Below are positions 1-64,000 of a stretch of 64,000 nt of DNA, in pieces. Origin of the DNA: an uncultured Bacteroidia bacterium. GTDB taxonomy: Bacteria; Bacteroidota; Bacteroidia; Bacteroidales; UBA932. The first letter of the stretch is position 1, and every line of letters begins with the position of its first letter. The position numbers were made by a program, and so were the translations under genes. The notes beneath the pieces are model-generated. The model was not told the DNA's origin. It saw only the letters and a program-made list of their open reading frames with translations, and did not search any database. The stretch spans positions 244,035 through 308,034 of the forward strand of contig CACZCQ010000003.1 of the NCBI GenBank assembly GCA_902779765.1, read 5' to 3'.

Positions 1-1
1 A

Positions 2-271
2 CTCGTCCTCGTTCCGGCATATGCTTTCAACCGTCTGGAGAATCCCTCCGACTTTTTCCGCAAGAGCATCCTGGACTACGGTTACGGTCCCAAGGTCGTA
101 AAGGCCGGTGTGGCCCGCGTGGTCGCTCCGGGAATAATGGCGAAGACCGCCAGGAGGATCGAGGTGCCTTCCTGGAAGGACCCGGGCAGTTCCTTGAAAG
201 GCAAGCTGTCCTGGCTGGTGCATGTCGCCCTCAAGATGATTAGGACTAACTCAAATAATAACACAAAATGA
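2..271 (+). CDS. C-terminal fragment of an unidentified protein
   Basis: An open frame enters from the left edge and runs for 89 codons to a TGA at 269-271. That TGA overlaps the fucI start as ATGA, which implies translational coupling, so this is probably the upstream member of the fucose operon. The visible tail is basic and moderately hydrophobic (it contains [18 protein letters not shown] and ends in an Asn-rich stretch). I do not recognise the family. A role in fucose or glycan use is inferred only from position. The minus-strand open frame over the same bases is taken as a shadow, because third-position GC bias favours the plus strand. Confidence 0.6.
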
Positions 272-2040
272 AACACCCTAAAATCGGTATCCGCCCCAAT
301 ATTGACGGTCGTCAGGGCGGTGTTCGTGAAAGTTTGGAAGAAAAGACAATGACACTTGCCGCGAACGTGGCAAAGCTTATTTCGTCAAACCTCAAATACA
401 GTGACGGCACCCCAGTGGAGTGCGTTATCGCTGACAGCACTATCGGCCGTGTCGCCGAGAGCGCCGCTTGCGCCGAGAAATTCGAGCGTGAGGGGGTATG
501 GGGGACCATATCTGTGACATCCTGCTGGTGCTATGGCTCCGAGACCATGGACATGCATCCTCTCTGGCCGAAGGCGGTCTGGGGATTCAACGGAACCGAG
601 CGCCCGGGAGCAGTGTATCTCGCCGCGGTTCTTGCCGCCCATGCCCAGAAGGGCCTTCCCGCATACGGTATCTACGGACACGATGTCCAGGATATCGAGG
701 ATAACTCGATTCCTGACGATGTGGCCGAGAAGATACTCCGTTTCGCCAAGGCTGCCGTGGCGGTAGGTGAGATGAGAGGGGAGTCATATCTCTCCATCGG
801 AAGTGTCACGATGGGTATCGCCGGCTCGATCGTGGATTGTGATTTCTTCCAGAAGTATCTGGGAATGAGGAACGAAAGCGTGGATGAGGTGGAGATACTC
901 AGGCGTATGGACCTCGGAATCTACGACAAGGATGAATATGCCAAGGCAAAGGCCTGGGTCGAAAAGTACTGCATGCCCCAGGAAGGCTGGGACAAGAACC
1001 GTCCCGACAAGCAGAAGACCCGTGAGGAGAAGGACAAGGACTGGGATTTCGTCACCAAGATGACCCTTATCGTCATGGACCTGCTCCACGGCAACCCGAA
1101 ACTCAAGGAAATGGGATTCAAGGAGGAATCGCTGGGTCACAACGCCATCGCCGGAGGTTTCCAGGGACAGCGCCAGTGGACCGACTGGATGCCGAACGGA
1201 GACTTCACCGAGACCCTCCTCAATACAAATTTCGACTGGAACGGACGTCGTGAACCCACCATCCTCGCTACCGAGAATGACTCCCTCAACGGAGCCGCGA
1301 TGCTGCTCGCCCATCTTCTGACCAACCTGCCCCAGATTTTCTCCGACGTACGTACTTACTGGAGCCCTGAGGCTGTGAAGAGGGTCACCGGAAAGGAACT
1401 CACAGGCAAGGCCGCTCCCGGAATCATCCACCTTATCAACTCCGGAGCGACCACGATGGACGGATGCGGCCAGAGCACCGATGCCCAGGGCAATCCCGTG
1501 ATGAAGCCTTTCTGGGAGATGACCGACGAGGACGAGAAGAAGTGCCTGGAGAATTCCTGGTGGATGCCGGCCGACAGGGATTACTTCCGTGGAGGCGGTT
1601 ACAGCATCCATTTCGTATCCAAGGGTGATTTCCCTGCCACCATGATGAGGATCAACATCGTCGACGGCCTCGGACCCGTGCTCCAGCTTGCAGAAGGATG
1701 GGTGGTGAATATCGATCCTGAAATCCACGATGTGCTTGACAAGCGCACCGACCCTACCTGGCCTACAACCTGGTTCACTCCCCGTCTCGACCCGAAGAAG
1801 GATGCCTTCAAGGATGTCTACAGTGTGATGAACAACTGGGGAGCCAACCACGGCGCGATCTCCTACGGACACATCGGTGCTGACGTGATCACCCTTGCTT
1901 CCATGCTCAGGATTCCCGTGTGCATGCACAACGTGGACGATGCCAAGATATTCCGTCCCGCCGCATGGAATGCATTCGGAATGGACAAGGAAGGAGCCGA
2001 CTTCCGCGCCTGCTCCAACTTCGGACCTATCTACAAGTAG
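268..2040 (+). CDS. fucI: L-fucose isomerase
   Basis: Cytoplasmic, Mn-dependent isomerase converting L-fucose to L-fuculose, the first step of fucose catabolism; the family also accepts D-arabinose. The protein is 590 aa against 591 in E. coli. It starts with the family's KIGIRPxxDGR block. The metal and catalytic acids known as Glu337 and Asp361 in E. coli correspond to Glu336 (in ATENDS) and Asp360 (in FSDVRTYW), and the His of the C-terminal YGHIGAD block is present. The start overlaps the preceding stop, and fucP follows after 9 bp. No fuculokinase or fuculose-phosphate aldolase is seen in the window, so later steps must be encoded elsewhere, possibly upstream. Confidence 0.97.
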
Positions 2041-2049
2041 TATCGAGTC

Positions 2050-3360
2050 ATGGCAAAGGAGAAGCTTGTCGAGAAGAAATATCTCTTCATATTCATCCTG
2101 ATCACATCGCTCTTCGCCCTCTGGGGATTCGCCAACGACATCACCAATCCGATGGTGGCGGCTTTCCAGACCGTGATGGAACTTTCGGCGGCCAAGGCTT
2201 CGCTGGTGCAGTTCGCCTTCTATGGCGGCTACGCGACGATGGCCATTCCCGCCGCCCTGTTCATCCGCAGGCACAGTTACAAGAGCGGAATCCTTCTGGG
2301 ACTGGCGCTTTATGCTACAGGAGCCTTCCTGTTCATCCCCGCTGCGCAGTTCCAGGAGTTCTCGTTCTTCTGCCTGTCCCTGTACATCCTTACTTTCGGA
2401 CTCGCCTTCCTCGAGACTACGGCGAATCCGTTCATCCTCTCCCTCGGGTCGAAGAGCAATGCCACCAGGCGCCTCAACCTCTCCCAGTCGTTCAATCCGA
2501 TGGGTTCGCTGCTGGGAATGAGCGTCGCTTCTTTCGTCGTCCTCCCCCAGCTGATCTCCGACAGGCGGGATGCAGCAGGCAATATCATCTTCCCTTCGCT
2601 GTCCCAGGCTGAGAAGGCTGACATCCGCCTGCATGACCTGGCTGTCATACGCAATCCATATGTGATCATCGGCATAGTCGTGGTCATAGTGCTGGTCGTC
2701 ATCGCCCTGGCCAAGGTCCCGAAGACCGAGATCCAGCCCGAGAAGACCAACAGCACCGGCAAGACGTTGTCCAACCTCTGGCATAACAAGCTCTATCGCG
2801 AGGGTGTCGTGGCACAGATGTTCTATGTGGCTGCACAGATCATGGTCTGGACGTTCATCATCCAGTATGCCGACAACCTCGGTATCAACAAGGCGACTGC
2901 ACAGACTTACAACATCATAGCGATGGCGCTCTTCCTATGCGGAAGGTTCATCGCGACGGCCTTGATGAAGTATGTCAATTCCAGCCGCCTGCTGGCGATC
3001 TTCGCGACCGGGGCGGCGTTATGTACGATCGGAGCGATATGCATTGTCGGCATGGGAGGCCTGTACTGCCTGATGGGAATAAGCGCTTTCATGTCGCTTA
3101 TGTTCCCCACGATATACGGCATCGCACTCGAGAACGTCGAGAACCAGGATGCCAGCCTTGGGGCAGCCTTCCTGGTCGAGGCTATCGTTGGCGGAGCCAT
3201 CATGCCTCCGCTTCAGGGAATGATCATCGACAAGCATGTCATCCTTGGCCATCCGGCGGTAAACGTGTCGTTCGTCCTTCCTCTTCTCTGCTTCATCATA
3301 GTTTTGATCTACGGAGTCAGGTCGTACAAGGCCAGGAAGGTTTTGGCTACATCGAACTGA
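2050..3360 (+). CDS. fucP: L-fucose:H+ symporter (MFS)
   Basis: Inner-membrane major facilitator, 436 aa, with about 12 hydrophobic segments. It is the FucP/GluP type: the first helix carries WGFANDITNP with Asp30, and a later helix carries FLETTANPF with Glu122. These are equivalent in kind to the Asp46/Glu135 proton and sugar residues of E. coli FucP. It lies 9 bp behind fucI, so uptake and isomerisation are co-transcribed. The last 14 bp overlap the 3' end of the convergent comEC gene. FucP relatives also move glucose, galactose or N-acetylglucosamine, so the substrate call rests mainly on the neighbour fucI. Confidence 0.93.
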   Translation: MAKEKLVEKKYLFIFILITSLFALWGFANDITNPMVAAFQTVMELSAAKASLVQFAFYGGYATMAIPAALFIRRHSYKSGILLGLALYATGAFLFIPAAQFQEFSFFCLSLYILTFGLAFLETTANPFILSLGSKSNATRRLNLSQSFNPMGSLLGMSVASFVVLPQLISDRRDAAGNIIFPSLSQAEKADIRLHDLAVIRNPYVIIGIVVVIVLVVIALAKVPKTEIQPEKTNSTGKTLSNLWHNKLYREGVVAQMFYVAAQIMVWTFIIQYADNLGINKATAQTYNIIAMALFLCGRFIATALMKYVNSSRLLAIFATGAALCTIGAICIVGMGGLYCLMGISAFMSLMFPTIYGIALENVENQDASLGAAFLVEAIVGGAIMPPLQGMIIDKHVILGHPAVNVSFVLPLLCFIIVLIYGVRSYKARKVLATSN

Positions 3361-4447
3361 TGATCTCAAGGCAGCGGACCAGCAGTCCTGTCGCCTTGTC
3401 GTCGATATATACCAGGAAATAGGGGCAGGCCCCTGTGAAAGACAGCGCGATCGTGGTTACCGAAAGGACCATGACCGCGCTTGTCAGTGGCAGGGCGACC
3501 AGGTTGGTGAGCAGGAAGTATTTCGGGAAACTGTGGAATACGTACCATGTAAGGGGAGCCGTGAAGACCTGGCATGAAATGGACAGCATCGCTGCCTGCC
3601 AGACCTTCCGGAACGGGTCCCACCTTCCTCCGGGATACAGTCTTTCAAGTGAAGGATACAGGAAGCATATCCCTGCCATGGCAAGGTATGACAACTGGAA
3701 TCCGAGGGTTCTGATGACATCCGGTTTAATGAAGAGCTGGATCGTCAGGGCAGCGAGAAGGATCCTGGCCGGCTCTTTCTTTCTCCCGAGCAGCCCCGCG
3801 GTTTCCCCGATGATGATGAACAGCAGCGCCCTTACGATGGACGGTGACGCTCCGGTCATCATGGCATAGAATCCAGAGGCTGAAAGGATGATGCAATACC
3901 TTGACTTCCTTGCCATCGGGCTGTTTCCCAAAGGGATTGTCAGCTTTGAGATAATCAGGTAGATGATGCCCAGGTGGAGGCCCGAGAGTGCCAGGATATG
4001 GGATGCTCCGCTTGCCCTGAACATATCCACGATATCCCTGTCCAGTCCGCTCCTGTCTCCGGTCAGCAGGGCATTGATCAGGGGAGCGGTGGCAGAAGAA
4101 GGATATGGGATGGAGGCTATCCGGTGTTGGAGTATGTCATAGCATCTGCCTGCAAGCCTCGACAGCGGCCCGGACCCGGAACTGATACCTGAGGTGAGGA
4201 TGGAATTCATCGAGCACAGGACCCCGGCGGCAAGGAACAGGCATGCGAAGAATAACCTTATCTTTTTCAGGCCTGTGCCGTTGTCGAACCTGTGCAAAGA
4301 ATACAGGGCCGGCAGTATGATGGCAACCGAAAGCAGGCCCGGGACTGATGGCGGAAATGAAGGAGGGGAATGGAACAGCGCGGCCCCGGCAGCTACTCCG
4401 GCCGCGAACGGGATGCCGATCCCCGCCATATCTCTCGCCCCATCCAT
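3347..4447 (-). CDS. ComEC/Rec2-type channel protein, core domain only
   Basis: Polytopic membrane protein of the DNA-uptake family. The Competence domain is recognisable from LLTGDRSGLDRDIVDMF followed by ASHILALSGLHLG, then about six to seven membrane helices. The start at 4447 (MDGARDMAG) gives 366 aa; the longer frame runs back into the ackA leader and past the divergent ackA start, so it was not used. Usual Bacteroidota ComEC proteins are roughly 650-700 aa, with an OB-fold loop after the first helices and a C-terminal metallo-beta-lactamase domain. Both are missing here, and the protein ends shortly after the last helices. It may be a minimal ComEC or a truncated one. Divergent from ackA, convergent with fucP. 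Confidence 0.8.
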   Translation of the reverse strand: MDGARDMAGIGIPFAAGVAAGAALFHSPPSFPPSVPGLLSVAIILPALYSLHRFDNGTGLKKIRLFFACLFLAAGVLCSMNSILTSGISSGSGPLSRLAGRCYDILQHRIASIPYPSSATAPLINALLTGDRSGLDRDIVDMFRASGASHILALSGLHLGIIYLIISKLTIPLGNSPMARKSRYCIILSASGFYAMMTGASPSIVRALLFIIIGETAGLLGRKKEPARILLAALTIQLFIKPDVIRTLGFQLSYLAMAGICFLYPSLERLYPGGRWDPFRKVWQAAMLSISCQVFTAPLTWYVFHSFPKYFLLTNLVALPLTSAVMVLSVTTIALSFTGACPYFLVYIDDKATGLLVRCLEIISSM

Positions 4448-4488
4448 AACGATATCCCCGATTTTTCGTAAAAATAGCCAATTATTTG

Positions 4489-4496
4489 TATCTTTG
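4489..4496 (+). promoter_or_regulatory. -7 element TATCTTTG upstream of ackA
   Basis: This matches the Bacteroidota sigma-ABfr -7 consensus TAnnTTTG and lies 30 bp before the ackA ATG in an AT-rich divergent spacer. No convincing -33 TTTG is seen at the ideal distance. Confidence 0.6.
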
Positions 4497-4526
4497 TCTT
4501 TCTGAAACTTATTATTTGAACGATAA

Positions 4527-5741
4527 ATGATTATTCTTGTTATCAATTGCGGGAGTTCCTCCATCAAGTACCAGCTGCTTGACATGAGGAGCGATGATGT
4601 CTACGACCTTCTGGCCAAGGGCATAGTTGAAAAGATAGGACTCGAATCAGGAAGGTTGCAGCATACTCCGATAGGAAAGGATAAGGTTGTGAAGGATATG
4701 TACATCCCGGACCACACCGTCGGAATGCAACTCGTACTTGATGCTTTGGTGGACAAGGAGTACGGCGTGCTGAAATCATTCGATGACATCGAGGCTGTCG
4801 GACACAGGATCGTCCAGGGAGCGGATTTCTTCTCCGGCAGTGCCATCGTGGACGAGGATGTCCTTTCCAAGATCGACTACTGCTGCGATTTCGCCCCTCT
4901 CCACAATCCCGCCCACCTGCTTGGAATCAGGGCTTGCCAGGAGGTTCTTCCGAATGTCACGCAGGTCGTCACCTTCGATACGGCGTTCCACCAGACGATG
5001 CCGCCACAGGCCTACATGTACGGCCTCCCGTATGAATATTACGAGAAGTACCATATCCGCCGTTACGGAGCCCACGGAACCAGCCACCAGTTCGTGGCGC
5101 ACAAGGGTGCCAAGATGGTCGGCCTGGATATCAACAACTCCAAGATCATCACCTGCCATATCGGAAACGGCAGTTCCATCACCGCTATCCTGAACGGCAA
5201 GTCCGTGGATACTTCCATGGGCCTTACCCCTCTCGAGGGATTGATCATGGGTACCCGCTGCGGCGATGTCGACCCCAACGCCATCCTCTACATCATGAAG
5301 AAGGAGAACCTATCTCCCGATGAGATGTATACCCTCGTCAACAAGAAGAGCGGCTTCCTGGGCGTATCCCAGAAGACATCCGACGCCCGTGAGATGGACG
5401 ATCTCGCCAACGGCGGAGATTTCAAGGCCAAGCTGACCCTGAAGATGCTCTCCTTCCAGATGATCAAGTATGTCGGCGCCTATGCCGCCGAGATGAACGG
5501 AGTTGACGCCATATTCTTCACCGGCGGTATCGGCGAGCACAACAGCCGCCTGCGCAGAAGGGTCTGCGAGAACCTGACCCATCTCGGGATGGTATTCGAC
5601 TACGAGGCCAACACTGCATGGGGCGAGGATACGATCATCTCCCTTCCGGAGTCCAAGATCAAGGCCGCCCTTGTCACCACCGACGAGGAACTGGTCATCG
5701 CACGCGACACCATGCACCTGGTGCAGAGCATTGAAGAATAA
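4527..5741 (+). CDS. ackA: acetate kinase
   Basis: Cytoplasmic ASKHA-fold kinase that interconverts acetyl phosphate + ADP and acetate + ATP. The protein is 404 aa (E. coli about 400). It has the N-terminal NCGSSSIKYQ signature 1, the MGTRCGDVDPNAI signature 2, and the C-terminal FTGGIGEHNSRLRR nucleotide-binding block. The alternative, butyrate kinase, is shorter and lacks these signatures in this form. A phosphate acyltransferase follows 18 bp downstream, giving a two-gene ATP-yielding acetate module. A -7 promoter element lies 30 bp upstream. Confidence 0.97.
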   Translation: MIILVINCGSSSIKYQLLDMRSDDVYDLLAKGIVEKIGLESGRLQHTPIGKDKVVKDMYIPDHTVGMQLVLDALVDKEYGVLKSFDDIEAVGHRIVQGADFFSGSAIVDEDVLSKIDYCCDFAPLHNPAHLLGIRACQEVLPNVTQVVTFDTAFHQTMPPQAYMYGLPYEYYEKYHIRRYGAHGTSHQFVAHKGAKMVGLDINNSKIITCHIGNGSSITAILNGKSVDTSMGLTPLEGLIMGTRCGDVDPNAILYIMKKENLSPDEMYTLVNKKSGFLGVSQKTSDAREMDDLANGGDFKAKLTLKMLSFQMIKYVGAYAAEMNGVDAIFFTGGIGEHNSRLRRRVCENLTHLGMVFDYEANTAWGEDTIISLPESKIKAALVTTDEELVIARDTMHLVQSIEE

Positions 5742-5759
5742 TCCAATAACCGCATAAAG

Positions 5760-6671
5760 ATGATTAAAAAATTCGCAGATGTTTTTGCAGAGCTCAAGGG
5801 AAAGGGCATCTGCAAGAGAATGGTAGCGGCCTGGGCCGTGGATGAGCACACCATCGAGGCCTGTGCAAAGGCTTCCGAAATGGGATTCGTAAAGGTGACC
5901 CTCGTGGGTGACAGGAACCTTATCAGCGAGACCTGCACCAAGCTGGGTGTCGATGAAGGACAGTTCAACATCATCGATGAACCCGTGGAGCTGAAGGCTG
6001 TCGCAAAGGCTGTCCAGATGGTTCACGACGGAGAAGGTGATGTCCTCATGAAGGGACTCTGCTCGACTGACAAGTTCCTCCGTGCCATCCTGAACAAGGA
6101 GACCGGACTCCTCCCTCCCAAGGGTGTCCTGAGCCATGTCGGTGTCATAGAGAACCCCAACTACCACAAGCTTATATTCCTTTCCGATATGGCCGTGATC
6201 CCTCTTCCGGATTTCCGCCAGAAGGTCAAGATCGCCGGTTATCTGGTAGGTGTGGCCAAGTCATTCGGAATCACCAAGCCGAAGCTTGCTTTCATCGCCG
6301 CTTCCGAGCAGATGCTTGATTCGATGCCCGCCTGTATCGAGGCCGCCCAGCTCGCCAAGATGTGCGACCGTGGCCAGATCAAGGGTTGCATCGGTGACGG
6401 TCCCCTTGCCCTCGATGTCGCTATCGACCAGGAGTCGGTGGAGATCAAGAAACTCGTCAGCCCCGTTGCCGGAGATGCAGACTGCCTGCAGTTCCCCAAC
6501 ATCGAGTCAGCCAATGTGTTCTGGAAGACCAACTCAAAGCTTGCCACCGGTGTACGCCAGGCCGGTATGCTTGTGGGAACCACCGCTCCTTGCGTACTCG
6601 CAAGCCGTGCCGACAGCGTCGACACCAAACTGAACTCCATCGCCGAGGCGGTGATGTTCGTGAACAAGTAG
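5760..6671 (+). CDS. phosphate acetyl/butyryltransferase family protein
   Basis: Transfers an acyl group between CoA and phosphate, 303 aa. The length and the missing N-terminal domain fit the Ptb/short Pta class rather than the long E. coli Pta. Family blocks seen are VLMKGLCSTDKFLRAIL, LSHVGV, a central FLSDMAVIPLP segment and the C-terminal NVFWKTNSKLATG block. It lies directly behind ackA. I infer that it supplies acetyl phosphate to AckA, so Pta activity is the likelier physiological role; a butyryl-specific enzyme cannot be excluded from sequence alone. It converges with the minus-strand operon, leaving only 4 bp between stop codons. Confidence 0.85.
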   Translation: MIKKFADVFAELKGKGICKRMVAAWAVDEHTIEACAKASEMGFVKVTLVGDRNLISETCTKLGVDEGQFNIIDEPVELKAVAKAVQMVHDGEGDVLMKGLCSTDKFLRAILNKETGLLPPKGVLSHVGVIENPNYHKLIFLSDMAVIPLPDFRQKVKIAGYLVGVAKSFGITKPKLAFIAASEQMLDSMPACIEAAQLAKMCDRGQIKGCIGDGPLALDVAIDQESVEIKKLVSPVAGDADCLQFPNIESANVFWKTNSKLATGVRQAGMLVGTTAPCVLASRADSVDTKLNSIAEAVMFVNK

Positions 6672-6675
6672 CAAG

Positions 6676-7962
6676 CTATTCAGCGTAGAACATGTTCCGG
6701 AGAGGGAACCTGGTAGAGTAGCGTGAGCGCAGGTTTTCGAACAGCTCCGTGGTGAATTTCGCCAGGCCCGGACCCTTGTAAGTGCTGGTGTTGGTTATGA
6801 ATACCCAGCATTCCCCGTCCGGAAAGTATTTGACCAGCGCACTGGTACCTGCAAAGGTGCCGGTGCGCGTCCATTCTCCGGTGGGCTTGGTGTCGTTCCA
6901 TCCGAGGGAGAAGGTGTCCGGGTCGAAATATTCGGTCATCGCTTCCACGCTTTCCTTGCTGATGATGTCCGGGACTTCCGGCTTCCCGTCGATGGATGCG
7001 ACCAGCAATGCCAGTTCAGGAGTGGAACCTACCCAGGCTCCTGCACCCAGCAGACCGGCGACGTTGTTGCCGCCGTAACTCCGGATCACCTTGCGGCCGC
7101 TGTTGTTGAATTCATCGACCGGTGAGTCATCCTTCTGGACATAGTATCTCACTTCCTCGGGATACTTGTCGGCATAGTAGTTCCCGGCCAGCCGGAAACC
7201 GGTGCATCCCGCCGGATGGAGGACATTCTCCTGGATGAAGTCTTCGTAAGACATCCCGCTGACTTTCTCAATGACCATCGAAAGGGCGAGGTAACCGTAG
7301 TTGGAATAATCCTGCCAGGTGCCCGGCTCGAATGCAAGCGGGCGTTTGAGCTGTACTACCGTGAGCTGTTCCTTCGTGGGAACGTTTCTCCAGCGGTTCT
7401 GGATCATCAGCCACCTTGTGGAGAACATAGGATCGCCTCCCTTCTTTGAAAAACCGCCCTTGTGACGGAGCAGGTCCTCCACCGTTATCTTCATGTACAG
7501 TGAGTCGGAGATGGCGGCATTGAAGAGAGAATCGTCGAGGATTCCCCCGGGTCCGAAGACCTGGTCCTTGAGGCTGAGGTACTCCCTTTCCTGGAGGATC
7601 ATGATTCCCACGGCGGTCACGAGTTTGGACACCGAGGCCATCCTGAGAATGTTGCCCGGCCGCATCGGAACATTGGTGTCAGCCATCCCGTAACCTTTTG
7701 CGAACAGTAGGGAATCGTTCCTCATGACAGACAGGGAAGCTCCCTTGAGCCCCCACGTGGTCATATAGTCCTTGACATACTTGTCGAATCCTTCCAGGGA
7801 AGAGGTATCCGACATCGCATTTACCAGGGTTTCGTTCAGGTTGACGGGTGTACGGACGGTTTCCTTGCGCTTGATGAATCCGGATGCTATGGCAACCACC
7901 ACGACGGCTGCCAGCGCGGAGACGCAGGCGACCAGTTTCTTGTTTTTCAAGGAAATAACCAT
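6676..7962 (-). CDS. serine hydrolase, beta-lactamase/class C-like family
   Basis: Membrane-anchored or secreted penicillin-binding-protein-like hydrolase, 428 aa. An N-terminal hydrophobic segment (residues 10-29) acts as signal or anchor. The active-site SxxK is Ser110-Val-Ser-Lys113, and the YxN motif is Tyr219-Ser-Asn221. The start at 7962 is preceded by AGGAGG and lies 11 bp after the upstream stop; a longer frame running back over the kinase gene is a shadow. This broad family includes D-aminopeptidases, esterases and AmpH-like peptidases, and no drug-resistance role can be claimed. Last gene of a six-gene operon. Confidence 0.87.
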   Translation of the reverse strand: MVISLKNKKLVACVSALAAVVVVAIASGFIKRKETVRTPVNLNETLVNAMSDTSSLEGFDKYVKDYMTTWGLKGASLSVMRNDSLLFAKGYGMADTNVPMRPGNILRMASVSKLVTAVGIMILQEREYLSLKDQVFGPGGILDDSLFNAAISDSLYMKITVEDLLRHKGGFSKKGGDPMFSTRWLMIQNRWRNVPTKEQLTVVQLKRPLAFEPGTWQDYSNYGYLALSMVIEKVSGMSYEDFIQENVLHPAGCTGFRLAGNYYADKYPEEVRYYVQKDDSPVDEFNNSGRKVIRSYGGNNVAGLLGAGAWVGSTPELALLVASIDGKPEVPDIISKESVEAMTEYFDPDTFSLGWNDTKPTGEWTRTGTFAGTSALVKYFPDGECWVFITNTSTYKGPGLAKFTTELFENLRSRYSTRFPLRNMFYAE

Positions 7963-7973
7963 TCCCGTTCCTC

Positions 7974-8585
7974 CTAGATCAGACCGGCCTTCCTTCCGAA
8001 ATCGATTATGCAGTCCGCGGTACCTTCTATCCCGAGGATGGAAGAATCGATGCAGAGGTCGTAGTCCGAAGCTGCACCCCAGTTCCCGAACGTGAAGAAA
8101 TTGTAATATGTCTCGCGGGTCCTGTCCTGCCTTTCGATGCGGGTCCTGGCGTCCTCCTCTTCGAGTCCGGTCCTCTCGCAGACCCTCTTTATCCTTTCCT
8201 CGAACGGGGCCGAGATGAACACGTCCAGGCATCTCATATCCCTGAGGATGTAGTTGGAACAGCGTCCTACGAATATCGCCGAACCTTTTTCCGCTATATC
8301 CCTTATGACGTCGCTCTGGATCTTGAACAGTTCGTTGTCACCTACATAGTTCCTGCTCCCTACGAACCTATCGCTGCTGAAGAAGGAAGATATGTTGAAC
8401 ATGCTCCTCTTCTCGTCGCTGCGCTCGAAGAGTTCCTTGCTGAATCCGCTTTCTTCGGCCGCCTTGGAAATCAACTCATTGTCGTAGACCTTGATCCCAA
8501 GTTTCGAACCGATGTTCAGGGCGACCTGCTTCCCGCCGCTTCCGAACTGCCGTCCGATGTTGATTATCGTGTTGTTTCCGTCCAT
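7974..8585 (-). CDS. cytidylate kinase-like family protein
   Basis: Predicted P-loop nucleotide kinase, 203 aa, of the AAA_26/Cytidylate_kin2 family common in Bacteroidota and Firmicutes. The nucleotide loop GRQFGSGG (residues 11-18) replaces the canonical GPxGSGK. Further blocks are IFVGRCSNYIL and CLDVFISAPFEERIKR, ending in a basic RxxRxxYY stretch. Its substrate has not been established for this subfamily; true Cmk is a different protein. It starts 4 bp downstream of the MATE gene's stop, so it is translationally close to it. Confidence 0.85.
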   Translation of the reverse strand: MDGNNTIINIGRQFGSGGKQVALNIGSKLGIKVYDNELISKAAEESGFSKELFERSDEKRSMFNISSFFSSDRFVGSRNYVGDNELFKIQSDVIRDIAEKGSAIFVGRCSNYILRDMRCLDVFISAPFEERIKRVCERTGLEEEDARTRIERQDRTRETYYNFFTFGNWGAASDYDLCIDSSILGIEGTADCIIDFGRKAGLI

Positions 8586-8589
8586 GGTC

Positions 8590-9990
8590 CTATTGTTTTA
8601 TACTGCTGCCAAGAATCGTGGGTTCGTCACCGTCCTGAAGCTTCCCGAATTTCCGGAACAGGTTGTTCATCAATATCAAAGTCGTGATGCAGGCGAGGAA
8701 ATCGGAGCAAGGGAATGCCAGGAACACGCCCTTGATGCCCAGGAACAGGGGGAAGACGTAGATCAGGGGCACCAGGAAGAGCAACTGCCTGCTGAGAGAC
8801 AGGAAAATGGATTTCCTGACCATGCCCAGGCTCTGGAAGAAGTTGGTCGAAACCATCTGCCAACCGACCAGGAGGACGATCGGATTCATGATCCTTATTC
8901 CCTTGTCAGCAATTTCCTTCAGTTCGGAGTCATTGGTGAACAATCCTACCATCAGATCGGGGAAAAGCTCGGATGCGATCAGCCAGAAAAGGCAGACCAC
9001 AGTAGCCCACAGTGCAGTGATTGTAAAGACTTTCTTGACCCTGGAGTACTTCAGCGCCCCGAAATTATAGCCTGCTATGGGTTGCATTCCCTGGTTCAGT
9101 CCGAGTACGATCATCACGAACATGAAATTGATCCTGTTCACGATACCGTAAGCTCCGATGGCGAGGTCACCGCCGTATTTGAGGAGTTGCTGGTTTATGA
9201 ATATCGTGACGATGCAGGAAGCCGCATTCATCAGGAAGGGTCCCATGCCGATCGCCAGTGAATCCTTTGCGATCCTCCAGTCCAGTTCGAAGACCTTCTC
9301 GGGAAGATGCAGGACATTGTCCTTCTGCATGAAGTACCTCAGGGAATACGACAGGGCCATTGCCTGGCAAAGAACTGTAGCGATGGCGGCTCCACGTATC
9401 CCCAATCCAAACACGAAGATGAAGACCGGGTCCAGGATGGTATTGGATATTACGGTGAAAAGGGTCAGGCGCATCGCCAGCCTTGGATTACCGGCGGACC
9501 TTATCAAGGCGTTGAGTCCGAAATACAGGTGCGTGATCACGTTGCCTATGAGGATGACCTGCATGTATTCCCTTGCATATCCCAGCGTATTGTCGCTCGC
9601 TCCGAAGAACCTCAGTATGGGGTCCATGAAAAAAAGGCATATGGCGGCGAATGCCACTCCCGTGATGCAGTTGAGGCTTATGTCATTGGCCAGCACCTTG
9701 TTGGCCGTATGATAGTTCTTCTGGCCAAGAAGGACCGAGAGCAGGGTGGCCGCACCGACTCCTACCAGGGTTCCGAGCGCGGTGCTGAGGTTCATCAGGG
9801 GGAAGGAAACCGCCAGGCCGGACAGTGCAAGCGAACCTTCACCGGGAATATGGCCGATGAAGATGCTGTCCACCATATTGTACAAAGAAGACGCGGTCAT
9901 GGCGATGATGCCAGGGACCGCGAATTTCTTGAGCAGTTTTCCGATGCTTTCGGTACCGAGCTCCACGGGAGCTGTGTGTGCCTGGGCCAT
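8590..9990 (-). CDS. MATE family multidrug/toxin exporter
   Basis: Inner-membrane cation-coupled exporter, 466 aa, with about 12 helices in two MatE repeats. Repeat 1 begins near KKFAVPGIIAMTASSLYNMVDSIFIG, here cited as the stretch from residue 19 to 44, and the second half begins near residue 235 (the AIGMGPFLMNAASC region). NorM/DinF-like members export drugs, toxins or cell-envelope lipids, and the substrate is unknown. The ATG overlaps the TAA of the preceding FKBP gene by one base (TAATG), showing coupling. An intermediate member of the 12623-6676 operon. Confidence 0.93.
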   Translation of the reverse strand: MAQAHTAPVELGTESIGKLLKKFAVPGIIAMTASSLYNMVDSIFIGHIPGEGSLALSGLAVSFPLMNLSTALGTLVGVGAATLLSVLLGQKNYHTANKVLANDISLNCITGVAFAAICLFFMDPILRFFGASDNTLGYAREYMQVILIGNVITHLYFGLNALIRSAGNPRLAMRLTLFTVISNTILDPVFIFVFGLGIRGAAIATVLCQAMALSYSLRYFMQKDNVLHLPEKVFELDWRIAKDSLAIGMGPFLMNAASCIVTIFINQQLLKYGGDLAIGAYGIVNRINFMFVMIVLGLNQGMQPIAGYNFGALKYSRVKKVFTITALWATVVCLFWLIASELFPDLMVGLFTNDSELKEIADKGIRIMNPIVLLVGWQMVSTNFFQSLGMVRKSIFLSLSRQLLFLVPLIYVFPLFLGIKGVFLAFPCSDFLACITTLILMNNLFRKFGKLQDGDEPTILGSSIKQ

Positions 9991-11024
9991 TACTTGTCTA
10001 CCGCCTCCAGTTCAAAAACAAGTGGACAGAAAGATGGAATCGAATTACCCTGGCCGCTGTACCCGTAGCCAAGTATGGAATAAAAGGCGCAGACGACCTT
10101 TTCATGCTGCCTGAGCTTCGACAGGCCGAGAGAGAATCCGTCGATGCTCTTGTCGCCGGTCGAGGTCTCATCCGCCGCCATGGTGGTCTCCTTGTAGTCG
10201 TTTGCCTTCTGGATATACACAGGGGCATAAGTCTTTGAGGACGACCATATTCCGTAAACCTTGGCGGTGTCTTCGATCGTGGTGTCGAACACCTTGCCGT
10301 TGAGCAGGCGTCCGGTGTAGTTTACGCAGAACAGGGAATCGGTACCGTAGGTGGAGGTGTCGTCAGGCTCTTTCAGGGTCTTCAGGTAGAATCCTCTCAT
10401 TAGCGAATCGGAAGGGCTCATCCTCAGTTTCTCACTGACGAACCTTGCCAGCGTGTCGAGTTCCCATTTGACGATATCGGTGGTCTTGCCTTTCAATGTG
10501 ACCGTGCAGATCGCATTGGAACCGCCGTTGGCCTTTAGATACTTCTCGGCGGAATCGTAATCCTTCTTGACGTTGAGCCAGCTGGGGATGACTGCGGTCC
10601 GGGTACCTCCGACCCTCATGCCTTTTATCATTTCAAGGACTCCGGCCTCGGTGTAGTCCCTCAGGTTGATGATCATCTTGGGGCCGTAGTAGTTAGCCTT
10701 GTTGAAACTGCCTGCCTGCTGTGAGGTCTTTTCAACAGTGGTCCCGGTGATGTTGCCGTCGATGTCGAAGGTGGTGAATTCAGTGTAGAGGTACATGTCG
10801 TCCTCCGTGACAAGCTGACCTGAACCGGGCTTGTCATCTATGATGTAGACTCCCAGTCCCTGGGCTTTAGCTTCGGGATGGTTGACCTTTATCCAGGCTT
10901 CGATAAACTCCCTGGCCATGTTGCTGGTGTCCGTCGAGACTTCCTTGGCGCAACTTGTGGCCAGGGCCATCGAGGCTGCGGCCACGCCGAGGATGATTGT
11001 TTTCCGTAATGATAATATGTTCAT
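9990..11024 (-). CDS. FKBP-type peptidyl-prolyl isomerase-like lipoprotein, tandem form
   Basis: Predicted envelope lipoprotein of 344 aa. The start at 11024 gives a classical signal peptide ending in a lipobox (ALATSC, Cys22). The frame's longer upstream extension has no signal and was rejected. Two FKBP-like halves can be read: one around residues 55-160, and a C-terminal half with LFCVNYTGRLLNGKVFDTT and the ending GYGYSGQGNSIPSFCPLVF, typical of FKBP domains. The first half is divergent and may be non-catalytic. Likely a folding factor for exported proteins. It lies 16 bp behind a second FKBP lipoprotein. Confidence 0.82.
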   Translation of the reverse strand: MNILSLRKTIILGVAAASMALATSCAKEVSTDTSNMAREFIEAWIKVNHPEAKAQGLGVYIIDDKPGSGQLVTEDDMYLYTEFTTFDIDGNITGTTVEKTSQQAGSFNKANYYGPKMIINLRDYTEAGVLEMIKGMRVGGTRTAVIPSWLNVKKDYDSAEKYLKANGGSNAICTVTLKGKTTDIVKWELDTLARFVSEKLRMSPSDSLMRGFYLKTLKEPDDTSTYGTDSLFCVNYTGRLLNGKVFDTTIEDTAKVYGIWSSSKTYAPVYIQKANDYKETTMAADETSTGDKSIDGFSLGLSKLRQHEKVVCAFYSILGYGYSGQGNSIPSFCPLVFELEAVDK

Positions 11025-11040
11025 ATCTGTCAATTTCCGC

Positions 11041-11589
11041 TTAATTGTTGCTGACACTCTTGATCCACAAATGATAGGCCAATGCCGAACTTGCGGGGAT
11101 GTTTCCGATCTTCTTGTTGCCGAAACCGTGCTTCCCGCTGAAAAGGACGTAGCATTCATCGCCTCCCTTGACTCCGACCAGACCGTTCTTCAGGCCTTCG
11201 ACAAGATCGTCCTCACCGAGCTTGACGGTGCTGATGTTGAATGCGGTACTGTCCGTGACATTCCACCTTATGGATTTTGCAAAGGTTTCGTAGTTGGTGG
11301 CGAAGACATTGCCGTTTGCGAGGCTTGCGCCGGAAACCACGTATCCGGCATAATAGAATGAGACCGCACCGTTCTCGGCGAGGGATTCTCCTTCTCCGTG
11401 GACCGTCGTCACTACTGCGGATCCCTTGATGTATTCGACCGTCGCTTCCGGATTGGCTTTCTTGAGGGATTCGATGATCTTCTGTATGTTGGTCTCCTGC
11501 TTGTCATAGGTCGTCTCGAGCTGCTTCTTGTTGCAGGACGCAACCAGAAGGGTCATCAGGGACAGGAATATGACAGTGATTCTTCTCAT
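11041..11589 (-). CDS. FKBP-type peptidyl-prolyl isomerase-like lipoprotein, short form
   Basis: A 182-aa predicted lipoprotein (signal peptide with LLVASC, Cys19). After a short linker it carries one FKBP-like fold: VSFYYAGYVV, then a central VEGLKNGLVGVKGGDECYV block and a GHKFG-like flap (KHGFGNKKIGNIPASSALAYH). Several active-site aromatics of canonical FKBP12 are not obvious, so isomerase activity is uncertain; it may be a chaperone-type member. Its ATG overlaps the stop of the DHH phosphoesterase gene by 4 bp. The two neighbouring FKBP lipoproteins probably arose by duplication. Confidence 0.82.
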   Translation of the reverse strand: MRRITVIFLSLMTLLVASCNKKQLETTYDKQETNIQKIIESLKKANPEATVEYIKGSAVVTTVHGEGESLAENGAVSFYYAGYVVSGASLANGNVFATNYETFAKSIRWNVTDSTAFNISTVKLGEDDLVEGLKNGLVGVKGGDECYVLFSGKHGFGNKKIGNIPASSALAYHLWIKSVSNN

Positions 11590-12623
11590 TTTGCAAGAAA
11601 CTCTTCGGATACTTTCAATATGTATGCCTTCGCGCCTTCAGGCGAGGGAATATTTCCAGGGAAGAACAACTTTCCGCCGGCAGCCATCTCATGACCGCCT
11701 CCGTTGAAGTAGCGCATCGCACAGAGATTGGCCGACGTTCCTTCCTTCGACCTGATGGACACGCGGAAACGGCCTTCCTCTTCAGTGAGCAGTATGCTCA
11801 TCCTGACCCTTGATATGGCCAGAGGCAGGTTGACGAAGCCTTCACTCTCTCCCTGCCTGAAATCGAACCTCTTCTGGATCGCCCTGTCCAGGATCATGAA
11901 AGCCGTACCTTCCGGTGTGATTTCCAGGTTCCTGTCCAGCAGATACCCCATCAGCCTGAGCCTGTTCTCCCTGTAGTTGTGGTACAGGCAGGAGAGGATC
12001 CTGTCCCTGTCCACGCCTGCAGCCATGAGCTCGGAAGCCATGTTCAGGGTTCCGGGGAACACGGAATTGGCGAAGTTGTTGGTATCGGTCGTCATGCCGG
12101 TCATTAATGATTCAAGGCATTCCATCGGCAGACGGGCAAGGTCACCTTCAACGTCCGGCATCTCCTTGATTATCCGGAACAGCAGCTCGCAGGTCGAGGA
12201 AACCTCGGTTTCGGAGAATACTATTCCGAATGAATCCCGTTCGGGGTTCAGGTGATGGTCGACCAGGACCTTGGGGGCTGATGAACTGCGGAGTTCGGGT
12301 TCCATGTCCTCGCCCGACCTGGAGAAGGAACTGCAGTCCAGGCAGAACAGGAGGTCGCTCCCGGATATCCTCTCCCTGACTCCTTCAAGGTCCTGGTTGC
12401 AGGTAAGGACGGAGCCTTCCCCGAACCCCTCCAGCATGAAGGCCAGGGATTCCGGTACGCTGTCCGGAACCAGGAGTACGGCATCCTTTCCCCGCATCCC
12501 GGAGAGATAGCTCACGAGCGCGAGTCCGCTGCCCAGGGCGTCTCCGTCCGGGTGGATGTGTACCGATACCGAGATCCTGGAAGCCTCGGCGATCATGGTG
12601 TCAAGTGCAAGGATATTGTTCAT
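11586..12623 (-). CDS. DHH-family phosphoesterase (NrnA-like oligoribonuclease/pAp phosphatase)
   Basis: Cytoplasmic Mn-dependent phosphoesterase, 345 aa. DHH domain motifs are HIHPDGDALGS (residues 22-32), LDCSS, and the name-giving DHH (LVDHHLNPE), followed by DTNNFANS. The C-terminal DHHA1 domain has the GGGHEMAAGG RNA-binding loop. NrnA-type enzymes degrade nanoRNA and 3'-phosphoadenosine-5'-phosphate; some relatives cleave cyclic dinucleotides. The start at 12623 (MNNILALD) was chosen over a frame extension lying in the AT-rich promoter spacer. First gene of the six-gene operon and divergent from 12739. Confidence 0.85.
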   Translation of the reverse strand: MNNILALDTMIAEASRISVSVHIHPDGDALGSGLALVSYLSGMRGKDAVLLVPDSVPESLAFMLEGFGEGSVLTCNQDLEGVRERISGSDLLFCLDCSSFSRSGEDMEPELRSSSAPKVLVDHHLNPERDSFGIVFSETEVSSTCELLFRIIKEMPDVEGDLARLPMECLESLMTGMTTDTNNFANSVFPGTLNMASELMAAGVDRDRILSCLYHNYRENRLRLMGYLLDRNLEITPEGTAFMILDRAIQKRFDFRQGESEGFVNLPLAISRVRMSILLTEEEGRFRVSIRSKEGTSANLCAMRYFNGGGHEMAAGGKLFFPGNIPSPEGAKAYILKVSEEFLAK

Positions 12624-12674
12624 TTGCAGCAGCAAAATTACAAATATTATATTGCATTTCATAAATCAATTTTC

Positions 12675-12682
12675 TAACTTTG
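12675..12682 (+). promoter_or_regulatory. -7 element TAACTTTG upstream of 12739
   Basis: TAnnTTTG match in the divergent spacer, 57 bp before the ATG of the 12739 gene. A reverse-strand candidate, TAATTTTG, lies at 12633-12640, but that is only 10 bp from the opposite start and would leave almost no leader. Confidence 0.5.
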
Positions 12683-12738
12683 TCCAGAATTGACGCTTTG
12701 TCAGTTCCCTTGAATGCAAATCATAATTTCTAAGTATA

Positions 12739-13455
12739 ATGAACAAGACACTGAAAACGATTCTGAGCATCCTGCTCGCGCTTCTGTGCGTATTCCTCGT
12801 TTACAAGATCTATGACGGCGTCATGGAGCCTGTAAGGTTTGAAAAGGACGTCAACGCCAGGAAGAAAGTTGCCATCCAGCAGCTCAAGGACATCCGTGAC
12901 CTCCAGGTTGCTTACAAGAGCGTAAATGACAGGTTCACAGCCTCTTTCGACACCCTCAAGCAGTTCTACAAGAACGGAGAGATGATTGTCTTGATGCAGA
13001 TTGGTTCCAAGGATGACTCCCTTGCATGGGCCCACACCCAGGAGGTGAAGAAGGCTGCCAAGGGCAAGCTCACCGATGCCGATCTCTTCAGGCTGTACCA
13101 GCAGGGAGACAACAAACTCGTATTCGCGATCCAGAACAAGATCCCTGTGAGGGACACCCTGTTCAACCACAGGACCGACTTCAACATCGACACTATCGAC
13201 AAGATCCCGTTCGCCGTCGATGAGACAGGTTCGGCTGAGATTACCGATGTCGAGATGGCTGCCATCGTGAAGAAGGTCTCCGGTGTCGACGTGCCTCTCT
13301 TCGAGGCCAAGATGCCTTACAAGTCCCTGCTCCGTGGTCTTGATCATCAGCTCATCGTCAACCTCGTTGCCGAACGCGAGGATCTGGGCCAGTATGAAGG
13401 TCTCCAGGTAGGAAGCATCACCGCTCCGAACAACAACGCGGGTAACTGGGAGTAG
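12739..13455 (+). CDS. conserved hypothetical membrane-anchored protein
   Basis: 238 aa, function unknown. One N-terminal transmembrane helix (about residues 7-24) precedes a mostly helical, charged region (about 30-125, possible coiled coil) and a C-terminal soluble part with alternating beta-like segments. The topology looks like a type II membrane protein facing the periplasm. It precedes DUF3822 and rsmD by 8 bp and may be co-transcribed. I recognise this only as a protein conserved in Bacteroidota next to DUF3822; no catalytic motif is visible. Confidence 0.8.
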   Translation: MNKTLKTILSILLALLCVFLVYKIYDGVMEPVRFEKDVNARKKVAIQQLKDIRDLQVAYKSVNDRFTASFDTLKQFYKNGEMIVLMQIGSKDDSLAWAHTQEVKKAAKGKLTDADLFRLYQQGDNKLVFAIQNKIPVRDTLFNHRTDFNIDTIDKIPFAVDETGSAEITDVEMAAIVKKVSGVDVPLFEAKMPYKSLLRGLDHQLIVNLVAEREDLGQYEGLQVGSITAPNNNAGNWE

Positions 13456-13463
13456 GACAGAGC

Positions 13464-13958
13464 ATGTCCCGTCACACTCCAAAGGTGGCCCTTGTGCCGT
13501 CCGCATTCTTTGACGCGGCATCTGCAAGAGAGATCTTGTCAAGGACTGTCCTTCTGGAAGAAGACGACAAAGTTGAATACATCAGTTTGCCGGAATATTC
13601 CGCCGAACTGGTGTATTCTCTTTCTGACCCTGAGCCCACTTCTCCGGTCCCTGAGCCTGTCGAATGGCCGGAACTCTACAATGTGATCAAGGCCCTTTCC
13701 GGGGTCAGGGAGCACAACAGGATAGTGGCCTCTTACGGTGACGGCTTTCTGTCACTGGCGGCGGCCCAGGGTGAGAAGCTTCTGTTGGCCAATGTGTTCT
13801 CCGCAGCCGATTTCACTACGGCGGAATATTTCCTGTTCATGGCCATCAAGAAACTTCAGCTCAATCCCGAGGTTTCCACGGTCCATTTCCTCACACCTCT
13901 TTCCGGGGATGAAGAGATGTCCCTGTACCGCTATTTCAAGTCGGTGGAGCAGATATGA
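13464..13958 (+). CDS. DUF3822 family protein, short form
   Basis: 164 aa. DUF3822 proteins sit next to rsmD in many Bacteroidota, and some are structurally ASKHA-like; the function is unknown. Recognisable blocks are KVALVPSAFFD near the N-terminus, EKLLLANVFSAADFTTAEYF (about 104-123), and the C-terminal SLYRYFKSVEQI. The family is usually about 240-270 aa; the present gene starts near what is normally an internal block, so the N-terminal part is missing or divergent. A short palindromic repeat (13643-13672) is inserted in-frame and encodes PVPEPVEW. The stop overlaps rsmD as ATGA. Confidence 0.75.
   Translation: MSRHTPKVALVPSAFFDAASAREILSRTVLLEEDDKVEYISLPEYSAELVYSLSDPEPTSPVPEPVEWPELYNVIKALSGVREHNRIVASYGDGFLSLAAAQGEKLLLANVFSAADFTTAEYFLFMAIKKLQLNPEVSTVHFLTPLSGDEEMSLYRYFKSVEQI
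13643..13672 (+). repeat. Palindromic repeat copy 1, inside the DUF3822 gene
   Basis: Core GGTCCCTGAGCCTGTCGAA followed by TGGCC, framed by the inverted arms TCCGG and CCGGA. A second copy with 22 of 24 identical core bases lies in tilS at 59602-59633, in the same translation frame (encoding PVPE-x-VE). Related short palindromes containing CTGAGC and TGTCGAA are scattered in many environmental bacterial genomes. Confidence 0.75.
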
Positions 13959-14485
13959 GGATCATCGGCGGGCGGCTCAAGGGAAAGACTATCAATCCGC
14001 CGGCAGGCTACAAGGCCAGGCCTACCACGGATTTCGCCAGGGAAGGGCTGTTCAATATCCTGAACAATGAATATGAATTCGAGGACCTGAATGTCCTTGA
14101 TCTTTTCGGAGGCACCGGTGCGGTTGCCTTCGAATTTGCTTCCCGTGGAGCTGCGAGGGTGTATTCGGTCGAGATGGTCAGGGAGAATGCTTCCTTCATC
14201 AAGACTGAAGCCAGGCGCCTGGGCCTTGACAATGTGACGATGGTCAGGGACAACGTCTTCGACTTCCTGCCTATCTGCCACGAGAAGTTCGATATAATAT
14301 TCGCCGACCCGCCGTATGCCCTTGAGGGCCTGGAGACGTTGCCTGACAAGGTATTTGCCCAGGATATACTCCATCCCGGCTGTTACTTCATCCTCGAGCA
14401 CGGTGACGAGCATTCCTTCATCGGCCATCCGCGCTTCAAAAAAGAGAAGTGCTACGGTCGCGTGCACTTCTCCTTCTTTGAATGA
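13955..14485 (+). CDS. rsmD: 16S rRNA (guanine-966-N2)-methyltransferase
   Basis: SAM-dependent Rossmann-fold methyltransferase acting on G966 of 16S rRNA during 30S assembly. 176 aa, slightly shorter than E. coli (198). It begins with the hallmark MRIIGGRLKGK, then TTDFAREGLFNIL, the SAM loop LDLFGGTGAVAFEF, and the catalytic Asp118-Pro-Pro-Tyr121. The start overlaps the DUF3822 stop, so translation is coupled. It is the last gene of its plus-strand group; 15 bp separate its stop from the stop of the convergent HerA-like gene. Confidence 0.95.
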   Translation: MRIIGGRLKGKTINPPAGYKARPTTDFAREGLFNILNNEYEFEDLNVLDLFGGTGAVAFEFASRGAARVYSVEMVRENASFIKTEARRLGLDNVTMVRDNVFDFLPICHEKFDIIFADPPYALEGLETLPDKVFAQDILHPGCYFILEHGDEHSFIGHPRFKKEKCYGRVHFSFFE

Positions 14486-14500
14486 TTATCTGTAAGGAAA

Positions 14501-16093
14501 CTATTTCCCCAGGTTCCCGAGGATCGACCGGGTTATCTCGCGTGTGATTGTGCGGGTGGCAGCGCTGGTGGCGCTCTTCACGACCTTTCCTGCACTCTCC
14601 TTTGCAGACGTGTTTTTCTTTTTCCCGGTCACCCTTCCGGATACTTCGTTTCCGATGGCTGTCGCGACAGTGGCGGTAACGGCGGTGATCACAGCCTTGG
14701 TGACCTTGCTCAGTACTCCGGCCTTCTTCTTCGGTGCGGGAACCTTCGCAGCTTTCGTGGAGCCCTTCCCTTGCTTTACCTCCTCATTCTCCGCCTCCTT
14801 CAGCTGAGCCTCCCTTTCGGCCAGAAGGACCTCGAAGGCGCTGTCCCTTTCTATCAGCTTGTCATATTTCCCGTATATCTTGGACTGCTTGATGATCTGG
14901 CTTCTCTGGCTTTCGTCTATGGCTCCGATCTGGCTTAACGGGAACAGCACCCTGGCTTTCTGGACCACGCTGGGAGCACCCTTTTCATCCAGGAATGAAA
15001 CGAGGGCCTCACCTGTTTCGAGACTTGTTATGGCCTCATAGGTGTTGAACTCGGGATTAGTCCTGAAGGTATCCGCAGCCACCTGGACGGCTTTCTGGTC
15101 CCTGGGTGTAAAGGCACGCAGGGCGTGTTGCACCCTGTTACCCAGCTGGCCGAGGATGGTGTCGGGAATATCGGTGGGGCTCTGGGTCACGAAGTAGACT
15201 CCGACACCCTTGCTTCGGATGAGCCTGACCACCTGCTCGATCTTGTCGACAAGGGCCTTTGAGGTCCCGTCGAAGAGCATGTGGGCTTCGTCGAAGAAGA
15301 ACACGAGTTTCGGAAGGTCCATGTCTCCGACTTCCGGGAGGGTGACATAGAGCTCCGACAGCAGCCAGAGCAGGAAAGTCGAATATACCTTCGGCTTGAG
15401 CATCAGTTTGTCGGCGGCCAGGACGCTCATGACACCCTTGCCACCTTCCGTGGCGAGGAGGTCGTAGATGTCGAAGGAAGGCTGTCCGAAGAACTTGTCC
15501 GCACCCTCGTTCTCGAGGGTCAGAAGGGACCTCTGTATCGCTCCGACAGACGCAGGAGCGATGTTGCCGTAGATCTGTGAATACTCGGAAGCATGCTCGG
15601 AGATGAAGTTGAGGCAGGACCTGAGGTCCTTGATGTCGTCCAGCAGCAGCCCCCTTTCGTCAGCAATCCTGAAAAGGATGTTGAGCACACCTTCCTGGGT
15701 GTCGTTCAGGCCCAGGATACGGGTGAGCAGCTGGGGACCCATCTGGGAGATGGTGCACCTCATCGGATGTCCCTGCTCTCCGAACACATCGTAGAAGCGG
15801 ACCGGGCAGCTCTGGAACTGGGGATTCTCTATTCCGAACTCCGGCATCCTCTTCTCGATGAAGCCGCTTGTCCTTCCGGGCTGGGAGATTCCAGAGAGGT
15901 CTCCCTTCATGTCCGCCATGAAGCAGGGAACTCCCGCCTGGCAGAAACTCTCGGCCATCACCTGCAAGGTGACTGTCTTTCCGGTACCGGTAGCACCGGC
16001 CACAAGTCCGTGTCTGTTGGCCATCTTCCCTACGATGGAGAGAGGACCTTTTTCACAATGGGCTATCCAAAGCCCGTGGGTTGAGTCGAACAT
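14501..16093 (-). CDS. HerA-like ATPase, DUF853 family (YjgR-like)
   Basis: 530-aa FtsK/HerA-superfamily ATPase of unknown cellular role. Near the N-terminus is the Walker A GATGTGKT (about residues 33-40); the Walker B VFFFDEAHMLF lies near residue 265, and the ring-ATPase sensor and arginine regions follow (VYFVTQSPTDIPDTILGQLG). A Lys/Ala/Thr-rich low-complexity tail (about 435-530) ends the protein and may bind nucleic acid. E. coli YjgR has the same architecture. It lies 11 bp downstream of the cstA-like gene on the same strand, which suggests co-transcription without an obvious functional link. Confidence 0.88.
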   Translation of the reverse strand: MFDSTHGLWIAHCEKGPLSIVGKMANRHGLVAGATGTGKTVTLQVMAESFCQAGVPCFMADMKGDLSGISQPGRTSGFIEKRMPEFGIENPQFQSCPVRFYDVFGEQGHPMRCTISQMGPQLLTRILGLNDTQEGVLNILFRIADERGLLLDDIKDLRSCLNFISEHASEYSQIYGNIAPASVGAIQRSLLTLENEGADKFFGQPSFDIYDLLATEGGKGVMSVLAADKLMLKPKVYSTFLLWLLSELYVTLPEVGDMDLPKLVFFFDEAHMLFDGTSKALVDKIEQVVRLIRSKGVGVYFVTQSPTDIPDTILGQLGNRVQHALRAFTPRDQKAVQVAADTFRTNPEFNTYEAITSLETGEALVSFLDEKGAPSVVQKARVLFPLSQIGAIDESQRSQIIKQSKIYGKYDKLIERDSAFEVLLAEREAQLKEAENEEVKQGKGSTKAAKVPAPKKKAGVLSKVTKAVITAVTATVATAIGNEVSGRVTGKKKNTSAKESAGKVVKSATSAATRTITREITRSILGNLGK

Positions 16094-16104
16094 ATATTTG
16101 TATT

Positions 16105-17586
16105 TTATTTATTGTCTTCCTGTTTGGCGCCCAGGCGCATTTTCATCAACGAAAGGATGCAGCCTGAGACAGCGAATACTGTCAAGCCAATCCATGGGGC
16201 GGCAGCGGCATTGACTCCGAAACCGACCTTGTCCACGAGGATGAAGGTGATGCTGACGGCCGTCATGAAGCCTGCAGGGATTCCGCTGATCAGGTAGCGG
16301 AGCCCCTTCTTGTTCTTGAGAAGATAGACCGTGACTGCCCAGAGCGTGAACACTGCCAGGGTCTGGTTGGCCCACCCGAAATACCTCCAGATGGTGTTGA
16401 ATCCATTCGCATCGGAGATGTTGAACCAGAGCAGAAGGGCGGTGACGATGAAGAGCGGTATGCTGATAACGAGCCTGTTGCGAACAGGTCTCTGGTTGAA
16501 TTTCAGGAAATCGGCTATTATGAGCCTCGTGCTCCTGAGGGCGGTGTCACCGCTGGTGATGGGGGCAGCAACGACCCCGAGGATGGCGAGGACGCCACCA
16601 AGGACTCCCAGCCAGGTCTTGGATACGGTGGTAACCACGGTAGGAGCGGCGGCGGTGATGTCGGAACCGCATTCAGCAGCGCCTCCGTCGAAGAAGAAGT
16701 AGGAGGAGACCGCAGCCCAGACCAGGGCGACCAGTCCTTCCGTGATCATCGAGCCGTAGAATACCGGCCTTCCGAGTTTTTCGTTCTTCAGGCAGCGGGC
16801 CATCAAGGGACTCTGTGTAGCGTGGAAACCGCTGATGGCGCCGCAGGCTATGGTTATGAACAGGCAGGGGAATATGGGCTGTCCGTTGACACCGACAGAA
16901 GGTCCCCTGTTGGCAAGACCGTCCCAGAATTCGGGGATGGAGGGCCATTTGATGAACAAGCCTATCATAAGCGCCACGGCCATGAAAATCAAGGCGAAGG
17001 CGAACAGGGGATAGATCTTGCCGATTATCTTGTCGATCGGGAGCATCGTGGCGATGAAATAGTACACGAAGATCACTCCGACCCAGATCATCATGGATGT
17101 GGAGGATCCGTCACCGGCGATGTCACCGAGGATGATTGCAGGACTGTATACGAATACGGCCGCCACAAGGACCAGAAGCAGCATAGTGAAGACGAGGACG
17201 ACCTTCTTGGTTCCCTGTCCAAGATAATCTCCTATGATTTCCGGGAGCCCGACCCCGCCTTTCCTCAAGGACAGCATTCCGGTGAGGTAGTCATGGACCG
17301 CACCTGCGAAGATGCATCCGAACACGATCCAGAGATAGGCTGCCGGACCGAATTTGGCTCCCATTATGGCTCCGAAGATCGGACCGGTTCCCGCGATGTT
17401 GAGGAACTGGATCATGAACACTTTCCACGTGGGCAGGGCAACGAAATCGACTCCGTCCGCTTTGGAGATTGCTGGTGTCTGGCGACCGCTGTCAGGTCCG
17501 AAAACCTTCTCTACGAATTTTCCGTAGAGGAGGTAGCCCAGGATAAGGGCGACAAGGCTGAGAATCAAAGAAATCATATCATACAA
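16105..17586 (-). CDS. cstA: CstA family peptide/pyruvate transporter
   Basis: Inner-membrane carbon-starvation protein, 493 aa, with about 13-14 helices. The CstA domain shows GTGPIFGAIMGAKFGPAAYLW (about residues 65-85), the loop with HDYLTGMLSLRKGG, and the block CGAISGFHATQSPLMARC. It is the shorter form frequent in Bacteroidota; E. coli CstA is about 700 aa. Family members import peptides or pyruvate under starvation, and which is moved here is unknown. Met1 at 17586 and a second Met four codons later are both possible starts. Confidence 0.92.
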   Translation of the reverse strand: MYDMISLILSLVALILGYLLYGKFVEKVFGPDSGRQTPAISKADGVDFVALPTWKVFMIQFLNIAGTGPIFGAIMGAKFGPAAYLWIVFGCIFAGAVHDYLTGMLSLRKGGVGLPEIIGDYLGQGTKKVVLVFTMLLLVLVAAVFVYSPAIILGDIAGDGSSTSMMIWVGVIFVYYFIATMLPIDKIIGKIYPLFAFALIFMAVALMIGLFIKWPSIPEFWDGLANRGPSVGVNGQPIFPCLFITIACGAISGFHATQSPLMARCLKNEKLGRPVFYGSMITEGLVALVWAAVSSYFFFDGGAAECGSDITAAAPTVVTTVSKTWLGVLGGVLAILGVVAAPITSGDTALRSTRLIIADFLKFNQRPVRNRLVISIPLFIVTALLLWFNISDANGFNTIWRYFGWANQTLAVFTLWAVTVYLLKNKKGLRYLISGIPAGFMTAVSITFILVDKVGFGVNAAAAPWIGLTVFAVSGCILSLMKMRLGAKQEDNK

Positions 17587-17681
17587 ATATAGTAAAAACT
17601 ATAGTCAAATGATACCTTCCCTTTCGAGAAGGGCCATAGCTTCGATGAGCATGCATCCGCCCGGTTGGGTGGCTGAAGAGG

Positions 17682-19091
17682 TTATTCGACCGTTATCGAG
17701 TTCAGGAGGGGGAGCTTGCCGTCTCCGATCAGCTTGATGATAAGTTCGCCGAACAAGGTGTTCTGCCAGGCGAACCACTCGCGTGTGAATCTTTCGGGAT
17801 TGTCCTTGTGGAATGACTCATGCATGAAGCCGGTGCCTGCATCTGTCTTCATCAAGGTTTCGATGCACCACTTGATTTCCGCATCATCTCTGGAGGTGAA
17901 GGCTTTCATCATGATGCTCATCGGCCAGACCATATCGAAGCCGATGTGCGGACCGCCGATTCCTTCCCCGGCCTTGCCCTTGAAGAAATAGGGATTGTCC
18001 TCGCTCCAGACAAAGCGCCTGGTATTCTGGTAGATACTGTCATCGGGAGTGACATCACCCAGGTAAGCCATGGCCAGCAGGCTGGGGACATTCGCGTCAT
18101 CCATCATAAGTTTGTTGCCGTATCCGTCGACTTCGTATGGGTAGATGGTTCCGTATTTCGGGTGTTCTATGGTGGCATAGGCCTGTAGCGCTTCCTGGAC
18201 TTCGTCCGCAAGGCCACGGCATTCAAGGGCAAGGTCTTTCTCTCCGTTGACCTTTTCCAGGATCTCCGCAGCCTTGCGCAGGGATGTGACCGCAAAGAAG
18301 TTGGACGGGATCAGGAACTCGTAGATGGTGGCGTCGTCGGACGGACGGAAAGCCGAGGCGATAAGCCCGACAGGCTTGACAGGATTGCCGAAACCGTGGT
18401 TCGATTTGGTGTCGGTCTGGGTCTCGGTCTCTCTCTGGAAGCGGTACGGACCGGGTCCTTCCTTGCGTTGCTGGGCCTTGAATGTGGTCAGGATATTCCT
18501 TATGGCATTGATCCAGGTCTCACCGAATACGGAAGTATCTCCAGTGGTCTTCCAATACTGGTAAGCTAGACGGATAGGGTAGCAATCCGAATCGATCTCC
18601 CATTTGCGCTCGTGCAGGTTGGGATTCATCTTCGTGCGGTCTGTCTGCCATCCGGTTCCGGTCGGCCCGTCATTGAAAGCATTGGCGTACGGGTCGATGC
18701 AGATCAGGCTGAACTGGCAGTTGATCACACCCGCGAGCATGTTCCTGAGATGCCGGTCTTGATTGGCCAGCTGTACATATGGCCAGACCTGGGCTCCGGA
18801 GTCCCTGAGCCACATAGCGTGGATGTCTCCGGTGTAGACGAAAGTCCTCCAGTTGCCGTTTTCATCCTTGCCGAAATGGACGGTCGTATCGAGGGTGTTG
18901 GGGTAGCAGTTGGAAAACATCCAGGCCAGCTTGGCATTCGTCAGCTGAGCACTCACTTCCTTGATCTTCGCTTCCACTGCTTCGCTGCGGAAGAGCCTTT
19001 CTCCGGGAGCGGGACGTTTGGACTCGTAGGACTGGGCTCCGGCCGTATACATGCAGGCGAAGAGAGCCAGGGTAATCAGTATTCTTTTCAT
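17682..19091 (-). CDS. GH125 exo-alpha-1,6-mannosidase
   Basis: Secreted or periplasmic glycoside hydrolase, 469 aa including a signal peptide (MKRILITLALFACMYTAGAQ). GH125 enzymes are inverting, metal-independent alpha-mannosidases with an (alpha/alpha)6 barrel. Signature blocks seen are VYTGDIHAMWLRDSGAQVWPY (about 89-109), EIDSDCYPIRLAYQYW, and GGPHIGFDMVWPMS near the C-terminus. The ATG at 19091 was chosen because it begins the signal peptide; the upstream extension crosses the divergent promoter. Probably trims alpha-mannose from N-glycans or yeast mannan. No SusC/SusD pair is present in the window. Confidence 0.93.
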   Translation of the reverse strand: MKRILITLALFACMYTAGAQSYESKRPAPGERLFRSEAVEAKIKEVSAQLTNAKLAWMFSNCYPNTLDTTVHFGKDENGNWRTFVYTGDIHAMWLRDSGAQVWPYVQLANQDRHLRNMLAGVINCQFSLICIDPYANAFNDGPTGTGWQTDRTKMNPNLHERKWEIDSDCYPIRLAYQYWKTTGDTSVFGETWINAIRNILTTFKAQQRKEGPGPYRFQRETETQTDTKSNHGFGNPVKPVGLIASAFRPSDDATIYEFLIPSNFFAVTSLRKAAEILEKVNGEKDLALECRGLADEVQEALQAYATIEHPKYGTIYPYEVDGYGNKLMMDDANVPSLLAMAYLGDVTPDDSIYQNTRRFVWSEDNPYFFKGKAGEGIGGPHIGFDMVWPMSIMMKAFTSRDDAEIKWCIETLMKTDAGTGFMHESFHKDNPERFTREWFAWQNTLFGELIIKLIGDGKLPLLNSITVE

Positions 19092-19118
19092 TATAGAGCA
19101 GTTATTTTCGGTCTTTAA

Positions 19119-19126
19119 CAAATATA
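19119..19126 (-). promoter_or_regulatory. -7 element TATATTTG for the GH125 gene
   Basis: Reverse-strand TAnnTTTG match, 28 bp upstream of the GH125 ATG in the divergent spacer between two glycoside hydrolase genes. Confidence 0.6.
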
Positions 19127-19165
19127 GCGCTTTTTGCAGATATTCTTTTTCTCTAGCATTATGAT

Positions 19166-19173
19166 TATATTTG
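19166..19173 (+). promoter_or_regulatory. -7 element TATATTTG for the GH2 gene
   Basis: Forward TAnnTTTG match, 36 bp before the GH2 ATG. Together with the 19119-19126 element it gives two outward-facing promoters in the same 118-bp spacer. Confidence 0.6.
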
Positions 19174-19209
19174 TATTTACGGTTTGAAACAAACAACACT
19201 TCACAGATA

Positions 19210-21090
19210 ATGAAAGCAAGATTCATCGTTATGGCTGCCGCCGCCCTCCTGGTCGCGGGCAGTATCAATGCACAGCAATGGAGCCCTGCAGGAGACAGGA
19301 TCAGGACACCCTGGGCCGAAGAGGTCTCGCCGACGAACTCCCATCCCGAATATCCCCGTCCCCAGATGGTCCGTTCCGAATGGCAGTCTCTCAATGGTCT
19401 CTGGGATTACGCCATTACCCCGAAGTCGGAGCCTAGACCCGCCAAATTCGACGGGAAGATCCTGGTTCCTTTCGCTGTCGAGTCATCCCTTTCCGGTGTT
19501 GGCAGGAAGGTGACTCCGGACGACGCCCTTTGGTACAAGACCACTTTCACGGTCCCCTCTGCTTGGAAAGGCAGGAGACTTATGCTCAATTTTGACGCCG
19601 TCGATTGGAAGACTGTGGTTTACGTCAATGACATACAGATCGGTTCCCACACAGGTGGCTATACTCATTTCTCATTTGATGTGACTCCTTATCTTAAGAA
19701 CGGGGCCAACTCCCTTGTCCTGAAAGTCGAGGATGCAACAGACAACGATTTCCAGCCTCGTGGGAAGCAGGTTTCCAAGCCCTCCGGAATCTGGTACACC
19801 GCCGTCTCTGGTATCTGGCAGAGCGTATGGATGGAGCCTGTTGCCCCCGCCCATGTGACCGATTACAATGTGGTCTCAAGCATAAAGGAGAAAGCCATCA
19901 ATGTCACTGTTGACGCCGAAGGTGTTCAGGAAGGTGATGTGATCAAGGTCTTCCTCCTCGACGGAGGTATTGGATATTCCACTGAGACCGCTAACGCCGC
20001 GAAGACCGCCACTGACGGATTGTATGCTGTACTCGCATCCGGGATGACGGTCCCAGGCGGTACGGTGACGCTCAATGTCAGGAATCCAAAACTCTGGTCT
20101 CCTGATTCTCCTTATCTCTATGGCCTTGATATCCAGATTCTCAGGAATGGCAAGGTCATAGACAAGGTCGCTTCTTATACAGCCATGCGTGAGGTCGGAG
20201 CATACAGGAAGAATGGCAACACCAAGCTCATGGGGCTTAACGGAGAGGGCTTGTTCCAGCTTGGACCTCTTGACCAGGGCTGGTGGCCGGACGGACTTTA
20301 TACCGCACCCACTGATGAAGCTCTCAGATTCGACATCCAGAAGACAAAGGACTTCGGATTCAACATGATCCGCAAGCACATCAAGGTCGAGCCTGACCGT
20401 TGGTTCTATTACTGCGACCAGATTGGAATCATAGTATGGCAGGACATGCCTTCTTTCGGCGGCAGCAAGAAGTGGGGCATGTACTATTACGGAGAGGGCG
20501 AGGATTTCCCCGCCACACCCGAGGCCAAGGCCAATTACTACAAAGAGTGGACGGAGATCATCAATCAGGTCAAGAAGTTCCAGTGCATCGCAGTTTGGGT
20601 GCCTTTTAACGAGGCTTGGAGCCAATTTGACACCAAGGATGTCGTCGCCTACACCAAAAAGCTTGATCCAACCAGACTTGTCAACCAGTCTTCAGGTGGT
20701 AACTGGGAAGAAGGTGTCGGTGACATCCTCGACAACCACCATTATCCCTACCCCGCCTTTAGGATGTGGGACAAGAACATGATCAATGTCCTGGGTGAAT
20801 ATGGTGGAATCGGACTGCCTGTCGAAGGACATCTCTGGCAGGCGGACAAGAACTGGGGATATGTCCAGTACAAGAATGGGGACGAGGTCCTGGCCGAGTA
20901 CGCTTCATTCGCCGAGCAGCTCAAGCAGCTCATCAAGCAGGGTTGCAGCGCCGCGGTCTATACCCAGACGACCGATGTGGAAATCGAGATTAACGGTCTC
21001 ATGACTTATGACCGCAAGGTCATCAAGATGGACGAGAAGAAACTCCGCGCCGTCAACGAAGGCATAATCAAGTCAATGCCAGTCAAATAA
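19210..21090 (+). CDS. GH2 family glycoside hydrolase (beta-galactosidase/glucuronidase-like)
   Basis: Secreted or periplasmic retaining glycosidase, 626 aa with signal peptide (AAALLVAGSINAQ). Domain order is sugar-binding jelly roll (about 40-200), Ig-like (about 205-310) and TIM barrel (about 315-620). The general acid/base is Glu468 in PFNEAW, and the nucleophile is Glu530 in VLGEYGG. Specificity cannot be fixed: I do not see a clear NxK motif typical of beta-glucuronidases. Start at the ATG that opens the signal peptide. It heads a run with a sugar-acid kinase, a LarA homologue, gnd and an SDR, which makes an acidic or oxidised sugar substrate plausible. Confidence 0.88.
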   Translation: MKARFIVMAAAALLVAGSINAQQWSPAGDRIRTPWAEEVSPTNSHPEYPRPQMVRSEWQSLNGLWDYAITPKSEPRPAKFDGKILVPFAVESSLSGVGRKVTPDDALWYKTTFTVPSAWKGRRLMLNFDAVDWKTVVYVNDIQIGSHTGGYTHFSFDVTPYLKNGANSLVLKVEDATDNDFQPRGKQVSKPSGIWYTAVSGIWQSVWMEPVAPAHVTDYNVVSSIKEKAINVTVDAEGVQEGDVIKVFLLDGGIGYSTETANAAKTATDGLYAVLASGMTVPGGTVTLNVRNPKLWSPDSPYLYGLDIQILRNGKVIDKVASYTAMREVGAYRKNGNTKLMGLNGEGLFQLGPLDQGWWPDGLYTAPTDEALRFDIQKTKDFGFNMIRKHIKVEPDRWFYYCDQIGIIVWQDMPSFGGSKKWGMYYYGEGEDFPATPEAKANYYKEWTEIINQVKKFQCIAVWVPFNEAWSQFDTKDVVAYTKKLDPTRLVNQSSGGNWEEGVGDILDNHHYPYPAFRMWDKNMINVLGEYGGIGLPVEGHLWQADKNWGYVQYKNGDEVLAEYASFAEQLKQLIKQGCSAAVYTQTTDVEIEINGLMTYDRKVIKMDEKKLRAVNEGIIKSMPVK

Positions 21091-21101
21091 CCTGTTTAAT
21101 T

Positions 21102-22172
21102 ATGGATATAAGGAATAAACGCTATGCCCTGCTGGTTCCTACCAGCATGGGTTTGCGTGTCACGCCGGAGAACGGGCAGCCTGTCCAGTCGAGTGATGTC
21201 CTGCATCTGCAGGCCACCAGTGCCGAGACAAATGTCGCTAGCATCTCCTCTTATCTCGGCCTTCCGGTCAAGGTGCTGACCACCTTCGTGGAGGGCAGTC
21301 CCTTCGCCGCTTTCATCAAGTCCAACCTCCGCTCCCGCGGGATGGACTTCGAGGGACCTGAAGTGCCTCAGGGAGGCCCCTGGGGGTACAGGCACCAGAT
21401 AAACGTGGCCGACAGCGGCTACGGTTCACGCGGCCCGAGGGTATGGAACGACCGCGCCGGCGAAGTGGGCAGAACCTTGAATGTCAAGGGTTTCGACCTC
21501 GACAGGATATTCGGGAAAGAAGGGGTGGAGATCGTCCATCTCTCCGGACTGATCGCGGCGCTCAGCCCCGATACCAGCCGCTTCTGCCTCGAGATTGCAA
21601 GGAAGGCTAAGGAATATGGGACCAGGATAAGTTTCGACCTCAACTACAGGGCGTCTTTCTGGGCCGGAAGGGAGGAGGAACTCCGTGCCGTTTTCAGTGA
21701 GATATGTTCCCTTGCCGACATCCTTATCGGTAACGAGGAAGATTTCCAGTTATGCCTGGGGATTCCCGGACCAGAGGCAGGTGGCAAGGACATCTCCGCC
21801 AAGATCGAAGGGTTCAAGGAGATGATCCGCCGTGTAAGGAAGGAATACCCGGCCGCTCAGGTATTCGCCACCACCCTTCGCCAGGTCAACAATACCAACA
21901 GCCACAACTGGGGCGCGATCATGCTTGAAGGAGACACCTGGCATGTCGTCGAGCCTCGTGAGATACATGTGCTGGACAGGATCGGAGGCGGCGACGGTTT
22001 CGTCGGAGGCCTGCTTTACGCGATACTCAAGGGTTGGGAACCCGAAAAATGGATCCAGTTCGGATGGGCCTGCGGTGCACTTGCCACGACCTTCCTTACC
22101 GACTATGCACAGCCTGCCGATGAAGACCAGGTCTGGAGCATCTGGAAAGGCAATGCGAGGGTAAAACGCTAG
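21102..22172 (+). CDS. PfkB-family sugar kinase, 2-dehydro-3-deoxygluconokinase-like
   Basis: Cytoplasmic ribokinase-fold kinase, 356 aa. Blocks are TSAETNVASISSYLGLPV near the N-terminus, the central ISFDLNYRASFW, a GNEEDFQ motif, and the C-terminal anion-hole/catalytic-base block DRIGGGDGFVGGLLYAIL. The last replaces the common GAGD with GGGD but keeps the Asp. The sequence resembles KDG kinases, which phosphorylate 2-keto-3-deoxygluconate. The gene begins 11 bp after GH2 and ends 3 bp before the LarA-like gene, supporting a role in uronate or aldonate use. Fructokinase-type activity is the main alternative. Confidence 0.85.
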   Translation: MDIRNKRYALLVPTSMGLRVTPENGQPVQSSDVLHLQATSAETNVASISSYLGLPVKVLTTFVEGSPFAAFIKSNLRSRGMDFEGPEVPQGGPWGYRHQINVADSGYGSRGPRVWNDRAGEVGRTLNVKGFDLDRIFGKEGVEIVHLSGLIAALSPDTSRFCLEIARKAKEYGTRISFDLNYRASFWAGREEELRAVFSEICSLADILIGNEEDFQLCLGIPGPEAGGKDISAKIEGFKEMIRRVRKEYPAAQVFATTLRQVNNTNSHNWGAIMLEGDTWHVVEPREIHVLDRIGGGDGFVGGLLYAILKGWEPEKWIQFGWACGALATTFLTDYAQPADEDQVWSIWKGNARVKR

Positions 22173-22175
22173 GCC

Positions 22176-23453
22176 ATGCTCTATTTCGCAAGGGGATCGG
22201 AGACCGACATCATCTCGGCTGAAGAAACAAGGGCCATCCTGAAGGATGTCTTCGACAGGATGGGCCCCAGGAAGAGGGTGCTGGCCATTCCTCCGGACTA
22301 CACCAGGCTCAATTCCTTTGCCGGCCCCGTCACGGAGATGGTGAACGATTATTTCGGGGAGCGACTTACCGATGTGATGCCGGCCCTTGGGACGCATACA
22401 CCCATGACTGAGGAACAGATCTCATCCATGTTCGGCTCCGTCCCTCCCGCCAAATTCCGTGTCCACGACTGGCGCAACGACGTCGTCACGGTGGGGGAGG
22501 TCCCGGCCTCGTTCGTCAGCGAGGTATCGGAAGGCCGTGTGAGCTATCCCATGCCTGCCCAGGTGAACAGGCTCCTTCTCGATCCCTCGTTCGACCTCAT
22601 CCTTTCGATAGGACAGGTAGTACCTCACGAGGTGATCGGTATGGCCAACTACACCAAGAACATATTCGTAGGTGTCGGGGGATCCGAAGGGATTAACAAA
22701 AGCCATTTCCTCGGAGCTTCCTACGGCATGGAGAGGATAATGGGGCGGGCGAAGACCCCGGTAAGGGACGTCCTTGAATATTCCAGGACCCATTTCATCC
22801 CCGACCTTCCGATAGTGTACATACTTACCGTCCGTGCCAAGGATGAGACCTCAGGCGAACTGGTGACAAGGGGGTTTTTCATAGGCGACGATTTCGAATG
22901 TTTCGAGAAGGCATCGAAGCTTTCGCTCGAGACCAATTTCATAATGGTCGAGAAGGAAATACGCAAATGCGTCGTATGGCTCGACCCTGCTGAGTTCAAG
23001 AGCACGTGGCTTGGTAACAAGGCCATCTACCGCACCCGCATGGCCCTGGCAGACGGAGCGGAGCTCGTGGTGCTCGCACCGGCTCTGAAGGAATTCGGTG
23101 AAGATCCAGCCATAGACACCCTCATACGCAAATATGGTTACAAGGGCACTCCGCACACCCTGGAAGCGACGGAGGCCAACAAGGATCTCCAGGACAACCT
23201 CGGGGCGTCCGCCCATCTCATCCACGGGTCTTCCGAAGGCAGGTTCAGGATAACCTATTGTCCGGGTCCCGGGGTGAGCAGGGAAGAGATTGAAAGTGTC
23301 GGATTCGGCTACGGTGACCTCGATGAGGCCATGCGCCGCTATCCGGCCGATATAATGAAAGACGGATGGAACATCATGCCCGACGGCGAGGAGGTATATT
23401 ACATCTCCAATCCCGCCCTCGGCCTCTGGGCCCATCCTTCAAGATTTGTTTAA
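22176..23453 (+). CDS. LarA-family nickel-pincer racemase/epimerase homologue (DUF2088)
   Basis: 425 aa, cytoplasmic. The residues that define lactate racemase LarA are present with the same spacing: Asp41/Arg44 (DYTR; Asp72/Arg75 in L. plantarum LarA), His74 in GTHTPMTEE (His108), His151 (His174), Lys161 exactly 10 residues later (Lys184, the covalent cofactor site) and His177 exactly 16 later (His200, nickel ligand). The enzyme should therefore carry the nickel-pincer nucleotide cofactor. LarA relatives racemise or epimerise lactate, malate or sugar acids at C2. The neighbours (KDG-kinase-like, gnd, SDR) favour an aldonate substrate. No LarB, LarC or LarE is in the window. Confidence 0.85.
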   Translation: MLYFARGSETDIISAEETRAILKDVFDRMGPRKRVLAIPPDYTRLNSFAGPVTEMVNDYFGERLTDVMPALGTHTPMTEEQISSMFGSVPPAKFRVHDWRNDVVTVGEVPASFVSEVSEGRVSYPMPAQVNRLLLDPSFDLILSIGQVVPHEVIGMANYTKNIFVGVGGSEGINKSHFLGASYGMERIMGRAKTPVRDVLEYSRTHFIPDLPIVYILTVRAKDETSGELVTRGFFIGDDFECFEKASKLSLETNFIMVEKEIRKCVVWLDPAEFKSTWLGNKAIYRTRMALADGAELVVLAPALKEFGEDPAIDTLIRKYGYKGTPHTLEATEANKDLQDNLGASAHLIHGSSEGRFRITYCPGPGVSREEIESVGFGYGDLDEAMRRYPADIMKDGWNIMPDGEEVYYISNPALGLWAHPSRFV

Positions 23454-23460
23454 TGGTTAT

Positions 23461-23587
23461 GTCAAGGCACCTATCCTCCAAGAACCACTGCCACCCTCGG
23501 CACGTTAAGAGGGGGGACCGGAGCGGAACGTAGTGAAGCGAGCGGTGGGGCCGCGAAGCGGCGGTTCGGGAGGAGAGGTGCCTTGAC
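23461..23587. repeat. 127-bp element with 19-bp terminal inverted repeats
   Basis: Left end GTCAAGGCACCTATCCTCC (23461-23479) and the inverted right end (23569-23587) match at 18 of 19 positions. The interior is GC-rich (mostly G and C in blocks such as GAAGCGAGCGG and GCGAAGCGGCGG) and partly self-complementary, so the whole unit could fold into a long imperfect hairpin. It fills nearly the entire spacer between the LarA-like gene and gnd. No open frame and no evident target-site duplication. It looks MITE- or REP-like. Confidence 0.75.
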
Positions 23588-23603
23588 AAAAAAGAATAAA
23601 AGA

Positions 23604-25061
23604 ATGAAAGCAGTATCAGACATCGGACTTGTGGGTCTCGCCGTCATGGGCGAGAACCTGGCTTTGAACATGGAGAGCAAGGGCTTCCATGTGAGCGTCT
23701 TCAATCGTACGGTCGAGAAAGTGGACCGTTTCATGGAGGGCCGCGGCAAAGGCCTCAACTTCTACGGAGCGCACTCCCTGGAGGACTTCGTCGCATCCCT
23801 GAAGAGCCCCAGGAAAGTATTCCTCATGGTCAAGGCCGGAAAGCCCGTGGACGAGTTCATCGACAGGCTCATCCCTCTCCTGGACAAGGGAGACATAATC
23901 ATTGACGGTGGCAACACCCATTTCCCGGACACCGCCCGCAGGACCGAATATGTTGAAAGCAAGGGTCTCCTGTACATCGGCACAGGTGTTTCCGGAGGTG
24001 AGGAAGGAGCACTCAAGGGCCCTTCCATGATGCCCGGCGGCTCCCTGGCGGCATGGCCTTTCGTCAAACCAATATTCCAGGGCATAAGCGCCAAGGTCGC
24101 TGACGGCACGCCTTGCTGCGACTGGGTCGGACAGGGAGGTGCAGGCCATTTCGTGAAGATGGTCCACAACGGTATCGAATACGGTGACATCCAGCTCATA
24201 TGCGAGTGCTACCAGATAATGAAGGACATCCTCGGAATGACCAACGAGGAGATGCATGAAACCTTCGCCGAATGGAACAGGGGAGACCTCGACAGCTACC
24301 TCATCGAAATAACCCGCGACATCCTGGCGAAGAAGGACGGGGAAGGAAAGTATGTCCTCGACTATATCCTTGACACTGCAGGCCAGAAGGGTACCGGCAA
24401 ATGGACCGCTATCTCGGCCCTTGACCTGGGCGAGCCCCTGACCTTGATAAGCGAATCCGTCTATGCCCGCTGCCTGTCCGCCTTGAAGGATGAAAGGGTG
24501 AAGGCTTCCGGGATCCTGGAAGGTCCTAAGCCGGTCAGGTTCACCGGTGACAGGAAGGCTTTCCTGGAAGACTTGAGGAGGGCCCTGTTCGCATCCAAGG
24601 TCGTCTCATACGCCCAGGGTTATTCCCTTATGAGGGCAGCTGCAAAGGAATATGGCTGGGACCTCAATTACGGCGGAATCGCCCTTCTCTGGAGAGGAGG
24701 ATGCATCATCCGCAGCGTATTCCTCGGAAAGATCAAGGATGCGTTCGACAAGGATCCAAACCTTGCAAATATCCTTCTCGATCCCTATTTCAAGGATAAG
24801 CTGTCCGAGGCCCAGACCGGCTGGAGGAATGTCATCGCCCAGGCCGTCGTGAACGGAGTTCCCGCCCCTTGCATGACCGCCGCCCTTGAGTATTATGACG
24901 GCTACCGCACCGAAAGGCTTCCCGCCAACCTGCTGCAGGCCCAGAGGGACTATTTCGGTGCCCATACTTATGAAAGGACTGACCGTCCCCGCGGGGAGTT
25001 CTTCCACACCAACTGGACCGGCCATGGCGGCGATACCGTCTCCGGGACATACACCGTATAA
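23604..25061 (+). CDS. gnd: 6-phosphogluconate dehydrogenase (decarboxylating)
   Basis: NADP- or NAD-dependent oxidative decarboxylation of 6-phosphogluconate to ribulose 5-phosphate and CO2, in the cytoplasm. 485 aa from the ATG at 23604; a TTG seven codons upstream lies inside the inverted-repeat element and was rejected. Rossmann fingerprint GLAVMGENLALNMESKG, then substrate block IDGGNTHFPDTARR, VSGGEEGALKGPS, and the catalytic Lys/His region GAGHFVKMVHNGIEYGD. C-terminal RTDRPRGEFFHTNW is the usual end. No zwf or pgl adjoins, so 6-phosphogluconate may come from gluconate here. Confidence 0.96.
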   Translation: MKAVSDIGLVGLAVMGENLALNMESKGFHVSVFNRTVEKVDRFMEGRGKGLNFYGAHSLEDFVASLKSPRKVFLMVKAGKPVDEFIDRLIPLLDKGDIIIDGGNTHFPDTARRTEYVESKGLLYIGTGVSGGEEGALKGPSMMPGGSLAAWPFVKPIFQGISAKVADGTPCCDWVGQGGAGHFVKMVHNGIEYGDIQLICECYQIMKDILGMTNEEMHETFAEWNRGDLDSYLIEITRDILAKKDGEGKYVLDYILDTAGQKGTGKWTAISALDLGEPLTLISESVYARCLSALKDERVKASGILEGPKPVRFTGDRKAFLEDLRRALFASKVVSYAQGYSLMRAAAKEYGWDLNYGGIALLWRGGCIIRSVFLGKIKDAFDKDPNLANILLDPYFKDKLSEAQTGWRNVIAQAVVNGVPAPCMTAALEYYDGYRTERLPANLLQAQRDYFGAHTYERTDRPRGEFFHTNWTGHGGDTVSGTYTV

Positions 25062-25078
25062 CAATAAACGATCCTGAT

Positions 25079-25918
25079 ATGAAGTATTCATTTGATGACC
25101 TGAAAGGTCGTAACTGCGTTATTACCGGCGGTTTCGGTGTGATCGGAACCGCCTTGACCAGGGGACTTGCAGAGGCCGGTGTCAACCTGGCAGTGATCAG
25201 CCGTTCAGCTGACAATCCTGCAAAGGGCGAAGCTATCGCCGCCGAATTCGGGGTGAAGTGCATAGGCATCTCCGCCAGTACCCTGGACCAGGCCGCCCTC
25301 GAGGCCGCCCTCGAACTGATCCACGAGAAACTCGGGAAGGTCGACATCCTCATCAACTGCGCCGGAGGAAACTCTCCCAAGGCAACCTGCAAGGCCGAGC
25401 AGATGAATCCAGGCGATGACCTGGGAGACACTTTCTACGGCCTTGACCTGAGTGGTTTCGACCAGGTGTTCGACCTTAATTTCAAGGGTACCCTCCTGGC
25501 GACCAAGGTATTCACCCGGGACATGGTGGAGGCAGGGAAAGGCAATGTCCTGAATATCTCCTCGATGAATTCGATCCGTCCCCTGACCAAGATCCCGGCT
25601 TATTCGGCCGCCAAGGGAGCGATCAACAATTTCACACAGTGGTATGCTGTCCATGTGGCCCAGATGGGCATCCGCTGCAATGCCATAGCTCCCGGCTTCT
25701 TCCTGACCGACCAGAACCGCTTCCTGCTTACTGATGAGAAGACCGGAGCGCTGAAGCCCCGCGGAGAGAAGATCATCGCCAACACTCCGACACACAAGTT
25801 CGGCGAGCCGGAGGACCTGGTGGGCACGATGCTCTATCTCCTGAGCGACATGTCCTCGTTCGTCACGGGAATAATAATCCCCGTCGACGGCGGCTACAGC
25901 GCATTCGGCGGGGTTTAA
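25079..25918 (+). CDS. SDR-family oxidoreductase, fructuronate reductase-like
   Basis: 279-aa short-chain dehydrogenase. Dinucleotide-binding GGFGVIGTALTRGLAEAG (a variant of TGxxxGxG), NCAGGNSP, the catalytic Ser in NISSMNS and the YSAAKGA Tyr-xxx-Lys pair are present, and C-terminal VDGGYSAFGGV ends it. SDR proteins of this type in Bacteroidota act as D-mannonate oxidoreductase (fructuronate reductase) in hexuronate catabolism. That call fits the neighbouring KDG-kinase-like gene, but uxuA and uxaC are not in the window and gluconate 5-dehydrogenase is a close alternative. Located 17 bp after gnd; converges with the GH29 gene. Confidence 0.8.
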   Translation: MKYSFDDLKGRNCVITGGFGVIGTALTRGLAEAGVNLAVISRSADNPAKGEAIAAEFGVKCIGISASTLDQAALEAALELIHEKLGKVDILINCAGGNSPKATCKAEQMNPGDDLGDTFYGLDLSGFDQVFDLNFKGTLLATKVFTRDMVEAGKGNVLNISSMNSIRPLTKIPAYSAAKGAINNFTQWYAVHVAQMGIRCNAIAPGFFLTDQNRFLLTDEKTGALKPRGEKIIANTPTHKFGEPEDLVGTMLYLLSDMSSFVTGIIIPVDGGYSAFGGV

Positions 25919-25938
25919 GGATCTCGCGGTCAAGGTAA

Positions 25939-27267
25939 CTACTTCAAGGTGACCTTGATTACATAGTCAGAGTCGGCGGGCAGCGCACCGGTCATGGTGA
26001 TGAAGAGCTTCTCGCCGACTTTTTTGGTGGCTACCGGTGAACCGTCGGCAAGGGCGGTGACGCTCTTCACCCTGGCCCTCTTGGCAACGGGAATCTCAAC
26101 CACGGCTCCGGGGTCCTTGAACAGGTGGAGGTAGAATGTCTTGCCTCCTTCGACCGGGGCGGTGGAAACTCCCCACTCCTGTTCCTGGACAGGGCCCGGG
26201 CCGCATCCTTTGATGGATTCGCCGTTCACCCTCATCCACTCTCCCATACCTTTTAGACGCTCGATCGCCTTTTCGGGAAGTTCGCCGTCAGCCTGCGGGC
26301 CTATGTTGAGCAGAAGGTTGCAGTTCATCGAAACGCACTGGGCGAGGAGCCTCACCAGGGTTCCTACCGACTTGTAATCCTGGTCGGCAACCGCATATCC
26401 CCACGACTTGTTCATGGTCTGGCACATCTCGACAGGGATGATCGCGCTGACTTCCTGGCCCTCCGAGAATCCCGCGGTATTCCTTCCTGGGAGGTCCCTT
26501 TCGAAGGTCTGGTAGTCCTCTCCCTCGATAGGGGCGATATGGTGGTTGTTGCAGATCAGGCAGTCAGGATTGATCGAGTGGATATACTCATAGAACTCGG
26601 GCATCCTCCAGTCGAAGGGGACTGCATCCTTCCTGTGGTCCCAGTAACCGTCGAACCACAGGGCGCGGGTGTGGTACTGTGTGAGCAATTCCTTCACCTG
26701 GGCCTTCATGAAATTGAAGTAGTGGTTGTAGTCCTGGCTGTCTCCCTTGCGTCCGGAGAATCTCCCGGATTCACCGACGGGGAAGTCCTCGCGGTCCCAG
26801 TCCAGGATGGAATAGTAGAACTGGAGCTTGATGCCTTCCTTGAAGCAGGCCTCGTCCAGTTCCTTGATCACGTCGCGGCCGAAAGGCGTAGCCTTCACGA
26901 TGTTGTAGTCGGAAGCCTTCGTGTCGAACATCGAGAAACCGTCGTGATGGCGTGAGGTGATGGTCACGTACCCCGCTCCGGCATCCTTGAAAGCCTTTAC
27001 CCATTCGCCGGCATCATACCGTGCAGGGTAGAAACCCCTTGCGGCCTTGGCATACTCGTCCTTGTTGAGCTTGCCGGTGTTGAGGTACCATTCTCCCTGT
27101 GCGTAGGAGGCATAGATCCCCCAGTGGAGGAATATTCCGAAGCGCTCGTTGACGAAATCCTTGCGAGCCTGGAGATTACCCTCCGAGGGGGTATATCCCT
27201 GGGCCCCTGCGGAAACGGTCATGACCAGCGCGGCCATGAGCCCGACTATGTATCTTATCGCTTTCAT
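25939..27267 (-). CDS. GH29 alpha-L-fucosidase
   Basis: Exported retaining alpha-L-fucosidase, 442 aa with signal peptide (ending TVSAGAQ). TIM-barrel blocks are ERFGIFLHWGIYASY, YVTITSRHHDGFSMFDTK and the nucleophile motif LWFDGYW with Asp206. A beta-sandwich C-terminal domain is short. Some GH29 proteins lack an alignable acid/base, and I cannot assign it here. It is 11 bp downstream of the GH78 gene and probably shares its promoter. Released fucose would feed fucP/fucI about 23 kb away in this window. Confidence 0.94.
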   Translation of the reverse strand: MKAIRYIVGLMAALVMTVSAGAQGYTPSEGNLQARKDFVNERFGIFLHWGIYASYAQGEWYLNTGKLNKDEYAKAARGFYPARYDAGEWVKAFKDAGAGYVTITSRHHDGFSMFDTKASDYNIVKATPFGRDVIKELDEACFKEGIKLQFYYSILDWDREDFPVGESGRFSGRKGDSQDYNHYFNFMKAQVKELLTQYHTRALWFDGYWDHRKDAVPFDWRMPEFYEYIHSINPDCLICNNHHIAPIEGEDYQTFERDLPGRNTAGFSEGQEVSAIIPVEMCQTMNKSWGYAVADQDYKSVGTLVRLLAQCVSMNCNLLLNIGPQADGELPEKAIERLKGMGEWMRVNGESIKGCGPGPVQEQEWGVSTAPVEGGKTFYLHLFKDPGAVVEIPVAKRARVKSVTALADGSPVATKKVGEKLFITMTGALPADSDYVIKVTLK

Positions 27268-27278
27268 ATCCGGTACTT

Positions 27279-29870
27279 TTATTTTTCGACTTTGTATGTT
27301 CCGGCCTCGTAGTCCTTGGAGTCGGTCTCGCCGGGGAGGGTTACGGTTGCGGTGGCGCCTTCAGGAACGGTGAATTCCCAGATCCACTTGTCGCCTTCAT
27401 ACTTCCAGGAACTCTTGATGACTCCGGCGGCGGACTTGTATTCGGCATCCAGGTTGCCGAGCCTCTTGTCCGGTACGGGCTTCATGATTATGTGCTTGAA
27501 ACCGGGGTTGGCGGGATCTGCGCAGATACCTGCGGCGGTCTCCCAAATCCAGGCGCATACTGCACCGTAGGCGTAGTGGTTGAAGCTGTTCATACCGCTG
27601 GGGCCCATACCTGATTCGAGGGTGTAGCTGTTCCAGCGCTCCCAGATCGTGGTGGCGCCGTTGTCGACTGAATAGAGCCAGCTCGGATTCTTGCGCTGGA
27701 AGAGCAGTTCGTAGGCGATGTCGACCATACCGTTGTCGGTCAGGGTCTGCATCAGGATGGAGGTGCCGAGGAAACCGGTCTGGAGGCAGTTGCCGTGGTC
27801 GGCGAAATTCTGCCTGAGGCGTGCGATGGTAGCCTCCCTCGCCTTGCCTTCCACGATATTGTTCTTGAGCGCGAACAGGGCAGGGGTCTGCATCGTGTTG
27901 AGGATTTCGCACTTGAACGTTCCGTCAGGCTTGAGGAACTGTTTCTTCATGTATTCCCTGGCATCCTCGGCCATTGCACGGTACCTGGCAGCATCCTTCC
28001 CGGTAGCGGCAGCCATGTCGGCCATCATTCCGGCATCAAGGGCCCAGTATGAAGCGCTCAGGTAGTTCCAGTACACGATCGCCTCAGGACGGCGGACGTT
28101 CTTGCCGGACTTGTCTTTCATATTGATCCCGCCTCCGCAGCTCTCCAGGGGCTCATAGCTCAGCCAGTCCGCCCACTGGTAGTTGCCGTTCTCCGCGGCG
28201 TGTGTGACGTGGTCGTATTTCGTGTCGTTGACATAGTTCATGAAGAGATCCATGGATTCCCAGTTCTCCTTGACTATCTCATTGTCTCCGAATTGCTTCC
28301 AGATGGTCCAGGGTACTATGATGCCGGCATCGGCCCAGCCGAGACGCATCTTTTCGTTGCCGTACTGAGCGGTGGGGGCGACTCCGGGATATCCTCCGAC
28401 CTCGCTCTGGGAATCCCTCATGTCACGGGTCCATTTGTGGAAGAATCTGTCGGTGTTGGCGAAGAAGGTTCCGGTCTCTGTGAATACCTGGGTGTCGGCC
28501 GTCCATCCGAGGCGCTCGTTGCGCTGAGGGCAGTCGGTAGGGACTGAAAGGTAGTTGGAACGCTGGCCCCAGACGGTATTGGAGATGAGCTTGTTGATGA
28601 GCTCGTTGCCGGTGGTTATGGTGCCGGTCTCGAGGTTCTCGGCGATGGATGTCACGGGCACTGACTTGACCGACTGGATGGTCACCTCGTCGGTAGCTGT
28701 GATGGACACCAGGCGGTAGCCGAAGAAGGTGTGGCGGGGACGGTAATCAACGAACCCCTTGGAATCCGCGAAGGTGTACATGACCCTGATGAAGTCGTCA
28801 TCCACGCGCAGGTTCCTTCTGTGGCAGCTGCCCTCGGGACCGTCCATGCCGCGGCTCTTGGCACCGTTGCCGTCGTTCAGCAGCTCGGAAGGCATGCAGG
28901 TAAGGACGGTGCCGCCTTTGGCCTTGAATACGAATGAGGGGACTGCGGCTGCGTTCTGGCCGAAGTCGATGACGAGGGTCTCGCCGGGCTTGACCGTCAT
29001 GGGCTCGCCGGCAGCGAACTCCTTCTTTATGATAACTTTACCGTAGTCTTCATCGCTCTCTCCTTCGACTCCTTCCCATACATAGGCCTTGACGGGGTCT
29101 AGGGCGATGTCGTCGCGCATGTAGATCTCGGCTCCGGCGGAGGGGAGGATCTCACCGTTGAATTCCTTGTTCTCCTCTGGCGTGGAGAGTTTCTCGGGGC
29201 TCTCGAAACCCTGGGGTACCCTGGCGTCGTATTCCTCGCCGTCGAAGATCGATGCAAGTTGTACGGGGCCCGCGATACCGGCCTTCCAGTTGTCCAGGTC
29301 GGTGCCGTAAAGCTTCTTGCTGCCGTCGGCATAGGTCAGCTCGAGTACGCTCCTGAATGCGCACTTCTTGCCGGTCATTCCGTCGTTTCCGGAAGTGACG
29401 ATCTTGTCGGCCCACCATCCGGGAGTAACCTGGGCTGAAAGGATATTCTCAGCGCCGGATTTCGTCTTGAAGGCGTCGGTGATGTCGTATGTGAAGGAGC
29501 GCTTGGTCTTTGCAAAATGTGTGAATCCCGGCTTCAGGACCTCGGTTCCGACGGGCTTGCCGTTGATGAAGAGCTCGAAGACACCAAGTCCGGTGGCCAT
29601 CCATTTTGCGGAAGTCACTTGCTGTTCGTTCTTTACTGTTGAAAGGAACCAGTTTGCGCCCCTGGCAGCATGGTCATTCAGCTCGCGGTCGGCTTTCGTG
29701 ACCACTGGAGCATCGACGGCCGAAATCCAAATGGAACTGTCCCATGCCGAATCATCGAGTGCAGGAATCCTGCTGCCAACCTGGGAAACCGTCGGCGAGC
29801 CGCATGAATATGCCAGGACGGCAACGGCGGCCAACGCCATGCTCATGAAAAGGAATCTTCTTGCTTTCAT
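27279..29870 (-). CDS. GH78 alpha-L-rhamnosidase lipoprotein
   Basis: 863 aa from the ATG at 29870, which opens a lipoprotein signal (LAYSC, Cys23); a further in-frame ATG ten codons upstream has no such logic. N-terminal beta-sandwich domains (about 30-400) precede the (alpha/alpha)6 catalytic barrel. GH78 hallmarks are DCPQRNERLGWTADTQ (the Glu of NERLGW is in the acid region) and TTIWERWNSYTLESG followed by SFNHYAYGAVCAWIWE, with a C-terminal beta domain. It removes terminal rhamnose from glycans or plant material. First gene of a GH78-GH29 pair. Confidence 0.94.
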   Translation of the reverse strand: MKARRFLFMSMALAAVAVLAYSCGSPTVSQVGSRIPALDDSAWDSSIWISAVDAPVVTKADRELNDHAARGANWFLSTVKNEQQVTSAKWMATGLGVFELFINGKPVGTEVLKPGFTHFAKTKRSFTYDITDAFKTKSGAENILSAQVTPGWWADKIVTSGNDGMTGKKCAFRSVLELTYADGSKKLYGTDLDNWKAGIAGPVQLASIFDGEEYDARVPQGFESPEKLSTPEENKEFNGEILPSAGAEIYMRDDIALDPVKAYVWEGVEGESDEDYGKVIIKKEFAAGEPMTVKPGETLVIDFGQNAAAVPSFVFKAKGGTVLTCMPSELLNDGNGAKSRGMDGPEGSCHRRNLRVDDDFIRVMYTFADSKGFVDYRPRHTFFGYRLVSITATDEVTIQSVKSVPVTSIAENLETGTITTGNELINKLISNTVWGQRSNYLSVPTDCPQRNERLGWTADTQVFTETGTFFANTDRFFHKWTRDMRDSQSEVGGYPGVAPTAQYGNEKMRLGWADAGIIVPWTIWKQFGDNEIVKENWESMDLFMNYVNDTKYDHVTHAAENGNYQWADWLSYEPLESCGGGINMKDKSGKNVRRPEAIVYWNYLSASYWALDAGMMADMAAATGKDAARYRAMAEDAREYMKKQFLKPDGTFKCEILNTMQTPALFALKNNIVEGKAREATIARLRQNFADHGNCLQTGFLGTSILMQTLTDNGMVDIAYELLFQRKNPSWLYSVDNGATTIWERWNSYTLESGMGPSGMNSFNHYAYGAVCAWIWETAAGICADPANPGFKHIIMKPVPDKRLGNLDAEYKSAAGVIKSSWKYEGDKWIWEFTVPEGATATVTLPGETDSKDYEAGTYKVEK

Positions 29871-29899
29871 ATTGATATTGATTATTGTGTGCCTATTCA

Positions 29900-29920
29900 T
29901 ACAAAAATAACTATTTTTGC
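29900..29920. promoter_or_regulatory. Back-to-back divergent -7 elements, copy 1
   Basis: Core CAAAAATAACTATTTTTG is a perfect inverted repeat around AC/the centre base pair: TATTTTTG on the minus strand (29902-29909, toward GH78) and on the plus strand (29912-29919, toward the YgjP-like gene), both matching TAnnTTTG. The same 21 bp occur at 38473-38493. Two polymerases could not use both at once. Confidence 0.65.
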
Positions 29921-29938
29921 TGAACTTCTGAAGTCCGG

Positions 29939-30496
29939 ATGGAGAAAACGTTCACAGATCCCCAGGTCGGCCGGGTCCTTCTCCGGAAGAACCCTCGTGC
30001 CAGGCGTATCACCCTCCGTGTCAGCCCAGGCAAAGGTGTCAGCGTGACCCTTCCCCTGCTGGCGCCTTACAGGATGGGCATACGGTTTTTCGAGTCCAGG
30101 AAAGACTGGGTGCTGGAGATGCAGGAGAAACAAAGGTGGCGCCTGAAAGACGAGCCCCAACCGAGCCCGGAGGATATAGAGGCCATGCGCGCCGAAGCCA
30201 AGAGGATCCTCCCGGTGCGCCTGGCGGAACTCGCGGAGGATTATTCATTCACGTACAACCGGGTCCGCATCAAGCACAACTCCTCGAATTGGGGGAGCTG
30301 CTCCAGGAAAGGGAATATCAACCTGAACCTCAATCTCGTTAGGCTGCCGGACGAACTCCGGGACTACGTACTGCTCCACGAACTCTGCCACCTGAAGTAT
30401 CCTGACCATGGGCAGGGTTTCCACACCCTGCTGGAAAGCCTTTGCCCGGACCATCGCAGGAAAGAAAAAGAGTTAAGAAAGTACAGAATTTTTTGA
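29939..30496 (+). CDS. YgjP-like M48-type metallopeptidase (DUF45)
   Basis: 185-aa predicted zinc metallopeptidase of the YgjP/SprT-like group. Zinc motif HELCHLKYPDHGQGF with His147-Glu148-x-x-His151. The N-terminal region carries basic repeats (LLRKNPRARRITLRVSP) typical of the family. Upstream of the motif is NWGSCSRKGNINLN, also diagnostic (WGSC). No signal peptide, so cytoplasmic; physiological substrate unknown. The start lies 19 bp after a -7 element. Confidence 0.88.
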   Translation: MEKTFTDPQVGRVLLRKNPRARRITLRVSPGKGVSVTLPLLAPYRMGIRFFESRKDWVLEMQEKQRWRLKDEPQPSPEDIEAMRAEAKRILPVRLAELAEDYSFTYNRVRIKHNSSNWGSCSRKGNINLNLNLVRLPDELRDYVLLHELCHLKYPDHGQGFHTLLESLCPDHRRKEKELRKYRIF

Positions 30497-30522
30497 TTCT
30501 CTGAAAATTAATGGTATATTTG
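30492..30522 (+). promoter_or_regulatory. rpsO promoter (-33 TTTG, -7 TATATTTG)
   Basis: TTTG at 30492-30495 and TATATTTG at 30515-30522 are separated by 19 bp, an ideal Bacteroidota spacing. It overlaps the last codons of the preceding gene and lies 60 bp before the rpsO ATG. Confidence 0.75.
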
Positions 30523-30582
30523 CAGGCTTTTTCGCGTGGTGCGGAAAGCATGCAGTTTATTTTTTTAATTATTTTTTGCGAA

Positions 30583-30813
30583 ATGGCAGAGTATTTAGAA
30601 GCCGACAAGAAGCAAGAGATTTTCGCAAAGTACGGGAAGTCTAATACGGACACCGGCTCACCTGAGAGTCAAGTTGCTTTATTTTCCTACCGTATCAATC
30701 ACCTCACGGAGCACGTGAAGAAGAACAAGAAGGACGTTGTAACGCGCTATCTCCAGAAGACCGACATCGAGAGATACAGAAACCTTATCAAGGAGCTCGG
30801 TCTCCGTCGATAA
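30583..30813 (+). CDS. rpsO: 30S ribosomal protein S15 with an internal deletion
   Basis: Primary 16S-rRNA-binding protein of the 30S platform. The start at 30583 (MAEYLEADKKQEIF) gives 76 aa; S15 is normally about 89. Everything up to NKKDVVT and from YLQKTDIERYRNLIKELGLRR onward aligns with S15, but the segment between, which in E. coli reads RRGLLRMVSQRRKLLD, is reduced to a single Arg. About 15 residues (45 bp, in-frame) are missing. This is most of helix alpha-3 and its basic RRxLL block. The product is probably poorly functional unless this is an assembly artefact. The ATG lies in an AT-rich leader. Confidence 0.9.
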   Translation: MAEYLEADKKQEIFAKYGKSNTDTGSPESQVALFSYRINHLTEHVKKNKKDVVTRYLQKTDIERYRNLIKELGLRR

Positions 30814-30832
30814 GAATACGATAGGAACAGAC

Positions 30833-30874
30833 AAAGGGATTGGCGCGCGGACTGCGGCCATCCCTTTCTTTTTT
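30833..30874 (+). terminator. Rho-independent terminator after rpsO
   Basis: Stem AAAGGGAT/ATCCCTTT (30833-30840 with 30860-30867) with inner GGC-rich pairing, followed by TCTTTTTT. It separates rpsO from pnp, although read-through is possible. Confidence 0.75.
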
Positions 30875-30899
30875 GAAATCAGCGGTTAAAAGCAGTTAA

Positions 30900-33265
30900 A
30901 TGAACATTGTTACGAAGAAGATCGAATTATCCGACGGAAGGATAATCGAAATCGAGACCGGCAAACTCGCCAAGCAGGCGGCCGGTTCCGCGGTGGTCAA
31001 GATGGGAGGCACCATGCTCCTCGCCACTGTCACCTGCGCAAAGGAAGTGAAGGAAGGCACCGATTTCATGCCCCTCACAGTTGATTACAGGGAAAAAGGG
31101 AAAAATATTACTCTGCCGGACGTTTTCCTGGTGGCTTCCTCAAGCGTGAGAGCCGTCCGTCCGACTATGAGGTGCTTGTCTCCCGCCTTGTGGACCGTCC
31201 TATCCGTCCCCTCTGGCCCGATGACTTCCACCTCGAGGTTTTTGTGAACGTCAACCTTATCTCTGCCGAGAAGGATATCCAGCCCGACGCCCTTGCCGGT
31301 CTGGCCGCTTCCTGCGCTCTGGCAGTATCAGACCTTCCTTTCGGAGGCCCCGTCTCCGAGGTCAGGGTCTGCCGTATCGACGGTAAGTTCGTCATCAACC
31401 CTACCTTCACCGAGATGGAGAACGCCGACCTCGAACTTATGGTCGCCGCCACCGAGGAGAACATCATGATGGTCGAGGGTGAGATGAAGGAGGTTCCCGA
31501 GGATGTGATGCTCGAGGCCATCAAGTTCGCCCACGAAGAGATCAAGAAGCACTGCCGCGTCCAGAAGGAACTCATGGCAGAGCTCGGAACCGATGTCAAC
31601 AAGCGTGACTATCCTCACGATGAGGAAGACGAGGAGATCCGCAAGAAGGTCCACGAGTTCGCATATGACAAGTGCTATGCACTGGCCAAGTCCGCCAAGC
31701 CCAAGCACGAGCGTGAGGATGGTTTCGATGCCATCAAGGCCGAGTGCATCGAGGCTCTCGGACTGACCGAGGAAGAGGCTGAGGAGAAGAAGATGATGAT
31801 AGACCGTTACTTCGGCCACGAGCAGAGGGAAGCCCTCCGCAACCTGGTCCTCGACGAGGGACTGCGTGTCGACGGTCGCGGAACCACAGAGGTACGTCCT
31901 ATCTGGTGCGAGGTCGACTATCTGCCCTGCGCCCACGGTTCAGCCATATTCACCCGCGGTGAGACCCAGGCCCTCGCCTCCGTCACCCTCGGTACCAAAC
32001 TGGATATGAAGGAAATGGACGAGGTGCTCATCCAGGGCGACCAGCAGTTCATCCTCCACTATAATTTCCCTCCTTTCGCTACCGGTGAGGCCAAGCCCCA
32101 GCGCAGCGTAGGACGCCGCGAGATCGGACACGGAAACCTGGCATACAGGGCTCTCAAGGCCGTTATGCCGAAGGCTCCCGAATTCCCTTACGCTGTCCGC
32201 GTCGTCTCCGATATCCTCGAGTCCAACGGTTCCTCTTCGCAGGCTTCCATCTGCGGAGGCTGCCTTGCCCTCATGGATGCAGGTGTCCAGATAAGCAAGC
32301 CTGTCGCCGGTGTCGCCATGGGCCTTATCACCGACGAGAAGGATCCCAACGGCCGCTATGCCATCCTGACCGACATCCTCGGAGACGAGGACCATCTCGG
32401 TGACATGGACTTCAAGGTAGCCGGAACTAAGGACGGAATCACCGCTACCCAGATGGACATCAAGGTGGACGGCCTTTCCTATGAAGTGCTCGCCAAGGCC
32501 CTCAAGCAGGCGCATGAAGGCAGGATGCACATCATGGGTGAGATGATGAAGTGCATCGACAAGCCTCGCGAGGACTACAAGCCGTTCGTGCCGAGGATCA
32601 TTTCCTTCGAGATCGCGAAGGAATTCATCGGTGCAGTGATCGGTAAGGGTGGTGAGACCATCCAGAAGATCCAGGCCGAGACAGGTGCCGTCATCAACAT
32701 CGACGAAGTTGAAGGAAAGGGGATCGTGGACATCGCTACCAACGATGCAGAGGCCATGAAGAAGGCTTACGACTGGATCCAGGGCATCTGCGCCGTTCCC
32801 GAGGTCGGACAGACCTATCACGGCAAGATCGTCTCCATCCTCGAATTCGGAGCTTTCGTGGAGATCCTCCCCGGAAAGGAAGGACTGCTCCACGTCTCCG
32901 AGATCGCCTGGAACAAGACCGAGAAAGTAGAGGATGTCCTCTCAGTCGGACAGGAAGTCGATGTCAAGCTGCTTGAGATCGATGCCAAGACCGGCAAGAT
33001 GAGGCTTTCGATGAAGGCCCTCCAGCCCAAGCCGGAAGGTTACGTCGAGCCTCAGCGCCGCCCCCGTCCCAACGGAGGTGAGCATCGCGGTCCTGCCGGA
33101 GAGAACAGGCACGGCAACGGTGGCGACCGCCGCAACGGCGGGAACGACCGCAGGTCCGGTGGCCCTGAGCGCCACGGTGAGCGCCGCTTCGGCCAGAGGA
33201 ACAACGCTCCCAAGGAGCGTCCTGCAGAACCTACCTTCGACAATAAGCCCGAAGAGTACTTCTAG
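30900..33265 (+). pseudogene. pnp: polyribonucleotide nucleotidyltransferase, frameshifted
   Basis: PNPase is the phosphorolytic 3'-5' exoribonuclease. The first frame encodes the normal N-terminus to VDYREK, then leaves the family and stops at 31247 (115 aa). The remaining protein continues in another frame from [16 protein letters not shown]. The cause is visible: GGGAAAAA is perfectly duplicated (31090-31097 and 31098-31105). Removing one copy restores one frame of 785 aa. Domains after restoration: RNase PH 1, helical domain, RNase PH 2, KH ([17 protein letters not shown]), S1 ([17 protein letters not shown]) and an Arg/Gly/Asn-rich tail (about 695-785). An internal GTG at 31172 could start a shortened product. 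Confidence 0.88.
31090..31105 (+). repeat. 8-bp tandem duplication (GGGAAAAA x2) in pnp
   Basis: Two perfect adjacent copies of GGGAAAAA. With one copy the reading frame runs [13 protein letters not shown], as expected for PNPase; with two, the frame shifts. A slippage-prone sequence or a consensus error. Confidence 0.9.
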
Positions 33266-33321
33266 GATTTCCTGAGAATTCGGACCGTTTCTTGGAATAG
33301 TCTGAATATTAAATAATTATG

Positions 33322-33354
33322 AAAAATGGGTAGATTATTTATCTACCCATTTTC
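33322..33354. terminator. Bidirectional terminator between pnp and the serpin gene
   Basis: Perfect 13-bp stem AAAATGGGTAGAT (33323-33335) with ATCTACCCATTTT (33341-33353) around a 5-base loop. A-rich and T-rich flanks allow use in both directions, for pnp (plus) and the convergent serpin gene (minus). Confidence 0.88.
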
Positions 33355-33393
33355 TGTATATTGCTTATTCTGAATACGTTGCAAAATACGGGC

Positions 33394-34659
33394 TTATTGT
33401 TTTTTGTCCGTTCCGCAATACGTCCCGATGAACAAGATGAGTCCCGAACCGGATTCTGTTATAGTATATATGAAAGGTTGGTTGGCGATGAAAGTCTCTA
33501 TGGATTGAATATCCGAAGGATTCATTGTAGGTGTGATAACCTGTGTGACAGCCGCGGCAGAAGCACCAGATTCATCCATCTGGAATATTGCATTCTGGCC
33601 AATCTTATCAAAAGGAGTAACGCCGTCAATGAAGGTTAGATCGATCATCATCTCCTTTTTATATGATGCCGAGAAGATTGGTACAGACAATTTGATTTCC
33701 TTCTTGCCAAAGCTCTTCCTCATAGTATCCCAAGAGTCCGAACCAAGACCCTCTATGACTCCGGCGACATCGTAATTGTTTTTGGGAAGAATGATGGAGA
33801 GATCGTACAAGCCTTCTTCAAAGGGAAGGCTGACGGCCCTCAAATCATCGTTTTCATAATAATTGACCTTGCTTTGCTTATTCATGAAGGGCACGGACAC
33901 GAACTCCTCCGGATTGATAAAGAACAAGCCATTCTTGGTCAATTCCTTATCAAATTTGTCCTGCCAGTCTCCCTTGAAACTGAATATATTCAATATTGAA
34001 GACTGGGTCTCCAAGATAGGGAAGGGAGCCACCTTGATCATTCCGTCAGTTTCTTCCTGGCACCAGATATCCTCAGGACGCTGTCCTTTAGGCTGCTCTA
34101 CAAGAGATTTAGCCTCAATTTCATGATAATCCGCAAAATAGCTTGACCCCAGTACATCAAGAAAAGAGTCAGGATACTTCTTGGCGCGGGTATCAGCCAT
34201 GAAGGTATTCGCCAGTGTGAGTTCTTTACTCAGGAGTTCACCGCCGAGGGATTCTATCAGATGCTTGAAATAAGTGTTGACGCCATCCAGGTCCTCCCCG
34301 CCAAAACCAAGGGTTTTGCAGACAGCATCACTGTCTTTAGCGATATTTCCGGCCATCGCCAATGTCATCTGAAACCCTAAAGGACTCAGCAGCATATTGG
34401 TGCTGTCTTCGTAGGATTCCCTGAAAAACCTAAAGGTGAAATCATTCGAAGGGGCAATCTTTTCCAACTCTGCGGCATCCAATGCAAGCCTGGTCTGGGC
34501 AAAAGGTTTCATTCCCTCCTGGTCGATACGCCCTGTTAATTCACGGCGGCCATTCTGTTCCAGATATGAGAATTCCTCTTCTGAATCCTTATCGCACGAG
34601 ACTAAAACCATGGATAAGAGGAAAAAGGAAGTAAGCAATAGTTTGATGTACTTTTTCAT
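33394..34659 (-). CDS. Serpin-family protease inhibitor lipoprotein
   Basis: 421 aa. Lipoprotein signal with lipobox VLVSC (Cys22), followed by DKDSEEE, an acidic stretch of the kind that directs Bacteroidota lipoproteins to the cell surface. The serpin fold is recognisable from DFTFRFFRES, NMLLSPLGFQMTLAMAGN and the C-terminal QPFIYTITESGSGLILFIG. The hinge ESGASAAAV (Gly-x-x-Ala-Ala-Ala) is of the inhibitory type. Counting 17 residues from the hinge Glu places P1-P1' at Met379-Asn380, the same P1 as in alpha-1-antitrypsin, which suggests elastase- or chymotrypsin-like targets. Composition is AT-richer than the neighbours, suggesting later acquisition. Confidence 0.9.
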   Translation of the reverse strand: MKKYIKLLLTSFFLLSMVLVSCDKDSEEEFSYLEQNGRRELTGRIDQEGMKPFAQTRLALDAAELEKIAPSNDFTFRFFRESYEDSTNMLLSPLGFQMTLAMAGNIAKDSDAVCKTLGFGGEDLDGVNTYFKHLIESLGGELLSKELTLANTFMADTRAKKYPDSFLDVLGSSYFADYHEIEAKSLVEQPKGQRPEDIWCQEETDGMIKVAPFPILETQSSILNIFSFKGDWQDKFDKELTKNGLFFINPEEFVSVPFMNKQSKVNYYENDDLRAVSLPFEEGLYDLSIILPKNNYDVAGVIEGLGSDSWDTMRKSFGKKEIKLSVPIFSASYKKEMMIDLTFIDGVTPFDKIGQNAIFQMDESGASAAAVTQVITPTMNPSDIQSIETFIANQPFIYTITESGSGLILFIGTYCGTDKKQ

Positions 34660-34758
34660 AATATCATTAAGTTTTCAATTATCTAAATGCAGATTATTCA
34701 AAATCTTGCATGGAAATTTATTTCAATATTAACAAATACCTATAAATAAATAAAGCAG

Positions 34759-34792
34759 AAAAGCGTGGCAACGACATGTTTGTCACGCTTTT
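34759..34792. terminator. Hairpin terminator in the AT-rich spacer
   Basis: AAAAGCGTG (34759-34767) pairs with CACGCTTTT (34784-34792). Located 98 bp beyond the stop of the minus-strand TPR gene, so probably its terminator. The rest of the 34660-34889 spacer is AT-rich and shows no gene or clear promoter motif. Confidence 0.6.
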
Positions 34793-34889
34793 AAAACTAC
34801 CGGGATTGTTATGATACTATAAAATACTAGTAATTAACAAGTTATAGTTAATTATTAAGATAGCCTTGTAACGAAATAAAATGAAGCTG

Positions 34890-36511
34890 CTAGCTTTCAA
34901 ACCAATATAGATAGTCTTGTTTAGATTCAGATAATGATTGCTCTATCCTCTGTTTTAAGCGGCTCTTTTTAGCCCTTGTGTTTTCCAGTGTAGAGATGTT
35001 CATGATTAGCATAATAGAAGTATTGTCAAATCCAGCAAAGACATAACTAGCCATTCTATATTCATTCTCTGAAAGTGTGGGATAATCGCAACGAAAGCGT
35101 GACATGATATTGTTTGAGTTCTTATTAAGAATTGTTTCAAATTCTTTTTGCGCCTTAGGATCCGATCGGAGCACTCTAACTTTTTCTTCTATGCTTCTGT
35201 ATAACTTATACTCATGGTAGGAATCTTTACCCTCCTTTGCATAAGGGTAAATCACCTCATATAAAGTCGCTAAATATGCAAGACGAGCTTTCGCATTATC
35301 TTTATTCAATCGGTCTATTTGATCTCCTAATACTGTTTTTTCTGATCCTATCGATTTGACCTGATCTTTTAAAGAATCAATAATAAGAGCTGAGCGACCT
35401 TCCTTCTCGAGGTAATCATGCTTCTGTTTCCATAAGAAAAAGGCAGATAGAATAGAAATTATAGCAGTCAAAAGTATGAGAAAGAATTTATGATACTTGC
35501 TCTTTATTAGTTCCAGCCCACGATTCAACTTTTCCTTCTCATAATAATCTCGCTGTGCAATTGAGGCAGATTTAATATAATTGATGTGAGCAATGGAGTC
35601 AGAATTCCTTTTCGCTTCCCATAATGAATAATATGCGTCTTTAAAATGACCATTCTTCTTTTGAATACGATGTACCCAATAATTATAAGAGTATCTATTG
35701 GTATCGTTCAACGGAAGAATCTGAGATAACACTTGTTTGGATTCTTCTTTTTTCCCCGAATAGTCGAGAAGATAAGCCCATGCGCAATATTGATCAACAT
35801 TCTTTAAATAACCATTAACTCTCAGGGCTTCTTCTAAATGCTCTAAAGCAAGAAGGTCATCGTGTTCCGGAGATGACAGTATCATCATGGCGTAATCTCC
35901 TTCTATGTATCCTTTTAATGGAGGAGTTATTGTAGAATCTTGAATTAGAGTTTTAAAATACTCATCGGCCTTTCGCCACTCCATAAGATAAACCAGGCTT
36001 CTTGCTTTACGTAATTGCTCGAGCTGTTCTTGATCTATTCTGCCACAGATTCTAAAACACTCTAACGATTTGTCAATAAAAAGATCAGCCTGAGAATAAT
36101 CTTGTGTTATTGTATAGGTATCCGCAATCTTGGAGAATAGAACTCCTAAAAGATTGAAGTCCTTCACATCTTTAGAGTATTCTGAAGCGTGGGTATATGA
36201 TACAATTGCTTGATTATATGATTCCGCATTATATTGCTGGGTGCCCAGATACATCCATGCCTTTAATCTCTCCTCGGGACTACCATGCTCAGAGTAATAG
36301 TCCACTGCCGGCATAATAATGCTAGTATTACTTGTGTCGTGGTCTTAAGGGACAGGGTATCTATCTGACGAATGGCAACCAGGGCACTGTCCGGACGGGC
36401 GTCGATATATGATTCTATGTCCAAAAGGTCTCTCATAGTCCTTCTTTCAGAACAAGAGACCAAAAGGAGTGATATAAATAGGTAGAAATACGCTAGTTTC
36501 CTCATAGTCAT
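34890..36511 (-). pseudogene. TPR-transmembrane-HTH regulator lipoprotein, frameshifted
   Basis: A Bacteroidota-type sensor or regulator: lipoprotein signal (LLLVSC), tetratricopeptide repeats, one transmembrane helix (about residues 280-298 of the long frame, LILLTAIISILSAFFLW), a coiled coil and a C-terminal LuxR/GerE-like helix-turn-helix (PTLSENEYRMASYVFAG, then STLENTRAKKSRLKQRI). The N-terminus is in one frame (36511 to about 36335, ending LSLKTTTQ) and the rest in another (from SNTSIIMPAVDYYSEHG to 34890). In relatives about 20 residues of a YALL...DKNYID-type helix lie between, so a non-triplet deletion near 36330 is likely. Strongly AT-rich. Confidence 0.8.
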
Positions 36512-36535
36512 GTTATAAAATCAGTCTTTCTGTCC

Positions 36536-37477
36536 TTATTCAGAAAGACTGTCAAGCACGTCGCAGTTGCCCTGCGGATCCTGGACGGGTATCGTCTTGA
36601 GATACCGGACCAGGTACCAGACCAGGGCGGCGCTCACTACGAATATGATGGCATATTCCCAGGCGGGCAGGACATCCACCAGGCTCTTGGCCTCGGAAAG
36701 GTCTTCCGAACCGAACTTGCCCGCGAGCACGGCCAGGGTGTTGTTGGCGCAGTGCATCAGGATGGTGAGCTTGAGGGAGCCTGTCCTGTAATAAACATAG
36801 CCGAAGAGACAGCCGATCGCGAATGCGGTGACACCCTGCCAGACATTGCCGTGTATGGCGGCGAAGAAGATGGCAGAGATTACGATCGCCAGGGCGGGAC
36901 TCATTCCTCTCGGCCTTTCTCCTTCCGCTCTCGGAGTCTTGGGTGCATAGTTCAGGAGGCCTCTCAGGATGACGCCCCTGCACATCCATTCCTCAAGCAG
37001 CGGAGCCATGACGCACATGGTTATGAGGTTTACCCAAAGCGGTCCCTCCATCATCTTCTCCATCTGTTCCATGATCGATCCGTCGGTGTCGGGCAGGTAG
37101 TGGTTGACCAGTTCGAGCATAAGCCCGGCGGCCAGCACACCTATGACCACGGCAACTGCAAGGCCGGCCCCGCCCCATTTGCCGAAATGGTTGCTGTCCA
37201 GAGCGTAACCGGTGTCAAACGCCATGTTCCTGGAACTCTTGAGCCGCACGAATATGAACACAGCCACGAACTGTAGCGGGTACATGATCAGCATCACGTA
37301 GCTCAGCGGCATATCTCCACCGAACATGAAGGGTATCACAACAATCGAGGCCAGGATCATTCCCACAAGGAACCATCCGAGTACCGAGAACAACCCGCCT
37401 ACGTCAGGGGTGTACCAGGAGCAGGTTGAAACAAGGTCGTAGTTTTTCTCGACCTTCCTTGGCTTGAAAAATGACAT
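36536..37477 (-). CDS. CPBP (Abi) family intramembrane metalloprotease
   Basis: 313-aa polytopic membrane protein of the CAAX-protease/Rce1-like family. The start at 37477 (MSFFKPRKVEKNYD) is 10 bp after the nucleotidyltransferase stop; a longer frame crosses that gene. Eight or so helices. Active-site motif 1 is LLEEWMCRGVILRGLL (Glu-Glu-xxx-Arg) and motif 2 is FFAAIHGNVWQGVTAF (catalytic His), followed by GYVYYRTGSL and MHCANN with a further His. Substrates in bacteria are mostly unknown; some give bacteriocin immunity. Confidence 0.88.
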   Translation of the reverse strand: MSFFKPRKVEKNYDLVSTCSWYTPDVGGLFSVLGWFLVGMILASIVVIPFMFGGDMPLSYVMLIMYPLQFVAVFIFVRLKSSRNMAFDTGYALDSNHFGKWGGAGLAVAVVIGVLAAGLMLELVNHYLPDTDGSIMEQMEKMMEGPLWVNLITMCVMAPLLEEWMCRGVILRGLLNYAPKTPRAEGERPRGMSPALAIVISAIFFAAIHGNVWQGVTAFAIGCLFGYVYYRTGSLKLTILMHCANNTLAVLAGKFGSEDLSEAKSLVDVLPAWEYAIIFVVSAALVWYLVRYLKTIPVQDPQGNCDVLDSLSE

Positions 37478-37487
37478 GTCAGAAAGC

Positions 37488-38426
37488 CTATTTCTTCCAG
37501 AGAGGGGTAGGATATACTCCCTTGTCTGCAAGCTCCTGGAACTTGGCAACCACTCCGGGACGGTCTTCCTTGTAGGTGACACCGAACCAGCGTGAATCCG
37601 TCGAAAGGACCTCGCACTTGTAGCCGTTTTCCTTCATCATGATATCCACGGCGTAAGGGATGTAGTATTCCTTCTTGAGCTCGTTGAGGTTTTCCTCGAG
37701 GAATCTCTCGAAGACCTCTTCACTGAGATCGAAGTAGTCGGGAGTGAAGCCCCACATGTTCATCGAGCAGAGAGCCTTGGCATCAACTTCCACGTGGATG
37801 TCGCCGGTGACGGTGTTGTCGCCGTAGACCTTGCCGTCCTCTTCTTTGCCTACGTTCACGTGCTCTGCGACTCCGGTGAGATGCTTCTCCTCGTCGTAGT
37901 AGCAGATACCGCGGGAGACCTTCCCGTACTCGGAGAGGGTGTTGTCCAGCTCGAAGCCTACGATGCTGCATACTCCCTTCGTGCCTTCGTGTGCACGGAG
38001 CCAGTCACCGAGGATCCTGAAGGATTCCTTGCCGTAGTAGTCGTCACCGTTGATCACTGCGAAAGGCTCGTGGATGACATCCTTTGCCATGAGCACGGCG
38101 TGCGCGGTACCCCATGGTTTCTGCCTTTCAGGGTTGAGGGTGAACCTCTCCGGGATCTTGTTGAGTTCCTGGATCACGAAGTCGAATTCGAGCGGGGTTC
38201 CGTCAGGGCAGAGGATCCCTGAATACTTATTCTTTACAGTTTCCTTGAACTGCTCGAGGAAATACTCCCTTACGATGTAAACGACCTTGCCGAAGCCTGC
38301 GTTCACGGCGTCATAGATGGAGTAGTCGATAATGGTCTCACCGCTGGGGCCGAGTCCGTCCATTTGCTTGAGGCCGCCGTAACGGCTGCCCATTCCTGCT
38401 GCGAGGACAAGAAGTGTTGGTTTCAT
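37488..38426 (-). CDS. Sugar-phosphate nucleotidyltransferase family protein
   Basis: 312 aa with the nucleotidyltransferase signature LVLAAGMGSRYGGLKQMDGLGP near the N-terminus. Then come an Asp-rich metal site in AVINGDDYYGKESF and a C-terminal hexapeptide-free tail. The family activates sugar phosphates as NDP-sugars (GlmU, RfbA and MurNAc uridylyltransferase relatives) for cell-envelope glycans; the sugar is not identifiable from sequence. It precedes the CPBP protease gene by 10 bp, and a divergent promoter pair lies upstream. Confidence 0.86.
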   Translation of the reverse strand: MKPTLLVLAAGMGSRYGGLKQMDGLGPSGETIIDYSIYDAVNAGFGKVVYIVREYFLEQFKETVKNKYSGILCPDGTPLEFDFVIQELNKIPERFTLNPERQKPWGTAHAVLMAKDVIHEPFAVINGDDYYGKESFRILGDWLRAHEGTKGVCSIVGFELDNTLSEYGKVSRGICYYDEEKHLTGVAEHVNVGKEEDGKVYGDNTVTGDIHVEVDAKALCSMNMWGFTPDYFDLSEEVFERFLEENLNELKKEYYIPYAVDIMMKENGYKCEVLSTDSRWFGVTYKEDRPGVVAKFQELADKGVYPTPLWKK

Positions 38427-38472
38427 TTGTGTTGAATGTATTAGTTATTTGATAATGATGCGGTTTTAATTA

Positions 38473-38493
38473 TACAAAAATAACTATTTTTGC
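38473..38493. promoter_or_regulatory. Back-to-back divergent -7 elements, copy 2
   Basis: The same 21 bp as at 29900-29920, including the CAAAAATAACTATTTTTG core. Minus-strand TATTTTTG (38475-38482) faces the nucleotidyltransferase gene; plus-strand TATTTTTG (38485-38492) lies 23 bp before the FtsB/DivIC gene. Confidence 0.65.
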
Positions 38494-38514
38494 ATTAATA
38501 ACATTAAAAGCGGT

Positions 38515-38838
38515 ATGGGAAAGTTCAGGGACATCTGGGATACCGGCAAGGACGGCAGGAATGCGGAGAAGCGTTCATTCTTCCGCTATGCCATCGTCGC
38601 CACCCTTGTCTTCATAGTCCTTGTAGGTTTTGTCAACCAGAACAACATCGTCAGATGGGTGAAGGCCGGAGCTGAGATCCGCCGTCAGGACAGGCAGATC
38701 GAGAAGTACCGCAAGGAGATCAAGGAAATGGATGACCAGATCCATGGACTGACTTCAAACAAAGACTCCCTGGAACAGTATGCCAGGGAGAATTTTGGTT
38801 TCGCCGAGCCGGGCGACGACGTCTATCGTACTGACTAG
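38515..38838 (+). CDS. FtsB/DivIC family septum formation initiator
   Basis: 107-aa bitopic cell-division protein: a basic cytoplasmic head, one transmembrane helix (about 24-42, FRYAIVATLVFIVLVGFV) and a periplasmic coiled coil (about 48-90) ending in the family block YARENFGFAEPGDDVYRTD. Partners in the family are FtsL and FtsQ in the divisome. The stop overlaps the convergent purB stop by 4 bp. Confidence 0.9.
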   Translation: MGKFRDIWDTGKDGRNAEKRSFFRYAIVATLVFIVLVGFVNQNNIVRWVKAGAEIRRQDRQIEKYRKEIKEMDDQIHGLTSNKDSLEQYARENFGFAEPGDDVYRTD

Positions 38839-40199
38839 AATCCCGTATAGGACCAGGGGGTTACAGCTCTCATCTCTTCCTTCACGCTTTCATCGACATC
38901 AAGGGTGTCGATGAAGTCCGAGATGGTCTTCTCATCTATTGCAGCTCCGGTGCGTGTAAGGGCTTTGAGGGTCTCGTAGGGATTGGGATACCCTTCACGG
39001 CGCAGGATGGTCTGCAGGGCCTCGGCGACCACCGCCCAGTTGCGATGGAGGTCGGCATCGATGGCTTCCCTGTTCAGGATGAGTTTCCCAAGGCCTTTCT
39101 TCAACGATGCGAATGCGATGAGACCGTGAGCGACCGGAACACCGATGTTGCGCTGTACGGTGGAATCCGTCAGGTCCCTCTGCAGCCTGGAGATGGGAAG
39201 CTTCATGGAAAGGAATGTGAGTACGGCGTCAGCCATGCCGAGATTGCCCTCGGCGTTCTCGAAGTCGATGGGATTGACCTTGTGCGGCATCGCGGAAGAT
39301 CCAACCTCTCCCTTGACGACCTTCTGGCGGAAATATTCCATGGAGATATAGGTCCAGATGTCGCGGCATAGGTCGATCAGGATGGTATTGATGCGCCTCA
39401 GGCAGTCGAATATCGACGCCAGGTTGTCATAATGGTCGATCTGTGTGGTGGGGAAAGAGCGTTTCAGGCCGAGGGAGGCCACGAAACCGTTCGCGAATGC
39501 CGGCCAGTCGATTCCGGGATATGCCACCTTGTGTGCATTCATGTTGCCGGTGGCTCCTCCGAACTTGGCTGGGTAGGTCAGGCCGTCGAACTGACGGAGC
39601 TGTTCCTCCAGCCTGGCTGTGAAGACCTCGATCTCCTTTCCGAGGCGTGTGGGAGTGGCCGGCTGCCCGTGGGTCTTCGCGAGCATCGGAACGTCTTTCC
39701 ATTCCTCCGCGTAGGAAGACAGGATGGAAAGGATCTCCTTCAATGCGGGGATATATTCATTCTCAAGAGCTTCCTTCAGCATCAGGGGCTGTGATGTATT
39801 GTTGATGTCCTGGGAGGTGAGGCCGAAATGGACGAACTCCTGCCAGCGGGATATCCCGAGTTCCTTGAACCGTTCCTTGATGTAGTATTCCACGGCTTTG
39901 ACGTCGTGGTTCGTGACCTTCTCGATTTCCTTGACCTTGAGGGCATCTTCCGGGGCCATGTCCCTGTAGAGGCTCCTGAGCTCTCCGAAAAGCTCCTCGG
40001 CAGCCTTTCCGGTTCCGGCTCCGAAATCCCGTAACTGCGGGACCGGTATCTTGCATAGGGCGATGAAATACTCGATTTCTACGCGCACCCTGTTGCGGAT
40101 GAATGCGAACTCGCTGAAATACTGCTTCAAGGCTGCTGTCTTTGAAGCGTAACGGCCGTCGATCGGCGATACCGCCATGAGGGAATCAAGGTCTGCCAT
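38835..40199 (-). CDS. purB: adenylosuccinate lyase
   Basis: Cytoplasmic homotetramer of the fumarase/aspartase superfamily, catalysing two purine steps: SAICAR to AICAR and adenylosuccinate to AMP. 454 aa (E. coli 456). N-terminal LMAVSPIDGRYASKTAAL, the central TKTHGQPATPTRLGKE-like His block (AKTHGQPATPT) and the catalytic flexible loop SSAMPHKVNPIDFENAEGN are all present. Located 7 bp after the DoxX-family gene, in an operon with tmk. Confidence 0.97.
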   Translation of the reverse strand: MADLDSLMAVSPIDGRYASKTAALKQYFSEFAFIRNRVRVEIEYFIALCKIPVPQLRDFGAGTGKAAEELFGELRSLYRDMAPEDALKVKEIEKVTNHDVKAVEYYIKERFKELGISRWQEFVHFGLTSQDINNTSQPLMLKEALENEYIPALKEILSILSSYAEEWKDVPMLAKTHGQPATPTRLGKEIEVFTARLEEQLRQFDGLTYPAKFGGATGNMNAHKVAYPGIDWPAFANGFVASLGLKRSFPTTQIDHYDNLASIFDCLRRINTILIDLCRDIWTYISMEYFRQKVVKGEVGSSAMPHKVNPIDFENAEGNLGMADAVLTFLSMKLPISRLQRDLTDSTVQRNIGVPVAHGLIAFASLKKGLGKLILNREAIDADLHRNWAVVAEALQTILRREGYPNPYETLKALTRTGAAIDEKTISDFIDTLDVDESVKEEMRAVTPWSYTGF

Positions 40200-40206
40200 G
40201 TTTCGT

Positions 40207-41436
40207 TTATAATAAGAGAAGGAAAGCTAATGCATACAATATGAATCCTTGGAAACGGAGACGGCCCTTCGAGCTGGTACTGAGCATTACCTCGTTGGGA
40301 TCATCACCGGTCATCGCCAGGATGTCGTCGTCCGAAGGGAGATTCCCGTACGGATACTTCCGGATCAGCTGTCCGTCGTTGAACCAAGTGGCTCCTCCGT
40401 TCGAACGGTTCATTGAGACAAGGGTCTTCCTGTCGGCCATGTAAGCCACGGGAAGCAGTTTCTCCCTGACCTCCGGGATTATCACCTCCATGCTGTCCAG
40501 GACGTCCCTGCCTGATGCGGAGAGCAGAAGGGGAGTGAACCCTGCCGCCTTCGCTCCTTCGACCACCTCGGAAAGCCTGGTCCAGGCATCACCCTTGAGT
40601 TCTTTGACATCGTAGACCGACACCGCAAGGACGTTGCCTTTGGATGCCATCTCATCGACATATTCGCCTGAAGCGTTGGTGAAAGACAGTATGGGGACAT
40701 TGTCTTCAACCTTAGGACCGTTGATCTTCATGGTCTCGGTACGGACGAAAGTCCAGGTGGAGTCAGGAAGCTTGTCAAGGGTGAAAGCTCCTTCCTGGCC
40801 GTTCTTCTCATAGATGAAAGTGGCCGTATAACCGTCTTCCCCGGAATCGTTCCCGTCCACTTTCGAGGACAGCAGTTCGCTGCCCGGAGTGAAGGCCGTA
40901 TAGTCGACAAGAGGGATGGTTTTGAGCGAAAAGACCATGAAGGCCACTATCGATACGGCAACGATGAAGAAAGAGACGTTCTTCCTCTTCCGGTTCTCCC
41001 CGAACTTGCTGTAAGGACAGAACGCCGCAAGTGCAAGGACCAGCAGGATGAGGTTCTTCAGGAAAGTCTGCAGGTTGGTAAGATGGATGACCTCTCCGAA
41101 GCAGCCGCAGTCCATGTTGGGATTGAAGATCGCCAGGAAGAGTGTGAGGATCGTGAAGAAAACAATCAGGACCGTAGCGATGACGGCTACGGGTTTCCTC
41201 CATATTCCGCTGATGAGGGCGGCTCCGATCAAGGACTCACCGAGGGCGAGGGTCACTCCGGTCACCTTGGCCGCCGGCATCAGGAATCCCAGATGCAGGA
41301 AGCGGAAATACTCCTCCACCACCAGTCCTGCACCCACTGGGTCGAGCAGTTTGAACAATCCGGCCAGGAGGAACACGATCCCTATGATGATGGCGAGCAA
41401 ACGCCTTATCCTGTAATGCACTACGTTCTTATTCAT
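40207..41436 (-). CDS. BT_3928-type DoxX/MauE family membrane protein
   Basis: 409 aa. The N-terminal half has four or so helices of the DoxX/MauE type (RRLLAIIIGIVFLLAGLFK, LALGESLIGAALISG) with a Cys-Gly-Cys motif in NMDCGCFGEVIHL, typical of MauE-like redox partners. Then a fifth helix (about 152-171) and a C-terminal soluble thioredoxin-like region (VLAVSVYDVKELK...) before a last hydrophobic segment. The redox role is inferred from family architecture; Bacteroidota have this form as BT_3928-like proteins. It overlaps the tmk stop by 4 bp. Confidence 0.8.
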   Translation of the reverse strand: MNKNVVHYRIRRLLAIIIGIVFLLAGLFKLLDPVGAGLVVEEYFRFLHLGFLMPAAKVTGVTLALGESLIGAALISGIWRKPVAVIATVLIVFFTILTLFLAIFNPNMDCGCFGEVIHLTNLQTFLKNLILLVLALAAFCPYSKFGENRKRKNVSFFIVAVSIVAFMVFSLKTIPLVDYTAFTPGSELLSSKVDGNDSGEDGYTATFIYEKNGQEGAFTLDKLPDSTWTFVRTETMKINGPKVEDNVPILSFTNASGEYVDEMASKGNVLAVSVYDVKELKGDAWTRLSEVVEGAKAAGFTPLLLSASGRDVLDSMEVIIPEVREKLLPVAYMADRKTLVSMNRSNGGATWFNDGQLIRKYPYGNLPSDDDILAMTGDDPNEVMLSTSSKGRLRFQGFILYALAFLLLL

Positions 41437-42119
41437 TTTCCGTAAAGATGAGCATCTGTCTGAGCCTTGACCTTTCTGAATATGTCGTCCGGAGGAAGCA
41501 TCCTGCCTTCAGCATCCGAACAGTCTATCCTTATGAAACCTGGATCCAGGGAAGCCTGCCTGACGTATATCTCCCTGACCTGCTTCTGGAAAGCTATGCT
41601 TGCCTCGTGTATGTCACGTGCGCCGTTGAGGTATTCCCTGTCGGAACCGCTGCGGTTTTTCTCAAGGCTGCTCTCCACGAATTCGATGGGAACGTCGAGG
41701 AATATGTTGAGGTCGGGACGCGGGAGGTCGAAGGTGCCGAATTCGGTGTTGATTATCCATTCACGGAGAGCCTCCCTCTCCTCGGGATCGGACAGTTTTG
41801 CGCACTGGTACGCGATGTTGGAATACACGTACCTGTCCAGAAGCACTACTCCGCCCCGGGCGAGCGTGGCCTTGATCTCCGGCCCTGCCCCGTGCCTGTC
41901 CTCGGCGAAGAGGAGAGCCACCAGCTGGGGATGGACCGTCTCGTTGGAACCGAAGTCGCCACGGAGGAAGCGGCTGATGAGGTCGCCGTAGACAGGAGCA
42001 TCGTATCTGGGGAAGTGGATATATTCCAAACCCTGGCATACCTCTTCGAGGTAAGCCTTCAGTTTCCTGACTTGCGTGGACTTTCCTGCCCCGTCCAGCC
42101 CTTCCAGAACAATCAGCAT
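41433..42119 (-). CDS. tmk: thymidylate kinase
   Basis: Phosphorylates dTMP to dTDP. 228 aa with P-loop LEGLDGAGKSTQ (residues 4-15), the DR(Y/H)-type motif VVLLDRYVYSNIAYQ, and PDLNIFLDVP. A little longer than the usual 205-215 aa, with the extra at the C-terminus. First gene of a tmk-DoxX-purB operon, divergent from folP. Confidence 0.95.
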   Translation of the reverse strand: MLIVLEGLDGAGKSTQVRKLKAYLEEVCQGLEYIHFPRYDAPVYGDLISRFLRGDFGSNETVHPQLVALLFAEDRHGAGPEIKATLARGGVVLLDRYVYSNIAYQCAKLSDPEEREALREWIINTEFGTFDLPRPDLNIFLDVPIEFVESSLEKNRSGSDREYLNGARDIHEASIAFQKQVREIYVRQASLDPGFIRIDCSDAEGRMLPPDDIFRKVKAQTDAHLYGK

Positions 42120-42142
42120 TTTGACAGATTATGATTAACTTA

Positions 42143-42171
42143 CAAAGATATCTATTTTTTGGCTATTTTTG
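42143..42171. promoter_or_regulatory. Divergent -7 elements between tmk and folP
   Basis: TATCTTTG on the minus strand (42143-42150) lies 23 bp before tmk. TATTTTTG on the plus strand (42164-42171) lies 5 bp before the 42177 ATG of folP, so its transcript would be leaderless or start at the second ATG (42210). Confidence 0.55.
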
Positions 42172-42176
42172 TACAA

Positions 42177-43001
42177 ATGGAAGGTAACCCAGTCAGAAAG
42201 ATTCGGATAATGGGGATCGTCAACCTAACTGACGATTCCTTCTTTGCGGGCAGCCGTTTCCTTGGGAAGGACGGCTCGTTCGATCCCGGTCTTTTCCTTT
42301 CAAGAGTGGCTTCGATGCGGTCGGAAGGAGCCGATATCATCGACCTAGGAGCCTGTTCCACCCGGCCCGGATCCGAGTCGGTGAGCGAGGAAGAGGAATG
42401 GCTGAGGTTGAAGCCGGCATTGGACCTGCTAGCCCGGGAGGATCCCGGAGTGGACATATCGGTCGATACGTTCCGTCCCGGAATAGTCACCCGTGCCTTC
42501 GACACCATAGGGCCGTTCATAGTCAATGACGTGAGCGGAGGATCCGATGCGATGTGGAAACTGGTTGGCGGGAAAGGACTGACCTATGTGGCCATGCACA
42601 CCAGGGGAACTCCGAAGGATATGCAGGACCTTACCGACTACGACGATGTGGTCTCTTCGGTCAAGTCCTTCTTTGACGGGATCTCAGAGACCGCAGACGC
42701 CTTCGGAGTGAAGGATTGGATCCTGGATCCCGGATTCGGCTTTGCCAAGACAGTTGAGCAGAACTGGCGGATACTCAGGGAGTTGTCGGTTTTCAAGGAG
42801 TTCGGGCGGCCGTTGCTGGCCGGGCTTTCCCGAAAGAGTTTCCTTTACCGGCCTCTCGGGATCACTCCGGCTGAGGCCCTTCCGGCTACCTGTGCGGCCA
42901 ACCTGGTCGCATTGCAGAACGGTGCGGATATCCTCCGCGTCCACGATGTCGCCGCCGCCAGGCAGACAGTCGAGGTTTATCGACAGGCTTTAATCAGATA
43001 A
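42177..43001 (+). CDS. folP: dihydropteroate synthase
   Basis: Condenses pABA with 6-hydroxymethyl-dihydropterin pyrophosphate in folate synthesis; target of sulfonamides. 274 aa from the ATG at 42177 (E. coli 282). Blocks are IMGIVNLTDDSFFAGSRF (note DD where most have PD), DLGACSTRPGSESVSEEEE, VNDVSGG, MHTRGTPKDM, DPGFGFAKTVEQN and GLSRKSFL. Start uncertain: the promoter's TSS would fall almost on this ATG, and the next ATG at 42210 would leave the MGIVNLT block at the very N-terminus. Precedes the MBL gene by 11 bp. Confidence 0.93.
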   Translation: MEGNPVRKIRIMGIVNLTDDSFFAGSRFLGKDGSFDPGLFLSRVASMRSEGADIIDLGACSTRPGSESVSEEEEWLRLKPALDLLAREDPGVDISVDTFRPGIVTRAFDTIGPFIVNDVSGGSDAMWKLVGGKGLTYVAMHTRGTPKDMQDLTDYDDVVSSVKSFFDGISETADAFGVKDWILDPGFGFAKTVEQNWRILRELSVFKEFGRPLLAGLSRKSFLYRPLGITPAEALPATCAANLVALQNGADILRVHDVAAARQTVEVYRQALIR

Positions 43002-43012
43002 TCGATCACAAT

Positions 43013-44296
43013 ATGGACAGAAGGGATTTCATAAAGACTTCGACGATCGCGGCAACAGCCATGCTGCTGGATTGGGAAAGCGTATTCGCCGCCGGCATGA
43101 AGGATCCGGCCGCAGGCAAGACATGGAAGGGCTGGAAAAAGGGCCATTTCCAGGTGCATTTCATCTACACCGGAGTCGGTGAATCGATGTTCATGATCTT
43201 CCCCGACGGGACGACTATGCTCCTGGACTGCGGAGACCACAATGCGATCGGTCGTGGCGAACTTGCGGTTCCCGTCCTGCCTTCCCCTGACAGGCATTCC
43301 GGGGAATGGATAGCCAGGTATGTGCTCAGGGTGAATCCCAACGGCCGCAAGGTCGACTACATGATGCTGTCGCACTATCACAACGACCACGGCGGGTGCA
43401 GTAAGTTCTATGCCGACAAGGTGATCCGCGACGGCAAGGAATACATCCTCAGTGGTTTCTCGCAGGCTGCCGAGTGGCTCGAGTTCGGGAAGGCCTTCGA
43501 CCGTTGCTGGCCGGAGTACACGGATCCCATCCCCCTGGTCGAGCGGTCTGCTGACAACGTGACCCAGATGAAGATGTTCTACGAATACATGACCCGCAAC
43601 CGCGGCCTGGTGGTAGAGAAATTCAGGGAGGGAGCCGTGGATCAGGTCGCGATGCTCCGGAATCCGGGCAGGTATCCGGGCTTCTCGGTAAGGAATATCT
43701 GCGCGAACGGAAGGATAGCCGGGGAGGACGGAAGGATAACCGACCTTTATGCCGAACGTAAGAAGGATAATCCCAAGTGGCTCAATGAGAACGGTATGAG
43801 CCTCGGAATGATTTTCTCTTACGGTCCCTTCAAGTTCTATACTGCCGGAGATTTCTCCGACAGCTGGCAGCTCCCGGACGGGACTAAGTTCGAGACGGAG
43901 AACGCCCTCGCTTCAGTCTGCCCCAAGGTCAATGTGGCGAAAATCAACCATCACGGCCACTACTCAATGCCGGAGGGGCTCCTGAAAGCCCTTCAGGCAC
44001 GGGTGTATGTGAGTTGCGTATGGGACCAGCTTCACAATGTGGCTCCCGTCCTGGAAAGGATCGCAGACCGGAGCATCTATCCCGGCGACAGGATCGTCTG
44101 TCCTGGGATATTCCCGAAAGAGAGAAGGGCCCAGGACGCCGGGAAACCGTGGCTGGGCGTCGTCAATGAGTCTTCTTTCGATGGAGGACACGTCGTCCTT
44201 GATGTCCCCAAGGGTGGCAGGGAGTATTCTATCTCATACCTCACCGCCGCCGACGAGTCGATGAAGGTGCTCAGCGTGATGAAGTTCCAGTCTTGA
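43013..44296 (+). CDS. Exported metallo-beta-lactamase-fold hydrolase (ComEC-like MBL domain)
   Basis: 427 aa with an N-terminal twin-arginine-like start (RRDFIKTSTIAATAMLL). The MBL domain resembles the C-terminal domain of ComEC/Rec2: HFIYTGVGESMFMIFPDG, LLDCGDH, then the metal motif His121-Tyr-His123-Asn-Asp125-His126. Later metal ligands are in FYTAGDFSD and INHHGHYS. The substrate is unknown; nucleic acid or phosphodiester cleavage is a family-based guess. It is of interest beside the ComEC-like protein at 3347, which lacks this domain. The end overlaps the convergent WbqC gene by 26 bp. Confidence 0.83.
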   Translation: MDRRDFIKTSTIAATAMLLDWESVFAAGMKDPAAGKTWKGWKKGHFQVHFIYTGVGESMFMIFPDGTTMLLDCGDHNAIGRGELAVPVLPSPDRHSGEWIARYVLRVNPNGRKVDYMMLSHYHNDHGGCSKFYADKVIRDGKEYILSGFSQAAEWLEFGKAFDRCWPEYTDPIPLVERSADNVTQMKMFYEYMTRNRGLVVEKFREGAVDQVAMLRNPGRYPGFSVRNICANGRIAGEDGRITDLYAERKKDNPKWLNENGMSLGMIFSYGPFKFYTAGDFSDSWQLPDGTKFETENALASVCPKVNVAKINHHGHYSMPEGLLKALQARVYVSCVWDQLHNVAPVLERIADRSIYPGDRIVCPGIFPKERRAQDAGKPWLGVVNESSFDGGHVVLDVPKGGREYSISYLTAADESMKVLSVMKFQS

Positions 44297-44906
44297 GGTA
44301 AAGGATGGAAGAGGGACCTTCGTTGAACAGGAGGTCCATGATGGAAAGGTTCGGTACGAAGCCGTATTTCCGGGCGAACACCTGGAAGTACGGCTTCTCC
44401 AGTCCGAGGTCACGTAGTACGGTGTCGGGACGTTTCGGATGGAGTATTTCCCTGTAGTCCTCCCCGTATGTCCCGGATGCCAGGGGGGAATATTCCTCCG
44501 TGAAACGGATGTCGGCCGTTATCCCGGTCTTTTTCAGGAAGAAACGGATAATCCGCAGGTCGAGTTCGAAGAGTGTTTCCGGTTTGGAATCCAGGATGGC
44601 GAACAGGTCGTCCTTGTAATAGTCGAAGAATGCGGAAGACTCGTAGGCCGACATGATGGCCCGCTCCGTCTTCTGGATCCAGGGAGTGGAATAGTCCACC
44701 TTGATGCGGCTGATCGGAAGTTCGTGGGTCCCTTCGTGGACTATCGGGAAGTTGAGGTACTGGGGACCGTCCGCAGCATAATAGCGGCACCGGTTGCGCC
44801 AGCTCTGCTTCTGGTAATTCTCACAGGCCTCCACGTAGACGGTGGAAGCTTGTGCAATCAACGCGAAATAGCTGACCGGCGGGAAATAGGCTATGCTCAG
44901 AAGCAT
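44271..44906 (-). CDS. WbqC family protein
   Basis: 211 aa. WbqC-like proteins are linked to polysaccharide or aminosugar biosynthesis loci, but their biochemistry is poorly defined. Characteristic blocks are LLSIAYFPPVSYFALIAQA at the N-terminus, NYQKQSWRNRCRYYAADGPQ (about 30-49, the family's most conserved part), VDYSTPWIQKTERAIMSAY, and NLSIMDLLFNEGP at the C-terminus. Located 9 bp after lpxA in the lpxD-lpxC-lpxA operon, consistent with an envelope glycan role. Confidence 0.88.
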   Translation of the reverse strand: MLLSIAYFPPVSYFALIAQASTVYVEACENYQKQSWRNRCRYYAADGPQYLNFPIVHEGTHELPISRIKVDYSTPWIQKTERAIMSAYESSAFFDYYKDDLFAILDSKPETLFELDLRIIRFFLKKTGITADIRFTEEYSPLASGTYGEDYREILHPKRPDTVLRDLGLEKPYFQVFARKYGFVPNLSIMDLLFNEGPSSILYLKTGTSSR

Positions 44907-44915
44907 GGCCTGAGA

Positions 44916-45728
44916 CTATTCGGAAGAACCTTTCTCGTGGATGACCTCACCGCGGATAATCCCTCTCTTGGAATTCCGGATGAAATCGAGGATGGTATCC
45001 CTTTCCTCGCTTTGAGGGAAACCTGCTTCAACCTTGGTGCAACTGTCGGAAATGTTGTATCCCGAGAAGTAGATAGTATCGTAGATATCCTTGATGTTGC
45101 GGATCACGTCGGAGGAGAATCCCCTGCGGCGGAGGCCTACGATATTCACTCCGACATACCTGAGAGGGTCGCGTCCGCAGAGCACGTATGGAGGAACGTC
45201 CTTGTCTATCCTGGACATGCCGCCAATCATGGCGTGGCAGCCGATCTTGGAGAACTGATGGGCCTTGGAGCCGCCTCCTACTATCGCCCAGTCGTCTATC
45301 ACCGTCTCGCCGGCAAGACCAACGTAGCTGGTGAGTATGCAATGGTTGCCGATGACGCAGTCGTGTGCGACGTGCACGTACGACATGATAAGGGTGTCGT
45401 TGCCGATCCGGGTGACGAACTTGCCGCTGGCCTTGGTGCCGCGGTTGATGGTTGCGCATTCGCGGACGGTGACATTGTCCCCGAGTTCGACGTATGTGAC
45501 TTCACCTTCGTACTTGAGGTCCTGGGGGATCGCCCCGACCACTGCCCCGGGGAATATGTGGCAGTTGCAACCCATCTTTACGTACTGGAAAATGGTGGCG
45601 TGCGGGAGGATCCTGCAGCCGTCGCCGATCTCGACGTCGTCATCGATGTATGCGAAGGGCCCGACTTCGATGTTGTCGCCGAGCTTGGCCTTGGGACTTA
45701 CATATGCTTGAGGTGAAATCTTATTCAT
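44916..45728 (-). CDS. lpxA: UDP-N-acetylglucosamine O-acyltransferase
   Basis: First step of lipid A synthesis: acyl-ACP transfer to the 3-OH of UDP-GlcNAc. 270 aa (E. coli 262). Left-handed beta-helix hexapeptide repeats from residue 8 to about 190. The catalytic His is in the SYVHVAHDCVIGNHC block, with GGGSKAHQFSKIGCHAMIGG and the family's GLRRRGFS following; the helical C-terminus closes the fold. Third gene of the lpx group. Confidence 0.96.
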   Translation of the reverse strand: MNKISPQAYVSPKAKLGDNIEVGPFAYIDDDVEIGDGCRILPHATIFQYVKMGCNCHIFPGAVVGAIPQDLKYEGEVTYVELGDNVTVRECATINRGTKASGKFVTRIGNDTLIMSYVHVAHDCVIGNHCILTSYVGLAGETVIDDWAIVGGGSKAHQFSKIGCHAMIGGMSRIDKDVPPYVLCGRDPLRYVGVNIVGLRRRGFSSDVIRNIKDIYDTIYFSGYNISDSCTKVEAGFPQSEERDTILDFIRNSKRGIIRGEVIHEKGSSE

Positions 45729-45741
45729 GTTGATAAGTTTT

Positions 45742-46662
45742 TTACTGTTTTGCTATTGCTTCCCTGATGGCTTTCGCCATGCGGGTATTGATGGAGTGAC
45801 CGGGCTTGAATGCTTCCACCCTGGCCTTGATCCTCCCTCCTGACAGGGCGAGGTCGCCGACGAGGTCCAGCAGTTTGTGCCTTCCGCATTCATCCGGGAA
45901 ATGGAGACGGAGGTTGTTCAGATAGCCCTTGTCATCAATGGCCAGCGCAGGGATGTTGAACAGTCCGGCAAGCCTTTCCACCTGTTCCGGAGTGACTGGA
46001 TGCTCTACTATCACGATGGCATTGTCTACGTCACCGCCCTTCACAAGATTGTTCTGGAACAGGTATTCGATCTCGTGGAAGAACACGAACGTCCTGCACG
46101 GGGCTATTTCTGTCGGATAGTCTGTCTCCGGATCCCAATGGGCCTTCTGGACGCCAAGTACCCTTGAGCCGAAATCGACGGTCAGGTCTATCGACGGATC
46201 GTCACAGGGCGTGACCCTGATGAATGAACCGGTATCTTCGTCCTTGATCTCGATCGTCCCGGGTAAGGTCAGATATTCCTTGTCGGCATCCTGGATTGCA
46301 AGTCCGTCCTTCAGCATCGCCTCCACGTAGTACCGGGCGCTTCCGTCCAGGATTGGAACCTCTACGTTGTCCAACTCTACGAAGGCATTGTCCACGCCCA
46401 TACCTGAGAAGGCCGACATGAGATGCTCTATCGTGGAGACCGTTGCTCCCTTGTAGGCTATGGTAGTGCTTCTGGCAGTGGAAGAGACGTTTTCGGCAAG
46501 CGCGGGGACGATGGCATCTTCACCGATGTCTGTCCTGGTGAATATGATGCCGGTGTTTTCAGGGGCGGGCTTCAATACCATGTGTGCGAACAGTCCGGTG
46601 TGAAGACCCTTGCCTTCATAAAAAATCTCTTTCGAAAGTGTCCTCTGCTTGTTAGAAGTCAT
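45742..46662 (-). CDS. lpxC: UDP-3-O-acyl-N-acetylglucosamine deacetylase, LpxC domain only
   Basis: Zn-dependent committed step of lipid A synthesis. 306 aa containing a complete LpxC: STIEHLMSAFSG (zinc His), FPDECGRHKLLDLVGDLAL (zinc His and Asp) and KPGHSINTRMAK (catalytic His). Most Bacteroidota encode LpxC fused to FabZ (about 460 aa) in the same lpxD-lpxC-lpxA order; here the gene stops right after the LpxC domain, and only 13 bp precede lpxA. A separate fabZ must exist elsewhere if fatty-acid synthesis is complete. Confidence 0.95.
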   Translation of the reverse strand: MTSNKQRTLSKEIFYEGKGLHTGLFAHMVLKPAPENTGIIFTRTDIGEDAIVPALAENVSSTARSTTIAYKGATVSTIEHLMSAFSGMGVDNAFVELDNVEVPILDGSARYYVEAMLKDGLAIQDADKEYLTLPGTIEIKDEDTGSFIRVTPCDDPSIDLTVDFGSRVLGVQKAHWDPETDYPTEIAPCRTFVFFHEIEYLFQNNLVKGGDVDNAIVIVEHPVTPEQVERLAGLFNIPALAIDDKGYLNNLRLHFPDECGRHKLLDLVGDLALSGGRIKARVEAFKPGHSINTRMAKAIREAIAKQ

Positions 46663-46705
46663 AATAGTCGAGTAGGACTGTAACTACTGCAAAAAACAGT
46701 CCTAA

Positions 46706-47692
46706 TTATTTCCCTTGCTTCCTGAATACTGCGTAACTGCGAAGATAGTTCTTGAACTGTATCGCCGGAGAGCCTAGGAGGGTCTGGCCCGGTTCCGTGA
46801 TATTGCCGATGACTCCGGCCTGTGCACCGAGGGTGGTGTTGTCCGCTATTTCCAGATGACCCGCTATTCCGACCTGTCCTGCAAGGATGCAGTTCTTTCC
46901 GATCTTGGTCGAACCTGCGATCCCGCACTGGGCTGCCATCACAGTATTGTCTCCGATCTGGACATTATGGGCGATCTGGCAGAGGTTGTCGATCTTGACG
47001 CCGTTGCCGATGATGGTCGATTCCATCTCCGAACGGTCTATCGTGGTACCTGCACCGATTTCGACGTTGTTGCCGATTATCACGTTGCCCAGGTGCTCTA
47101 TCTTCTCCCACGTGCCGTCCGGAAGGGGAGCATTGCCGAAACCATCCGAACCGATCACCGCGTTGGCGTGGATGATCACGTTGTCGCCGATGATCATCCC
47201 GGGGTAGATTACGACGCCCGGATAAATGATGCAATGTTTTCCTATGACCGTGTTGTCACCGACATAGACATTCTCGAATATCTTCGTGTAGTCTCCGATC
47301 CTGGCGTGATGCCCGACATATGAATGGCTTCCGAGGTAGACTTTCTTCCCGAATTTGCTGGTAAGGAACCATGAGGAGCGGAAACCCCTGTGCCTGCGGT
47401 CCGTGCGCTTCTGGGTGGCGGCGTACTTGAGGAGGTCCGCAAGGGATTTGTATGCATCGTCAACCCTGATCAAGGTGGGAGTTACGGCCTCCCTGGCCTC
47501 GAAATCCTTGTTTACCAGGAGTATGCTCGCCTTGCAGGTGTAGACGTATTTTTCGTATTTCGGGTTGGCATAGAAGCAGAGCTGGCCAGGCTTTCCGTGT
47601 TCGATCTTGGCGAAAGAGGTCACCTTGACCTGGGGGTCTCCTTCCACCGTTCCCTTGAGCACCTGTGCCAATTGCTTAGCTGTAAATTCCAT
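46706..47692 (-). CDS. lpxD: UDP-3-O-(3-hydroxyacyl)glucosamine N-acyltransferase
   Basis: Third step of lipid A synthesis, 328 aa (E. coli 341). The N-terminal uridine-binding domain (about 1-100) contains [17 protein letters not shown]. The hexapeptide beta-helix (about 105-300) has the catalytic-His region [22 protein letters not shown] and the later [21 protein letters not shown]. First gene of the lpxD-lpxC-lpxA-wbqC operon, divergent from rimP. Confidence 0.96.
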
Positions 47693-47774
47693 GTCTTTCC
47701 GTATGATTTTAGAGTTGATTACTGAAAAAGTCTACAAAGAAAGCAATTTATTTTCATATTTACTAAATAATCCT

Positions 47775-47782
47775 TATCTTTG
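47775..47782 (+). promoter_or_regulatory. -7 element TATCTTTG for rimP-nusA-infB
   Basis: TAnnTTTG match; a start about 6-7 bp downstream would place the 5' end at roughly 47788, immediately before the hairpin at 47795-47822. Confidence 0.65.
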
Positions 47783-47794
47783 CAAAGTTGTGAG

Positions 47795-47830
47795 AGATAG
47801 GTGACGGACGCGTCTCCTATCTTTTGTTTT
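47795..47830 (+). promoter_or_regulatory. Leader hairpin with U-run, possible attenuator of rimP-nusA-infB
   Basis: AGATAGGTGACG (47795-47806) pairs with CGTCTCCTATCT (47811-47822) over 12 positions with one mismatch, closed by the 4-base loop GACG, followed by TTTTGTTTT. This has the form of an intrinsic terminator but lies in the 5' leader, 15 bp before the rimP ATG. Confidence 0.65.
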
Positions 47831-47836
47831 GTAAGC

Positions 47837-48307
47837 ATGGAAAAGGATCTGATCATAAAAAGCATTGAGCCTGCCGTGAACCAGCGCGGCTGCTTCATCG
47901 TGGACGTGTCCCTGAGCAGGGACAATGACATAGTGCTCACTGTCGAAAAGGAGGTCGGAGAGATGGACCTCGAGGACTGCGTCGCCATAAATGATGCATT
48001 CCTGGCCATTTTCGACAAGGATGCTGAGGATTATTCCCTCACGGTTTCATCCGCCGGTCTGGACCAGCCTTTCAAGGTTGAAAAACAATACCGGAAGGCC
48101 ATCGGCTCTTCGGTGTCGGTGCTCCTCAAAGGCGGCAGGAAGCTCGTCGGTGTCCTGACCGGAGCTGATCCGGAAGGGATTTCCCTCCGTTATTCCCGCA
48201 AGGAAGTCCAGGAAGGGAAAAAGAAGAAGGTCACCGTCGAGGTGGAGGAAAGATTCGGATTCGATGAGATCAATTCCGTAATACCATATATTGAATTCAA
48301 AAAATAG
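47837..48307 (+). CDS. rimP: ribosome maturation factor RimP
   Basis: 30S assembly factor acting with S12/16S rRNA. 156 aa from the ATG at 47837; an in-frame GTG at 47801 falls inside the leader hairpin and was rejected. N-terminal alpha/beta domain with NQRGCFIVDVSLSRDND; the central YSLTVSSAGLDQPFKVEKQYRKAIG corresponds to the family's VSSPGLDRPL block. The C-terminal SH3-like domain ends in INSVIPYIEFKK. Head of the conserved rimP-nusA-infB operon; nusA begins 12 bp later. Confidence 0.93.
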   Translation: MEKDLIIKSIEPAVNQRGCFIVDVSLSRDNDIVLTVEKEVGEMDLEDCVAINDAFLAIFDKDAEDYSLTVSSAGLDQPFKVEKQYRKAIGSSVSVLLKGGRKLVGVLTGADPEGISLRYSRKEVQEGKKKKVTVEVEERFGFDEINSVIPYIEFKK

Positions 48308-48319
48308 AAACATCATAAA

Positions 48320-49585
48320 ATGGAAAAGAAAGACGTAATCACTCTAATTGATGCCTTCAAGGATTTCAAGGAAGAGAAGAACATCGACAGGCCCGTGATG
48401 ATGGGCGTTCTCAAGGATGTATTCCTCACCCAGATCGCCAAGACCTATGGCTCCTCCGACAATTTCGACGTTATCATCAATGTCGACAAGGGAGACTGCG
48501 AGATCTACCAGAACTTCGACATCGTCGAGGAAGTGGAGAATCCCAACACACAGATCACCCTGGAGCAGATCAAGGCCGAGACCGGCGACGACGACTACGA
48601 GATCGGCGACGTGTACACCAAGAAACTTTCCCTCGCCTCTTTCGGAAGGAGGGGTATCCTGAACATCCGACAGAACCTCCAGGGAAGGATCATGGACATC
48701 GACAAGGCCAATGTCTTCAAGGAGTATTCCGACAAGGTCGGAGAGATCTTCACCGGTGAGATCTACCAGACCTGGTCAAAGGAAGTGATCATCCTCGACG
48801 AGGACAGCAACGAGCTCCATCTGCCCAAGAACGAGCAGATCCCCGGAGAAAGGTTCAAGAAGGGAGACACCATCCGCGCCATCATCAAGAGCGTCGAGAT
48901 GAGGAACAACACCACTCCTTACATCACCCTGTCGAGGACTACCAACGATTTCCTCGAGAAACTGTTCGAACTTGAGGTTCCTGAGATCTTCGACGGTCTC
49001 ATCACCATCAAGAAGGTTGTCCGCGTGCCCGGTGAGCGTGCGAAGGTGGCTGTCGAGTCCTACGACGAGAGGATCGATCCCATCGGCGCCTGCATCGGTG
49101 TCAAGGGATCCAGGATCATCGGAATCGTCCGTGAGCTCCGCAACGAGAACATCGACGTCCTCCAGTGGACTTCCAACACCCAGCTCCTTATCCAGAGGGC
49201 TCTCAATCCCGCAAGGGTTTCGTCCATTGACCTGGGCAACTCTCCCGAGGACAAGATCAAGGTCTATATGCAGCCCGACGAGGTCAAGAAGGGTATCGGT
49301 CGCGGCGGATGCAACATCAAGCTGGCCGGAATGCTCGTCGGCAGGGAGATCGAAGTTTGGAGGGAGCTTTCCAAGGAAGAAATGTTCGAGGAGGAAGACG
49401 TCCTTCTGAGCGAGTTCAGCAACGAGATCGACCAGTGGGTCATCGACCGCCTCGTCGCCATCGGTTGCGATACCGCCAAGAGCGTGCTTGCCTTCTCTCC
49501 TGAAGACATCGCCAAGAGGGCGGACCTCGAGGACGAGACCGTCGCCGACGTGTTCAGGATCCTTAAGGCCGAATTTGAAGACTAG
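48320..49585 (+). CDS. nusA: transcription termination/antitermination factor NusA
   Basis: RNA-polymerase-bound elongation factor, 421 aa. The N-terminal polymerase-binding domain (about 1-125) is followed by S1 (about 130-200, VGEIFTGEIYQTW), KH1 (about 205-280) and KH2 (about 285-350, including GIGRGGCNIKLAGML) and a short helical end. E. coli NusA (495 aa) has two extra acidic repeats absent here, as is common in this phylum. Its position beside the leader hairpin allows autoregulation. Confidence 0.96.
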   Translation: MEKKDVITLIDAFKDFKEEKNIDRPVMMGVLKDVFLTQIAKTYGSSDNFDVIINVDKGDCEIYQNFDIVEEVENPNTQITLEQIKAETGDDDYEIGDVYTKKLSLASFGRRGILNIRQNLQGRIMDIDKANVFKEYSDKVGEIFTGEIYQTWSKEVIILDEDSNELHLPKNEQIPGERFKKGDTIRAIIKSVEMRNNTTPYITLSRTTNDFLEKLFELEVPEIFDGLITIKKVVRVPGERAKVAVESYDERIDPIGACIGVKGSRIIGIVRELRNENIDVLQWTSNTQLLIQRALNPARVSSIDLGNSPEDKIKVYMQPDEVKKGIGRGGCNIKLAGMLVGREIEVWRELSKEEMFEEEDVLLSEFSNEIDQWVIDRLVAIGCDTAKSVLAFSPEDIAKRADLEDETVADVFRILKAEFED

Positions 49586-49606
49586 TATTAATTTAAGGGG
49601 TTGAAT

Positions 49607-52399
49607 ATGGGAGAAATCAGACTTAACAAGATTATCAGGACCTACAACATCGGACTTCAGAGTCTGGTGGACTTTCTGAACAGCCAGGGTGTCGAAGTGG
49701 ACGCCAATCCCAACGCCAAGATCTCGGACGAGCATCTCGGCGCTATCGAGAAGCAGTTCGGAAAGGACCTCGAGATGAAGAAGGCATCCGAGAAAGTTGA
49801 TATCAAACTCACCGAAATCCTGGAGAAGACATCCAGGAGGCAGCAGGAAGCCTCACGTGAAGAAGAATTCGACGAGCCGGTCAGGGAGACCGTCATCAAG
49901 AGCAATGTCTTCACGCCTGTCGAGCCCAGGCCGGAGCCGAAACCGGAGCCGAAGCCCGAACCGAAACCGGAGCCGAAGCCCGAACCTGTTCCTGAGCCGG
50001 AACCGGTCGTCCCCACACCGGAACCTGCCCCGGAACCTGTTCCTGAGCCGGAACCCGAACCGGTACCCGAGCCTGTAGTGGAAGAGCCTGCCCCTGAACC
50101 CGAACCCGAGGTTGAGATTCCCGAGGAAACTCCCGCCACAACCCCTGCGGAAGAAGTTCCCGTAGAATCACAGCCTGAATCCGAGGTGAAACAGGATGAG
50201 AAGGCATCGGGTGAGAACGCTCCCGGATTCAAGGTGCTCGGCAAGATCGACATGTCCCAGTTCGAGAAGAAGAGCGGCAAGAAACGTGAAAGGATTGCCA
50301 AGGGCAGCCAGAAAGTCGATGTCGCCAAGGAAGGCAAGCAGGCCGACAACAATTCCCGCAAGGACAAGCGCGATGCCAAGAAGGATGCACGTGCTGCCCA
50401 GGATCAGGGCAAGGGAGGCAGGAAGCGCGGACGCGGTGCCGACCGCTTCAAGCCTGCCATGACCGAAGAGGAGCAGGAGGCGATGCAGAAGGAGATCCAG
50501 AAGCAGGTCAAGGAGACCTACGCCAGGATGAACGACAACAAGAAGAACAACTTCGGCGCCAAGTACAGGAAGGAGAAGAGGGAGCAGGCTGCTGCCAGAA
50601 CCCAGGAGGAGATGGCACAGGTGATGGCAGAGAAGACCGTCCTGAAGGTCACCGAATTCGTGACCGTCAACGACCTGGCCACCCTCATGAACAACACCCC
50701 TGTCAACGAGGTGATCAAGGCCTGCATGGAACTCGGCCTGATGGTTTCCATCAACCAGAGACTCGATGCAGAGGCCCTCGTGCTTGTCGCGGAGCAGTTC
50801 GGCTACAAGGTCGAATTCGTCACTGCCGACCTTACCGAGGAGATCGAGGAGAACAACAGCCAGGAAGACAGCGAGGACGATCTCGTGTCCAGGCCTCCTG
50901 TGATCACCGTCATGGGTCATGTCGACCACGGTAAGACCTCCCTGCTCGACTATATCCGCAAGTCAAACGTCATCGCCGGAGAGGCAGGAGGTATCACCCA
51001 GCATATCGGTGCATACAATGTGAAACTTCCTGACGGAAGGAGGATCACCTTCCTGGATACCCCTGGACACGAGGCCTTCACGGCCATGCGTGCCCGTGGA
51101 GCCCAGCTCACCGACCTTGCCATCATCATCATCGCGGCCGATGACGCCGTGATGCCCCAGACAGTCGAGGCTATCAACCATGCCCAGGCCGCCGGTGTCC
51201 CGATGGTTTTCGCCATCAACAAGATAGACAAGCCGGGAGCCATGCCTGACAAGATCTACCAGCAGCTCTCCCAGATGAATATCCTTACCGAAGCGTGGGG
51301 AGGAAAATACCAGAGCCAGGAGATATCGGCCAAGAAGGGTCTCAATGTGGACAAGCTCCTCGAGAAGGTCCTCCTTGAAACCGACCTGCTCGACCTCAAG
51401 GCCAATCCCAACAAGAGGGGAGTGGGTGCCGTCATCGAATCCTCCCTCGACAAGGGACGCGGTTACCTTGCCACCGTCCTCGTCCAGGACGGAACCCTCA
51501 AGACGGGTGACATGGTCCTCAGCGGCTGCTACTACGGCCGTGTAAAGGCTATGTTCAACGAGCGTGGCCAGAAAGTCAAGGAAGCAGGTCCTTCCACTCC
51601 GGTATCGATCCTCGGCCTGAACGGCGCTCCCAGCGCCGGTGACAAGTTCAATGTCATGGCCGATGAGAAGGAAGCCAAGTCGATCGCCAACAAGAGGGAG
51701 CAGCTGATACGTATCCAGGGCATCAAGACCCAGAAGCACATGACCCTCGAGGAGATCGGAAGGCGTATCGCCATCGGCAACTTCAAGGAACTCAACGTCA
51801 TCGTCAAGGGAGACGTGGACGGCTCAGTCGAAGCCCTTTCCGATTCACTCATCAAGCTCTCCACCGAGCAGGTGCGTGTCAATGTGATCCACAAGGCTGT
51901 CGGTGCCATCTCCGAGTCCGATGTGATCCTTGCAGAAGCTTCAGATGCCGTCATCATCGGCTTCCAGGTACGTCCTTCCACCGATGCAAGGAAGACCGCC
52001 GACGAGCAGGGAATCGAGATCCGCCTGTATTCCGTTATCTATGACGCCATCAACGACGTCAAGGACGGTATCGAGGGTATGCTCGAGCCCATCAAGAAGG
52101 AAGAGATCACCGGTACGGCCGAGGTCAAGCAGACCTTCAAGATTTCCAAGGTCGGAACCATCGCCGGCTGCCTCGTCCGCGACGGCAAGATCGCCAAGAC
52201 ATCCCAGTGCCGCCTAATCCGCGACGGTATCGTGGTCTACACGGGCGACATCGCTTCCCTCAAGAGGAACAAGGACGACGCCAAGGAAGTCTCCGCCGGA
52301 ATGGAATGCGGTATCGGCATCGAGAAGTTCAACGACATCAAGGTCGGCGACATGATCGAAGCCTTCGTCATCACCGAGATCAAGCAGACGCTGGATTAA
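49607..52399 (+). CDS. infB: translation initiation factor IF-2
   Basis: GTPase that places initiator tRNA on the 30S subunit. 930 aa from the ATG at 49607; the preceding TTG at 49601 is unlikely. Order: IF2-N domain (about 1-60), a long Pro/Glu/Lys linker of [11 protein letters not shown] repeats (about 104-180), a Lys/Arg-rich region (about 215-330), G domain with GHVDHGKTS (437-445), DTPGHE and NKIDKPG, then beta-barrel domain II, domain III and the fMet-tRNA-binding C2 domain. Last gene of the operon before a terminator. Confidence 0.97.
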
Positions 52400-52421
52400 C
52401 CGGAAGTGATATCTTAAAAAG

Positions 52422-52454
52422 AAAGGGCCTCCCGACCGGGAAGCCCTTTTCTTT
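52422..52454 (+). terminator. Terminator after infB
   Basis: Hairpin AAAGGGC-CTCCC ... GGGAA-GCCCTTTT with the loop GACC, followed by TTTTCTTT. It stands between convergent infB and the FadL-like gene and probably works for infB. Confidence 0.85.
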
Positions 52455-52467
52455 ATACGTCATGTTC

Positions 52468-54156
52468 CTAGAACCTCCAGCCCAGGGTGGCGGTGATTCC
52501 GTAACGCTCCCTCTTGTTGAGGATCAGCGGCGAAGCGTAGTCGCTGAGGTAGTCGGCATAAGGGGAGATGAATTCGTCCGAGAAGGCCGTCATCCTTGCA
52601 GCAAGGTCTGCGAAGAAGGAACCCTTTGAGGAATATCCTACACCCACGGAGAATGCATTGATATTGTCATGCAGGGTCTCATGTCCGGTATATTCGGGAA
52701 TCGTGGTGAAGTTGTATCCGGCGCGGATCGCGAACTCGGGAGTGGGCTTGACCTCAGCTCCGATACGGACACTGTGGGAGATTCCCATGCCTTGCTTGAT
52801 GTCCTTGTTGACATCGCTGAACGAATCCTCCCAGTCTCCCTGGCTCTGGGAGAACTTCATCGTGCTGTAATCCGTCATCTCGTAGTCGGCGCTCAGGATG
52901 CCCATGCCCATGAAGGTGTAGGCGAGTCCGGCGTTAAGCCTGTACGGAGTACGGAGCCTGTAGGAGAAGTTGCCCTCCGGCGAGGTGGCCTCACCGTCGT
53001 AGGAAGATGTCTGGTAGTGGACGTCGACCGACTGGCGCCAGGTCTCGTCGATGTACATCACGGTAGGGGTCTGGATGGCTGCACCTATCCTGAGGCCTTC
53101 GGCCGGAAGGGCCAGGAAGCCGATCTTTCCGTATACTCCTGCTCCGTCAGCGGTGTAGGAATAGCGGGAGCGATAGTCAGTGAAATAGGTGGTGGCATCC
53201 TCATAGTCGATCTGGAAGTCGGAAGGATCCACGGCCGCCTCCTTGAAGTATTCGTCATAGTTGTAACCCAGGTAGGTTATACCCATGTTCAATCCGAGGA
53301 AGAAGCGGTTGTTGAAGTTGAATCCGACATTCAGGAGAGCATCATTCTTGCTGCCCGTGACCTTGCGTCCGTAGGACTGGTCGAGCGGACCGCCCATGAA
53401 TATGTCATAGATGTAGTTGCCGTACTGGTCCCTTTCGCCGGTGTTGTTGAAACCTTCGGTTGCAGCGATGTAACGGTAGTAATAGTCCGGATCGTCGGGT
53501 TCGCCGTAATTGGCGATCGCGCCTGCCTGGGCATTGGCGATGACGTTCCAGGGTGCGTAGAGCCCCCTGTCGTCAGCGTGATGGTAGGCATTGCTCCAGT
53601 CGTCGATGGACTTGCCGTCAGCATCGAGGAAGCCGTTCAGGAAGTCGATGTCGAAACCGTCTGCGTCGACTGCGATCGAGCTCTGGTAGCTGGTCTTGTC
53701 GTTGCGGCCTCCGGTCATCATCTGTCCGGCGAAATTGTTGGTCGTGTTGATCACGAATCCGTAGGTCACTCCGACCAGGCCGCTGCGCCTGCCGGTCTTG
53801 GAGTTGATGGTCACTCCTATGTTAGGCATCGTGAACCTGGAAAGTTTCCTGTTGATCTCGTTGGTGTACGTGTCCGTTCCGTTGACCGGGTACGCGCTCC
53901 AGGAGGCGTTCATCGAACTGATGGTCACGTTGGGGCTGATGGTAAACTGCGAGAAGTTGTTCACAGCCGAGCCTGCGGGGTTGATGCCGATGGAACCGAG
54001 GTCACCTCCGACTGCGGTCATCGCATTGCCCATTCCTATGGACCTTGCCGTGCCGTAGTAGTTGTTCTGGCTGAAAGTCAGTCCGTCGTACATCGTCTGC
54101 GCTCCCGCGGCAATCGCGGTGAACATCAGTGATATGGCGATAAAAGTCTTTTTCAT
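52468..54156 (-). CDS. OmpP1/FadL-type outer membrane transport protein
   Basis: Predicted outer-membrane beta-barrel for hydrophobic compounds, 562 aa with signal peptide (FTAIAAGAQ). The family N-terminus is clear: GTARSIGMGNAMTAVGGD followed by GSIGINPAG, the plug/hatch NPA motif. Alternating amphipathic strands rich in Tyr/Phe continue to the C-terminus, which ends in Trp-Arg-Phe, a typical barrel end. Long-chain fatty acids or aromatic hydrocarbons are family substrates; here the ligand is unknown. It lies 60 bp after the Trp/Tyr-rich lipoprotein gene. Confidence 0.88.
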   Translation of the reverse strand: MKKTFIAISLMFTAIAAGAQTMYDGLTFSQNNYYGTARSIGMGNAMTAVGGDLGSIGINPAGSAVNNFSQFTISPNVTISSMNASWSAYPVNGTDTYTNEINRKLSRFTMPNIGVTINSKTGRRSGLVGVTYGFVINTTNNFAGQMMTGGRNDKTSYQSSIAVDADGFDIDFLNGFLDADGKSIDDWSNAYHHADDRGLYAPWNVIANAQAGAIANYGEPDDPDYYYRYIAATEGFNNTGERDQYGNYIYDIFMGGPLDQSYGRKVTGSKNDALLNVGFNFNNRFFLGLNMGITYLGYNYDEYFKEAAVDPSDFQIDYEDATTYFTDYRSRYSYTADGAGVYGKIGFLALPAEGLRIGAAIQTPTVMYIDETWRQSVDVHYQTSSYDGEATSPEGNFSYRLRTPYRLNAGLAYTFMGMGILSADYEMTDYSTMKFSQSQGDWEDSFSDVNKDIKQGMGISHSVRIGAEVKPTPEFAIRAGYNFTTIPEYTGHETLHDNINAFSVGVGYSSKGSFFADLAARMTAFSDEFISPYADYLSDYASPLILNKRERYGITATLGWRF

Positions 54157-54216
54157 GTCCTTGTTGTTTTTAGTTGATAAGTAATAGGTAGTGGTTGAAG
54201 ATATTGGGGAGAACCG

Positions 54217-55509
54217 TTATCTCCTGCCGCCTCCTCCGCTGCTGCGGCCACCGCCGCCACCGCTGGAACCGCCTCCGCTGTATCCTCCGCCGGATGAGCC
54301 GCCACCCGAGTAGCCACCTGAGCTTCTGCTCGAGCTACCGGAAGAGTAGCTGCCGGAGGAAGAGCTGCGGGAACTGCTGCCGTAAGAGCCGGCGCTGGAC
54401 GACCTGTAGTTTCCGCCACTGCCGGAAGAATAGCTTCCGGAACGGGTGCTGCTGGAAGTGGAAGGTCTGCTGTAGGTAGTGGAAGGCCTGCTGTAGGTTC
54501 CGGAAGATGAACGTCCGTAGGATGATCCTGTGGACCTTGTGGTTCCGGATGCAACTCCTGAAGACCTGCCGGAGGTCGCAGCCGACCTTGAAGCGTTGGA
54601 CCTTACGGTCGATCCTGTCGCAGGAGTCCTGACGACCCTGGTCGCTGAAGATGCGGATGACCTTGCAGCGCTTGCGCTTGCCGATGAAGACCTGGTTGCG
54701 GAAGACCTTGTGGCCGCTCCGCTCCTTGACCTGGTCATCGAGGCGCTCCTGGTGCCCGCCGTCCTGGACATCGAACCGATGCCGCTCCTGGAAGTGGATC
54801 CGGTAGTCGCGATCCTGGGCCTGTAGACCCTGTCTCCTCCGCCGAAGCCGATGTTCCCCCAGTGATTGACGTGTCCCCAGCTGTGATAGTGCCAGCCGTA
54901 ACCGCCATACCATCCGCGATAGTACCAGGGATCATACCATCCGCCGTACCATCCTCCATAGTACCAAGGGTCGTAGAACCAGGGATCATAGAACCAGGGG
55001 TCATACCACCCGCCGTACCAGCTGTAGTAGTAGGGACGGTAGTGCCACGGACGATAGAACCAGGGATCGTACCATCCGCCATAGTACCAGGGATTCATGC
55101 CCCAGTAGATGGAGGAATAGTAAGGATAATGCCAGGAATACCAAGAGGAAGCATACCAGGGCTGATAAGCCGCCCAGGTGTCCCAGCCATTGTCATAGAG
55201 ATAGACGGAAGTGGTGTTCTCGTTCTTGTTGAAATCTATCTTGGCCACTTTGTCATTCGGGATGAACAAGGTGTCGATTTTCTCTCCGCTCTTCATGAAG
55301 ATAGGCGAGCTTTTCGTTTTGGCCACAAGAAAGTCAGTCTCTTCCTTCGTCTGGGAAGCGACGGCGACATCTCCTGCCGGTGTGTCAGGAGTATAGTAGA
55401 TTCCGTCCTGATACCTCTGTGAAGAAGTATCGCTAGCGTACTGCGCTGCAGAACCGCACGATGTCAGTGCCAGAAGCGCCGAGAAGAAAATGATTGTGCG
55501 TGTTTTCAT
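54217..55509 (-). CDS. Trp/Tyr-rich low-complexity lipoprotein, function unknown
   Basis: 430 aa. Lipoprotein signal (LALTSC, Cys18), then a small ordinary domain (about 20-105) containing FMKSGEKIDTLFIPND. Residues 109-218 are extraordinarily aromatic: repeated WYDPWFY, GGWYDPWYY and WHYRPYYYSWYGG units with almost no Lys, Glu or Leu. Residues about 236-430 are Ser/Arg/Gly/Thr-rich and end in GGGGRSSGGGGRR. Proteins of this broad style occur in Bacteroidota without assigned function. Frame and strand are supported by the signal peptide and by the opposite strand lacking comparable features. Probably anchored in the outer membrane. Confidence 0.8.
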   Translation of the reverse strand: MKTRTIIFFSALLALTSCGSAAQYASDTSSQRYQDGIYYTPDTPAGDVAVASQTKEETDFLVAKTKSSPIFMKSGEKIDTLFIPNDKVAKIDFNKNENTTSVYLYDNGWDTWAAYQPWYASSWYSWHYPYYSSIYWGMNPWYYGGWYDPWFYRPWHYRPYYYSWYGGWYDPWFYDPWFYDPWYYGGWYGGWYDPWYYRGWYGGYGWHYHSWGHVNHWGNIGFGGGDRVYRPRIATTGSTSRSGIGSMSRTAGTRSASMTRSRSGAATRSSATRSSSASASAARSSASSATRVVRTPATGSTVRSNASRSAATSGRSSGVASGTTRSTGSSYGRSSSGTYSRPSTTYSRPSTSSSTRSGSYSSGSGGNYRSSSAGSYGSSSRSSSSGSYSSGSSSRSSGGYSGGGSSGGGYSGGGSSGGGGGRSSGGGGRR

Positions 55510-55669
55510 GTTTGAATCTCCTATAAAATTGACAATAAATTCGTAACTTCGCTACCGCTTTCATCGCGGCAGACTTATTAATGTTTTTCAATAAACAACA
55601 TCCGTGCCGAATGAAAATGCTACGCAATAATAACAATATTTGACAAGAACAGCAAACTAATATTCTGAC

Positions 55670-57148
55670 ATGGCAAAGGAAGTAACGAAGAGGTCTGAGA
55701 ACTATTCTCAGTGGTATAATGACTTGGTAGTGAAGGCGGATCTGGCGGAACAGTCGCCGGTCAGGGGATGCATGGTCATCAAGCCCTATGGATACGCGAT
55801 ATGGGAAAAGATGCAGCGCGCCCTGGATGACATGTTCAAGGAGACCGGTGCGGTCAATGCCTATTTCCCCCTTTTCATTCCCAAGTCCTTCTTCAGCCGT
55901 GAGGCCGAGCATGTCGCCGGTTTCGCCAAGGAATGCGCCGTCGTGACCCATCACAGGCTCATGAACGATCCTGACGGAAAGGGCGTCGTCGTGGACCCTG
56001 AGGCAAAGCTCGAAGAGGAACTCATCGTCAGGCCTACTTCCGAGACCATCATCTGGAGTACATACAAGAATTGGATCAAATCCTGGAGGGACCTTCCCAT
56101 AATGTGCAACCAGTGGGCGAATGTCGTGCGCTGGGAGATGCGTACCAGGCTTTTCCTCCGTACCGCCGAGTTTCTCTGGCAGGAAGGCCACACCGCCCAT
56201 GCCACCGCCCAGGAAGCTCAGGAAGAGGCCGAAAGGATGGTACAGGTATATGCCAGGTTCGCCCGTGACTATATGGCCCTTCCCGTGATCGTCGGCCACA
56301 AGAGCCCCAACGAGCGTTTCGCAGGGGCCCTCGACACCCTGACCATCGAAGGAATGATGCAGGACGGTAAGGCCCTGCAGGCCGGTACCTCCCATTTCCT
56401 CGGCCAGAATTTCGCGAAATCGTTCGATGTCCAGTATACAGACAAGGAAGGCCAGATGCAGTATGTCTGGGCAACTTCCTGGGGTGTCTCCACCCGTCTG
56501 ATGGGTGCGCTGGTCATGGCCCACGGCGACGACAACGGTCTCGTGCTTCCTCCGAAACTCGCTCCTATCCAGGTGGTTATGGTTCCTATATTCAAGACCG
56601 AGGAAGAGCAGTCCAGGATCCTCGAGAAGATGACCGAACTCAAGAAAGCCCTCGAGGCTGAAGGCCATACGGTCAAGATCGACGACCGCGACAACCTGCG
56701 TCCGGGCTTCAAATTTGCAGAATGGGAGCTGAAGGGAGTTCCTGTGCGCCTGGCCATGGGGCCTCGCGACCTTGACAACGGAACCGTGGAAGTGCACCGC
56801 AGGGATACCCTTGAGAAGCAGACCGTCGCCCTCGAAGGGCTTGACAAGAGCATTGCTTCCCTCCTCGACGACATCCAGTCCAATATCTACAGGAAGGCCT
56901 TCGATTTCAGGGCTGAGAATGTGGAGAAATGCGACAGCTGGGATGAGTTCAAGGAGAAGATCGGTACGGGCAAGTTCCTTCTCTGCCATTGGGACGGAAC
57001 GGCCGAGACCGAGCAGGCGATCAAGGATGCGACCAAGGCCACGATCCGTTGCATCCCCGTGGACAGCTTCGTTTGCGAGGAGGAGGGCAAGGATATCTTC
57101 TCCGGAAAGCCTTCGAAGCAGAGGGTGGTGTTCGCCATCTCTTATTAA
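55670..57148 (+). CDS. proS: prolyl-tRNA synthetase, archaeal/eukaryotic type
   Basis: Class II aminoacyl-tRNA synthetase, 492 aa. The length, the absence of the editing insertion domain of bacterial-type ProRS (about 570 aa) and the C-terminal Tyr (VVFAISY) identify the type found in archaea, eukaryotes and many Bacteroidota. Class II motif 2 [19 protein letters not shown] and motif 3 [13 protein letters not shown] are present, with TSETIIW preceding motif 2. The anticodon-binding domain runs about 290-400 and a zinc-binding-like C-terminal domain follows. The 160-bp upstream spacer (55510-55669) shows no clear TAnnTTTG. Confidence 0.96.
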
Positions 57149-57177
57149 AGGAAGATTTTCATCTTTAACCTGACTTT

Positions 57178-58278
57178 ATGAAACGGATTGTAAGTTATTC
57201 ACTCGTGGTCCTTGCTGTGCTGTCCCTCCAGGGACAGGCTTTCGGTCAGGATGACAAGACCAGGAAGGACGCCCAGACCGCCGCCGCAGAGGCTGCAAAG
57301 ATGCTGGCCGAGACGCCGGAGACCGTGGTGACACCTCCCAAGCCTGTCTATTGGACCAATACCCTCCTGACGAACCTCAATTTCATCCAGAACAGCTTCA
57401 CAAGCTGGGCTGCCGGAGGTTTCAACAACTACAGCCTCAGTACGTTGATCAAGGGTGAGGCGAAATGGGCGAAGGACAAGATGTACTGGAACAACGGAAT
57501 CCAGGTGAACTACGGGTTCATATATTCCCACGACAAACCCATCATCCAGAACAACGCCGACCGGATGTGGGTTGAGAGCACCTGGGGCTACAAGGCCACC
57601 AATACGCTTAGTTACACGGCCAAGTTCACCTATCTCAGCCAGCTGACGAGCGGATGGACATATGCCACGCCTTCGGTCGCCGAAGGGGAGGAGCCCACCG
57701 TAAAGCAGTGGAGGGATGCCCGTATACTCAGGTCCGATTTCCTCTCCCCGGCTGACATTACCCTCGGTGTCGGTGTCGATTGGATTCCCAGCAAGTGGCT
57801 GACCGTCAACCTTTCGCCATTGACCGGAAGTATCAAGGTGGTCCATAGCGAGAGGCTCAGGAAGAATTACGGTATGTCAAGGAAGGAGAAATACGAAGAT
57901 ATCGCACAGTATCCCGACCAGAAAGACGTTGACGGGAAATATTTCATCACCGGGAAGTACTACAAGCCCGCCCGTTTCTCCCTGGGAGCCCAGATGACGG
58001 CGGATGTCAAGTTCAAGATCAATACGAACTTCGATGTGTCCAGCAAGCTCATCCTCTTCTCCAACTACCTGCATAATCCACTGAATCTCAGGGTAAACTG
58101 GGACAACACCATCCTTTGGAAGCTGAACAAGTTCTTCTCGCTGAACGTCATCACGAACCTCATATATGATGACACGGTGCTGATCGTGGAAGATGACTTT
58201 CCCAACGGACACAGGGCTGTCCAGCTGAAGGAGTACCTGAACTTCGGCTTCACTTACACGTTCTCCAACAAGAAATAG
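57178..58278 (+). CDS. DUF3078 domain-containing outer membrane protein
   Basis: 366 aa with a signal peptide (LQGQAFGQ). The DUF3078 signature begins at YWTNTLLTNLNFIQNSFTSW and continues with WAAGGFNNYSL. The rest alternates amphipathic beta segments and ends FGFTYTFSNKK, which suggests an outer-membrane beta-barrel. Function unknown in the literature I know. 29 bp after proS and 8 bp before tilS, so probably co-transcribed. Confidence 0.87.
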   Translation: MKRIVSYSLVVLAVLSLQGQAFGQDDKTRKDAQTAAAEAAKMLAETPETVVTPPKPVYWTNTLLTNLNFIQNSFTSWAAGGFNNYSLSTLIKGEAKWAKDKMYWNNGIQVNYGFIYSHDKPIIQNNADRMWVESTWGYKATNTLSYTAKFTYLSQLTSGWTYATPSVAEGEEPTVKQWRDARILRSDFLSPADITLGVGVDWIPSKWLTVNLSPLTGSIKVVHSERLRKNYGMSRKEKYEDIAQYPDQKDVDGKYFITGKYYKPARFSLGAQMTADVKFKINTNFDVSSKLILFSNYLHNPLNLRVNWDNTILWKLNKFFSLNVITNLIYDDTVLIVEDDFPNGHRAVQLKEYLNFGFTYTFSNKK

Positions 58279-58286
58279 TTCCCGGT

Positions 58287-59654
58287 ATGCTGCAGGCCCG
58301 TTTCGACAATTGTCTGGACGGACTGCTTCCGGGAGGAGGGGCGGTCCTGCTTGCCGTTAGCGGCGGGATCGACTCCATGGTCATGGCCGACCTGGCCGCA
58401 GGCTCGTCCACATCTTGCACTTTCGAGATCGCCCATTGCAATTTCCATCTCCGCGGTGCGGAAAGCGATGGTGACGAGGCATTCGTCAGGGAATGGGCGG
58501 AGTCACGCGGCATCCGTTTCAGGAAGATAGATTTCGATACGAAGGAATATGCCGGCCTGCACGGCATCAGCATCGAGATGGCCGCCCGGGAGTTGCGGTA
58601 CGGCTGGTTCGCCTCATTATGCGAAAAGGATGGTTTCAAGGCTGTCGCTGTGGCCCATAATGCCAATGACAATGCCGAAACCCTGTTCCTGAACCTTCTC
58701 CGCGGCACCGGGCTCAAAGGAATCCGCGGGATGAAGGAGTCCTCATTCATCAACGGTTCCGACAACGCACGCCTTATCCGTCCGATGCTTTCCTTCCCGA
58801 GAAAGCTCATCCAGGAATATGCCGCCAGCCGTGGACTTGCCTGGAGGGAGGACAGCAGCAATTCCGATACCGTTTATAAGCGCAACCTTATCCGAAACGA
58901 GGTCTTTCCCCTGTTCGAGAAGATCAATCCTTCCTTCCTGGATACCTTGACCTCCGATATGTCCCGCTTCGACCAGGCGGGAAAGATAACCGATGCTTTC
59001 GTCGCCATACACGCACCCAGGGTGGTCCGGAGGGAACGTTCCGGCCTGGTAATCGATACTGTCAGGCTCTATGAAACGCCCCATTGGGAGTATCTCCTTT
59101 ACAGGCTGATGGAACCCTACGGTTTCAACGAATCTGTCCTCCGGGACCTTGTCGCCCTGATGACAAGCGGCTCTACTTTCAGCGGCCGGAGGTTCTTTTC
59201 CAATGGATATGTCGCCGAAACCTCCAGGGATTCCATTTTAATCCGGAGCATTGGCGCGCAAGGGGATACCCCTGCTGCCGGAGCAGTCGAGTGCCAGGGG
59301 CCTGGGGAGTATTCCCTGGATGGAGTCGGGTTCATCGTGGAACAGGTGCAAGTAGAGGATCCGCGTCAGCCGGAAGGCATTACGGTGGCCGACCTGGCAT
59401 TCCCGTTCACCGTCCGCCGCTGGCAGGCAGGCGACTGGATGCGCCCGCTCGGAATGGACGGACGCCGCAAGAAACTGAGCGACATGTTCGTCGACCTGAA
59501 ATTCTCCCCTGAACAAAAAGAAAAAGCCCTCGTCATCGCTGACGAAGGCTCGCATGTCCTTGCCCTGGTAGGCTATCGTATCGACGAATCGGTTAGGGTG
59601 AAACCGGTCCCTGAGCTTGTCGAAGGGCCGGTTGTGAGGATCCGTCTTATTTGA
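58287..59654 (+). CDS. tilS: tRNA(Ile)-lysidine synthase
   Basis: Makes lysidine at C34 of tRNA-Ile(CAU), an essential step for reading AUA. 455 aa. PP-loop SGGIDS (residues 25-30), then HCNFHLRGAESDGDEAFV and AVAHNANDNAET, the TilS-specific blocks; the C-terminal TilS_C domain has WQAGDWMRPLGMDGRRKKLSDMF, cited here as the stretch about 392-414. The last 15 residues are unusual: a palindromic repeat adds PVPELVEGP before VVRIRLI. The stop overlaps the convergent sppA stop by 8 bp. Confidence 0.94.
   Translation: MLQARFDNCLDGLLPGGGAVLLAVSGGIDSMVMADLAAGSSTSCTFEIAHCNFHLRGAESDGDEAFVREWAESRGIRFRKIDFDTKEYAGLHGISIEMAARELRYGWFASLCEKDGFKAVAVAHNANDNAETLFLNLLRGTGLKGIRGMKESSFINGSDNARLIRPMLSFPRKLIQEYAASRGLAWREDSSNSDTVYKRNLIRNEVFPLFEKINPSFLDTLTSDMSRFDQAGKITDAFVAIHAPRVVRRERSGLVIDTVRLYETPHWEYLLYRLMEPYGFNESVLRDLVALMTSGSTFSGRRFFSNGYVAETSRDSILIRSIGAQGDTPAAGAVECQGPGEYSLDGVGFIVEQVQVEDPRQPEGITVADLAFPFTVRRWQAGDWMRPLGMDGRRKKLSDMFVDLKFSPEQKEKALVIADEGSHVLALVGYRIDESVRVKPVPELVEGPVVRIRLI
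59602..59633 (+). repeat. Palindromic repeat copy 2, inside tilS
   Basis: Core GGTCCCTGAGCTTGTCGAA followed by GGGCC, with inverted arms AACCGG and CCGGTT. It encodes PVPELVEGP in the same frame as copy 1 at 13643-13672. Confidence 0.75.
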
Positions 59655-61485
59655 TCTCGATCTCGAACGGCATCCTGGCGAACATCAGCTGGCCGTTACC
59701 CTTGTTCCAAGTCCTCTGCCATTCGAGAAGGGCCTTTGCCATTGACTCGAAAGGAGTTCCCGCGAGGGCGTTGACCACCTCTTCTTCCATTGCTCCCTTT
59801 TTGGAGAACTGTGCCATCAGCTGCTCCATGAGGGTCAGGGGCTTCGGGTATCCGACAACATTCCAGGAAGACACATCGGGATCTCCAGCAAGGGAGGCTG
59901 CGTATGTGACGGCATCTTCCAGGGTTCCAAGTTCATCGACAAGGCCGATCTTCAATGCATCTGCACCTGTCCAGACACGTCCCTGTGCGATCTCGTCAAC
60001 TGCCTCATAGGTCATTCCACGGCCTTCCGCAACGATATTCACGAACCTGGTGTAGATATCGTCCACATATTCCTGCATCCAGGCGGTCTCCTCGCTGTCG
60101 AACGGACGCACGAGGGAAAGCATGTCGGAATGCTTGTGGGTATTGACAGGCGTGATGTTGACGTGGGCGATGTCCTTCACGGTCTTTCCGAACTCGGGAA
60201 TTGCCGAGAAGCAACCTATCGAACCGGTCAGGGTAGTGGCTCCGGAGATGATATGGTCGCAGTTGTTGGAGATCCAGTATCCGCCGGATGCGGCATATGC
60301 ACCGTAAGAAGCCACGACAGGTTTAACTTTCTTTGTAAGGTCGATCTCTTCCTTGATCTTGCTGGCCGAGAGGACTGTTCCTCCGGGAGAATTCACCCTG
60401 AAGACGACAGCCTTGACGGTGGAGTCGGCGCGGACCTTGGATATGATCTTGGCGAAGCGGTCACCGGAAATGTTGTTGGGATCATCCTGCTCCACGATGT
60501 TGCCGTCCGCGTAGATGATGGCGATCTTCTTCTTCGCTCCGGTGTTTGCCTTGACCTTTGCGGTGGCATATTCCTTCAGGGATACGAATTTCACATCCTT
60601 GAAAGCCTCCTTGCCTGCGAGGGTCGCCATCTTTTCCTTGTAACCCTCCACGCTGAGGAGCTCATCTGCAAGGTTGTGCTTGATCATGTCTTCGGGGAAG
60701 CCGATTGAGAGGTTCTCGACGAAATAGTTGAGGGAGTCGACGCTGATTCCCCTGGCTTCGGCAGTCTCATTAGATATGGTCTCCCACATGGAGTTGACCA
60801 TCACCTGGTTCTGTTCCATGTTCTCCTGGCTAGGGGCGTTATTGACGTACATCTCGCCGGCACTCTTGGATTTGCCGTGCCTGATAAGCTGGTAGTTGAC
60901 ACCCAGTTTGTCCAGCAGGTCCTTCAGGAAGATCATCCTGCCGCTCATGCCGAGCATGAAGTTGTTGCCTCCGTGATGGCTGGTAGTATAGATCTTGTCT
61001 GCGACAGAGGCGAGGTAGTAACTGCCTGAGGTATAGGCTTCACCGTAGGCGACCACGGCCTTCCCGCTCTTGCGGAAATCGATGAGGGCCTTGCGTACCT
61101 CGCTGATGTTCGTAACGTCGGTGAGGGGATTGTCGGTCTTGAGAAGGATGAACTTTATTCCCGGATCCTCGGCTGCCTTGTGGATTGCCCTGACTGCATC
61201 ATATATTCCGAGTGATTCGGTCATGGCACCGCCTCCGAGTGAGCTCAGGGATGTGAGCGACATCGAGGGCATCGACTCTGTAGTCTGCTCGGTGATAGCC
61301 AGGTTGGCCATATCCATCAGGAGAACGCCTTCCTTGGGCAGTACGGTGGACGAACCGCTGCCGGAGGTGGCGGAAGCCGCCATGGAACCGAACATCATTA
61401 TGAAGAAGATAGCCTTGACTATTCCCCATACGAAAAGGCCGCACAGTACGGCGAGCACCCATTTGATGAATTCCTTTGTATTCAT
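59647..61485 (-). CDS. sppA: signal peptide peptidase SppA, 67K type
   Basis: Membrane-bound serine/lysine protease that degrades cleaved signal peptides; 612 aa (E. coli 618). One N-terminal helix (about 9-38). The duplicated crotonase-like fold has the catalytic Lys in [15 protein letters not shown] (N-terminal half) and the nucleophile Ser in [13 protein letters not shown] (C-terminal half), preceded by [26 protein letters not shown] -7 element lies upstream, in the divergent spacer with hisS. Confidence 0.95.
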
Positions 61486-61526
61486 ATACAGTTGTGTTTA
61501 TTGCCCTTTGATAGTTCAAACAGCGG

Positions 61527-61566
61527 CAAATTTAAGTATTTTACCAGAAAAACTGTTGTATATTTG
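61527..61566. promoter_or_regulatory. Divergent -7 elements of sppA and hisS
   Basis: TAAATTTG on the minus strand (61527-61534), 42 bp before sppA, and TATATTTG on the plus strand (61559-61566), 32 bp before hisS. Confidence 0.6.
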
Positions 61567-61597
61567 TAATTTGGTTAGACTAATTAGAACAGACGAA

Positions 61598-62998
61598 ATG
61601 CCTCAGAAACCATCCATTCCCAAGGGTACAAGGGATTTCGGCCAGCAGGAGATGGCCGAAAGGAATTATATATTCGATACAGTCAAGAGCGTTTTCAGGA
61701 CGTTCGGATATTCACAGATCGACACTCCGGCGATGGAGAACCTCTCCACGTTACTGGGCAAGTACGGCGAAGAAGGTGACAAGCTCCTGTTCAGGGTGCT
61801 CAATTCGGGGGACTGCTTCTCCAAGGTGAATTTCAGTGATTTCTGCACCGAGGACGGAGTGAACAGCGTCGCCCTTTCGAAGGAGGTCTGCGAGAAGGGG
61901 CTCCGTTACGACCTGACCGTCCCATTTGCACGCTATGTCGTCCAGCACCAGAACGAGATTTCCTTCCCTTTCAAGAGATACCAGATACAGCCGGTATGGA
62001 GGGCTGACCGTCCCCAGAAAGGCCGCTACCGTGAGTTCTACCAGTGTGACGTTGACGTGATCGGTTCCAGGTCACAGGTCAACGAGCTGGAACTCGTCCA
62101 GATTGTGGACAGGGTTTTCTCCTTGCTCGATGTGGCCGTGCTGGTCAAGATCAACAACCGCAAGGTGCTGACGGGTTTCGCGGAAATCTGCGGATTCCCT
62201 GACAAGGTGGTGGACATTACTGTAGCGATAGACAAACTGGACAAGATCGGTCTCGAGGCCGTCGAGGAAGAGATGAGGTCCAAGGGTCTGACCGAAAGTG
62301 CCATAGCCGTGATCGAGCAGATCCTGAAGCTGTCCGGTTCAACGGCGGAAAAGATCGCATCGATGCGTTCCCTGATGAACGGCGGTTCCGCATCCGGCCT
62401 GGTCTCCGAAACCGGCTTGAAGGGTCTTGATGAGCTGGAGGAGCTTTTCGGACTGATCGAGGCTGCCGGTGTTTCTTCACCGGTGGAAATCGACCTTTCC
62501 CTTGCCCGTGGACTGAATTACTATACGGGAGCGATCTTCGAGGTCAAGGCAAGGGATTTCGCTATCGGAAGTATCTGTGGCGGAGGACGTTATGATAACC
62601 TTACAGGAATATTCGGCCTACCCGGAATGTCCGGAGTCGGAATCAGCTTCGGAGCCGACAGGATCTACGACGTGCTAAAGGGATTTGACAAGTTCCCCAA
62701 GGACCTGAAATCCTCAACGACCCTTCTGTTTGCGAATATGGGCCCCGAGGAGATGAAGTACATCCTTCCTGTCGCCAAGGCGCTGCGCGGGAGGGGAGTG
62801 GCAGTAGAGGTTTATCCCGACGCCACCAAACTCAAGAAGCAGTTCGACTATGCCGACCGCAAGACTATCCCGTTCCTCTCCATTACCGGAGGGAACGAAA
62901 TGGCTGCCGGGCAGATCAATGTCAAGAACCTGGTTTCCGGCGAGCAGAAGGCCTTTGACAAAGGTGATACGGAGTCCATTCTGGAATTCTTGAAATAG
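61598..62998 (+). CDS. hisS: histidyl-tRNA synthetase
   Basis: Class II synthetase, 466 aa from the ATG at 61598 ([15 protein letters not shown]); the open frame extends upstream across the spacer and sppA but only as a shadow. Motif 1 near [16 protein letters not shown], motif 2 with [20 protein letters not shown], HisA motif [14 protein letters not shown] and [13 protein letters not shown], then the anticodon-binding domain (about 375-466). Somewhat longer than E. coli HisS (424). The tRNA gene follows 62 bp downstream. Confidence 0.96.
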
Positions 62999-63013
62999 CT
63001 TCTGAAAAATATT

Positions 63014-63044
63014 TTTGCTATTTCGGGAAAAAGTCCTACCTTTG
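63014..63044 (+). promoter_or_regulatory. Initiator tRNA promoter (-33 TTTG, -7 TACCTTTG)
   Basis: TTTG at 63014-63017 and TACCTTTG at 63037-63044 with a 19-bp gap, the best-fitting Bacteroidota promoter in the window; 16 bp before the mature tRNA 5' end. Confidence 0.8.
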
Positions 63045-63060
63045 CAGTCCCAAATAATAT

Positions 63061-63133
<73 letters not shown>

Positions 63134-63135
63134 CG

Positions 63136-63182
63136 AAGCAGAAGAAGGTGACTCAAAAGTGAGTTGCCTTCTTCTGCTTTTT
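63136..63182 (+). terminator. Terminator after the initiator tRNA
   Basis: AAGCAGAAGAAGG pairs with CCTTCTTCTGCTT (13 bp), with inner ACTC/GAGT pairing and an AAAA loop, followed by TTTTT. A strong single-gene transcript terminator. Confidence 0.9.
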
Positions 63183-63212
63183 AGGTAATGATGTTTTTTA
63201 CGCCAAACAGGA

Positions 63213-63827
63213 TTACGGTCCATTGATAAATAACCTCTCTACTATCCCATCTTCCAGGTCCAGCATAGCGCGCCAAAAACCATCCCCGCCATCATCAACA
63301 CGAAGCCAATAACGGCTGAGTGCAAAGCGGGTTGGTGGCGGTGGCGGAGGAGTGTCCATGTCATTCGGATCATAAAAAGGGGCCTCCTTATCTTCCAGGT
63401 CGGACCAACGTAGAAGGACAAAGTTCACATAAACGAACTTCTTTCCCTCAGGGCTTTTCATAAAAACATATTGTCGCGCGAAGTTTCTCAGACCGCCCTC
63501 TTCAAACAAGTGACCATCTTTGTGATAGGCGTGTTCTTGAACAGACGGATACGCTCGTTGAAGGATCCGTTCAGTCTTTCGAATATCAGATAAGACCGGG
63601 GTGTAAACACAGGCACCTTCCACCCAGATTGATACCAACCAATTCACGGCTGAGGTATCCACCAAGGCATAACCGATAATCGTTTTGTCCTTGTCTTCCT
63701 TATTGATATCACAATAACGGACAGGAAGATTGGGTCCTGTTGTCTTAGGCGGCCAGGATTCACGCACACTGCATGCCACAAAGAGGATTATAAGACACAC
63801 AGAAGACAATAGAGACTTATAACTCAT
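63213..63827 (-). CDS. Hypothetical lipoprotein
   Basis: 204 aa with a lipoprotein signal (ILFVAC, Cys19). No family recognised. The mature part is of mixed composition, with YVFMKSPEGKKFVYVNFVLL and a run of six prolines (in DTPPPPPPTR, about 160-169) before an aromatic, acidic C-terminus. Its ATG overlaps the upstream ATPase stop as ATGA, so the two are translated together. Base composition is less GC-rich than the chromosome core in this window, suggesting an accessory gene pair downstream of the tRNA. Confidence 0.7.
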   Translation of the reverse strand: MSYKSLLSSVCLIILFVACSVRESWPPKTTGPNLPVRYCDINKEDKDKTIIGYALVDTSAVNWLVSIWVEGACVYTPVLSDIRKTERILQRAYPSVQEHAYHKDGHLFEEGGLRNFARQYVFMKSPEGKKFVYVNFVLLRWSDLEDKEAPFYDPNDMDTPPPPPPTRFALSRYWLRVDDGGDGFWRAMLDLEDGIVERLFINGP

Positions 63828-64000
63828 GGCCGCAAGTGTTGAATGTTATTCGCAAGAAAACGGGACAAGAAGACATTATAGACTGAGTATCCGGTTCCGT
63901 TTTCAGTAGTTGTCGCCAATACCAGCTCCTTGTCTATCAGGGCCTTGATGTTTCTTAACGCTGTTGGTCCGGAAGAGATCTTGTACTTGGAAAGGAAAGC
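63824..64000 (-). CDS. C-terminal fragment of an AAA-type ATP-binding protein
   Basis: The last 58 codons of a gene entering from the right edge. The end, with YKISSGPTALRNIKALIDKE then ENGTGYSVYNVFLSRFL, matches the winged-helix C-terminal domain of the Bacteroidota ATP-binding (STAND/archaeal-type ATPase) family, in which SGPT-x-x-x-x-x-K-x-L and YxVYDxFxSRWL are typical. Function unknown. Its TGA overlaps the start of the hypothetical lipoprotein gene. Confidence 0.7.
   Translation of the reverse strand, partial: AFLSKYKISSGPTALRNIKALIDKELVLATTTENGTGYSVYNVFLSRFLANNIQHLRP

Follow-up and report, generated by a model that had tools for sequence, protein, structure and literature searches.

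The window analyzed here, the whole stretch of 64,000 nucleotides from an uncultured Bacteroidia bacterium, carries a LarA-type gene within an operon of sugar acid metabolism, which raises the question of what reaction such an enzyme would catalyze there and where its nickel-pincer cofactor (NPN) would come from. As an enzyme-family assignment, the finding is ordinary; its interest lies in a conserved operon that seems to rely on a cofactor which the host apparently cannot make.

The gene is located at 22176..23453 on the + strand and forms a complete open reading frame from ATG to stop, encoding 425 amino acids. Its product is a LarAH group 18 protein (LarAH18), a predicted NPN-dependent hexonate (mannonate/gluconate-type) 2-epimerase according to family models, residues, and an AlphaFold2 model. 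It scored 639 bits (2e-192) against NCBIfam NF052594 ("nickel-dependent putative hexonate epimerase"; curated cut-off 500) and 36.6 bits against Pfam Lar_N (cut-off 23.3). The closest solved structure was 4nar from T. maritima (phmmer 2.9e-34). The AlphaFold2 model, built with 28 sequences, reached a pLDDT of 90.7, and in Foldseek it matched 4nar best (3.7e-26), followed by malate and lactate racemases. All 19 matches with E below 0.001 were 4nar or malate-racemase, lactate-racemase, or LarA-like chains, which places the model in the LarA fold.

Conservation was evaluated in an alignment of 102 sequences, comprising 22 LarAH18 holders from an order-level genome sample and 80 close relatives (the best 80 of 401). 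The six LarA-type residues that an earlier note on this DNA had read with exact spacing were all found at those positions: D41, R44, H74, H151, K161 (+10), and H177 (+16). Paired by spacing, they correspond to D72, R75, H108, H174, K184, and H200 of LarA, and they were invariant in 102/102 sequences, together with 93 further columns. K282, at the spacing of LarA K298, was also invariant (102/102); K305 was ruled out as the K298 counterpart, since it varies and K282 fits. In the available part of Urdiain-Arraiza 2024 (PMC11770544), the usual GntE residues are E, V, A, and H at the positions of LarA F175, F176, W358, and T359. By our own mapping, from spacing and a 4nar profile alignment, these are E152, V153, A346, and H347 of LarAH18, conserved in 102, 102, 101, and 102 of the 102 sequences, respectively. 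W278, the helix-11 Trp of groups 18–20, was invariant in 102/102, and the window protein carries the whole GntE substrate signature (E, V, A, H, and the helix-11 Trp); this fit slightly raised our confidence in the explanation preferred below.

The LarA lactate racemase of L. plantarum (5huq, 6c1w) shares the fold (Foldseek 1.6e-11 and 5.6e-12) and the catalytic residues with LarAH18, whereas the substrate site, as far as the accessible literature text describes it, contains F, F, W, and E/Q in LarA as against E, V, A, and H in LarAH18. A chance match or a pseudogene was rejected on the basis of the NF052594 score, the invariant residues, and the low dN/dS reported below. Mis-binning of the contig is also unlikely, as the window contains housekeeping genes (NusA, IF-2, and ProRS) and is the end of a contig of 308,034 bases. 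The window protein is confirmed as an intact member of LarA-superfamily group 18; family, residues, and model fold are read directly from the sequence, as is the gene order.

A PfkB-family kinase gene (21102..22172, + strand; PF00294), whose product is predicted to be a hexonate (gluconate or mannonate) 6-kinase, lies 3 bp upstream of LarAH18. Downstream are gnd, encoding a decarboxylating NADP-dependent 6-phosphogluconate dehydrogenase (23604..25061, + strand; TIGR00873, 767 bits; the ATG start is our choice, with a TTG listed at 23583), and, after 17 bp, a gene for an SDR of the D-mannonate oxidoreductase (fructuronate reductase) type (25079..25918, + strand; NF006132, 342 bits, cut-off 281). 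These profile scores agree with the kinase, gnd, and SDR neighbors named in the earlier note. Its statement that no lactate gene is nearby held in a Pfam scan of 29 window ORFs; the window contains 53 ORFs of at least 250 aa, overlapping frames included. A GH2 glycoside hydrolase gene (19171..21090, + strand; Pfam GH2 domains; translation may begin further downstream than the TTG given here) ends 11 bp before the kinase gene and is likely the first gene of the LarAH18 transcript. The operon is flanked (17682-19394 and 25939-29900) by genes for a GH125 mannosidase, an alpha-L-fucosidase family protein, and an alpha-L-rhamnosidase according to Pfam, suggesting a region of plant- or host-glycan degradation.

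Between LarAH18 and gnd, a GC-rich hairpin element with 23-nt inverted ends was observed (23457..23591, unstranded). Its arms are 91% complementary, and its fold was calculated at −73.2 kcal/mol (z −7.7). No Rfam match was obtained up to E 1, and the 16-base core was not found, with up to 2 mismatches allowed, in the best 80 of the 401 relatives. The hairpin could represent a small MITE-like mobile element, or else an RNA switch.

A genome scan matched 417 stretches, 401 of which encode LarAH18 relatives; the best 80 were kept, with identities of 71–86%. These were mostly labeled Bacteroidales or Bacteroidia and, where a sampling source was named, originated mostly from ruminant stomachs, with some from horse feces. 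Within these best 80, the PfkB gene preceded LarAH18 by no more than 200 bp in 70 of the 79 stretches with enough flank, and gnd followed it within 1.7 kb in 58 of 64. A GH2 gene upstream of PfkB was present in 15/80.

At the order level, 20 neighborhoods were compared, taken from the 21 other holders with G136 left out; some loci end at contig edges, and gene names were obtained by scanning one representative of each. An SDR gene was found in 19 neighborhoods (two of them at 40–43% identity), gnd in 18, UxaC in 14, UxaE in 13, a LacI-type regulator in 14, and pdxB in 14. KDPG aldolase was found in 6, a separate KDG-kinase-type gene in 4, and uxuA in 3. The operon PfkB was counted in at least 10, as the ORF picking hid some genes under antisense frames (the PfkB of L127 is visible by tblastn). 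In three loci (L116:7177-9401, L128:10745-13082, and L132:10734-12975), PPi-phosphofructokinase-like and HAD-family genes lie between the SDR gene and LarAH18, with no PfkB visible at the locus, and the PPi-phosphofructokinase-like gene may encode a replacement kinase. L118:6830-7664 contains a further gnd copy, split in two, directly beside an intact gnd.

The pdxB-type gene (4-phosphoerythronate dehydrogenase), absent from the window, lies directly downstream of LarAH18 and ahead of gnd in 45 of 64 stretches among the best 80 of 401 relatives. Examples are L108:11142-12413 and L057:11298-12461, and one representative exceeded the PdxB cut-off. 4-Phosphoerythronate inhibits Gnd. It is also described, in the available part of PMC12445079, as a toxic metabolite associated with pentose-phosphate carbon sources. 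PdxB may protect the uronate-to-pentose-phosphate route considered below.

The kinase was described in the earlier note as KDG-kinase-like. The likeness is real, in that the best PDB match of the operon PfkB is 2afb, named 2-keto-3-deoxygluconate kinase (9.5e-31), but the protein stays below every KDG-kinase cut-off, with 95, 43.5, and 33.5 bits against cut-offs of 440, 400, and 400, respectively. On the aldolase/kinase fusion model it scored 170 bits (cut-off 700); the separate kinase of L114, encoded beside a KDPG aldolase, scored 511 bits on this model, also below 700. When 79 operon kinases were aligned with nine KDG-kinase-type proteins (two of which resemble another PfkB subgroup), positions 39-40, 101, and 116 were Gly-Gly, Tyr, and Tyr in the KDG-kinase type and Thr-Ser, Asn, and Asn in the operon kinases. 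These Gly and Tyr positions presumably contact KDG in KDG kinases. The two Gly and two Tyr were replaced in 79/79 operon kinases (at position 39, Thr in 78 and Ser in 1), and the window kinase carries T39-S40, N101, and N116 in place of the KDG-site residues. This difference suggests a hexonate 6-kinase, and from the alignment we infer that the operon PfkB is a gluconate or mannonate 6-kinase and not a typical KDG kinase. No paper joining a PfkB gluconokinase with mannonate was found in the literature consulted.

A likely reading of these data is that LarAH18 is an NPN-type hexonate C2 epimerase, most likely converting D-mannonate to D-gluconate, in a uronate-to-pentose-phosphate route. UxaC would convert glucuronate to fructuronate, the SDR would reduce fructuronate to D-mannonate, and LarAH18 would epimerize D-mannonate at C2 to D-gluconate. 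The PfkB kinase would then phosphorylate gluconate at C6, and Gnd would oxidize the resulting 6-phosphogluconate to ribulose-5-phosphate, CO2, and NADPH, so that the route would stand in for the UxuA/KdgK/KDPG-aldolase branch. Epimerization would proceed by LarA-type proton-coupled hydride transfer, in which the nickel-pincer cofactor takes up the C2 hydride and delivers it back to the opposite face; H74 and H151 would form the acid/base pair. The substrate, the direction, the order of kinase and epimerase, the kinase specificity, and the cofactor supply are predictions in this scheme. The earlier proposal of a hexonate C2 epimerase tied to uronate metabolism and 6-phosphogluconate is supported at the sequence level.

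The genome of the window (G000; 2.48 Mb, 31 contigs, 97.75% complete) was searched for the genes around this route. The earlier note had proposed looking for uxaC and uxuA. One UxaC was found, encoded away from the operon, and it adjoins an MFS-like transporter according to our reading of the sequence. UxuA, a KDPG-aldolase family protein, and Zwf were not found in the assembly. Without Zwf, gnd has no visible Zwf-derived supply of substrate; without UxuA and KDPG aldolase, the KDPG exits from fructuronate and altronate appear closed, unless enzymes of other families serve. Given the presence of UxaC and these three absences, the LarAH18 operon looks like the uronate exit of this genome. Of the two links offered in the earlier note, that to 6-phosphogluconate is retained and that to KDG is not, as neither UxuA nor KDPG aldolase was found in G000 and the kinase is unlike KDG kinases.

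The same genes were followed in 42 LarAH18 holders (22 from the order-level and 21 from the family-level sample, with G000 counted in both). Twelve of the 42 contained neither an over-cut-off UxuA nor a KDPG aldolase, and ten of these twelve kept UxaC. KDPG aldolase was present in 29/42, and UxuA exceeded the cut-off in 8/22 order-level and 8/21 family-level holders; both counts speak against an exclusive route, and mutual exclusion of LarAH18 and UxuA was not seen. Zwf was present in 14/22 order-level holders, and UxaC was not found in 5/42 holders.

Two other assignments of the operon were weighed against this route. It is very improbable that the operon serves KDG/Entner-Doudoroff metabolism with PfkB as the KDG kinase, as the earlier note half suggested: apart from the 2afb match, which favors it, the KDG-kinase Gly and Tyr positions are replaced in all 79 operon kinases, the separate KDG-kinase-type gene in 4 of the 20 neighborhoods is 27–32% identical to the operon kinase, and the genome of the window yielded no KDPG aldolase. 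The main rival places phosphorylation first, with PfkB as a mannonate 6-kinase and LarAH18 as a 6-phosphomannonate 2-epimerase that would yield 6-phosphogluconate directly. The gene order of the window (kinase, epimerase, gnd) would suit it, as would R100, R286, R288, and R356, which are invariant in 102/102 and not clearly common to 4nar in the alignments. These four arginines could not, however, be placed in the pocket; LarAH18 carries the E, V, A, and H typical of GntE, and the acid used by the characterized GntE1, GntE2, and LarAH15 is unphosphorylated according to the accessible parts of the literature, so that we regard this order of steps as rather unlikely.

The cofactor presents a separate problem. 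The earlier note held that larB, larC, and larE would be needed elsewhere in the genome; none of the three was detected over cut-off in G000, so that a complete NPN system, i.e., a LarA homologue together with LarB, LarC, and LarE in one genome, was not found there, and the gene content of G000 gives NPN use no support. That note had also named the lack of NPN-synthesis genes as grounds against the enzyme. This lack is literally the case in G000, but it is not taken as decisive, given the residues present, the co-occurrence with larBCE in relatives, and the signs of purifying selection in close relatives.

Across the 149 order-level genomes, the cut-offs of LarB, LarC, and LarE were exceeded in the same 16, in an all-or-none manner. 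LarAH18 was over cut-off in 22 of the 149, with larBCE in 13 and none of the three genes in the other nine (G000, G022, G058, G072, G074, G096, G108, G119, and G136). Among the 127 non-holders, larBCE occurred in three (G016, G042, and G132). The association (13/22 versus 3/127) gave a Fisher p of 1.4e-10, although the rows are not independent. G143, whose larC is incomplete (two pieces of 74.9 and 35.7 bits), was scored as having the gene; leaving this genome out changes the ratio to 12/21. This association ties LarAH18 to NPN. An assembly gap is an unlikely explanation for the missing genes: completeness is 92–100% in the nine order-level holders concerned, each of them lacks the whole trio, and larBCE occurs entire or not at all across the 149 genomes.

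In the family of the window, LarAH18 was present in 21/199 genomes, LarC in 5/199, and both in none. When only the 97 family genomes with at least 90% completeness were considered, LarAH18 occurred in ten and LarC in none. The family-level test refers to LarC; LarB and LarE within the family were examined in G000, G008, and G126. The five family genomes with LarC and without LarAH18 (G196, G206, G224, G227, and G239) are all 71–83% complete. In the order sample, G016 and G132 carry larBCE without a Lar_N match, like published NPN makers without LarA; genomes with larBCE and without larA are reported in the available part of Nevarez 2024 (PMC11796402). The reverse case, a LarA homologue without larBCE, was not found stated in the available parts of PMC11796402 and PMC12611868, and the subscription literature may hold an earlier remark. 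Other strong Lar_N proteins (above 100 bits) were present in five order genomes, all with larBCE; G028, G073, and G079 showed only sub-cut-off Lar_N matches and no larBCE. No other LarA family was seen as an orphan among the strong Lar_N proteins of the 149 genomes, and within this sample it is LarAH18 that the orphan state, without larBCE, characterizes.

The orphan proteins look functional from their sequences. No alignment column separated the 13 larBCE-positive from the nine larBCE-negative holders at 85%, and no residue marking the presence or absence of larBCE was found at this threshold. The dN/dS of the window LarAH18 against relatives was 0.04–0.08 in eight of nine pairs (dS was saturated in the ninth), and the median over 66 pairs of relatives was 0.067; these values are rough, as dS was high (1.6–3.0) and the relatives were not typed individually for larBCE or family. 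On the 22-row LarAH18 tree, the larBCE label required five changes, two of them forced by well-supported branches. Label shuffles gave values as low for the larBCE-positive rows in 24/500 cases, i.e., larBCE is somewhat clustered. These results agree with larBCE having been lost several times, or with LarAH18 having been transferred repeatedly to genomes without larBCE, with the enzyme kept working. Residues, larBCE association, and purifying selection point to a working NPN-type enzyme.

As larB, larC, and larE were not found, NPN or a precursor would be supplied from outside or by some maker not yet known; most simply, the cofactor is NPN taken from outside. Extended to the group, and put forward tentatively, NPN would act as a shared vitamin: many gut or rumen Bacteroidales would have lost larBCE several times independently, kept LarAH18 under strong selection, and taken up, through a hypothetical importer, NPN or a late precursor made by their neighbors, with the PfkB gluconate/mannonate kinase completing a UxuA-free uronate route dependent on this borrowed cofactor. 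That the holders instead make NPN by non-orthologous or very divergent enzymes seems unlikely. LarB and LarE are members of large superfamilies, and G000 does contain weak LarB-like (45.6 bits, cut-off 175) and LarE-like (33 bits, cut-off 150) matches, but LarB and LarE matches of any strength are near-universal (141/149 and 147/149, respectively), as expected from PurE-like and PP-loop proteins, and LarC had no match at E 0.001 in G000. It is still less probable that orphan LarAH18 proteins work without NPN, with another cofactor or with the redox function lost. Such a change would agree with the nine order-level holders in which larB, larC, and larE were not over cut-off (G000 and eight others) and with larC in 0/21 family holders, whereas the checked catalytic and NPN-site residues are identical with and without larBCE, no column separates the two sets at 85%, the larBCE label is scattered over the tree, and dN/dS among close relatives is low.

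Neither the substrate class nor the route is new. The earlier note had expected the epimerase link to be new if confirmed, but this link is already contained in NF052594, in the group 18 of Desguin 2020, and in the Thermotoga proposal cited by Valk 2020. The available part of Desguin 2020 (PMC7583248) states that a signature (loop EV/S, helix-11 W, helix-14 A/V) is common to groups 18, 19, and 20, that groups 19 and 20 epimerize D-mannonate to D-gluconate, and that group 18 was hypothesized to act on a hexonate; its Table 1 lists 13 assayed homologues, none from group 18, and genomic context is said not always to help in finding activity. The available part of Urdiain-Arraiza 2024 (PMC11770544) adds LarAH15, gives LarB, LarE, and LarC as the NPN makers, and names no group 18 member as such. 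The window protein is a member of NF052594/LarAH group 18 over cut-off, with the same predicted reaction; it differs from that description in that no larBCE was found in its genome and its operon kinase is of the PfkB type.

From a mention of a D-gluconate epimerase apoprotein structure in the accessible literature text, 4nar is taken to be GntE2 of Thermotoga maritima (LarAH20, D-gluconate 2-epimerase). LarAH18 resembles GntE2 as its closest structure (24% identity, TM 0.79), in the GntE signature residues, and in a proposed path from uronate to gluconate that includes a kinase and Gnd. In contrast, the two belong to different LarAH groups (18 and 20), the T. maritima control genome was matched by the LarC and Lar_N models whereas G000 has no LarC match at E 0.001, and the T. 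maritima route is described with the gluconate kinase gntK in place of a PfkB kinase. According to the available part of Valk 2020 (PMC6978723), Rodionova 2012 proposed a Thermotoga route from uronate through mannonate and gluconate to 6-phosphogluconate. The same source describes a hybrid galacturonate pathway in Lactobacillus suebicus, with genes not identified there, which similarly joins the upper isomerase pathway to 6-phosphogluconate; it differs in that mannonate is phosphorylated before epimerization.

What is new is the occurrence of LarAH18 in a conserved set with a PfkB kinase, Gnd, and an SDR, often with UxaC and UxaE, and its presence in holders without larBCE. The operon offers its PfkB as a candidate hexonate kinase, and it contains candidate genes for converting mannonate to 6-phosphogluconate, a conversion of the kind described for L. 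suebicus (PMC6978723, as far as its available part describes it). A conserved LarA homologue kept under selection in lineages without larBCE would mean cofactor sharing in gut communities, an unknown NPN synthesis, or an NPN-free LarA enzyme.
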